Notes under the pieces: generated by a model | The model's input: only the letters and a program-made list of their open reading frames with translations | Databases searched by the model: none | What the model was told of the DNA's origin: nothing | DNA from: Gemmatimonadota bacterium | Lineage (GTDB): Bacteria > Latescibacterota > UBA2968 | Direction of reading: 5' to 3' | Length of the DNA: 35,134 bases | Assembly (NCBI GenBank): GCA_026706845.1 | Contig: JAPOXY010000169.1 | Coordinates: 1 to 35,134, forward strand | Made by a program: the position numbers and the translations under genes | Shown: positions 1 to 35,134 of the stretch, piece by piece | How positions within the stretch are numbered: position 1 is the first letter of the stretch | Layout of the letters: every line of letters begins with the position of its first letter

Positions 1-346
1 TGCCCAGGCTCAAATTCACCACATCCATCTCATTGTCAATACACCACTGAATCGCTGCTATGAGTGCCCGTCCATCCGCCATCAAAGACGCATCAAAAAT
101 CCGCACGCTATACAGTGCTGCATCAGGGGCCTTCTTCCTGATAATCCCGGCACACGCCGTTCCATGCCCTGCACAATCGGTGCCTTCTTCAGAATAAGTA
201 AAATGACCATCTTTATTAATCGAGATATTGACGCCACCTGCAATCATCCCGATACTTGGGTGTGATATATCAATCCCACTGTCAATAATCGCGATTTTAG
301 GTAGCTGGACAAACACAGATTGCAAATATAAACCTTTAGGACGCAT
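1..346 (-). CDS. Subtilisin-like serine peptidase (S8), C-terminal part outside window
   Basis: Partial gene running off the left edge; 115 codons are visible. The catalytic Asp is in IIDSGID (D22) and the catalytic His in GHGTACAG (H61). NLSLG follows near the edge, as in S8 peptidases; the catalytic Ser lies outside. There is no signal peptide or propeptide: the catalytic domain starts about 16 residues in, so the enzyme is probably cytoplasmic. The ATG at 344-346 is well supported because GGAGG lies 11 nt upstream. It overlaps the end of the CPBP protease gene by 11 bp, so the two are probably translationally coupled. Cytoplasmic subtilases beside an exporter and adaptor often process exported peptides (LanP- or PatA-like), but that role is inferred here. 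Confidence 0.85.
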   Translation of the reverse strand, partial: MRPKGLYLQSVFVQLPKIAIIDSGIDISHPSIGMIAGGVNISINKDGHFTYSEEGTDCAGHGTACAGIIRKKAPDAALYSVRIFDASLMADGRALIAAIQWCIDNEMDVVNLSLG

Positions 347-1082
347 TAATAATATAACCTCCATAAAAGAAACCGATTAAAGGCGCAATATGATAGACAC
401 TATTGGATATGCTATGAAAAATGATACATAATAAAAGACTATATGTTGATTCAAAAATATATACCAGAAGAAATGCTATAACTGTAAAAAGAATAAAAAA
501 ATAAAAAAAATGAGTCCAATGACCTTGCCAGATCAACGCTTGTATTGTGCTATGGGCAAAAACAAAGCACAAAATAGAAAATACAAATGCGTATGTTCTA
601 CCAAATTTTGGCCTCAGGGAACCGTAAAGAATACCTCTAAAAACAATTTCTTCTTTGATGGGTGTCAATATAGCAGATATGATAAGGATGATCAGGTGGC
701 GAATTACAAAATCAGGCAATTGTGCATCTAATCCAAAAGGAAATCTCACAAATAAGTTAAATAAACTTATTCCCAATGCGATATATATCCATTTTAGAAA
801 TATTCTTTTGGTAGGAATCTGAAAGAACACCAATTCTCTTAATCGTATGTTACCAAATTTAGAAAAAACCAGAAGAACTAAACAAAAATTAAAAATACTT
901 AAAAATAGATAAACAGTGTCACTTTGAAGAGGCGTAAAGTGTTCAAAAATCAGAAATTTAGGATATAAAACTCTCCATAGTAAAAACCCTTCTAAAATAG
1001 AAAATATTGTCAATAATATTCCTTTTACAAAATCAATCCTTAAAGTAGAAGGCCATGTAACTGTATTGTTTGAAATTTCCAT
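336..1082 (-). CDS. CPBP (Abi/CAAX-like) intramembrane metalloprotease
   Basis: About 248 residues, highly hydrophobic, with several membrane segments. The three CPBP motifs are intact: EEIVFRG (E144, E145, R149), FVFAHS (H177) and FHSISN (H223, N227). Members of this family are glutamate/histidine intramembrane proteases; in Gram-positive bacteriocin loci they act in self-immunity or peptide processing. The ATG at 1080-1082 is taken as the start, with a TTG two codons upstream possible; the ribosome site (GTGAG) is weak. The gene lies between the TPR gene (124-bp gap) and the subtilase (overlap). Its place in a secretion gene set suggests cleavage of a cargo or protection of the producer, which is not shown by the sequence. 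Confidence 0.85.
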   Translation of the reverse strand: MEISNNTVTWPSTLRIDFVKGILLTIFSILEGFLLWRVLYPKFLIFEHFTPLQSDTVYLFLSIFNFCLVLLVFSKFGNIRLRELVFFQIPTKRIFLKWIYIALGISLFNLFVRFPFGLDAQLPDFVIRHLIILIISAILTPIKEEIVFRGILYGSLRPKFGRTYAFVFSILCFVFAHSTIQALIWQGHWTHFFYFFILFTVIAFLLVYIFESTYSLLLCIIFHSISNSVYHIAPLIGFFYGGYIINAS

Positions 1083-1206
1083 TGACAAAACTCACTCTTA
1101 TCGAAAGTAGTACCTCGTTGATTTGACTTGAACCCATCCTTCGTTTGAGATCAATTTAAAGCTTATACGTCCCTCAAAAAAGTCCATTTCTATCTGAAGT
1201 GTAACA

Positions 1207-2088
1207 CTATAATTCCGGAATAATCCCTTTTTCATTTTTCAAGAACTTAAAATTTTTTTCATTTCTGATCTTCTCTTTTTGAAAGGGGTTCAACTCTATA
1301 GCTTTTCTTAAATCCAAAATGGTTTGTGGTCTATCTCTCATTGCGCTATATACAAGTGCTCGATTGAACCAAGTATTATCATTATAAGGATCAAGAGTAA
1401 GTGACCGATCAAATGCGTTGAGAGCTTCTTTATATTTTTTTAAGTGATATAGCATTAAACCATAGTTGTTCCAAATTCCCGGATCATCTGGTTTTAGTTG
1501 AATCGCTTGTTTACAAGCCACTTGTGCTTCTTCATATCGCATCAGCAAAATAAGCGTTGCTATTTTGTTTTTCCATAACAAAATCTCATTAGCATTGCTT
1601 TTGAGTGCCTCATCAAATGTAATAAGTGCTTCCTTATATCGCCCAAGATTCATTAACGCAAAACCCCTGTTAAGCAACAAACTATGCCTATCAACATACA
1701 GTTCATTACACTGCTCAAACATCTCAAGGGCATTTTGGTATCTTTCCCATCGCAAGTAGGTGTACCCTTTATGAAATATCGCCAGATCAGGATTGGGAAC
1801 AAACGAAAGCGCTTTATCATATTCTTGAATTGCATCTTTATATTTTTTTAATTTTGTAAGTGTCAGACCTTTTTTTAACCAAGCCGAAGAATGATCAACT
1901 TTCAACACAGTTGCACGTTTATACGCTTTGTAGGCTTCTTCAAAAAACTCCATCTCAAAAAAAGTATCTCCCTTACTAATCCAAAATTCTGAGTTGTTCA
2001 CCGTTAAGTCTGGCAAATACTTAACGGTAACCAAGAACAAAGAGAGAGAATATAGAACCGGTAATAAAAAGATAAATAAACGTTTCAT
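1207..2088 (-). CDS. TPR-repeat protein with N-terminal membrane segment or signal
   Basis: About 293 residues from the ATG at 2086-2088. It starts MKRLFIFLLPVLYSLSLFL, a signal peptide or anchor, followed by about seven tetratricopeptide repeats with the usual W-L-G-Y-A-F-A-P pattern (for example units ending KALSFVPNP, QAIQLKPDDP, RSLTLDPYND). TPR arrays bind other proteins. The frame is open further upstream to a GTG at 2212-2214, which would add 42 residues with another hydrophobic stretch. Neither start has a good ribosome site; the ATG is preferred because its N-terminus is typical of an exported protein. It is leftward, downstream of the 142-residue gene. A scaffold role in the secretion locus is an inference. 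Confidence 0.8.
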   Translation of the reverse strand: MKRLFIFLLPVLYSLSLFLVTVKYLPDLTVNNSEFWISKGDTFFEMEFFEEAYKAYKRATVLKVDHSSAWLKKGLTLTKLKKYKDAIQEYDKALSFVPNPDLAIFHKGYTYLRWERYQNALEMFEQCNELYVDRHSLLLNRGFALMNLGRYKEALITFDEALKSNANEILLWKNKIATLILLMRYEEAQVACKQAIQLKPDDPGIWNNYGLMLYHLKKYKEALNAFDRSLTLDPYNDNTWFNRALVYSAMRDRPQTILDLRKAIELNPFQKEKIRNEKNFKFLKNEKGIIPEL

Positions 2089-2254
2089 TGATTCAGATAT
2101 TGAAAAATTATTGAATCTAAAGGGATTTCGATATGGCCAAAACTGGACAACACACTGACTTTGAGCGGAGATAAATACCACCACTGCCAAAAAGAAAAAC
2201 CTTCGGGGACACACCTATTGTGAAAGTTTTAAGCCATAATGACGCTAAAGGTTT

Positions 2255-2683
2255 TTAACCGCCAGGGTTTTTAATCGTCGCGCTTGTGCCAATCTGTACG
2301 CCACCGACGTTAGTACTAACATTTGCCCTTATACTATCATCTTGGACAGTCACCGGTGGATTCACGTACAATTCTGTGTGCCCAGCAGGTGTATCAACTC
2401 GCAATTCAGCCCCTCCTTCTGGTGTCCGGTTAACAGATATACTAACATCTTCTAAAAGATAATCTATTGCATCTCGATACACTTGGCCAGTATATATATC
2501 CAAGGCAACCTGTGCAACGATTTTAGCGTCTTCGTACAGATCATTCGCGACATCACTCACATAATCTATGCCATCGATAAGCCATTCTGCGAGCTTGCTC
2601 ATCTCTTCTACATAGGCCACAACCAGTTTGGAAACCTGTCCTGGATAACCTAAAGCAGGTTTTTTTAGCATTTGAATCTTCAT
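2255..2683 (-). CDS. Unknown 142-residue protein, possible export cargo
   Basis: I do not recognise a family. Residues 1-16 contain a short basic start and GYPG. Residues about 17-80 are amphipathic and acidic (EEMSKLAEWLIDGIDYV, NDLYEDAKIVAQ) and look helical. From about residue 81 the protein turns into alternating beta-type sequence rich in Thr, Val, Gly and Asn (SISVNRTPEGG, ELYVNPPVTV, NVSTNVGGVQIG), ending NPGG. There is no signal peptide, no transmembrane segment and no Cys. The start is firm: GGAGGT lies 5 nt before the ATG, the strongest ribosome site of the locus. It sits 134 bp after the ABC exporter gene and before the TPR and protease genes, a position where type I or peptide-export loci often carry their substrate. 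That role is a hypothesis. Confidence 0.75.
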   Translation of the reverse strand: MKIQMLKKPALGYPGQVSKLVVAYVEEMSKLAEWLIDGIDYVSDVANDLYEDAKIVAQVALDIYTGQVYRDAIDYLLEDVSISVNRTPEGGAELRVDTPAGHTELYVNPPVTVQDDSIRANVSTNVGGVQIGTSATIKNPGG

Positions 2684-2817
2684 TTTTACCTCCTAAAAAA
2701 ATATAAGTGTGATGGCCCCCGAAGGCCAATGAACTGCTTCTTGTTTATCCCATTTAGGCATCCCATATTACATCACTACAGGATGACAGAAATGATATTG
2801 TTGTACACCATTGCATA

Positions 2818-4560
2818 TCATATACTTGCTGTTTTTTCATACAAATGGGCATAAACTCCATTTTGCATGGCTAACCAATCGTGCGTTCCTCGCTCTGCAA
2901 TTTGTCCCTTATCCAAGACCACAATCTCATCTGCACTTTGAATGGTTGAAAGTCTGTGTGCGATGATGATGGTTGTCCTACCTTGTCGCACGGTTTTCAA
3001 TGCCTCCTGGATGTGATATTCGGATTCCATATCCAGCGCGGCGGTGGGTTCATCCAAAATCAAAATGGGCGTATCCATTAACAGCACGCGAGCCAGTGCA
3101 ATGCGCTGTTTCTGGCCCTCTGACATCTGCGCCCCTTGTTCTCCTACCAGTGTTTCATATCCCTCAGGTAGTGACGCGATAAAGTCGTGGATGTACGCTG
3201 CCTGTGTTGCATCCTGAATATCTCGCAAGGGTATGTCGTGTCCAAAGGTCAGGTTGTCCAAAATACTGCCTTGAAATAAGGTGCTGCCCTGCATGGCAAA
3301 TCCCACTTTTTGCCGGATGGATTTCAAGCGATAGTTCCGAATATCGTACCCATCAATAGACACATATCCCTCTTGTGGGTCGTAAAATCTCGGGATCAAT
3401 TTTGCAAGTGTGGATTTACCTGAGCCACTTTTACCGACCAGTGCAATGGTGGTCTGTGCGGGTATGTGCAGGTCAACGTGGTGCAAAACGGGCCGGTCTT
3501 TTTGACTTGCCTGCGCGCCGCGCGCAAGCAGGTACGAAAAACTCACATTGTGAAAATCGATCTCACCTCGTACCTGTGGCAAGGTGGGCATATCGGAACG
3601 ATCCTGGATTTCGGGTCTCAAGTCATAGATCTCAAAAAACCGATTGATGCGAACCAGAGCCATTTCAACCTGCCCCACGAGGCCAATGAGATTGCCGATT
3701 GGACCGTAGAGATACCCCACATAACCGGAAAAAGCTATGTAACTTCCCAGAGAAAGATTGCCATTTAGCACTTCTGTCCAGCCATACCAGCCATACGTCA
3801 GGGTACCCACTATCTTCACCAATGTTCCTAAAAACCCAAATCCCCCACTTAAATGCGTTGATCTGATTCGCAATTTTGCAACATCGAGGATGAGGCCTCT
3901 GAGCTTGTGATAAAACACGGTTTCTAATCCCAGTGCTTGCACTGTCCGGATGCCCGAAAGCGATTCGTAGGACTTGGCAGATGACTCGGCCGATGCTTCG
4001 GCCATTTTCTTTGACACTCTACTAAGGTATTTTTTTGACACAATAATCAATGTAGTATCAAAAGGTAGCACCGCCAGGCTCAGTAAGGCCAGTTTCCAGT
4101 TGATATAAAGCAAAATGGGGGGAAAAATGAGCAACTGAAGGGTGTTCATAATCAGGCTATTCACCATTCCGATCGTACTGCTAATAGATCTGTCCATATC
4201 TCTGAATCGAGACAGGATTTCGCCCGTCTGACGGTTGTCAAAAAAGCTGAAGTCCAACGATTGCACATGGGAGTAAAATCGCGATTTGAAATCCAGTCCC
4301 ATATTGACACCCACGTAACTACTAAAATATCTGCTTAACAGTCCCGTAAATCCTACCCCTGTCGAAAGCACAGCACCTATAATCAGAACAAAGGTCAGGA
4401 GCGTGTAGTCTTTGTGAGGATACACGTCATCGATCAAGACCTTCGTTATGTACGGTCCTGGAATCTTGAAGAGCATGATCATGATGCCCACGAGGAAGGA
4501 CTGGAAGATAAACCGCCAGTAAGGACGGAGCATTTTGATGATTTTGAATATCTGACGCAC
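2818..4560 (-). CDS. ABC exporter, fused permease and ATPase
   Basis: 580 residues, the usual length for a type IV (MsbA-like) half exporter. An N-terminal six-helix membrane domain (about 1-310) is followed by an ATPase domain: Walker A GKSGSGKST (376-384), Q-loop Q424, signature MSEGQ (479-483), Walker B ILILDE (499-504) and switch His H535, all intact. There is no N-terminal C39 leader peptidase, so cargo cleavage would fall to another protease, such as the CPBP or S8 enzymes of this locus. A 10-15 residue insertion near 345-358 is unusual. It starts with GTG 2 bp after the HlyD stop, with AGGAAC as ribosome site. It presumably works with the adjacent adaptor; no TolC-like gene is in the window. 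Confidence 0.93.
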   Translation of the reverse strand: MRQIFKIIKMLRPYWRFIFQSFLVGIMIMLFKIPGPYITKVLIDDVYPHKDYTLLTFVLIIGAVLSTGVGFTGLLSRYFSSYVGVNMGLDFKSRFYSHVQSLDFSFFDNRQTGEILSRFRDMDRSISSTIGMVNSLIMNTLQLLIFPPILLYINWKLALLSLAVLPFDTTLIIVSKKYLSRVSKKMAEASAESSAKSYESLSGIRTVQALGLETVFYHKLRGLILDVAKLRIRSTHLSGGFGFLGTLVKIVGTLTYGWYGWTEVLNGNLSLGSYIAFSGYVGYLYGPIGNLIGLVGQVEMALVRINRFFEIYDLRPEIQDRSDMPTLPQVRGEIDFHNVSFSYLLARGAQASQKDRPVLHHVDLHIPAQTTIALVGKSGSGKSTLAKLIPRFYDPQEGYVSIDGYDIRNYRLKSIRQKVGFAMQGSTLFQGSILDNLTFGHDIPLRDIQDATQAAYIHDFIASLPEGYETLVGEQGAQMSEGQKQRIALARVLLMDTPILILDEPTAALDMESEYHIQEALKTVRQGRTTIIIAHRLSTIQSADEIVVLDKGQIAERGTHDWLAMQNGVYAHLYEKTASI

Positions 4561-4562
4561 GT

Positions 4563-5849
4563 TCAGTTCCTGATCTGTATAGTTTCAGAGGATTCTTCCA
4601 ACCGATAAATCTCAGGACGCCCAATTTTGCCCACAGTTTTCAAAAACTTCTTCCACAGCAAGTCAACAATGGGACCGCGCTCTGTCACAATTTTGGCTTC
4701 CACACCCATGCCATAAGCAAGAGGACATTCTTTCTCACCATCAGATAAATGCGGATCTATCACACTGATCTTCACGGGATAAACAGCACTCATACCACCC
4801 GGCACGAGACCGGCGCCCATAGGTGTGATGGGTTCGGGCTTTCTCGGCACATCTGTCACCTTTCCCTCAAAAATCTTGTATTCCATGTGTGGAAAAGCAT
4901 TTACATATATCCGCACCTTATGTCCCTCTTTCACCTTTGGGATATCCACTTCCTGGATCATCACCTCAGCTTGCCAACTGTGCAATTCGGCCAGTTCAAT
5001 CACGGCCTCACCTGCCTCAATGCGGTCTCCTTCGCGTTTATCCAAATCGCGCGTCAACACGGTTCCAGCAACGGGTGCGTAGATCTTCATCTGTTCCATA
5101 CGGGTTTTGACAAGGCGATGGCTGACCTGTAATTTTTCATACGTCTGTTTTAGCATCTCGTGTTCCTGCTTGCGATTGTCCAGAGCAGCCAGCCGCCGTT
5201 TTGCCCGCTCAATTTCTACTTTTGCACGTTGCACCCGCGTCTGGTGTACCCGAATTGGAATCAACGTATCAACAGGCGGTCGCATACTCCCATCCTCGCG
5301 ATAAGGTGCGTATTTGCGGTAGATCTGGTATTCTTGCCGAATCTGTTCCAATTGCAACTGCGCGGTCTCATATTCCACTTCAGTTCGTGCAATCTCTGTT
5401 TTCAAAACAGCACGCTCGCGTTGCAATTCTGCTACCAGAGCCACACGCCGCCCCTGATTTATACCCAGTTCATGTTCGAGTTGCTCCAATTCCGTACGTA
5501 AATCGGTATCATCCAGAATCAGCATCAAATCCCCCTGTGCAATCTCTTGCCCGTGTTGCACATGAACCGTCTGGATCAAGCCAGATCGTTGTGCTTTCAC
5601 TTCATAACGCGCGGTGGGCTGCAAGCGACCTTGCCCTGCAACCGTAATTTCCATGCCCAGATGCCATCCCAAAAGACAGATAAACGCGACCATGCTTCCC
5701 ACAACGCACAAAATGGTGAGTAAGAAATAGCGTACAAACCGGAAGCCAATTCCCGAAGTTGAGAGGGCTTCTCGCGCCTCTGTATTTTCAAAAGACACAT
5801 CTTTTTGTGGATAGCCATTGAATCTTACAACCTGTTCGCTATGTGCCAT
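4563..5849 (-). CDS. HlyD-family periplasmic adaptor (membrane fusion protein)
   Basis: 428 residues. A short cytoplasmic N-terminus is followed by one membrane segment (about 41-61), a lipoyl-like strand pair (GLIQTVHVQHGQEIAQGDL), a long coiled coil rich in Glu, Arg and Gln (about 112-240), the second lipoyl half (MKIYAPVAGTVL) and a beta-barrel domain. This is the layout of type I secretion and peptide-export adaptors that bridge the inner-membrane ABC exporter to an outer-membrane channel. The ABC gene follows after 2 bp, so the pair is almost certainly one export machine. The start ATG at 5847-5849 has only a weak ribosome site (GAG). An outer-membrane partner is not encoded in the window. 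Confidence 0.93.
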   Translation of the reverse strand: MAHSEQVVRFNGYPQKDVSFENTEAREALSTSGIGFRFVRYFLLTILCVVGSMVAFICLLGWHLGMEITVAGQGRLQPTARYEVKAQRSGLIQTVHVQHGQEIAQGDLMLILDDTDLRTELEQLEHELGINQGRRVALVAELQRERAVLKTEIARTEVEYETAQLQLEQIRQEYQIYRKYAPYREDGSMRPPVDTLIPIRVHQTRVQRAKVEIERAKRRLAALDNRKQEHEMLKQTYEKLQVSHRLVKTRMEQMKIYAPVAGTVLTRDLDKREGDRIEAGEAVIELAELHSWQAEVMIQEVDIPKVKEGHKVRIYVNAFPHMEYKIFEGKVTDVPRKPEPITPMGAGLVPGGMSAVYPVKISVIDPHLSDGEKECPLAYGMGVEAKIVTERGPIVDLLWKKFLKTVGKIGRPEIYRLEESSETIQIRN

Positions 5850-5905
5850 AACTCGTTCAGCCTACTGTTAAAAGTGAAGTTCGATTGGGCAAATGGGCAT
5901 TCAAC

Positions 5906-6712
5906 TCAGACATCTTCCGAAGACGGCTGAATTTCTCCGTACCTAACTTTTTTGCGATACTGGGTAGGGGCAATGCCATGTATTCTCTTGAAGGCATGAC
6001 AGAAACGACTTGACGAATGAAATCCACATAGTGGTGCAATTTCATATATAAACAGGGATGATCCTGTTAGAAAATGCTCTGCCTGCGATATTCTGATTTC
6101 TCGCAATTTTTCGCGGAAGGTTTTGTTAAAAAATTTTTTGAATAGCACATGACAGTGCGGTGGGGTAATCCGAAAATGGCGTGCGAGGTCTTCAAATTTC
6201 AGGTCTGGGTTTCTGTAACGCTCCTCCAAAAATGATTCCAACGCCTCTGGTGATACCTTCTCTCGGCCAGTGTTTAAGAGCTGTTGAAAGGATCTGGGCT
6301 GTGAACGGGATGCTTCACTGGTCCGCGACACATTATATTCCACTTCATTCAGCAGGATACAGGTTTTGACCTCTGCTAAAAATTTGTCCTTCACAATCGG
6401 TTTATCCAATACGCCTGTAGTACCGGCCTTGAGTATTTTTTCGGTTACTTCCATGGGCACAAAACTTTCCATGATCAGGATGTTTGTCTGAATTTTCTCT
6501 GCTGCAGCGCGCTCCAAAAGCGCGATCCCATCAAGACCTGCCATATACATTTCAGCGATGGCGAGATCAATCTTCTCACGTCTCAATATTTCAAGTCCTT
6601 CTATCCCATCTCTCGTTGTGCTTATGTCATAAGGTTCATCGCTCAGAAATCCCACAAGGGTCGATAGAATGCTGGGGTCGTGATCTATAATCAGTATTTT
6701 CTGTTTGTTCAT
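5906..6712 (-). CDS. Receiver-AraC regulator with Glu at the phosphorylation site
   Basis: 268 residues: an N-terminal receiver domain (about 4-125) and a C-terminal AraC-type double helix-turn-helix (about 160-262, ending CGFHSSSRFCHAFKR...PTQYRKK). The acidic pair D10/D12 and the conserved Lys in DKPI are present. The phosphoacceptor position reads DLAIAE-MYMAG, so Glu (E54) replaces Asp and the usual following Pro is Ala. Glu at this site often mimics phosphorylation or marks a receiver not driven by a kinase. GGAG lies 6 nt before the ATG. It is the first gene after a sigma-54 promoter and 56 bp upstream of the HlyD gene, so it probably controls, or is part of, the export operon. It has no AAA+ sigma-54 activation domain. 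Confidence 0.93.
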   Translation of the reverse strand: MNKQKILIIDHDPSILSTLVGFLSDEPYDISTTRDGIEGLEILRREKIDLAIAEMYMAGLDGIALLERAAAEKIQTNILIMESFVPMEVTEKILKAGTTGVLDKPIVKDKFLAEVKTCILLNEVEYNVSRTSEASRSQPRSFQQLLNTGREKVSPEALESFLEERYRNPDLKFEDLARHFRITPPHCHVLFKKFFNKTFREKLREIRISQAEHFLTGSSLFIYEIAPLCGFHSSSRFCHAFKRIHGIAPTQYRKKVRYGEIQPSSEDV

Positions 6713-6799
6713 ATTTTCTCCAGTGCGATAAAACGCAGTTTAAGTATTTGAGGTTCAGGGCGCGATGCCCATACTATTCGATATAGATTTTTCACTGCT

Positions 6800-6828
6800 T
6801 AAATAGATATATGCAACATGTGTGCCAA
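6800..6828 (-). promoter_or_regulatory. Sigma-54 (-24/-12) promoter of the regulator-export operon
   Basis: On the minus strand TGGCAC (6827-6822), five bases and TTGCA (6816-6812) match the sigma-54 consensus TGGCAC-N5-TTGCW exactly. The predicted start is near 6801, giving a leader of about 88 nt before the regulator ATG. A sigma-70-like reading overlaps it (TTGGCA, 17 bp, TATTTA at 6805-6800) but matches less well. Its position just upstream of a regulator and secretion gene set makes chance unlikely. Confidence 0.75.
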
Positions 6829-6926
6829 TGTGGAATTTTAAAATGATAATTTTTATAAAGTATTATTTTTACTTTGCATAGAGGTTATTATCGAGTAAAA
6901 GTCAGACTGAATATCGAATTGAGAGT

Positions 6927-6971
6927 TGAACACATTGTTCACTTTTCGTCTTTCGATTGAACATTATGTTC
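6927..6971. promoter_or_regulatory. Two identical-armed dyads, probable enhancer or operator pair
   Basis: GAACA-CAT-TGTTC at 6928-6940 (the arms extend by one base each side to 6927-6941) and GAACA-TTA-TGTTC at 6959-6971. The centres are 31 bp apart, about three helical turns, so two dimers would bind the same face. Relative to the predicted sigma-54 start near 6801 they lie at about -133 and -164, the usual range for enhancer sites. The right dyad also ends 12 bp before the -35 box of the rightward promoter, so the pair may control both directions. The binding protein is not identifiable from the window. Confidence 0.7.
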
Positions 6972-6983
6972 TTTTACTTTGTA

Positions 6984-7012
6984 TTGACAATCGCACTTCA
7001 GGTCGCTACTTT
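6984..7012 (+). promoter_or_regulatory. Rightward sigma-70-type promoter
   Basis: A perfect -35 TTGACA (6984-6989), a 17-bp spacer and a weak -10 TACTTT (7007-7012). No protein-coding gene follows on this strand; instead there is a terminator about 80 bp downstream, which suggests a small RNA. The dyad pair lies immediately upstream. Confidence 0.5.
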
Positions 7013-7018
7013 AGTCTA

Positions 7019-7096
7019 ACCTTCTCAAGTTATCAGCTTGAGATATTTGCCGCCGCTGACAGTTGACTTTGCCGAGTCTTGTCAGCGGCTTTTTTA
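7019..7096 (+). ncRNA. Candidate small RNA of about 78 nt
   Basis: The predicted transcript begins about 7 nt after the -10 box and ends in a T-run. It forms a 7-bp hairpin (7023-7029 with 7037-7043, loop TTATCAG), a short linker, then the 10-bp terminator stem. Neither visible neighbour gene is on the plus strand, so a plus-strand terminator here needs its own short transcript. No known RNA family is recognised. The exact 5' end is predicted only from the promoter. Confidence 0.45.
7052..7096 (+). terminator. Intrinsic terminator, plus strand
   Basis: A 10-bp perfect stem, GCCGCTGACA (7052-7061) with TGTCAGCGGC (7080-7089), and an inner GACT/AGTC pairing in the loop, followed by six T at 7090-7095. 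The minus-strand reading has no T-run after the stem, so it works rightwards only. Confidence 0.8.
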
Positions 7097-7220
7097 TAAT
7101 AATACCATCGCGTCTGTGACTGCAATTGAAAAAGATTGCCCATATATTAGAATCATTGCTTATATGTTAGATTTTTTCATTTTTTTCACTTTTACGACAA
7201 ACTCTGCCCTACGGGTTCTT

Positions 7221-7300
7221 CATCCCTGTTCATCTGCGTCCATCTGCGGATACCTCCCGCCTTTTATCCTGTTCATCCTTCAATCCTGCCCATCCTGATC
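7221..7300. repeat. Short degenerate CATCTGCG / TGTTCATCC repeats
   Basis: Direct repeats of CATCTGCG (twice), TGTTCATC (twice) and CCATCCTG-like units. They overlap the last seven codons of the importer ATPase gene. Similar short intergenic tracts occur in many environmental genomes. It lies at the boundary between the AT-rich left part and the GC-richer rest. Function unknown. The stretch 7097-7220 before it shows nothing I can name. Confidence 0.35.
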
Positions 7301-8338
7301 CGCCTTTCCCCACACCAGAACGCGGTCCGGGTCAATAGACGGGTATATCTCATCTCCGACGCGCCACTGTTGCTCACCGGATGTCAATATCTGGATGGGT
7401 TGGCCCGCCCAGTCGGCGAGCAAGATGGTCGATGCGCCGAGGTCTTCGACGACTTCGATGGTCGCGGGGATTTCGCCTCCACGGGGTGATATATTTTCCG
7501 CACGGATGCCGAGGGTGGCGTTTGAAGGGGCGTTTCGGTCTGCGGTCGTGATGGGTTGATTCGAGGTTGTGAACCATTGGTTTTGCTGTTTGTGGACGTC
7601 TATGGTGTTGATGGGGGGATAGCCGAGTTGACGGGCGACGGTCGGAGAATTGGGCTGCTGGTAGATTTCTTCGGGGGAGCCGATTTGCAGGATTTTTCCT
7701 TCGAACAATACGGCGATTCGGTCGCCCATTGAGAGGGCTTCGACCCGGTCGTGGGTGACGTAAATCATGGGCGTGCCGAGGTCGCGCTGGAGGCGGATGA
7801 GTTCGACGCGCAATACTTCGCGCAATTTTGCATCCAGGTTGGTGAGGGGTTCGTCCATGAGAAAGAGTCGGGGTTGGCGCACGATGGCGCGTCCGATTGC
7901 GACGCGCTGCATTTCGCCGCCGGATAAGTGCGTGGCGGGTCGGTCCAAAAGCGGGGTGATGCGGAGCAGGTCGGCGGTGTGAGAAATTCTGTTTGCTATG
8001 TCTTCTTTGGAGAGATTGCGCCCGGGTGCCTGGAGTGGAAATGCGAGGTTCTGGCGCACGGTTTTGTTGGGGTAGAGTGAGAAGTTTTGAAAGACGAGGG
8101 CGATGTCGCGTTCTGCGGGTAGCTGATGGGTTATGTCTGCGCCGTTGACGGTTATACGCCCGGTGTCCGCTGTTTCGAGGCCCGCGATGATGCGCAAGAG
8201 GGTTGTTTTGCCCGCGCCTGTTGGGCCCAGGACGACGAGGAGTTCTTCGGCGTGAAGAGAGAGTGAGATTTCCGAGAGTGCCCGGGTTTCGCCGTAGTTT
8301 TTGGACAGGTTGTCGATTTTGAGAAATGGGGCATTCAT
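7280..8338 (-). CDS. ABC importer ATPase, MalK/UgpC-like (second of two)
   Basis: 352 residues. ATPase domain with Walker A GPTGAGKTT (38-46), Q-loop Q84, signature LSGGE (138-142), Walker B LFLMDE (158-163) and switch His H196, followed by a C-terminal TOBE-type regulatory domain (about 235-345), as in CUT1-family carbohydrate or polyol importers. It overlaps the preceding ATPase gene by 4 bp. Two different ATPases in one importer operon resemble GlpS/GlpT-type polyol transporters, where the ATPases form a heterodimer. The substrate cannot be told from sequence, though the family suggests sugars, polyols or glycerol phosphate. Confidence 0.93.
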   Translation of the reverse strand: MNAPFLKIDNLSKNYGETRALSEISLSLHAEELLVVLGPTGAGKTTLLRIIAGLETADTGRITVNGADITHQLPAERDIALVFQNFSLYPNKTVRQNLAFPLQAPGRNLSKEDIANRISHTADLLRITPLLDRPATHLSGGEMQRVAIGRAIVRQPRLFLMDEPLTNLDAKLREVLRVELIRLQRDLGTPMIYVTHDRVEALSMGDRIAVLFEGKILQIGSPEEIYQQPNSPTVARQLGYPPINTIDVHKQQNQWFTTSNQPITTADRNAPSNATLGIRAENISPRGGEIPATIEVVEDLGASTILLADWAGQPIQILTSGEQQWRVGDEIYPSIDPDRVLVWGKADQDGQD

Positions 8339-9396
8339 GCGAGGGCTGTTTCCGTGTCTGGATCGAACAGACGAATGTGTTCTTCATTCAGGTGCAGGTG
8401 GATTGTTTCTCCGATGGCAAAGCGGTCGGTTGAGCGCATGATTAGTTCGCCTATTGGGGTATCGACGTGTGCGTAACCGTGGCTGCCGAGGTATTCGCTG
8501 AGGATGACGTTGCCCGGGATGCCGCGATTGGCGGGGCGGATAAATTCCGGGCGTATGCCGAAGATGACTTGCGCGGGCGCAATGTTTGCGTGGATAGGGA
8601 TGTGAATGTTTGAATCTGGATGGGTAAAAGATAGATCCGTTCCGCGTTGCACTATTTGTCCGGTTAATAGATTCATGCCCGGGCTGCCGACAAAGTTTGC
8701 GATAAAGAGATCCGCGGGATGGTTGTAGATTTCTGATGGGGATCCAATTTGTCTGATTTTGCCGCCGTCCATGACGACAATGCGATCCGCCAGGCTCATG
8801 GCTTCTTCCTGGTCGTGTGTGACGTAGATGGCTGTTATGGAGAGTGATAGTTGTTGGCGGCGTATAAATGCTCTGAGTTCTAATCGGTGTTCTGCGTCGA
8901 GAGTGCCCAGGGGTTCGTCCATGAGATAGATATCCGGTGTGCGTACCATGGCACGGGCGAGAGAGACGCGCTGTTGATCTCCGCCTGAAAGTTGTCTGGG
9001 GTATTGGTCGAGTAGTGTTTCGATACTCAGGGCGTGGGCAACGCGGTCTATTGCCGCTTCGGTATCTGCGGGGGATGTGCCGATGTTCTCGAGTGGAAAG
9101 GCGATGTTTTTGCGGACGGTCATGTGCGGGTAGAGGGCGTAAAACTGGAAGACAAAGCCCACGTCGCGTTGAGATGGCGGCAGGTGTGTGACGTTCTGGT
9201 TGTCGAGGGTGATCCGTCCGCCGGTTGGGTCCTCCAGTCCCGCGATCATCCGCAATGTGGTTGTTTTGCCACATCCCGATGGTCCCAGGAGGACGATAAA
9301 TTCCCCCTGGTCAACACGCAGGTCAATTCCCCTGACTGCCCGCGTGCCGTCGGGGTAGGTTTTCTGGAGGTTTTGAAGTTCGAGAAATGGCATCAT
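8335..9396 (-). CDS. ABC importer ATPase, MalK/UgpC-like (first of two)
   Basis: 353 residues. Walker A GPSGCGKTT (38-46), Q84, signature LSGGD (136-140), Walker B IYLMDE (156-161) and H194 are intact, with a TOBE-type C-terminus. The start codon overlaps the permease stop by one base (TAATG), so it is translationally coupled; the second Met codon is an equally possible start. It is closer to the MalK/UgpC consensus than its partner at 7280-8338. The differences between the two argue against a recent duplication and for a heterodimeric ATPase pair. Confidence 0.93.
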   Translation of the reverse strand: MMPFLELQNLQKTYPDGTRAVRGIDLRVDQGEFIVLLGPSGCGKTTTLRMIAGLEDPTGGRITLDNQNVTHLPPSQRDVGFVFQFYALYPHMTVRKNIAFPLENIGTSPADTEAAIDRVAHALSIETLLDQYPRQLSGGDQQRVSLARAMVRTPDIYLMDEPLGTLDAEHRLELRAFIRRQQLSLSITAIYVTHDQEEAMSLADRIVVMDGGKIRQIGSPSEIYNHPADLFIANFVGSPGMNLLTGQIVQRGTDLSFTHPDSNIHIPIHANIAPAQVIFGIRPEFIRPANRGIPGNVILSEYLGSHGYAHVDTPIGELIMRSTDRFAIGETIHLHLNEEHIRLFDPDTETALA

Positions 9397-10259
9397 TACT
9401 GTTTAATTGTTCCAAATGTCACGCCCCGCAACAGATGATTGCGGACGAGTACTGTGAAGATTACTATTGGCACGACAAAGATGAGGACGCCCGCGGCAAT
9501 CTGCGGCCAGGGGATGCCCTGGATGTTGCCCTGAAGTCCGGCAAAATACACGGGTACGGTGACGGCTTCGGCGTTGTTGAGCGCGAGCGCGAAGCCGTAT
9601 TCGTTCCAGGCGGATATGAGGCAGAAGACGGCGGTAACAGCCATGCCGGTTGCAGAGTGGGGTAAGATGATTTTGTAAAATGCTTGAAATGGGCTGTATC
9701 CATCGACGAGTGCGGCTTCTTCATACGCCCGGGGGATTTCGTCTATGAAGCCTTTCATCAGCCAGACCGCGAGCGAGAGGTTAAATGCCGTGTAGAGGAG
9801 GATGAGGCCCAGGTGTGTGTTGGGCAGGTCAAAGACGCGGTACATCATCAGTACGGGGACCACGACGGCGAGCGGGGGCAGGAAGCGGGTCGAGAGGATG
9901 AAGAATAGCCAGTCTCGGGCACCTGCGATGCGAAATCGACTAAATCCATACGCGCAGCCCGTTCCGAGGACGATTGATGTTAGGGTGCTGAGCAGGCCGA
10001 TGATGACGCTGTTGAAGAGGTAGTGAAAAAATGCGTGTGCTTTGCCCGTGTGTGGCGTTGCCAGTTTGCGATAGGCGTCTAATGTGGCTGAAAAGGTCAG
10101 ATCTCCGGGTGCGATGTTTTCAGCGGTGGAAGGTATGAGAGAGGCTGTGGAACTGATCGCCGCTTCCTGCGTTTTCAGGGAGGTGAGAAAGAGCCAGCAC
10201 AGGGGCAGTGTGGCGAGACAAAAATACGGGATGATGACGAGCCATCTCAAGTTCTTCAC
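9396..10259 (-). CDS. ABC importer permease, MalG-like
   Basis: 287 residues with about six membrane segments and the cytoplasmic EAA loop (EEAALVDG...FYKIILP, about residues 180-200) that docks onto the ATPase. This is the inner-membrane permease of the CUT1 family. It starts with GTG at 10257-10259, overlapping the MalF-like stop by 4 bp (GTGA). It pairs with the MalF-like permease to form the channel. Confidence 0.92.
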   Translation of the reverse strand: MKNLRWLVIIPYFCLATLPLCWLFLTSLKTQEAAISSTASLIPSTAENIAPGDLTFSATLDAYRKLATPHTGKAHAFFHYLFNSVIIGLLSTLTSIVLGTGCAYGFSRFRIAGARDWLFFILSTRFLPPLAVVVPVLMMYRVFDLPNTHLGLILLYTAFNLSLAVWLMKGFIDEIPRAYEEAALVDGYSPFQAFYKIILPHSATGMAVTAVFCLISAWNEYGFALALNNAEAVTVPVYFAGLQGNIQGIPWPQIAAGVLIFVVPIVIFTVLVRNHLLRGVTFGTIKQ

Positions 10260-11140
10260 GCGTTTTCCCTCCCCTGTTTTGCCTGGATGCTGGCGATGTA
10301 TCGGATGAAAATAGTTGCGAGCGCGATGACGATGAGGAGGATGACGATGCTATAAGAGCTGCCCAGTCCGATTTTGTAGCCGCGAAACATGACTTGATAG
10401 AGCAGGGCACTCAATGTTTGGGTCGCGCGATCATTGGGTCCCGTGACAGCCATGACGAGATCAAATTGCTTGAGGGCGTCTGTGGTGCGCAACAGGACTG
10501 CGAGGAAGAGCAGGGGGGAGCACAGGGGTAGGGTGATGCGCCGAAAGACAGTCCATCGAGATGCCCGGTCAATGGCCGCGGCTTCGTAGAGGTGATTGGG
10601 GATGGCGTTGAGGCCGGCAAGGGCGATGAGCATCATAAATGGCGTCCACATCCAGATGTCGATCATGAGGATGGAGAAGAGTTTCAAATCGGGGTCGGTT
10701 AGCCATTGCGGTTGGAAGAGGCCAAGGACGGATAGTGCTTGATTGACGACGCCGTAGTGGCCGTTGAGGATAAAGTTCCAGTACAGGCCCATGACTGCGG
10801 GAGATAGCATCATGGGGACCAGGAGTATGGTGGTGATGGCGGGTTTGCCCAGGAAGGGTTTTTGAAGGGCGAGGGCAAGGGCAAAGCCGAGCAGGAGTTC
10901 GGTCGCGACTGCCAGGACCACGAATAGCCCGGTGGTGCGAAGGGCAGTGCCATAGCGCGTGTCGTCAAAGATGACGCCGTAGTTGCGCCCACCCACGAGT
11001 CGCGCAATGCCGCCACTGAGTTCGGCATCGGTAAAGCTGAGGTAGATGTTGTAAAAGAGGGGAAAGATGTTGAACGCGATCAGAAAGATCAGTGCTGGAC
11101 CCACAAAGCCGTATTTCAAAACGCTGTCTTTCACGCGCAT
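10256..11140 (-). CDS. ABC importer permease, MalF-like
   Basis: 294 residues with about six membrane segments and an EAA loop (EAAAIDRA...FRRITLP, about 186-205). The N-terminus (YGFVGPALIFLIAFNIFPL) is typical of MalF/UgpA-type permeases without the long periplasmic loop of E. coli MalF. The ATG at 11138-11140 lacks a good ribosome site. It is the first transporter gene of the set. The usual neighbouring solute-binding protein gene is absent: the gene upstream codes for an unrelated 94-residue protein. Confidence 0.92.
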   Translation of the reverse strand: MRVKDSVLKYGFVGPALIFLIAFNIFPLFYNIYLSFTDAELSGGIARLVGGRNYGVIFDDTRYGTALRTTGLFVVLAVATELLLGFALALALQKPFLGKPAITTILLVPMMLSPAVMGLYWNFILNGHYGVVNQALSVLGLFQPQWLTDPDLKLFSILMIDIWMWTPFMMLIALAGLNAIPNHLYEAAAIDRASRWTVFRRITLPLCSPLLFLAVLLRTTDALKQFDLVMAVTGPNDRATQTLSALLYQVMFRGYKIGLGSSYSIVILLIVIALATIFIRYIASIQAKQGRENA

Positions 11141-11183
11141 TCTCGAAAGGGATAGAGGGATGGATACCGCGATGGGGCGTCGC

Positions 11184-11468
11184 TTACTGTTCTCGTTTTC
11201 TGCGAAGTGCCACTACTTGTTTAAATATCTCTGAAATATTGCCACCATTGCGGGAGTGCAATAGCATCTGCTCTTTTGATATGACCATCATGGTGCCTTC
11301 TTTATCGTCGGGATAACGGCAAAAGCTCGATTTTACCGCTTCGCCCGTGATACAACAATATTTTTCCACCGGGATTTCTTGTTCGGTATCCAGCCTGGTG
11401 GTGGTGGGTTCCAGGTCTTTGTTTGCCTCTTCGTATTCGGTGAATATTTCCGAGATTTTGGCGGCCAT
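11184..11468 (-). CDS. Unknown 94-residue Cys-containing protein
   Basis: No family recognised. The start is well supported by AGGAGA 7 nt before the ATG. The central part holds C38-C39 and C50 in the pattern KYCCITGEAVKSSFCRYP, which could bind a metal or form disulfides. The motif ISEIF occurs near both ends (residues 5-9 and 78-82). It is highly charged with no membrane segment. It lies 43 bp upstream of the permease genes in the same direction and may be co-transcribed with the importer. Confidence 0.65.
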   Translation of the reverse strand: MAAKISEIFTEYEEANKDLEPTTTRLDTEQEIPVEKYCCITGEAVKSSFCRYPDDKEGTMMVISKEQMLLHSRNGGNISEIFKQVVALRRKREQ

Positions 11469-11560
11469 GATGCGATCTCCTGTTGTGGTGTTTGTAGAGC
11501 GTGAAATGATATGTAAAAAGCCCCGATATGTAAAGGAAAATTACGGATAAAGGGGTAATT

Positions 11561-12601
11561 TCAAACTTTGAATAAGAAGTGTATCACATCGCCATCAAAG
11601 ATCTCTGCGTCTTTTCCTTTGACCATGAGCTTGCCCGCTGCTTTTACTTTTTGCTCGTCTCCCAATGCGATTAAGTCTTCGTAGCGCATGACTTCGGCCC
11701 GGATGAATCCCCGCTTGATGTCTCCGTGAACTGCGCCGCCCGCCTGCGGTGCCAGAGAACCTCTCGGGATGGTCCAGGCGTGTACTTCGTCGTTGACGAC
11801 TGTGAAGAATGAGATCAAGCCCAGGGTTTTGTAACACAATAAGGTGAGCCGATCCAGCGCGGGTTGTTCAATGCCGAGGTCGGCGAGAAATTCTTCGCGT
11901 GTTTCGTCGTCGAGCAGGGAGATTTCTTCTTCGATTTGTGCGGATATTGCGATCCATTCAAAACCACAGTCGGCAAAATCAGCGGATAGTTCATCTATAA
12001 TTTTATCGTCGTTGATCTGGTCTTCGTCTGTGTTCAGTACTGCGATTACTGCTTTGATGGTTAAGAAGGGATAGCTGGATGTCAGTTTTACTTCGTCCGA
12101 GGTCAGTGGAAATTGACGCAGGGGGTTTCCGGCTTCCAGGTGCGCCTGCATGCGCGTCATTAAGTCCTTTTCTTGCTCTATTCGCAGCCTGTCTTTTGCG
12201 TGTCGGTCTTTTGCCAGGCGTTCCAGTCGCTTTTCTACAAAGATCAGGTCGGCGAGCAATAGTTCTTCCCAAAAAGCCCGTATGTCGCGTTTGGCATCTA
12301 TGTTGCCCGCTATGTGAAAGACGGTGTCGTTTTCAAATACCCGGATGAGGAAGCAGATGACATCTACCCGCTCCAGGTCTTGAAAAACAGGTATGTTGCG
12401 TTCGGCCTGTGTGTCCAGGTCGGGCAATAGCACAAATGCGATTTCCGCAGGTACTTCGCGTGCGGGTTTGTACATTTCCACGAGTCGATCAAACCGCTCA
12501 TCCCGCACTTTTGCCTGTCCCATTTCACCTGTGTGTCCGGTTAGTAAGCGGAATAGCGTTTTTTTACCGACCTGCGGCAATCCAATTAGCCCGAGTCTCA
12601 T
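11561..12601 (-). CDS. YchF/OLA1-like P-loop protein with degenerate G1 and G3
   Basis: 346 residues from the ATG at 12599-12601; an upstream ATG at 12647-12649 would add 16 residues, but starting at MRLGLIGLP matches the family. The C-terminal TGS-like domain (AWTIPRGSLAPQAGG...GKDAEIFDGDVIHFLF) is clearly YchF. NTDE in VLNTDED fits the NxxE motif that gives YchF its ATP preference, and SAQIEEE fits G5. The P-loop reads GLPQVGKKT, with Lys in place of the Mg-binding Ser/Thr. The G3 motif DxAGL is replaced by LLPDLD. YchF binds ribosomes and hydrolyses ATP; this copy may bind nucleotide poorly. It could be a paralogue of a normal YchF encoded elsewhere. Confidence 0.85.
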   Translation of the reverse strand: MRLGLIGLPQVGKKTLFRLLTGHTGEMGQAKVRDERFDRLVEMYKPAREVPAEIAFVLLPDLDTQAERNIPVFQDLERVDVICFLIRVFENDTVFHIAGNIDAKRDIRAFWEELLLADLIFVEKRLERLAKDRHAKDRLRIEQEKDLMTRMQAHLEAGNPLRQFPLTSDEVKLTSSYPFLTIKAVIAVLNTDEDQINDDKIIDELSADFADCGFEWIAISAQIEEEISLLDDETREEFLADLGIEQPALDRLTLLCYKTLGLISFFTVVNDEVHAWTIPRGSLAPQAGGAVHGDIKRGFIRAEVMRYEDLIALGDEQKVKAAGKLMVKGKDAEIFDGDVIHFLFKV

Positions 12602-12724
12602 GGCGGTAATATTCCTTACTCCCTCAGAGGAGAGGGGACCAAAATCCATTGACGGATGCGAAACGGTGTTTTAATATACTAAAAATTGCAGGAAAAAATA
12701 CTGAAGACGGGAAAGGAGTTTACC

Positions 12725-13489
12725 GTGAAAACTGTCGAACTCGGCACGACCGGTATATTGGTTTCTCAACTCAGTTTTGGTACTGGTACCAATGGCTGGG
12801 GCGGGCGTTCCAACCAGACGGATCTGGGGACGCGCGAACTTGTTGACTTGCTTATCTATGGCTTTGAGCGAGGTGTTACGTTTTGGGATAGTGCCGATCA
12901 ATACGGCAGTCATGCCCATCTCGCAGGTGCATTGGCGCATATCGATCGCGAGCGGGTTGTGATTACGTCCAAGATTCGCGCTACTACAGCCTATGAGACG
13001 GCGTGCGATATGGATCGCATTTTGGGCGAGTTAGATACGGATTATATCGATATTGTTCTTATGCACTGTCTGACAGATGAAGACTGGCCCAGTTCCTATC
13101 GGGGCGTTATGGATGTCCTGGCGGATAGAAAGCAAAAAGGCATCATTCGCGCGCACGGTGTTTCCTGTCACGATATTGATGCCTTCCAGCAAGCGGCTCT
13201 CACCCCATGGGTGGATGTTGTTTTGGCGCGTATCAACTATGCAGGGAAGAATATGGATGGTCCGCCCGAACGCGTTGTTCCCATTCTGGAAGAGATGGAT
13301 GCCAACGATATCGGCGTTTACGGGATGAAAGTCGTAGGCCGCGGCGATTTGCCCGCACGCGATGCCATCCACTATGTTCTCGATATTCCAGCGGTTGACG
13401 CGATTACTGTTGGGATGATGAATCGCAGCGAAATCGACGAGAATATCGGCCATGTCGAAGCGCATAGCACCGTGTTGCTGCCTGTTTAA
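12725..13489 (+). CDS. Aldo/keto reductase family protein
   Basis: 254 residues from a GTG at 12725-12727 with AAAGGAG 6 nt upstream; an upstream ATG at 12686 lacks a ribosome site and adds unrelated residues. The catalytic tetrad is present: D55 and Y60 in WDSADQYG, K83 in TSKIR and H114 in LMHCL. It should be an NAD(P)H-dependent oxidoreductase of a TIM-barrel fold, cytoplasmic. It is shorter than many family members at the C-terminus, where the cofactor loop lies. Divergent from the YchF-like gene. Such enzymes are abundant beside sugar-isomerase-like and PhyH genes in genomes of this type. Substrate unknown. Confidence 0.9.
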   Translation: MKTVELGTTGILVSQLSFGTGTNGWGGRSNQTDLGTRELVDLLIYGFERGVTFWDSADQYGSHAHLAGALAHIDRERVVITSKIRATTAYETACDMDRILGELDTDYIDIVLMHCLTDEDWPSSYRGVMDVLADRKQKGIIRAHGVSCHDIDAFQQAALTPWVDVVLARINYAGKNMDGPPERVVPILEEMDANDIGVYGMKVVGRGDLPARDAIHYVLDIPAVDAITVGMMNRSEIDENIGHVEAHSTVLLPV

Positions 13490-13532
13490 AGGCGGTGAGA
13501 GGTGAGAGAGGGTAGGGCGGTCCTCTTACCTC

Positions 13533-14180
13533 TTACCTGCTTCTCTCCTCTATCCTCTCAATCTCATCTCGAATTATTCCCGCGTCTTCGTAGCGCTCTT
13601 CTTTAACAGCTTTATTCATTTGTTCTTTCAAGACTTCCAGCAATTCATCTGGTTCCAGGTCCCGTCCATGCGAATCAACACCCTGTATTGGTTGCTCGGC
13701 TGCCTGCGCGATGTCTAAGACGGGTTCTTCAGGTATTTCCTGGGGTGGATTTAGCTGTTCAAGCTCATAACCGTATTCGGTGGGCTGGACTTTGAATCCC
13801 ACTTGTTGAATGATTTTGGCATCCATATAGATGGGTGCGCCGAATTTGAGTGCGAGTACGATGCTATCACTGGGGCGGGCGTCTAAACGCACTTGCTCAC
13901 CTCGAGCAAAGAGGATGAGTTCGGCATAGAAGATATGGTCTTTCAAATCGACTATCTGCACTTTTTCAACTTCGGCATCAAAATGTGCCAGCACTGCACA
14001 CATCAAATCATACGCAAGAGGTCGCGGCATGGATTTACCTTCGAGTTCTGAACGAATAGACCGATATTCGACATGACCAATTTCAATGGGTACCATTACA
14101 CTGCCTTCAACGCTTTGCAGCCACACGACGTTCTGTTCCGTCTGATCTTGACGTATATCCACAACCCGCATTTCAATCAT
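13533..14180 (-). CDS. Bifunctional nuclease (DUF151) domain with C-terminal UVR motif
   Basis: 215 residues. The N-terminal part (about 1-130) is the bifunctional-nuclease domain, with the pattern LEGKSMPRPLAYDLM and RLDARPSDSIVLAL typical of DUF151. After a Pro/Glu-rich linker, the C-terminus (about 180-214) holds a UvrB/UvrC-type helical motif (KEQMNKAVKEERYEDAGIIRDEI). The same combination occurs in many FCB and other bacteria. The family has reported DNase/RNase activity, but the role in bacteria is unclear. The start ATG is at 14178-14180; an ATG three codons later is possible. Convergent with the aldo/keto reductase gene. Confidence 0.9.
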   Translation of the reverse strand: MIEMRVVDIRQDQTEQNVVWLQSVEGSVMVPIEIGHVEYRSIRSELEGKSMPRPLAYDLMCAVLAHFDAEVEKVQIVDLKDHIFYAELILFARGEQVRLDARPSDSIVLALKFGAPIYMDAKIIQQVGFKVQPTEYGYELEQLNPPQEIPEEPVLDIAQAAEQPIQGVDSHGRDLEPDELLEVLKEQMNKAVKEERYEDAGIIRDEIERIEERSR

Positions 14181-14287
14181 GATGTCCGCCTTCCATCGCA
14201 GTGAAAATTATGTGTAACTGTAAGGATAGTTAAAAATTTACCGTATGCAAGTTGAAATTTCCACCTCGTACTTGTTTGGAGATTGCA

Positions 14288-15109
14288 ATGCAACTTTCTC
14301 TCTCTGTCCGCGTGGCCGAAAGTTTTCGCAATAAGCGCAATTTGACTATTGCTTTGCCCGATCTCGCGGAGATTGCCCAGCGCGCGGGTTATAAAGCACT
14401 TTGTATGCGCGCTTCGGGTGTGGGTACGCACAGTCCGCCCGAACGCATTGTTGAAGTACAACGTATTTTGAAGAGGCACAATCTCGCGGTTTCAATGGCG
14501 ACTGGCGATTTTGCCATTCCTGAAAATGGTGCGGACGGACCGGATAGCTTGCGGAATATTACCCCACATCTCGATCTGGCAGACGCGCTTGGCTGCGATT
14601 TACTGCGCGTCTGTATGAAGACCGATGCAGATATCGCGCACGCCCAGCGCGCAGCCGATGAGGCAGCCGAGCGGGAGATACGTCTGGCACATCAATCGCA
14701 TACCCAGAGTCTTTTTGAGACGGTGACGGGATCGATTGAGACGCTTCAGAGTATTGGCCGACCGAATTTTGGGATTATTTACGAGCCTGCAAATTTGGCT
14801 CTGTGCGGTGAAGACTACGGTCCCGAGACCCTCAAACGCTTTGCGCCCTATCTCTTTAACGTCTATTTGCAAAATCACGTTCCAGACCCCAATGGCGATA
14901 TGCCGATGACCACCTGGGTGCGGGGCACGGTTTATTCCACTTTGCGACCACTGGATGAATCTGGTGGAATAGATTTTCGAGAAGTTTTTGATGGGCTACA
15001 CAGTATCAATTACCGCGGGTACGTGACGCTACATCACGCCTTTGGCGGAGATCTGCCGCCCGATGAGGCCGCGACCCGGTCTGCGAATTTTCTGAGGTCT
15101 TTTTTGTAA
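14288..15109 (+). CDS. Sugar-phosphate isomerase/epimerase-like TIM barrel
   Basis: 273 residues from the ATG at 14288-14290, with GGAG 6 nt upstream. The fold is of the xylose-isomerase / AP-endonuclease-2 type: repeated beta-alpha units, with IIYEPANL, FNVYLQNH and YVTLHHAF providing the acidic and His residues that bind a divalent metal in this family. Likely a cytoplasmic isomerase or epimerase of an unusual sugar or polyol. Its stop codon abuts the stop of the opposite binding-protein gene with no base between. An upstream in-frame ATG at 14252 is less likely because it has no ribosome site. Confidence 0.88.
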   Translation: MQLSLSVRVAESFRNKRNLTIALPDLAEIAQRAGYKALCMRASGVGTHSPPERIVEVQRILKRHNLAVSMATGDFAIPENGADGPDSLRNITPHLDLADALGCDLLRVCMKTDADIAHAQRAADEAAEREIRLAHQSHTQSLFETVTGSIETLQSIGRPNFGIIYEPANLALCGEDYGPETLKRFAPYLFNVYLQNHVPDPNGDMPMTTWVRGTVYSTLRPLDESGGIDFREVFDGLHSINYRGYVTLHHAFGGDLPPDEAATRSANFLRSFL

Positions 15110-17035
15110 TCACTGACCGCTTTTCACAAATATCTGCTCGTGAAATACTGGCCGACTCCAGCCCAGAAAGGCGTTGTCGGCCACGTTTTGATATGGGACA
15201 TTGCCCAGGCGACTGCTGGCTCCCCAGACGTGGTACGCGGAACCGATGGTGATGATGGGGACGTTTTCCGTGTGGAGGTCGCGCACGCGGGTCATGTATG
15301 TGCGGAGTTTTGCGGTATCGACGGTGGTCATGGCCAGGCGGACGTATTTGGTGGCTTCGCGCAGCCAGGGGGGACCTTCGTCCCAGGCTTTCTGATGCCA
15401 GTAGGGTACGTTTTTAGCCAGGATAGCCCAGCCAATGGGATAGGTTAAGGGGGCGTTGGGTCCTTCGAGGCCCCAGTAGTGAACGTCGTATTCGCAGTTG
15501 TAGCGGCGAGGGACGATGATGTCGCGCAGACCGCCGTTGAGGTTGACTTTGATCCCTACGGCTCGCCAGTGGTCTGCAACCAGTTCAGAGACGGGTTGGC
15601 CGTTGAACATGCCGCCGGGGTGCACGAAGTCGATGGTGAGTTCAAAGCGCGAGCCGTCTCGCAGTTCGCGGATGCCGTCGCCATCGGTGTCGATATAGCC
15701 TTCGCTGTCGAGGAGGCGTCTGGCTTTGTCGGGGTTGTATTCGGCGTATTTTTTATAGGCTTTTGGAGAAAAGTAAGGGCTTATAGGCCCAAAGGAATAG
15801 CCCGAGGGGTCGAGGAGGCCGTGGAAGACTATTTCGTCGATTTCTTCGCGGTTTATCGCATGTGAGAGCGCAATGCGGACGTTTTTGTTGCGAAAAGCTT
15901 CTCGCAATGCGGGCCTGGGAGCGTCCCAGTTGAGGTGGTAGGCCGGTCCTCTGTTGGGTCCGGTGAGTCGGAGATTGAATTTTCCGGTTTTCTCTTTTAC
16001 TTTGAGGGTGGGGAACATGTCGATGCGGGTATAACGCCCGATCAGGTCGAGTTCGCCGTTGATGAATTTTAGCAGAATGACCTGAGGGTCCTGGATGATG
16101 TTGAATACGATGCGGTCGGCATAGGGAAGCTGGTTGCCCGCTGTGTCTATTTTCCAGTAGTAGGGGTTGCGTTCATAGATGATGCGCTGACCCCGAATCC
16201 ATTCGACGGGGATCCAGGCGGAGATGCGGGGGATGCCGGGCTGCAGGAGCAATTGCGCGCGTGTCGTGGCTTCTCGAAAGGCGTTGTAATCGGTTTTGGG
16301 ATTGTATTTGGGGTGCAGGGGGGACAGGACGTGTTTTGGCGCGGCGATTAGAGCGCGGCTGAGTTCGTGGAGTACGCGGCCCAGGGGTTTGGGCGAGGAG
16401 ATTTCAAGTGTGTGTGTGTCGATTTTTTTGAACCGCATGGGTTTGCCATCTACCATCCATCCGGCTGGTGGAAAGGGGTTTTGACGGGCGTTGTCGTCAA
16501 AGGTCATGTCGTAATACCAGAAGAGGATGTCGTCAACGGTGAATGGATGGCCGTCGGACCATTTGACGCCTTTGCGGAGTTTGAAAATTGCGACTTTGCC
16601 ACTGTCCTCATAGGTGAAGTGCTCGGCCAGGTTGTATTGGATGCTGTTTGGAAAGGGGCGTTCGTAGCCCATCAGGTTTTCGTTGAGGGTTTTGTTGGGT
16701 CCCGGGGTTTGCACGATGTCGCCAGTGAGGGCGCGTCTCAGTGTGCCGCCGTAGGTGCCGATTGCTTCGATGGGTACGATGACGAGGGGATTTTTGGGTA
16801 GGCGGTCAGAGATGGGTGGGAGGTTGCCTTGTTTGACCTGTTGTGAGAACATGGGGGCTTCGTTAAAGGTGCGTTTCTGGAGTATAGCGGGGTCGATTTT
16901 GAGGGGGGCACGGGTTTGAGGTGCTTGCTTTTGAGCGCTGGATGTGGATTGGGTGGGTATGTTCTGTCCCGGGTCGGGAGCGAGGCATCCGAGTAAGAGA
17001 AGAGATAGGCAGAAGCAGGGTAAATGGTGTTTCAT
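15110..17035 (-). CDS. Peptide/oligosaccharide-type solute-binding lipoprotein (family 5)
   Basis: 641 residues from the ATG at 17033-17035. The signal ends in the lipobox LLGC, with C17 as lipidation site, so it is a membrane-anchored lipoprotein. The body is the OppA/DppA-type SBP_bac_5 fold: YDMTFDD, VKWSDGHPFTVDDI and FNEAPMF-like segments and IALSHAINREEI are typical. No Opp/Dpp permease or ATPase is nearby, so it is an orphan here; it does not fit the CUT1-type importer at 7280-11140, which uses another binding-protein family. A GTG seven codons upstream is an alternative start. Only 22 bp separate it from the divergent fusion gene. Confidence 0.92.
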   Translation of the reverse strand: MKHHLPCFCLSLLLLGCLAPDPGQNIPTQSTSSAQKQAPQTRAPLKIDPAILQKRTFNEAPMFSQQVKQGNLPPISDRLPKNPLVIVPIEAIGTYGGTLRRALTGDIVQTPGPNKTLNENLMGYERPFPNSIQYNLAEHFTYEDSGKVAIFKLRKGVKWSDGHPFTVDDILFWYYDMTFDDNARQNPFPPAGWMVDGKPMRFKKIDTHTLEISSPKPLGRVLHELSRALIAAPKHVLSPLHPKYNPKTDYNAFREATTRAQLLLQPGIPRISAWIPVEWIRGQRIIYERNPYYWKIDTAGNQLPYADRIVFNIIQDPQVILLKFINGELDLIGRYTRIDMFPTLKVKEKTGKFNLRLTGPNRGPAYHLNWDAPRPALREAFRNKNVRIALSHAINREEIDEIVFHGLLDPSGYSFGPISPYFSPKAYKKYAEYNPDKARRLLDSEGYIDTDGDGIRELRDGSRFELTIDFVHPGGMFNGQPVSELVADHWRAVGIKVNLNGGLRDIIVPRRYNCEYDVHYWGLEGPNAPLTYPIGWAILAKNVPYWHQKAWDEGPPWLREATKYVRLAMTTVDTAKLRTYMTRVRDLHTENVPIITIGSAYHVWGASSRLGNVPYQNVADNAFLGWSRPVFHEQIFVKSGQ

Positions 17036-17057
17036 GTTAAACGCTAAGAGGTTCACT

Positions 17058-18008
17058 ATGGGTATCCTGAACCGGGGCGAACGCGCTCCCGACTTTGTTC
17101 TTCCGATAATGGACGGTTCTCAAACGCGCTTTTATTCCCGCGCAGGCGGTCGTCCGACGCTTTTGATTTTTACCGGGGGAGAACAGGTTTTAGAAGGCTT
17201 GGAGGTTTCGGGGGAGGTAGATGTTTTTGTTGTTGGTCCATCGGAACTCGCGAAGGCCAATGTCACTGTATTTATTGACGGTGAAAACGCGGTTGGCAAG
17301 GCTTATGGTATCGAGGGAGATTTTGCCGCGTTTGCTCTGGATGCCAATCTGCGGGTTCTGTCGGGCATTGAGGACCCGCAGGCATTTGATCAGGTTTATC
17401 GTGCGCTTGAGAGCCTGCCTTCTCATCTGGCGATTGATGTCGATGTCCAGGCTCCAGTTCTCCTTATTTCCAATGTTCTGACTCCGGATATCTGCCAGGC
17501 GCTTATCAATGTGTGGGCGACACAGGGCAATATAGAAACCGGTGTAGAAAGTTCCAAATCTGGCGTTCGGCGCGATGTTATCGATTATGAGAACAAAAAG
17601 CGGCGAGACCACGAGGTTACCGATGCCCGCCTTTTGCGGTTGCTTACTTCTACGGTGGGGCGCCGGGTTATGCCCGAGGTTCAACGCGCTTTTCACTACA
17701 GAGCGACGCGTTTTGAGGGTTTTAAGATCGCGTGTTATGATTCGGAGAGTGGGGGTTTTTTTCGCGCCCACCGCGATAATCTCAGTCCTTCAACTGCCCA
17801 CCGTCGCTTTGCGCTTACGCTCAATCTCAATGATGATTATACAGGTGGGTATCTCGTTTTTCCCGAGTTTGGTCCCCATCGCTATCGCCCGTCAGCAGGC
17901 GATGCGATCGCGTTTTCCAGTTCTTTTCTCCACGAGGTCCAGCCCGTGACCCGGGGACGTCGGTTTACGTTGCTTTCGTTTTTGTTTCATGAGGCGCAGA
18001 GGCGGTAG
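17058..18008 (+). CDS. Fusion: redoxin-like domain lacking Cys plus 2OG-Fe(II) oxygenase
   Basis: 316 residues from the ATG at 17058-17060, with AGAGG 6 nt upstream. Residues 1-120 look like a peroxiredoxin/AhpC-type thioredoxin fold (RGERAPDFVLPIMDG, RPTLLIFTGG, then an alpha/beta pattern), but the peroxidatic Cys is absent. Residues about 130-316 are a prolyl-4-hydroxylase-like 2-oxoglutarate oxygenase, with iron ligands H238 and D240 (RAHRDN) and H292 (FLHEV), and R302 to bind 2-oxoglutarate. The oxygenase half looks active; the redoxin half may be structural or a partner-binding domain. An upstream in-frame ATG at 16944 lies inside the opposite gene and is rejected. Substrate unknown. Confidence 0.88.
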   Translation: MGILNRGERAPDFVLPIMDGSQTRFYSRAGGRPTLLIFTGGEQVLEGLEVSGEVDVFVVGPSELAKANVTVFIDGENAVGKAYGIEGDFAAFALDANLRVLSGIEDPQAFDQVYRALESLPSHLAIDVDVQAPVLLISNVLTPDICQALINVWATQGNIETGVESSKSGVRRDVIDYENKKRRDHEVTDARLLRLLTSTVGRRVMPEVQRAFHYRATRFEGFKIACYDSESGGFFRAHRDNLSPSTAHRRFALTLNLNDDYTGGYLVFPEFGPHRYRPSAGDAIAFSSSFLHEVQPVTRGRRFTLLSFLFHEAQRR

Positions 18009-18014
18009 CGAAAC

Positions 18015-19064
18015 TCACACTATGTCCCAGTCCGTGCGATGGCCTTCTTCGAGAAAGGCTGCCAGTAGTTGGATCGTGGCTTCGATGTCGTCTTTGTCGG
18101 CCAATTCGATAGAGGTATGGACGTACCGCGTGGGGATGGATAAGGTGATTACGGGTACTCCGGCTCGAATTCGCTGTATGCCACCTGCGTCTGTGCCGCC
18201 CCGGGGTAGTATTTCCATCTGGTATTTGATGTCGCGCTCTTTTGCGAGGGTTTTCATGTGCGTGACTAATCCCGGATGTGAAATTGAACTGGAATCCTGT
18301 ATTTTTATCGCAGCGCCTTCTCCCAGGCGCGTGACCTGTTCGTGTTCGGGGATGCCCGGTATGTCGGCTGCCAGTGTGATGTCCAGTGCTACGCCTACGT
18401 CTGGATTTACGCCGAAGGCACTCGCGGTTGCACCTCGCAGGCCAATTTCTTCCTGTACTGTGGCTACGGGATATGTTTCAAAGGCGAAGGATTCAGCCCG
18501 TTTTACGGCTTCGATCATGACATATACGGCGATCCGATTGTCCATGGCTTTGCAACTTACGCCGTTGCCGATTTCGACAAAGTCGCGTTGCAGTGTGACC
18601 ATTGCGCCGATTTCGATTTCTTCTTTGACGTCGTCGGCTGACATGTAGAGATCTACGACAAAGTCACTGACGTCCAGCTTTTTGTTGCGGTCGGCTTCTG
18701 TCTGGATATGCGGGGGTTTTACGCCGGGATACAACAGGCCGATGTGATCTTTTTCAATGCCGGCGACGGTGACGCGCTGTGCGACCATGTTGCGGGGATC
18801 GTGCCCGCCGAGGGGTACGAGGCGCAAGAGGCCCTGTTTGTCGATGTGGGATACGACAAAGCCTATTTCGTCCATGTGCGCGGCCAGCATCAGTTTTTTG
18901 GGGTTTTCGCCCGCGCTTGCGTTCTTTTTGATTATCAAGTTGCCCATTCCATCTACGCGAAGTTCATCTGCGATGGGTTCCAACTCTCGCCGCACGATTT
19001 CGCGCAATCGCTCTTCACGCCCGGGTACTCCCGAGCATTCACACAATTCTTTTAATAGCTCCAT
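18015..19064 (-). CDS. M42-family metallo-aminopeptidase (FrvX-like)
   Basis: 349 residues, the usual length. The dinuclear-metal ligands and catalytic acid are in place: H63 in AAHMDEIG, D175 in CKAMDNRIA, E205/E206 in QEEIGLRG, D228 in ALDIT and H316 in RYVHTSIE. M42 enzymes form large cytoplasmic tetrahedral complexes that trim peptides; some were annotated as endoglucanases. AGGAGAT lies 4 nt before the ATG. Convergent with the oxygenase-fusion gene, with only 6 bp between. Confidence 0.95.
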   Translation of the reverse strand: MELLKELCECSGVPGREERLREIVRRELEPIADELRVDGMGNLIIKKNASAGENPKKLMLAAHMDEIGFVVSHIDKQGLLRLVPLGGHDPRNMVAQRVTVAGIEKDHIGLLYPGVKPPHIQTEADRNKKLDVSDFVVDLYMSADDVKEEIEIGAMVTLQRDFVEIGNGVSCKAMDNRIAVYVMIEAVKRAESFAFETYPVATVQEEIGLRGATASAFGVNPDVGVALDITLAADIPGIPEHEQVTRLGEGAAIKIQDSSSISHPGLVTHMKTLAKERDIKYQMEILPRGGTDAGGIQRIRAGVPVITLSIPTRYVHTSIELADKDDIEATIQLLAAFLEEGHRTDWDIV

Positions 19065-19261
19065 GCTGATCTCCTGTTATTGATTAGGCGAGGAATAGTA
19101 GGTTCAGGAATATAGCAGGTTAATATGGTCTGGCAAAGAGGCTTTTCACACTGGTCTCCAGACAGCGGTGCTCCTGCTGCCAGATTCTTCTTGCATTTTT
19201 TTATCCCTATCGACTAATTTTTGAGCCTGATCACAATTCTATACCACGTAAGGAGGACGAG

Positions 19262-19705
19262 ATGGCCAAGGCCAGTGTTTTTGTCAGTTCAGTGCTCGAC
19301 GCTTCAGTAGATGCTGTGTGGGAAAAAATTCGCGATTTCAATGCGCTGCCCGAATGGCATCCCGCGATTGCAGATAGCCATATTGAAGGTGGTGAACCCA
19401 GCGATAGCGTGGGCTGTATTCGCAATTTTAATTTGCATGATGGCGGGAATATTCGCGAACAATTGCTGACGTTGAGCGATGTTACTTTTACGTGTACGTA
19501 TTCTATTCTCGAGTCGCCTATGCCGGTTGAAGATTATGTGGCAACGCTGAATTTGACGCCTGTTACGGATGGCAATCGGACGTATATTCAGTGGACCGCA
19601 GAATTTGGCTGTCCGGCAGATGAGGAAGATGAGCTTGTCGATTTTGTCGGCAATGGGGTTTTTCAAGGTGGTTTTGATTCGCTGAAGCGTATCTTGGAAA
19701 AATAA
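19262..19705 (+). CDS. SRPBCC (START-like) family protein
   Basis: 147 residues with the polyketide-cyclase/dehydratase-like SRPBCC pattern: an N-terminal strand with VDAVWEKIRDFNALPEWHP, central strands, and a long C-terminal helix (GVFQGGFDSLKRILEK). These are small hydrophobic-ligand-binding proteins; the ligand here is unknown. GGAGG precedes the ATG by 5 nt. A palindromic terminator follows 5 bp after the stop. The preceding gap (19065-19261) shows no clear feature apart from this ribosome site. Confidence 0.9.
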   Translation: MAKASVFVSSVLDASVDAVWEKIRDFNALPEWHPAIADSHIEGGEPSDSVGCIRNFNLHDGGNIREQLLTLSDVTFTCTYSILESPMPVEDYVATLNLTPVTDGNRTYIQWTAEFGCPADEEDELVDFVGNGVFQGGFDSLKRILEK

Positions 19706-19710
19706 AAAAA

Positions 19711-19736
19711 TCCCGTTAAAATTTTAACGGGATTTT
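19711..19736. terminator. Bidirectional intrinsic terminator
   Basis: A perfect 22-bp palindrome (19711-19732, arms TCCCGTTAAAA and TTTTAACGGGA), preceded by an A-run and followed by a T-run, so it can stop transcription both from the SRPBCC gene (rightward) and from the DUF5916 gene (leftward). Confidence 0.9.
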
Positions 19737-19743
19737 TCAACGA

Positions 19744-22334
19744 CTATAGGCCGAACCAGTAATTCACTTTGGCCAGAAATATGTTGTCGCCTTCGTCGCC
19801 AAAGGCGTGCCACATGCCAGGCCAGGGATCAAACGGAGGGTCTGGCATATCAAAGGATGCCTGTCTCGATTGCGACCAGACGATAAATAAGGTGCTGCCG
19901 GGCCGATATTCCCAACGGAACACCATGTTGCTTTTGAGCGAACGCCGGCTAAAATCCGGATCGTCGTCGAGTGTACCTGTAAATGGATTGAATTGGTATG
20001 TTGCGGGTCGTGCCAATTCGCTGAATGTCGCGTAGTTCCCAGCGGTGACAAACTGCTGTAAAAACATCTGCAAGCTCATGGTGGGGGTAAAGCTCAGCGT
20101 AATGCGCGTGGTGACATCCCATACCCGACTCGTCAGGTCGCCAAAGATAAACTGATCGAAGAGTTCATCGTTATCTGAATCAAGATTTTTTACCCATTGT
20201 GCTTTGTGGGTTCTTTTTTCGCGTCGTCATCGTTATCTGAATCCAGATTTTTTACCCATTGTGCTTTGTGGGTTCTTTTTTCGTATTTCGGACGAAAGTC
20301 GATTGTGAAATTGGGTATGGGGCGAATGCGGAAACTCAATGTGTACGAGTTTCTAAATTTGTCGCCTCCGTCATAGCGTTCGCCATTGCCATATAAATTC
20401 ACTTGCACGACTTTTCGGCTGTCTGAACCCACGCCATACCAGTAGCGGATGCCCGCCGGGCGTTTTACCATTGGACCGCCGCGCGTGAGCAGATCGTTCA
20501 TTGCGGAAAACTCGCGGTTGATGCCCACATTCCACCAGTAGTTGTTCTTCAAATTATGCCACGTGTTAAAATTCAAGCCCCGTCTTAAAATTTCGCCATC
20601 GTAGTTCCAGTGCTGCCAGCCATTGATGTTAAATCCGGATTCCTCGGCGAGGGCCCAGGGCTTGTGGATCTGTGCATAAATATGCCATCCTGCTTGAATG
20701 CGATTTGCGCGGTTCATAAAGCCGAGGTCGTTTACATTGAAGTGCCGAGATCGCGCTTCAAAATACGCCTGTCCGCCATAGGTGCCGGAGAATTTGGAAA
20801 AATAGAGCGCGTATTCATATCCGCCCTCGCGCCTGCCGTCGTCTGTACGCCGAGAGCCGGTGATGCGAGAAAACAGGCGATAGGCATTGTCCTTCCATTT
20901 TATTTCTCCATCTACACTGCCGACGTAAGCCGGATCGAAGTTTTTGCCATTCATAGCGGTAACCGTTGCACCCAATACAGATCCTTCGCTTAAATCTTGC
21001 TGCAAGCGGCCAACAAAGAAGTTGGTTATGGGTTCGATGCGGAACCGCGACCGTACGGAATCTGTCTGCCCGTGCCTTGCCTGTTTGATCAGGGCGTATT
21101 CATCATTGGTTACGGCATCTACTATACCGAAGGATAGTCCGCGTCCGGTTTTACCCGACAACTTTAATGCGCCCAGAATTGTTGTGCCGTCTGGCTTGTC
21201 GATTGTTTTGCTGTCATCTGGCGTGTCAAAACGTCCGGGGCGTTTGCCAATGCGGCGGGAGTGGAACAGGCGAACCGGGCCATCAATGCCCACGATGCCG
21301 GGACCGCTGGATTTGAAAATGGCGTCGCCTTCAATAAAAAAAGGACGACGTTCCTCGAAGAATGTTTCAAATACGCCGAGGTTGAGCACTGAGGGATCGG
21401 CTTCAACCTGTCCAAAGTCGGGATTGATCGTGGCGTTTATTGAGATATTCGACGTCAGGCCATAGCGCATATCTACGCCCATTGAACCAAAAAGATCTCG
21501 TCCGCTGGGCACAGCCTCATTTTTGGGGACGAATGAGCTTCGACCGACGAGATATGGAATGACTTCAAAAGCGCGCTTTGGATGAATTCCTTCAATGCCT
21601 GTTAAATGCCCAAAACGAGATACCCAGCCCGGCTCACTTGGCGACTTCCACTGCCAGCGCACATCTTCTCGCTTGCGAGATATTTTGCGCGTTACATTGA
21701 TTCCCCAGGTGTATTGCTTTTTTGGATCAAATCGCAAAACGTGATAAGGGATCTTGTATTCGGCAGACCAACCCGAATCGACAATGGCCGCACGCGCTGT
21801 CCAAACGCCATCCCAGGTATCGTCTTCCCAGGTATCCTTAAATAGTATGCCATCAGTTGTCCATCCCGATGGTCCTGCGACAAAAAAAGCACCTGTGCGA
21901 TGATCGTGAAAAGGATCCAAATTTAGCGAAATACGGTCTGATTCCAACCACCTATCTTTACGCGCGAGAGGAGCCACAATGCTGTCTGGCGCGCTGTCGT
22001 AACACATAAAACCAAAGTAGATTGCTTCGTCATCATACGCGACCTGGACTGTTGTGAGCTCAGTTGCCGGTTTGCCTTCGTCTGGCTCGCGCTGGCGAAA
22101 ATTCGAAGATTTGGGTGCGGTTTGCCAGATCGGATCATTGAGCAGGCCATCGATTTTGGGCGCAGGTGAACTTACCCGCACTGCGGTCATTGTCCGAATA
22201 GAATCGGCGGGTGCTTCATGCGCTTCACACCAGCCAGATAACACAGCAAAAAATAAGATGTAGAGATAGGATTTCAAATAGACTATTCCTTTTTTGATTT
22301 GAGAGAGGCACGTCCTGAACCGCCTATTTGACAT
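19744..22334 (-). pseudogene. DUF5916-type outer-membrane protein, split by a duplication frameshift
   Basis: The N-terminal fragment (20190-22334, 714 codons) has a signal peptide and a carbohydrate-binding-family-9-like domain (KIDGLLNDPIWQ, YDDEAIYFGF), then the DUF5916 beta-barrel region (NPDFGQVEADPS, FFEERRPFFIEG). The C-terminal fragment (19744-20079 and the frame upstream of it) ends NIFLAKVNYWFGL, a typical outer-membrane C-terminus with strand and terminal aromatic. Between them a 57-bp sequence is repeated at an offset of 62 bp, which shifts the frame. Removing 62 bp gives a single frame of 842 codons, the normal size. It may be a true mutation or an assembly error. A TTG at about codon 20 is an alternative start with a better ribosome site (AAGGA). 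Role in the family: probably outer-membrane sugar-related binding or transport. Confidence 0.88.
20165..20283. repeat. 57-bp direct repeat, offset 62 bp
   Basis: Copies at 20165-20221 and 20227-20283 differ at one base (A at 20182, C at 20244) and are separated by five bases (CGTCG). The 62-bp insertion is not a multiple of three and breaks the DUF5916 gene. Confidence 0.97.
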
Positions 22335-22372
22335 AGCTAATCAGCCACCTGTTTCAACTTCTAACCCATACA

Positions 22373-22408
22373 TAAAAAAAATGGGGCAAGCTGTATAGCT
22401 CGCCCCAT
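22373..22408 (-). terminator. Intrinsic terminator of the gene at 22465-23256
   Basis: On the minus strand ATGGGGC and GCCCCAT (22408-22402 with 22387-22381), with an inner AGCT/AGCT pairing, form a strong hairpin followed by a run of T (plus-strand A-run at 22373-22381). It lies 56 bp after the stop codon and separates that gene from the DUF5916 gene. Confidence 0.9.
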
Positions 22409-22464
22409 TCAACCGCGAATTTTCCTGAATTTAGTTTGATTTCTCTGGATCTGTTGACCTCCTT

Positions 22465-23256
22465 TTACTGCATTGATCCTTTGAAAGCCGTCATATCTAC
22501 GGGGTCGGGATTTTCAAATACCGAGGTGGGTAATGTATCAAAGACGGCAATATCCGTATGCTTGCGTTCGCCTCTGCGCGTTGATCCGCGTCCGTCTGAG
22601 AGCAGAATGTTGCCGTGTTTTGTCCAGTTTGTCCACGGGCTGCGGAATCGCGGTTCTGCGTCCGATGCGTTGCGATAAAATGCCCATTCTGTGACCAGGT
22701 TGTGTTCTTGATCTACCCATACATCGTATTTGTTTTGTGGGCTGACGCCGGTGTCTTGAAAGGTGAGAGTCAATTTGTGTGCGGGGCGGTCGTTCAGGGT
22801 TTTGTCTTCGCCGCTGTATTTTAAGGTGACGCCCGAGTCTTTCAATTTATAGGGCATGACGAGCCAGTAAGAGTCGTTGATCCACCGCCTGTAACCCTGA
22901 TTCATGTATTTTTTTACTGAGTCGGGGTTTGTTTGCTCTGTTCCTCCGAACCAGACGCGGCCTTTTTTGGTGTTTATGTTCGTCAAGATGAGCATGTCCC
23001 CGTCTTCATGCCGCAGGTTGCCCGTCCATTTGTCCCATACGTGCAGGCGCCGTCCAAAAAAACGCCATGTGATGTACCGGGTCTGATTCCAATTTTCCCA
23101 TCCACCCATTTTTTTCATGACTGCATCGGCAATTTCTATTGCTTTTGCGTCGGATTCTGATTGGTTGAATCCTTCGGCGGCGGGATTGGTTTCCGCCATG
23201 GCTTTTGAGGCAGTCAGGGTCAACAATAATGCGAGAATCGTCAGTCGAGTAATCAT
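22465..23256 (-). CDS. Secreted beta-rich protein of unknown function
   Basis: 263 residues from the ATG at 23254-23256, with GGAGG 4 nt upstream; the frame is open 54 codons further but without a ribosome site. The signal peptide MITRLTILALLLTLTASKAMA is clear. The mature part begins with a helix (AKAIEIADAVMKKMGGWENW), then many strands rich in Trp, Arg and Tyr (TRYITWRFFGRRLHVWDKWTG), which recalls LolA-like or DUF6503-type periplasmic proteins of the FCB group; this resemblance is by pattern only. It is divergent from the sulfatase gene, with which it may share the 136-bp promoter region. Confidence 0.75.
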   Translation of the reverse strand: MITRLTILALLLTLTASKAMAETNPAAEGFNQSESDAKAIEIADAVMKKMGGWENWNQTRYITWRFFGRRLHVWDKWTGNLRHEDGDMLILTNINTKKGRVWFGGTEQTNPDSVKKYMNQGYRRWINDSYWLVMPYKLKDSGVTLKYSGEDKTLNDRPAHKLTLTFQDTGVSPQNKYDVWVDQEHNLVTEWAFYRNASDAEPRFRSPWTNWTKHGNILLSDGRGSTRRGERKHTDIAVFDTLPTSVFENPDPVDMTAFKGSMQ

Positions 23257-23392
23257 ATATCCTCCTTGTATAATGCGTGTGGCAATTATTTCCGCTTGCT
23301 TGCGATTTGGATTACGTCCTATATTGCGGACCCGTAATTTACGCAACGGGGTACGATTGCGCCAGTAGTTAAACGAAAGGATACAAAAAAAT

Positions 23393-24850
23393 ATGAAAGT
23401 TTCGTCAAAGCATCCCAATATTGTCGTTATGTACGCGGATGATCTCGGTTTTGGAGATGTGAGTTGTTACGGTGCCACGGCACTCGATACGCCCAATATT
23501 GACCGTTTGGCTTCTGAGGGTGTGATGTTTTATCAGGGGTATGCTACGGCGGCGACGTGTACGCCTTCGCGCTATAGTCTGCTTACGGGTTCTTATTCCT
23601 GGCGCAATGAACGCGCGCATATTTTGCCCGGAGATGCGCCGCTTATTATAGATCCGGGCACTGCTACGTTGCCTGCTGTTCTCAAGGAGGCGGGTTATAC
23701 TACGGGTGTTGTTGGGAAATGGCATCTGGGTATTGGCGAGGGGAATCAAAATTGGAATGAGCCTCTTCCGCTGACGCCTCTGGATATTGGGTTTGACTAT
23801 TCTTATATCATGGCCGCGACCAATGATCGCGTGCCGTGTGTGTATCTGGATGGCAGAGATGTGGTGGGTCTCGATCCGTCCGATCCGATTGAGGTGGAGT
23901 ACGATAAGAATAAGCCGTTTCCGGATTTGCCGACCGGGAAAGACAATCCCGAGTTGCTGAAGATGATGTTCCACCATGGGCACGATATGAGTATTGTCAA
24001 TGGCGTGAGTCGGATCGGATATATGAGAGGGGGCGAGGCAGCGCTTTGGGTGGATGAAGATATGGCGGATGTGTTTTTGAATAAGGCTGTTTCATTTGTC
24101 GAGAAGAACAAGGACCATCCCTTTTTCCTGTATTACGCTTTCCACCAGCCCCATGTTCCGCGGTTGCCGCATCCCCGATTTGTGGGGCGCACTGGATTGG
24201 GTCCGCGCGGCGATGCGATTGCCGAGATGGATTGGTGTGTTGGCGAGTTGCTCGATGCGCTCGATCGGTGTAGTTTGAAAGAAGATACGATTGTGGTTTT
24301 TTCGAGTGATAACGGTCCCGTGTTGAATGATGGTTATTACGACGAGGCGGTTGAATTGTGCGGCGATCATAGACCAGCAGGTCCGTTGCGCGGGGGGAAA
24401 TACAGTATGTACGATGGGGGTACTCGCGTGCCTTTTATTGTTTCTTGGCCCGATAATGTGGAAACCGGGGAGTCTGATGCGCTGGTCAGTCAGGTCGATT
24501 TTCTCGCGTCTTTTGCTGCGCTTGCGGGTGTGTCGCTGGATGCGGATGCGGGTCCCGATAGTGTGGATGTTCTCGATGCCCTGTTGGGGAGAAGCGATGA
24601 GGGCCGCGCGGAGATTGTTCTGGAGGGTATTCAGGCAAGGACTGTTTTGCGGCAGGGGGATTGGGTGTTTATTCCGCCTCATCAGGGTCCGCCTGTGAAT
24701 ACCAATGTGAATATTGAGACTGGTAATTCTCCTGTTCCGCAACTTTACTATCTTGCGGACGATGTTGGGCAGATTGAGAATGTGGCGTCGGTCTATCCCG
24801 ATGTTGCCGAGCGGATAGCGGATCGATTGCGAGAAATCAGGTCGGGGTGA
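23393..24850 (+). CDS. Type I sulfatase (formylglycine-dependent), no signal peptide
   Basis: 485 residues. The formylglycine motif is CTPSR with C56, which a formylglycine-generating enzyme would have to oxidise. Metal ligands are visible in YADDLG (D16, D17) and SSDNGP, and KWHLG holds the conserved Lys/His. The family hydrolyses sulfate esters, often of polysaccharides. No signal peptide is present, so it should act in the cytoplasm on small imported sulfated sugars or metabolites. AAGGA precedes the ATG. The PhyH gene begins 2 bp after its stop, so the two probably act together. No formylglycine-generating enzyme gene is in the window. Confidence 0.95.
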   Translation: MKVSSKHPNIVVMYADDLGFGDVSCYGATALDTPNIDRLASEGVMFYQGYATAATCTPSRYSLLTGSYSWRNERAHILPGDAPLIIDPGTATLPAVLKEAGYTTGVVGKWHLGIGEGNQNWNEPLPLTPLDIGFDYSYIMAATNDRVPCVYLDGRDVVGLDPSDPIEVEYDKNKPFPDLPTGKDNPELLKMMFHHGHDMSIVNGVSRIGYMRGGEAALWVDEDMADVFLNKAVSFVEKNKDHPFFLYYAFHQPHVPRLPHPRFVGRTGLGPRGDAIAEMDWCVGELLDALDRCSLKEDTIVVFSSDNGPVLNDGYYDEAVELCGDHRPAGPLRGGKYSMYDGGTRVPFIVSWPDNVETGESDALVSQVDFLASFAALAGVSLDADAGPDSVDVLDALLGRSDEGRAEIVLEGIQARTVLRQGDWVFIPPHQGPPVNTNVNIETGNSPVPQLYYLADDVGQIENVASVYPDVAERIADRLREIRSG

Positions 24851-24851
24851 T

Positions 24852-25631
24852 ATGAATAATTTGCGTAGTATATACGATCAAAATGGCTATGTTATCGCGC
24901 ATAAGGCGATTGATGCGGGTCTTGCAGAGGAGACGGTGCAACACGTCCACTGGCTTATCGAGCGGAATCCCGGCGTGCGTCCAGAGCGTTTGCATCACCA
25001 TTTGCTCGCCCGCGATCCTTTTATGCACCGGCTCGTGGGTGATGAGCGTCTGGTAGATATTGCGGAGCAATTTCTCGGTCCCGATGTCGCGATGTTTGCC
25101 GCGCATTATATCGCCAAACCCCCGGGCGATGGTCAGGCTGTGCAGTGGCATCAAGATGGGTCTTACTGGCCCCTTGAGCCGATGGAGGTGACAACTTTGT
25201 GGGTTGCGGGGACGCCTTCGACGGTTGAGAATGGCTGTATGCGGGTGTTGCCGGGAACGCATGATAAGCATTTGCTCAAGCGCCGCGATCTCATTGATCT
25301 GGATCGGGAAAAGTACGTGCTCGGCGTGGGGATTCATCCCGATCAGATTGACGATTCCGATGCGGTTGACCTGGAGCTCAATGCGGGCGATGTTTCGATC
25401 CACAATCCGAATATTATCCACGGTTCCAATGCCAATACTTCGGATCAGTGGCGCGTTGGGCTTACGTTGAGGTATATTCCGACGACGACGTGGGTGAATA
25501 GAGAAGATCACGAGAATATTCTCGTGCGCGGCAAAGCCGATCCCGATGTTGCAAATGTGTATGCGGCGCGCCCGCGATATGTTCCAGGGGAGACTATGCC
25601 GTTCAGGGGCTGTGAGGCGTGGACTCAATAG
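24852..25631 (+). CDS. PhyH-family 2OG-Fe(II) oxygenase (1 of 5)
   Basis: 259 residues with the phytanoyl-CoA dioxygenase fold. Iron ligands: H100 and D102 in WHQDGS and H190 in IIHGSN; R201 in RVGLTLRY for 2-oxoglutarate. It starts one base after the sulfatase stop, so translational coupling is likely, and an enzymatic link (hydroxylation of a desulfated product or the reverse) is suggested. Substrate not predictable. The next gene, another PhyH member, begins 10 bp downstream. Confidence 0.92.
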   Translation: MNNLRSIYDQNGYVIAHKAIDAGLAEETVQHVHWLIERNPGVRPERLHHHLLARDPFMHRLVGDERLVDIAEQFLGPDVAMFAAHYIAKPPGDGQAVQWHQDGSYWPLEPMEVTTLWVAGTPSTVENGCMRVLPGTHDKHLLKRRDLIDLDREKYVLGVGIHPDQIDDSDAVDLELNAGDVSIHNPNIIHGSNANTSDQWRVGLTLRYIPTTTWVNREDHENILVRGKADPDVANVYAARPRYVPGETMPFRGCEAWTQ

Positions 25632-25641
25632 GAGATGAATC

Positions 25642-26546
25642 ATGGATGGTTTGACTGATGAGCAGGTTGCTTTTTACAAGGATGAAGGGTATTTGTTGAT
25701 AGATGAATGTTTGCCCCCAGAGGCGTATCAGCCGCTTGTGGATGAGTTTGATGCGGTGATTGGCCCGAAGGCCAGGGAAGCTTATGCTCTGGGGCAATTG
25801 GCGTGTCTTTTTGAAGATGCCAGAAGGCCAGGGAAGCTTATGCTCTGGGGCAATTGGCGTGTCTTTTTGAAGATGCGTCTTTTGAGCGTCGATTGGCGCA
25901 TTTGTGCGAGGCTTTGGGGACGGATAAGCGTTTTGTGGGTGAGATTTTGGGCAAGGCTCACAAGACTGCGGGTTTGTTTTTTTTCCTGACACATCCAGCT
26001 ATTCTGGATGTGGTGGAGTCGATTATTGGGCCGGAGATTCTGGTGCATCCGCAGTTTAATATTCGCGCAAAGATGCCCGGTGAGGAAGAGGTGTTGTGGC
26101 ACCAGGATATCGCGTTTCTGGATCCGGAGGTGGAGGAGACGTTTATGGTCAATTTCTGGGTGCCGCTGGTGGATACGGATGTGGAGAATGGCTGCCTGGA
26201 GATTTTGGCGGGGAGTCACAAGCACGGTATTCTTCCACACGATCCGGCGGATTCAGAGAAGGAGATTCCCGAGGATCGGCTGCCGCCGGGTGACCGCGTT
26301 TTGTCCGTTTTGCCAGCCGGGGGCGCTGCGCTGATTCAGCATAAGACCATACATCGCTCGTTTCCCAATGCGTCCGATCACATTCGCTGGAGTCTGGATA
26401 TTCGATATAGCGATTACAGGTTGCCAACCGGGCGCGAGGATGTGCCCGGCTTTGTTGCGAGGAGCGCGATAGATCCGGGGCGGGTGGCAAGCGGTCATGA
26501 GGATTGGCTGCGGTTGATGGAGGAGGCAGGTCATCTAATTTCTTAA
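25642..26546 (+). pseudogene. PhyH-family 2OG-Fe(II) oxygenase (2 of 5), frameshifted by a duplication
   Basis: The N-terminal frame starts at the ATG 25642 (ribosome site AGGAGA) with DEQVAFYKDEGYLLID, and runs out of frame after about 60 codons. The rest, in another frame, has the iron ligands in WHQDIAF and a distal His in TIHRSFPNAS, followed by HIRWSLDIRY with the Arg. A 54-bp sequence occurs twice at an offset of 56 bp (25767-25820 and 25823-25876). Removing 56 bp gives one frame of 282 codons with an intact oxygenase. It may be a real frameshift or an assembly artefact. Confidence 0.9.
25767..25876. repeat. 54-bp perfect direct repeat, offset 56 bp
   Basis: Copies at 25767-25820 and 25823-25876 are identical and separated by two bases (CA). 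The 56-bp insertion breaks the PhyH frame. It is similar in size to the repeat at 20165-20283 in another gene. Confidence 0.97.
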
Positions 26547-26561
26547 TTTTGGAAATATATC

Positions 26562-27887
26562 ATGGGATGGATACGTTGTGTAGCGGTGCTGCTCATCTGG
26601 TCGCATGCGGGTGGCATTGGAGCGCAGGATTTGCCTTTGACGAGTACGGGCAACCTGCGTTTTTTTGTGGATTTGTCGGCTTTTCGAGGTCCTGAGGGAT
26701 ATACCCGACAGGAGGTGGCACTGTTGCTGGATGCGAGTCAGCTCGAGCTTCGGGAACAGGCGGGTGAGTCCGTTGGGAAGATTTCTCTGGTTGTTGTTGT
26801 GCTGGATACGCTGGATAATCGGGTGGTTCACCGGACATGGGTTCAGCAGGTTGCTGTGCCGGAGCTGGATGTGGGGATCGGGGCGCCGTTTAAGGATGCT
26901 GTTTTCTTTGATTTGAAGCCAGGTGCTTATCGGCTGATTGTGCAGATTAAGGATATCCATGCGGAGGCGAGTGGACGTTGTACTGTGCCGCTTGAGATAC
27001 CGGATTACGAGCGTCGTGTGGGGCTGGTGTTCAGCGATTTGCAATTGGCTTCTCATGTGGCGCGAAGCGGGGAAGTGCATCGGTTTGTCAAGCAGGGCTG
27101 GAAGGTCGTGCCGAATATTACCCGAAATTATGTTATCGGAGAGCCGCTGCAGATTTATTTTGAGGTGTATAATTTGTCGTCGTCGGGAGAGAGTTTTATT
27201 ATGGGATACCGTCTGATCGATGCAGAGGGGGTGGTTGTGCGTACTTATCCGGCCAAGCGGTTCTTAAAGCCGGGAGAGAGTTGTGTGAGGGCAGAGGTTC
27301 TTGATACAGAGGGTTTGCGGGAGGGGACTTATGATCTTCAGGTGGAGGCGTTTGATGGGAGTAGTCGGCAGTATTTTCAGACGAGACGTCCCATTTTTCT
27401 GGTGTCAAAAGATTTGCCCGAGGGGCTTACGCAGGTGCAGAGGGATTTGATCCGGTATTATGCAGATATCCGGTATATCGCCGATGAGAAGACGCGGCGG
27501 ACTTATGACGCGCTGGAGAGTTGGCCCGCCAGGCTGGCGTTTTTGAAGGTGTTTTGGAAGCAGTTGGACGATGTGCCGGATACGCCGACCAATGAGCGTC
27601 TGTTGCAGCATTTGATACGTATGCATTATGTGGAGACACATTTTGGGGCTGGCGTAAGGGGGGCGGATACGGACCGGGGACGGGTTTATATTCAGTATGG
27701 GCCGCCCGATGACATTGATTACCGGACTTCTGCGGCGGGACAGAAGCCTTCGGAGGTCTGGTTTTACGAGACCCATCGGCGCTACGAGTTTGTGTTTAGA
27801 GATCGGCGAGGTACAGGGGTTTACGAATTGGTTCATTCCTCTTATCCGGGGGAGTTGTCCCATCCGTACTGGTGGCGGGAGTTTTAG
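26562..27887 (+). CDS. GWxTD-domain protein, secreted
   Basis: 441 residues with a signal peptide (ending GGIGAQ). The N-terminal part is beta-rich and sandwich-like (about 30-270). The C-terminal part is the GWxTD domain, seen in FWKQLDDVPDTPTNERLLQ, RGRVYIQYGPPDDI and EVWFYETHRRYEFVFRD. The domain is widespread in the FCB group and related phyla; its function is unknown, with the protein probably periplasmic. It follows the broken PhyH gene by 15 bp and is convergent with the next gene, whose stop lies 1 bp away. Confidence 0.9.
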   Translation: MGWIRCVAVLLIWSHAGGIGAQDLPLTSTGNLRFFVDLSAFRGPEGYTRQEVALLLDASQLELREQAGESVGKISLVVVVLDTLDNRVVHRTWVQQVAVPELDVGIGAPFKDAVFFDLKPGAYRLIVQIKDIHAEASGRCTVPLEIPDYERRVGLVFSDLQLASHVARSGEVHRFVKQGWKVVPNITRNYVIGEPLQIYFEVYNLSSSGESFIMGYRLIDAEGVVVRTYPAKRFLKPGESCVRAEVLDTEGLREGTYDLQVEAFDGSSRQYFQTRRPIFLVSKDLPEGLTQVQRDLIRYYADIRYIADEKTRRTYDALESWPARLAFLKVFWKQLDDVPDTPTNERLLQHLIRMHYVETHFGAGVRGADTDRGRVYIQYGPPDDIDYRTSAAGQKPSEVWFYETHRRYEFVFRDRRGTGVYELVHSSYPGELSHPYWWREF

Positions 27888-27888
27888 T

Positions 27889-28671
27889 TTACAATCTCGA
27901 TGGCAAGTCGGGTGGCGGGTCACCGACTGTGGATTTGCCATTGCGGAGGAAGGGTTCGGCGTTGCCCCAGAGTTTGCTGCCGTCGGATGATAGGATGGGT
28001 TCGCAGGAGTATTGGCCCAGGTACGCGCGGCGCAGTTTTGGGGTGGTGTTGGTGCTGCTGCTGTGGAAGACGATGCTGGAGAAGGCGACGATGCTTCCTG
28101 CGGGAACTTCTGCAATGAGGCCGGGGTCGCTGCCAAAGTAGCCGACTTTGTCGTTGCTGCCTTCTTCGACGATGTGGTGTACCCACGAGCGGATGCCGCT
28201 GCGCGAATAGGGCAGGAGGTGGACGGTGCCGTTTTCTTCACTCATATCGTCGAGCGCACACCAGCAGGTGAGATACGGTTTGTGGTCGGGATAACCGACA
28301 TAGCCGGAGTCCTGATGCCACGAGAATTTCATGCCGGTTTCCGCGCCTTTGACGACGTATTGTTCCCAGAAGAGGTACGCGTTGTCGCCGAGGGTGGCAC
28401 GGCATATTTCGGCCATGAGGTCGCTGAAGAGGAAGGCGCGAAGTTTGGGTTGCTGGCGAAAGCAGTTGGAGACGAAGTAGCGTTTGTTGCGGTGGTTGAT
28501 GCCGATGGTGTCCGTGCCCTGTTCGTCCATGCGCGCGTGCATGGTGTCGATGAAGGTCTGGCATTCGTCGCGCAGGAGTTCGAGGTGGTGCTCGGGTATG
28601 ACGGCTTCGAGGATGAAATAGCCTTCGTCTTTGTATTGTTGTTTTTGCGCTTCGGTGATGGTGACGGACAT
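27889..28671 (-). CDS. PhyH-family 2OG-Fe(II) oxygenase (3 of 5)
   Basis: 260 residues. Iron ligands H119 and D121 in WHQDSGY and H203 in VFHSSS; R214 for 2-oxoglutarate. NGTVHLLPYS is the typical strand after the facial triad. It lies 8 bp downstream of another PhyH gene in the same direction, forming an operon. The stop is one base from that of the GWxTD gene on the other strand. Low identity to the other PhyH copies argues for different substrates. Confidence 0.93.
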   Translation of the reverse strand: MSVTITEAQKQQYKDEGYFILEAVIPEHHLELLRDECQTFIDTMHARMDEQGTDTIGINHRNKRYFVSNCFRQQPKLRAFLFSDLMAEICRATLGDNAYLFWEQYVVKGAETGMKFSWHQDSGYVGYPDHKPYLTCWCALDDMSEENGTVHLLPYSRSGIRSWVHHIVEEGSNDKVGYFGSDPGLIAEVPAGSIVAFSSIVFHSSSTNTTPKLRRAYLGQYSCEPILSSDGSKLWGNAEPFLRNGKSTVGDPPPDLPSRL

Positions 28672-28679
28672 GGTGAACC

Positions 28680-29447
28680 CTATGATAAGACATCGCGTAC
28701 GCAGGGAAATTCGCGCCAGATGTCCTGGAAGCCTTCGTTGCCGTTTTTGTCGCAGTCGATGTGGCGGAGGCGCGCGATGGCGGCGTAGCGTATGTTGGGC
28801 GAGGCATTGGGGCCACCGGTGTGGATCATCTGATGGTGTGCGATGATGAGGTCGCCGGCGTTGCCGGTGACCATGTCCGGGCCTTCGGGCAGGTCAACGC
28901 GCGGGGTGCCGTTGGAGAGTGTTTCGAGGCCCTCGCGTTTGAGGTAGTTTTCGAAGAAGCGATGGGATCGGGGCCAGACGGTGAAGTTGCCGCTGTAGGG
29001 TTCGGGTACGTCGGCGAGATAGATGACGGCGAAGGCGGTGAATCCGCGGCGGTACACGCCTTTTGGCATGCCGTTTGTGCCGGTGCCCATGCCGTCGAGA
29101 TGGCCGCGCGGTTCGGGTGGGACTTCGCCGATTACTGTGGGAAAGCGCGGGGCGACTTGCGCGCCTTTGATGGGTTTTTGCAAGTTGCCCTCTCCCATGA
29201 GCGATTCGGCGAGAGAGATGACCGGGCTGGCGTTGAAGAGGTCCATGATGACCGGGGCGCCATTCAAGTCGCGGCAGAATTGCGCTGCGCGGTGTTTGGA
29301 CATGTCTTCGCCATTTGGTCCCAGGATGCCGATGGAGTGGTTGACGGCCTGACGCGCGGTATCGACCATGGCTTTTGATATGGCTCCAGGTATTTTGACG
29401 TAACCGCGGTCGTAAAATTCGCGGATTTGTTCGGGTGTGAGTTGCAT
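28680..29447 (-). CDS. PhyH-family 2OG-Fe(II) oxygenase (4 of 5)
   Basis: 255 residues. Iron ligands H116 and D118 in RGHLDGMG and H209 in MIHTGG; R220 in IRYAAIARL. The MGTGTNGMPKG insertion after the HxD is unlike the other copies. AGGAG precedes the ATG, and a promoter candidate lies 45-73 bp upstream, so it is the first gene of a two-gene unit with the PhyH gene at 27889-28671. Confidence 0.93.
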   Translation of the reverse strand: MQLTPEQIREFYDRGYVKIPGAISKAMVDTARQAVNHSIGILGPNGEDMSKHRAAQFCRDLNGAPVIMDLFNASPVISLAESLMGEGNLQKPIKGAQVAPRFPTVIGEVPPEPRGHLDGMGTGTNGMPKGVYRRGFTAFAVIYLADVPEPYSGNFTVWPRSHRFFENYLKREGLETLSNGTPRVDLPEGPDMVTGNAGDLIIAHHQMIHTGGPNASPNIRYAAIARLRHIDCDKNGNEGFQDIWREFPCVRDVLS

Positions 29448-29491
29448 AGCGTGGCTCCTGTAAGTGAACGTGTGTTATATAATTATTGCTA

Positions 29492-29520
29492 AATTTACGA
29501 ATAGTAAAATGCAGAGACAA
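29492..29520 (-). promoter_or_regulatory. Sigma-70-type promoter for the two-gene PhyH unit
   Basis: On the minus strand TTGTCT (29520-29515), a 17-bp spacer and TAAATT (29497-29492), each four of six matches to consensus, in an AT-rich intergenic stretch. It would give a leader of about 40 nt. Confidence 0.45.
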
Positions 29521-29547
29521 TAGTTATGTGCATGACGCCGGATGTGT

Positions 29548-30366
29548 TTATGTCTCAGATGCAAGGCGTTTGATGGCGGTTTCTTTTCTTTCCACGCGTT
29601 CGTTGATGTGTTGCGAATATTCAGGTGTGCCGCAGAAGTCGTGGATGGTGGCGCGTTTGCGGTAGGGGACGTAATTGCCGAGGTGCCAGGCGCTGGAGCG
29701 GTAGAGGGCGAAGTCGCCCGCGTTGAGGCGCAGTTGAATAGCGCCGGGCATGTTGCGCGTGTAGTCGAGGCAGTCGCGTTCTTGTTGTTCGTGGGATACG
29801 GGTCTCTGATTGCGGAATTTTTCGCGGTCATAGGCGTTTTTGGCGGCGATTTCGCCGGGGAGGTTGCGCTGGCGATAGTGGCTGCCGGGTACGATCCAGG
29901 TGGCGGGGTCTTCGTATAGGGCACAGTTGATCTGGTTCTGGTAGTCGATGTGGAATGATTGCCATTGCCATTCTTCGCGAAATTCAGATTCGAATACTTC
30001 CCGGGGCATGTGATCGCGCCAGTCGCGGTGCCAGTCCGTACACCAGGGATATTCGGCGGGTTCGAGGAGGATGCCGGTGCGGTCGAGGTCGGCGTGGTAG
30101 TGCTGCGGGGTGAGGACGCGATGGATGGCGTCGTTGAGTTCTGGTAACGCGCCGTAGTCTTTGAAGGGGCGCTGGTCGAGGTCGTATTTTGCGATGGGCT
30201 GGAGACGCTGCGCCTGTGGTCCGGTGACTTCGCGCGCTATTTCCCTGGCTTTGTCGGCGACGCGGCGAAGGTCTGTGAGTAGGGATGTGGGTATGATGTC
30301 CCGGAAAACGGTATAGCCGAGGGTGTGGTAGTCGGCGATGTGTTTTTCTTTGAATTGGAAGGACAT
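29548..30366 (-). CDS. PhyH-family 2OG-Fe(II) oxygenase (5 of 5)
   Basis: 272 residues. Iron ligands H113 and D115 in DWHRDW and H228 in AWHLGN; R238 in KRATIHDF. The HxD is placed in an unusual Trp/Arg-rich context. It starts 28 bp after the gcvPB stop and may be the last gene of the hflC-gcvPB operon. Substrate unknown. Confidence 0.92.
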   Translation of the reverse strand: MSFQFKEKHIADYHTLGYTVFRDIIPTSLLTDLRRVADKAREIAREVTGPQAQRLQPIAKYDLDQRPFKDYGALPELNDAIHRVLTPQHYHADLDRTGILLEPAEYPWCTDWHRDWRDHMPREVFESEFREEWQWQSFHIDYQNQINCALYEDPATWIVPGSHYRQRNLPGEIAAKNAYDREKFRNQRPVSHEQQERDCLDYTRNMPGAIQLRLNAGDFALYRSSAWHLGNYVPYRKRATIHDFCGTPEYSQHINERVERKETAIKRLASET

Positions 30367-30394
30367 GATAGCACCTGCCTTTTGGTGTGGTGTT

Positions 30395-31834
30395 TTACAA
30401 TTTCCAGCGCAGGATGGGTTTTCGCGCAGCGGTTGCTTCGTCCAGTCTTCGCACGGGTGTTGCGTGGGGGGCTTCTCTGAGCAGGTCGGGATTTTCTTCG
30501 GCTTCTTTTGCGATTTGAATCATGGCTTCGATAAAGTCGTTGACCTGTTCGAGGCTTTCGGTTTCGGTCGGTTCGATTAGCATGGTTTCGGGCGCGACAT
30601 TGGGCAGGGGAAAGTAGATCGTGGGCGGATGGACGCCGTAATCGATCAGCCGTTTGGCGATGTCGGTTGCGGTGATCCCGTTCGCCTTTTTTTGTCGCGA
30701 TGCCGAGAATACCATTTCGTGCATGGGTTGTGCATTTTTGGGGCGGTCGTAGTGGGGGTCGAGTTTTGCCGCGATATAATTGGCATTCAAGACGGCCATT
30801 TCACTGGTGCGGCGCATGCCTTCTGCACCGAGCATTTTGGCATAGACCAGTGCGCGTATTACCATGCCAAAATTGCCGTAGAATGAACTCACTTTGCCGA
30901 TGGATTCCGGGCGGTCAAAGTCGAGTTTGAATGTATCCCCTTCTTTCAGGACTACGGGCAGGGGCAAGAATGGCAAGAGTGCCTTTTTTACGCCTACTGG
31001 ACCAGAGCCGGGTCCCCCGCCTCCGTGGGGTGTGGTAAATGTTTTGTGCAGGTTGATGTGTACGACGTCAAATCCCATGTCGCCGGGCCGGCATTGACCC
31101 AGAAAGGCATTTAAGTTTGCGCCATCGTAATACAAGAGGCCGCCCACGTCGTGTACTAATGCGGCGATGTCTTCTATTTCGTCTTCAAATACGCCAAATG
31201 TGTTGGGATTGGTCAACATCAAACCGGCTACGTCTTCGGTCAAATGCGTCTTGAGGTCCTCCACATCGACTGTGCCGCGTTCTGTTGATTTTATCGCCTG
31301 TACTGCATATCCGCAGATTGCTGCGGTTGCCGGATTTGTTCCATGGGCAGAGTCGGGGATGAGTACTATTTTTTTTGCGTTGCCCTGTGCCCTGTGATAG
31401 GCGGCGATCAGTGAGATGCCCACGAATTCGCCCTGCGCTCCGGCTGTGGGTTGAAAGGTGAATCCGTCCATTCCGCTGACGGCTTTGAGCACTTGTTCCA
31501 TTTCCCAGATGACTTGCAGGGCGGGTTGGGCATTTTCCGATAGGGGATGCAGTCCCGCGATTTGTGGGATACGCGCAGCTTTTTCGTGTACTCTGGGATT
31601 GTATTTCATCGTGCAGGATCCCAGGGGATAAAAATGCGTGTCGATGCTGAAGTTCATCTGTGAGAGCGCGGTGTAGTGGCGCACGAGTTCCAGTTCGCTC
31701 ACTTCGGGGAGGCAGGGTGGGATGTCGCGGCGCATGGTTTCGGGTATGGCTGTTCCGGAATCCACGGCAGCGGGAAATGCGACACAGCGCCTGTCTGGCG
31801 CGCCGCGTTCAAAGATCAATATATCGCGATCCAT
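30395..31834 (-). CDS. gcvPB: Glycine dehydrogenase (decarboxylating) subunit 2
   Basis: 479 residues from the ATG at 31832-31834, with GGAGG 8 nt upstream; its ATG overlaps the gcvPA stop by one base (TAATG). The PLP-binding Lys lies in NLHKTFTTPHGGGGPG, and DTHFYPLGSCTMKYNP is typical of the subunit. With GcvPA it forms the P protein of the glycine cleavage system: decarboxylation of glycine and transfer of the aminomethyl group to lipoylated GcvH. gcvT and gcvH are not in the window. The two-subunit form is usual in Gram-positive bacteria, archaea and several candidate phyla. Confidence 0.97.
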   Translation of the reverse strand: MDRDILIFERGAPDRRCVAFPAAVDSGTAIPETMRRDIPPCLPEVSELELVRHYTALSQMNFSIDTHFYPLGSCTMKYNPRVHEKAARIPQIAGLHPLSENAQPALQVIWEMEQVLKAVSGMDGFTFQPTAGAQGEFVGISLIAAYHRAQGNAKKIVLIPDSAHGTNPATAAICGYAVQAIKSTERGTVDVEDLKTHLTEDVAGLMLTNPNTFGVFEDEIEDIAALVHDVGGLLYYDGANLNAFLGQCRPGDMGFDVVHINLHKTFTTPHGGGGPGSGPVGVKKALLPFLPLPVVLKEGDTFKLDFDRPESIGKVSSFYGNFGMVIRALVYAKMLGAEGMRRTSEMAVLNANYIAAKLDPHYDRPKNAQPMHEMVFSASRQKKANGITATDIAKRLIDYGVHPPTIYFPLPNVAPETMLIEPTETESLEQVNDFIEAMIQIAKEAEENPDLLREAPHATPVRRLDEATAARKPILRWKL

Positions 31835-33165
31835 TACAATGTCCTCCACGCATTGATCAGGCGATCAATGTCGGCGTCTGTGCGTTTTTCTGTGACACAT
31901 GTGAGAATACAATTTTCGAGTTCGGGATAAAATCGGCCCAGGTCAATGCCGGCTTCAATGCCCTGATGCCGCAAGGCAGCCAGGACATCGGATGCTTTGC
32001 GGTCTGTTTCCAGAACGAATTCGTTGAATATTGGACCGGAGAATTTCTGGCGCACACTGTCTAATGCGGTCAATGTCTGCAAAGCGCGGTGGCTTTGATG
32101 CCAGTTCAATTCGCCAACTTCGCGAAAGCCCTGCGGTCCGACGGAGGATAGGTACACGGTTGCTGCGGTTGCGCAAAGGGTCTGGTTGGTGCAGATGTTC
32201 GATGTGGCGCGTTCGCGTCGAATGTGTTGTTCGCGCGTTTGCAATGTCAGTACAAAGCCGCGTTTGCCATCTACATCGATGGTCTCGCCGCAGATGCGAC
32301 CGGGCATTTTTCGTACATGGCTGTCCCGAGATGCAAAAAATCCGACATAAGGTCCCCCATAAGACAGGGGTAGGCCCAGTGGCTGTCCGTCGCCTACGAC
32401 TATATCGGCGCCAAAGTCGCCCGGTGGGCGAATCGCGCTCAGGGATATGGGGTTGACGCAGGCTATAAAAGCCGTTCTGGTATTGTTGACGAGGTCGCCA
32501 ATTTCGTACAGGTGTTCGAGTACGCCCAAAAAATTCGGATTTTGCACGACTACGGCGGCGGTGTTGTCGTTCAATTCGCGCTTCAAAGCGGGGATATCCA
32601 GTGCGCCGGAGTCAGACCAGGGAATATCCACGAGTTCGAGATCTATACCCCGCACATAGGTCGCTACCACCTGGCGGTAAAACGGGTGCAGGCTACGCGG
32701 CAATAAGACGCGCGTGCGGTTGTTTAGCCGGACAGACATAAGTACGGCTTCGGCCAGTGCAGAAGCGCCGTCGTACATGGACGCATTGGCGACTTCCATG
32801 TTGGTCAGTTCACAAATCATGGATTGAAATTCAAAAATAGCCCGAAGGGTTCCCTGGCTCACCTCGGGCTGATAGGGCGTGTAGGCTGTAAAAAATTCGC
32901 CTCGCGAAATGATGGCATCGACCACGCTGGGCGAAAAGTGATCGTAAGCACCTCCGCCCAGGAATGATAGGGGTGTCTCGCTTCCGCGGTCGGTTAGCGA
33001 TTGCACAAAAGCCATCGCTTCCATTTCACTGATTCCAGAGGGCAAATTGAGCGCGTTCAGACGCAGCGATTCGGGAACGGGTGCAAATAGATCATCAGCG
33101 GATGCTACTCCGATCACATTGAGCATGTGCTGAATATCGCGTTCTGTATGTGGCGTGTAATTCAT
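31834..33165 (-). CDS. gcvPA: Glycine dehydrogenase (decarboxylating) subunit 1
   Basis: 443 residues, the usual length. FLGGGAYDHFSPSVVD, FFTAYTPYQPEVSQGTL and YDGASALAEAVLM are hallmarks of GcvPA. The subunit has the fold of a PLP enzyme without the Lys and pairs with GcvPB. The ATG overlaps the coaE stop by 4 bp (ATGA), with GAGG a few bases upstream. Confidence 0.97.
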   Translation of the reverse strand: MNYTPHTERDIQHMLNVIGVASADDLFAPVPESLRLNALNLPSGISEMEAMAFVQSLTDRGSETPLSFLGGGAYDHFSPSVVDAIISRGEFFTAYTPYQPEVSQGTLRAIFEFQSMICELTNMEVANASMYDGASALAEAVLMSVRLNNRTRVLLPRSLHPFYRQVVATYVRGIDLELVDIPWSDSGALDIPALKRELNDNTAAVVVQNPNFLGVLEHLYEIGDLVNNTRTAFIACVNPISLSAIRPPGDFGADIVVGDGQPLGLPLSYGGPYVGFFASRDSHVRKMPGRICGETIDVDGKRGFVLTLQTREQHIRRERATSNICTNQTLCATAATVYLSSVGPQGFREVGELNWHQSHRALQTLTALDSVRQKFSGPIFNEFVLETDRKASDVLAALRHQGIEAGIDLGRFYPELENCILTCVTEKRTDADIDRLINAWRTL

Positions 33166-33764
33166 TGTTCCTCACATTGCAATTTGTTCCAGATAGCCCG
33201 CGCGCGTTGGCGACACACGGCGGGTGTTTTGTCATTGACTACGACAAAATCCGCGACCGCGACTTTGTCTTCTTCGGGTAATTGTGCGGATAGTCGCGCC
33301 ATAACTTCGGCTCTGGAGATGCCCAATCGCGCCATTGTCCGCTGAATCCGCAAGGTTTCGGGGGCTGTTACGACGACGAGTACATCGACGATTTTTTTGG
33401 GATCGCCGCGCTCGACCAGCAGGGCCGCATCCACAACTACGGGGCGTGTGGGTTCTCGATCCAGAGCCGCATGAATTTTGTCCAGCAATAACTGCCGAAG
33501 CGGTTGCCATACGATGGCGTTGAGTTTTTCGCGATTTTTGTCAGACGCAAAGGCTCGCTTGCCCAATTCCCGGCGTGCGATTTGTCCGTCGGCATCCAGG
33601 ATCTTCCGGCCGAACACATCGGTCAGGTTGCGAATTACAATCGGGTCGCGGAGTACTTCGTGACCTGTTGAATCGGCGTCGATTACGTGCGCGCCGGCTT
33701 TTTCAAATACGGCGCATACGGTGCTTTTTCCCGCGCCGATGCCTCCTGTTACGCCTATGATCAC
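33162..33764 (-). CDS. coaE: Dephospho-CoA kinase
   Basis: 200 residues from a GTG at 33762-33764, inside the overlap GTGA with the upstream gene; GAGG lies 6 nt before it. The longer open frame would add 35 Arg-rich residues and lacks a ribosome site. Walker A GGIGAGKST and IDADSTGHEVL are the family hallmarks. It catalyses the last step of CoA synthesis, in the cytoplasm. Confidence 0.95.
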   Translation of the reverse strand: MIIGVTGGIGAGKSTVCAVFEKAGAHVIDADSTGHEVLRDPIVIRNLTDVFGRKILDADGQIARRELGKRAFASDKNREKLNAIVWQPLRQLLLDKIHAALDREPTRPVVVDAALLVERGDPKKIVDVLVVVTAPETLRIQRTMARLGISRAEVMARLSAQLPEEDKVAVADFVVVNDKTPAVCRQRARAIWNKLQCEEQ

Positions 33765-34693
33765 TGCTCGTCCTCTCGGCGATATACGCGCAATTGCAGG
33801 GTCAATTCTTCGGCTGCGTCTTCGGCTTCCCACCGCCGCAAGGTCGCGCGATTCCGCAGTCTCACGCATATATAGGCGAGTAGCAAGAGCAAGGTGAGAT
33901 ACAGCCAGATCAAATCGGGCGAAAAGAGTAGTGTCATCAGACTGAATCGCGCCTGTACATCATCGCGCCATCGCCGTTCAAATTCGCGGGGCGTTTCGCC
34001 AGTTACGCGAAATAATGCGACTTCAAAGGGCGCGTCTGCTTCCAGTTCGGAGAGCATGACGACCACGGCATTGGGACCGCCCAAACGGATCAAAAACGAG
34101 ACTGCCAGCAAACTTTCCGTGTAAGCCAGATCGGCTTTTGCCGAGGGGAAAGAAAGGACTTCATCAATTTCGGAGAGCGGGATTAAGTTTTCCGAAAAGA
34201 CCGCGTAAAACACAGCCGCGCTTTGTCGCAAGCGCCACTCGTGCGACGCCCACATCGCCACGCCTTCGTGAAACCAGACGGGCACGCGTGATGGCGCGAT
34301 GGCGTGCAAAAATATATGGGCAAATTCGTGCCGCGCAACCTGTAGTAAGTTGTCGGCGCTGGCTTGTAGAACAATGGTGCGCGATTCGAGGAATGCAACC
34401 CCCGCGCTCCAGTGCGGCAATCGCCCGTGTGTCAATTCTCGAAAAACAGCTTCGTTCGGCGCGAGATAAACCGCTATGGGAATTTCGGGGGCGCCGCCCA
34501 GTTTGCGCCGGATTTCATTGCGCCCAATAAGGAGCGCGTTCAACAATTCCCCTGCCCGAACCGCATCGTTATGCGCGAGGTATAAGGCGAGGCCATCGCG
34601 TTCAAATTTGTGCCATTCTGTCGCGTTTGCTGCGGAAAAAGAAAAGAGGAGGAGAAAGCAGAGATACGAGATTTGGGTTGAACGGGCAGACAT
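33761..34693 (-). CDS. Membrane-anchored MA-type (gluzincin) metallopeptidase
   Basis: 310 residues. A signal peptide (ending SAANA) is followed by a zincin domain with HEFAH (H122, E123, H126) and a downstream Glu in WFHEG (E143), the Peptidase_MA pattern. A C-terminal membrane helix (DLIWLYLTLLLLLAYICV) and a short Arg-rich tail follow, so the catalytic part faces the periplasm. It lies between hflC, a protease regulator, and coaE. Function unknown; a quality-control role at the membrane is a guess. Confidence 0.87.
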   Translation of the reverse strand: MSARSTQISYLCFLLLFSFSAANATEWHKFERDGLALYLAHNDAVRAGELLNALLIGRNEIRRKLGGAPEIPIAVYLAPNEAVFRELTHGRLPHWSAGVAFLESRTIVLQASADNLLQVARHEFAHIFLHAIAPSRVPVWFHEGVAMWASHEWRLRQSAAVFYAVFSENLIPLSEIDEVLSFPSAKADLAYTESLLAVSFLIRLGGPNAVVVMLSELEADAPFEVALFRVTGETPREFERRWRDDVQARFSLMTLLFSPDLIWLYLTLLLLLAYICVRLRNRATLRRWEAEDAAEELTLQLRVYRREDEQ

Positions 34694-34753
34694 GGGGTTG
34701 CCTCTGCGTTGAGGCGTAGCCTACACTCAAATTCAGGGCGATGGGGTACAGAC

Positions 34754-34775
34754 GGGACGGCACATGGGCCGTCCC
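34754..34775. repeat. Palindromic hairpin between hflC and the peptidase gene
   Basis: GGGACGGC (34754-34761), six bases and GCCGTCCC (34768-34775) form an 8-bp perfect stem. No T-run follows on the minus strand, so it is not a clear terminator for hflC; it resembles repetitive extragenic palindromes. Copies elsewhere in the genome would settle this. Confidence 0.5.
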
Positions 34776-34787
34776 TTACAACCATTT

Positions 34788-35134
34788 TTACCGTGGACGC
34801 TTTTTAGTCAGGTACTTGAAGAAGTCGCTGGTGGGAGGCATCACGACGGTTGTTCCTTCGCCCAGGGTTTTTTCATAGGCTTCGAGGGTGCGCCAGAATT
34901 GAAAAAAGCGAGGGTCTTGTTCAAAGGCATCGGCATAGATACGCAATGCTTCGGCATCGCCTTCACCGCGAATTAGCTGCGATTTTTGCAGGGCTTCGGA
35001 TTTGAGTCGCGCAACTTCAAGGTCGGTTTCCGCGCGAATTTTCAGAGCCGCTTCTTCGCCCTCGGCGCGGTATTCTTTGGCTTGCCGATCGCGCTCGGCA
35101 CGCATGCGTTCAAATACGTTGTTTTTGTTTTCCC
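34788..35134 (-). CDS. hflC: HflC-like SPFH/prohibitin protein, C-terminal part only
   Basis: The gene enters from the right edge; 115 codons are visible. ERMRAERDRQAKEYRAEGEEA, followed by the helical stretch ending RGEGDAEALRIYADAF, is typical of the C-terminal region of HflC. HflC with HflK forms a membrane complex that regulates the FtsH protease. hflK would be expected just beyond the right edge. Confidence 0.9.
   Translation of the reverse strand, partial: ENKNNVFERMRAERDRQAKEYRAEGEEAALKIRAETDLEVARLKSEALQKSQLIRGEGDAEALRIYADAFEQDPRFFQFWRTLEAYEKTLGEGTTVVMPPTSDFFKYLTKKRPR

Follow-up and report, generated by a model that had tools for sequence, protein, structure and literature searches.

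A predicted sigma-54 promoter with paired upstream dyads at a REC-AraC/export locus of Latescibacterota recurs at comM, radC, and comEC

Introduction

NtrC/PspF-type sigma-54 promoters combine a −24/−12 element with paired palindromic sites that lie some 100-165 bp upstream and share one face of the helix. The locus described here resembles them in this architecture, and its genome likewise encodes rpoN and activators of the AAA+ class. The dyad found here, GAACA-N3-TGTTC, differs from the TGT-N10-12-ACA motifs prevalent in Clostridiales (PMC6615313) and from the TGT/ACA groups of Desulfovibrio (PMC4641369), and competence is unmentioned in both of these surveys of sigma-54 regulons. For Ralstonia solanacearum, sigma-54 (rpoN) is required for transformation, an effect proposed to be exerted via the pilin gene pilA, and the authors state that competence regulated by rpoN had not been reported before (PMC4371752). 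In contrast to that case, comEC, comM, and radC have their own predicted sigma-54 promoters here.

LuxO, together with sigma-54, controls the Qrr small RNAs. As in that system, a 5-3-5 dyad of a predicted sigma-54 activator is situated near a small-RNA gene at our locus; unlike in that system, a promoter of the sigma-70 type, facing away, precedes the small RNA, and it is a protein-coding operon that the sigma-54 promoter would drive. The genes comEC, comM, and radC belong to some late-competence regulons, i.e., those of CRP-S/TfoX in Haemophilus and Vibrio and of ComX in streptococci, which employ other regulators and promoter types and no sigma-54. The three gene names occur together in papers on pneumococcal regulons. 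Direct sigma-54 control of comEC, comM, radC, or a REC-AraC/export locus was not found in the open-access literature searched, where the Ralstonia study was the one case linking rpoN to competence and nothing closer came up; such an absence is not proof. Competence control is unknown in most uncultured phyla. Here we follow up an initial annotation of a stretch of DNA of 35,134 nucleotides, the whole of which is referred to as the window.

Results

The Predicted Sigma-54 Promoter

The initial annotation had read a minus-strand TGGCAC-N5-TTGCA as matching the sigma-54 consensus at all defined positions, and this is verified to the base at 6827-6812 (Table 1). The spacing between GG and GC amounts to 10 nt, as required, and the predicted start of transcription was counted from C(−12) at 6813. 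By base composition, about 1e-4 exact −24/−12 elements are expected by chance in the 567-bp intergenic region. Genome-wide motif scans, all of them pattern searches, detect 59 sites of TGGCAC-N5-TTGC and 8 of a reversed-pattern control, so that roughly six in seven exact matches are likely real. Four MacB/FtsX-type ABC permease-like genes, apparently of one family, are preceded by exact −24/−12 elements as well (L093 on C52, L102 on C89, L106 on C100, and L112 on C134). As to sigma-54 itself, rpoN is encoded in one copy (E 1.9e-58), so that the promoter cannot be dismissed on the grounds of a lacking sigma factor.

Table 1. Positions of predicted promoter elements, dyads, small RNA, and genes in the window.
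Feature	Position	Strand	Remarks
Sigma-54 −24/−12 element, TGGCAC-ACATG-TTGCA	6812-6827	−	predicted +1 = 6801
Proximal activator dyad (predicted), GAACA-CAT-TGTTC, GAACACATTGTTC	6928-6940		centre −133
Distal activator dyad (predicted), GAACA-TTA-TGTTC, GAACATTATGTTC	6959-6971		centre −164
Sigma-70-type promoter, TTGACA (6984-6989)-N17-TACTTT (7007-7012)	6984-7012	+	drives small RNA (predicted)
Small RNA of about 78 nt	7019-7096	+	invariant 5' hairpin CUCAAGUUAUCAGCUUGAG, linker, terminator hairpin, U-tract
REC-AraC response regulator, first gene after promoter	5906-6712	−	PF00072, PF12833
HlyD-type periplasmic adaptor	4563-5849	−	PF13437, PF16576; TIGR01843 below cut-off
MsbA/HlyB-like ABC exporter, no peptidase domain found	2818-4560	−	PF00664, PF00005
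142-aa protein, presumed same operon	2255-2683	−	no Pfam match
TPR-repeat protein, presumed same operon	1207-2214	−	
CAAX-type (Rce1-like) membrane protease, presumed same operon	336-1088	−	PF02517

All eight close REC-AraC homologues examined keep the −24/−12 element, two of them with a single substitution, and an alignment of 16 loci shows 99% conservation at its defined positions as against 85% in its spacer. A paralogous locus of the same genome (C87, 44% identical) also retains the element, with ACAGA rather than ACATG as spacer, though its dyads are broken. On such evolutionary evidence, the predicted sigma-54 switch at the REC-AraC/export locus looks real.

Paired Dyads and the Divergent Small RNA

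Equally borne out are the two exact GAACA-N3-TGTTC dyads, 31 bp apart and centred at −133 and −164. For the 567-bp region, base composition predicts 6e-4 exact dyads taken singly and 6e-10 exact pairs at a distance of 31 bp. When up to 3 mismatches are allowed, dyad pairs occur in 11 of 11 genomes of the genus, where the control gives 0 matches; outside the genus, matches at this threshold are rare and isolated. The dyads sit between two divergent promoters, the sigma-54 promoter on the minus strand and a sigma-70-type promoter on the plus strand. Their best-kept part consists of the inner half-sites, TGTTC-N18/19-GAACA, each of which faces the other dyad. The outer half-sites are poorly kept, and that of the distal dyad decays in several relatives and is among the least conserved parts. 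Since the spacer from the small RNA to the promoter is well conserved throughout (about 0.86), the dyads are not singled out by conservation alone. Elsewhere in the genome, the lone exact dyads L010, L013, L014, L015, L018, and L019 lack a good partner and seem mostly coding by inspection, and a paired match at C214:15247 displays codon-like conservation and was likewise judged coding.

The divergent promoter and the small RNA with its intrinsic terminator had been overlooked in the initial annotation. TTGACA and much of the promoter spacer are conserved over close loci, and the RNA is predicted to fold (z −6.55) into two hairpins, one at the 5' end and one belonging to the terminator. Two base pairs, both of the terminator stem, show compensatory changes; because it hardly varies, the 5' hairpin yields no covariation evidence. 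Three copies of the RNA exist in this genome. A covariance model identifies 34 matches in the genus, spread over 10 of its 11 genomes (2-5 per genome), and none in the 53 other genomes of the phylum that were searched, and no Rfam match was obtained at E up to 1. Duplex tests against the starts of the window genes, comM, radC, and comEC gave nothing convincing (best z −2.5 in 39 tests). A REC-AraC gene adjoins the small RNA at 27 of the 30 loci examined, on the opposite strand at every tabulated locus. This pairing is a second, separate novelty, and the RNA is restricted to the genus.

Orthologous REC-AraC genes of the genus are preceded by the same combination of −24/−12 element and dyad pair; close relatives of the protein come from MAGs labelled Latescibacterota and in some cases Poribacteria or Gemmatimonadota. 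Among 26 distinct tabulated REC-AraC loci, 17 possess a −24/−12 element near the gene, and a dyad pair (up to 5 mismatches) is present at 14 of these 17 and at none of the other 9, counts that are not independent as the loci share descent. This distribution bears on the possibility that the dyads serve as operators for the promoter of the divergent small RNA and that the −24/−12 element is inert or otherwise activated. The dyads do lie just upstream of TTGACA-N17-TACTTT, their centres falling some 54 and 85 bp before the RNA start, and nearly every REC-AraC copy has the small RNA alongside. However, at REC-AraC loci dyads are encountered only together with a sigma-54 promoter. Furthermore, four loci (L240, L245, L250, and L252) have the RNA upstream of the REC-AraC gene with neither dyads nor a nearby −24/−12 element, so that the RNA does not need dyads, and dyads together with −24/−12 elements precede comM, radC, and comEC, where no copy of the RNA was found. 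An operator function for the small RNA therefore seems improbable, and these patterns are most simply explained if the dyads belong to the sigma-54 promoter rather than to that of the small RNA.

The distant paralogues L232 and L244 have the −24/−12 element and no dyads. Together with their homologues L032 and L033, they carry TGGCACGGATATTGC 60 bp before the gene, and this 15-mer is found at several other sites of G000, perhaps representing another activator's regulon.

DNA-Uptake Genes

Further copies of the dyad upstream of −24/−12 promoters, for which the initial annotation had proposed a search, are found at comM and radC and, in degenerate form, at comEC. Paired dyads and a conserved −24/−12 element precede these three genes in nearly all of the 11 genomes of the genus, and matches above curated cut-offs (TIGR00361 for ComEC, TIGR00368 for YifB/ComM, and RadC) establish their identities. 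At comM (C73, G000), GCACATTTTGTTC-N19-GAACAGATTGTTC is located 66 bp before TGGCAC-ACTCC-TTGCC; in alignments, the dyads and TGGCAC-N5-TTGCC are constant and the intervening sequence varies. At this gene, the −24/−12 element and a CGTTC/TGTTC-N19-GAACA core persist even in another family of the order. For radC (C60, G000), the arrangement GAACAGCATGTTC-N19-GAACATTGTGTTG before CGGCAC-N5-TTGCC is conserved. The −24/−12 element of comEC (C54), TGGCACGAAAATTGC, is invariant in 10 of 11 genomes, G008 having TGGCACAAAAATTGC, and is accompanied by a degenerate pair of dyads 21 bp apart, of the form GAACATTTTTTTC-N8-GAACAGTTTTTTC. Altogether, the pairs are spaced by 21, 31, or 32 bp and lie roughly at −80 to −165, upstream of conserved −24/−12 elements. 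Among the promoters examined, the pair is convincing at only four operons. These comparisons support a predicted sigma-54/activator regulon composed of late-competence genes and the REC-AraC/HlyD-ABC operon, and we infer competence physiology from gene content. While the AAA+/sigma-54 mechanism proposed initially is thus strengthened, a regulon for competence and DNA processing had not been foreseen.

Gram-positive LexA boxes have GAAC/GTTC half-sites, and the half-sites of the dyads resemble them; as radC and comM act on DNA, the dyads might be thought of as LexA-like SOS boxes (GAAC-N5-GTTC) that repress DNA-repair-like genes. Yet their spacing is N5 as opposed to N4 in the LexA box, and at the operons examined, REC-AraC, comM, radC, and comEC, they form phased pairs well upstream of the −24/−12 element instead of lying over the promoter as a repressor site would, which makes SOS control very unlikely.

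Genes Downstream of the Promoter

That the export locus is under an AAA+ activator, as had been suggested, is supported by the conserved promoter and dyads, with the qualification that the first gene encodes the REC-AraC regulator and that export functions follow later in the presumed operon (Table 1). The REC-AraC protein matches PF00072 and PF12833 and shows no sigma-54 activation domain, in agreement with the earlier statement that it lacks the required domain. AraC-family genes commonly have paired sites upstream, and the REC-AraC gene is the nearest regulator gene, but it is highly improbable that its product binds the dyads and autoregulates its own operon, given that AraC-type proteins usually bind direct repeats and are without the AAA+ domain that sigma-54 needs, that dyad-less REC-AraC paralogues persist, and that comM, radC, and comEC have the pair with no REC-AraC gene noted as neighbour.

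Candidate Activators

The sigma-54 activation domain (Sigma54_activat) has 27 matches in the genome, about 20 of them full-length. None is encoded on this contig, in line with the expectation that the cognate activator lies outside the window, and no autoregulatory dyads were found in the activator regions examined. One candidate is a PspF-like protein of 340 aa (contig C63) with Sigma54_activat and HTH_8 and no sensor domain, picked for its UvrD-like helicase neighbour and the only activator profiled for co-occurrence. The gene of this helicase (L081, 1248-4481, minus strand) is directly downstream, possibly in one operon. Most genomes of the order with a dyad-bearing comM also encode an orthologue of the C63 protein. 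Co-occurrence of the two gives a Fisher p of 0.0002 over 31 genomes and of 0.11 within the order, uncorrected for ancestry. G001 and G010 possess dyad sites and no strong match to the candidate in their assemblies, and G004 and G013 possess a C63-type protein and no comM match. The PspF-like protein is thus a candidate lead rather than an identification, and that it is the cognate activator seems possible at somewhat less than even chances.

Other activators of the genome differ in size and architecture. L067 (C174) and L070 (C233) are frames of more than 1500 aa in which, by inspection, protein kinase, AAA/TPR, and GAF regions are followed by a sigma-54 activation domain, and they were read as large sensor-activators. 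Open frames of roughly 900-1100 aa are represented by L080 (C200) and L082 (C136), and also by L074 and L076-L078. The frames that were read begin like the beta-propeller repeats of two-component regulators ('GNLWIATLSGLSHFDG'), suggesting propeller-sensor sigma-54 activators.

Discussion

It is likely, in our judgement, that sigma-54 and one AAA+ activator acting through paired dyads drive the REC-AraC/export locus, comM, radC, and comEC. According to this model, which is built on sequence comparisons, sigma-54 RNA polymerase would bind the −24/−12 element at 6812-6827 and be held as a closed complex. The paired GAACA-N3-TGTTC dyads, separated by three helical turns, would be bound by two dimers of a single AAA+ enhancer-binding protein, which would then assemble and, by looping back, use ATP to open the complex. 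Transcription would begin near 6801 and proceed through the REC-AraC regulator gene and then the HlyD/ABC exporter as a presumed operon. The same activator would act at comM and radC and, through the weaker 21-bp-spaced pair, at comEC, and because it would serve these three genes, the export module would form part of a late-competence sigma-54 regulon. The divergent small RNA would be transcribed from its own sigma-70 promoter, independently of the dyads.

More tentatively, and with the balance leaning against so broad a scheme, a sigma-54 competence programme of Latescibacterota might be envisaged in which one activator, perhaps the sensor-less PspF-like protein of C63, governs uptake by comEC, processing by comM and radC, and the REC-AraC/HlyD-ABC export module, whose regulator genes are each paired with the new small RNA. 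In that case the exporter could secrete an antagonistic peptide or a signal and so couple the uptake of DNA to its release.

A regulon that is defined by sequence, comprising a motif, a promoter class, targets, and a candidate activator, makes competence control testable in Latescibacterota. Uncultured bacteria of this group may switch on DNA uptake and export jointly, by a route not described elsewhere.
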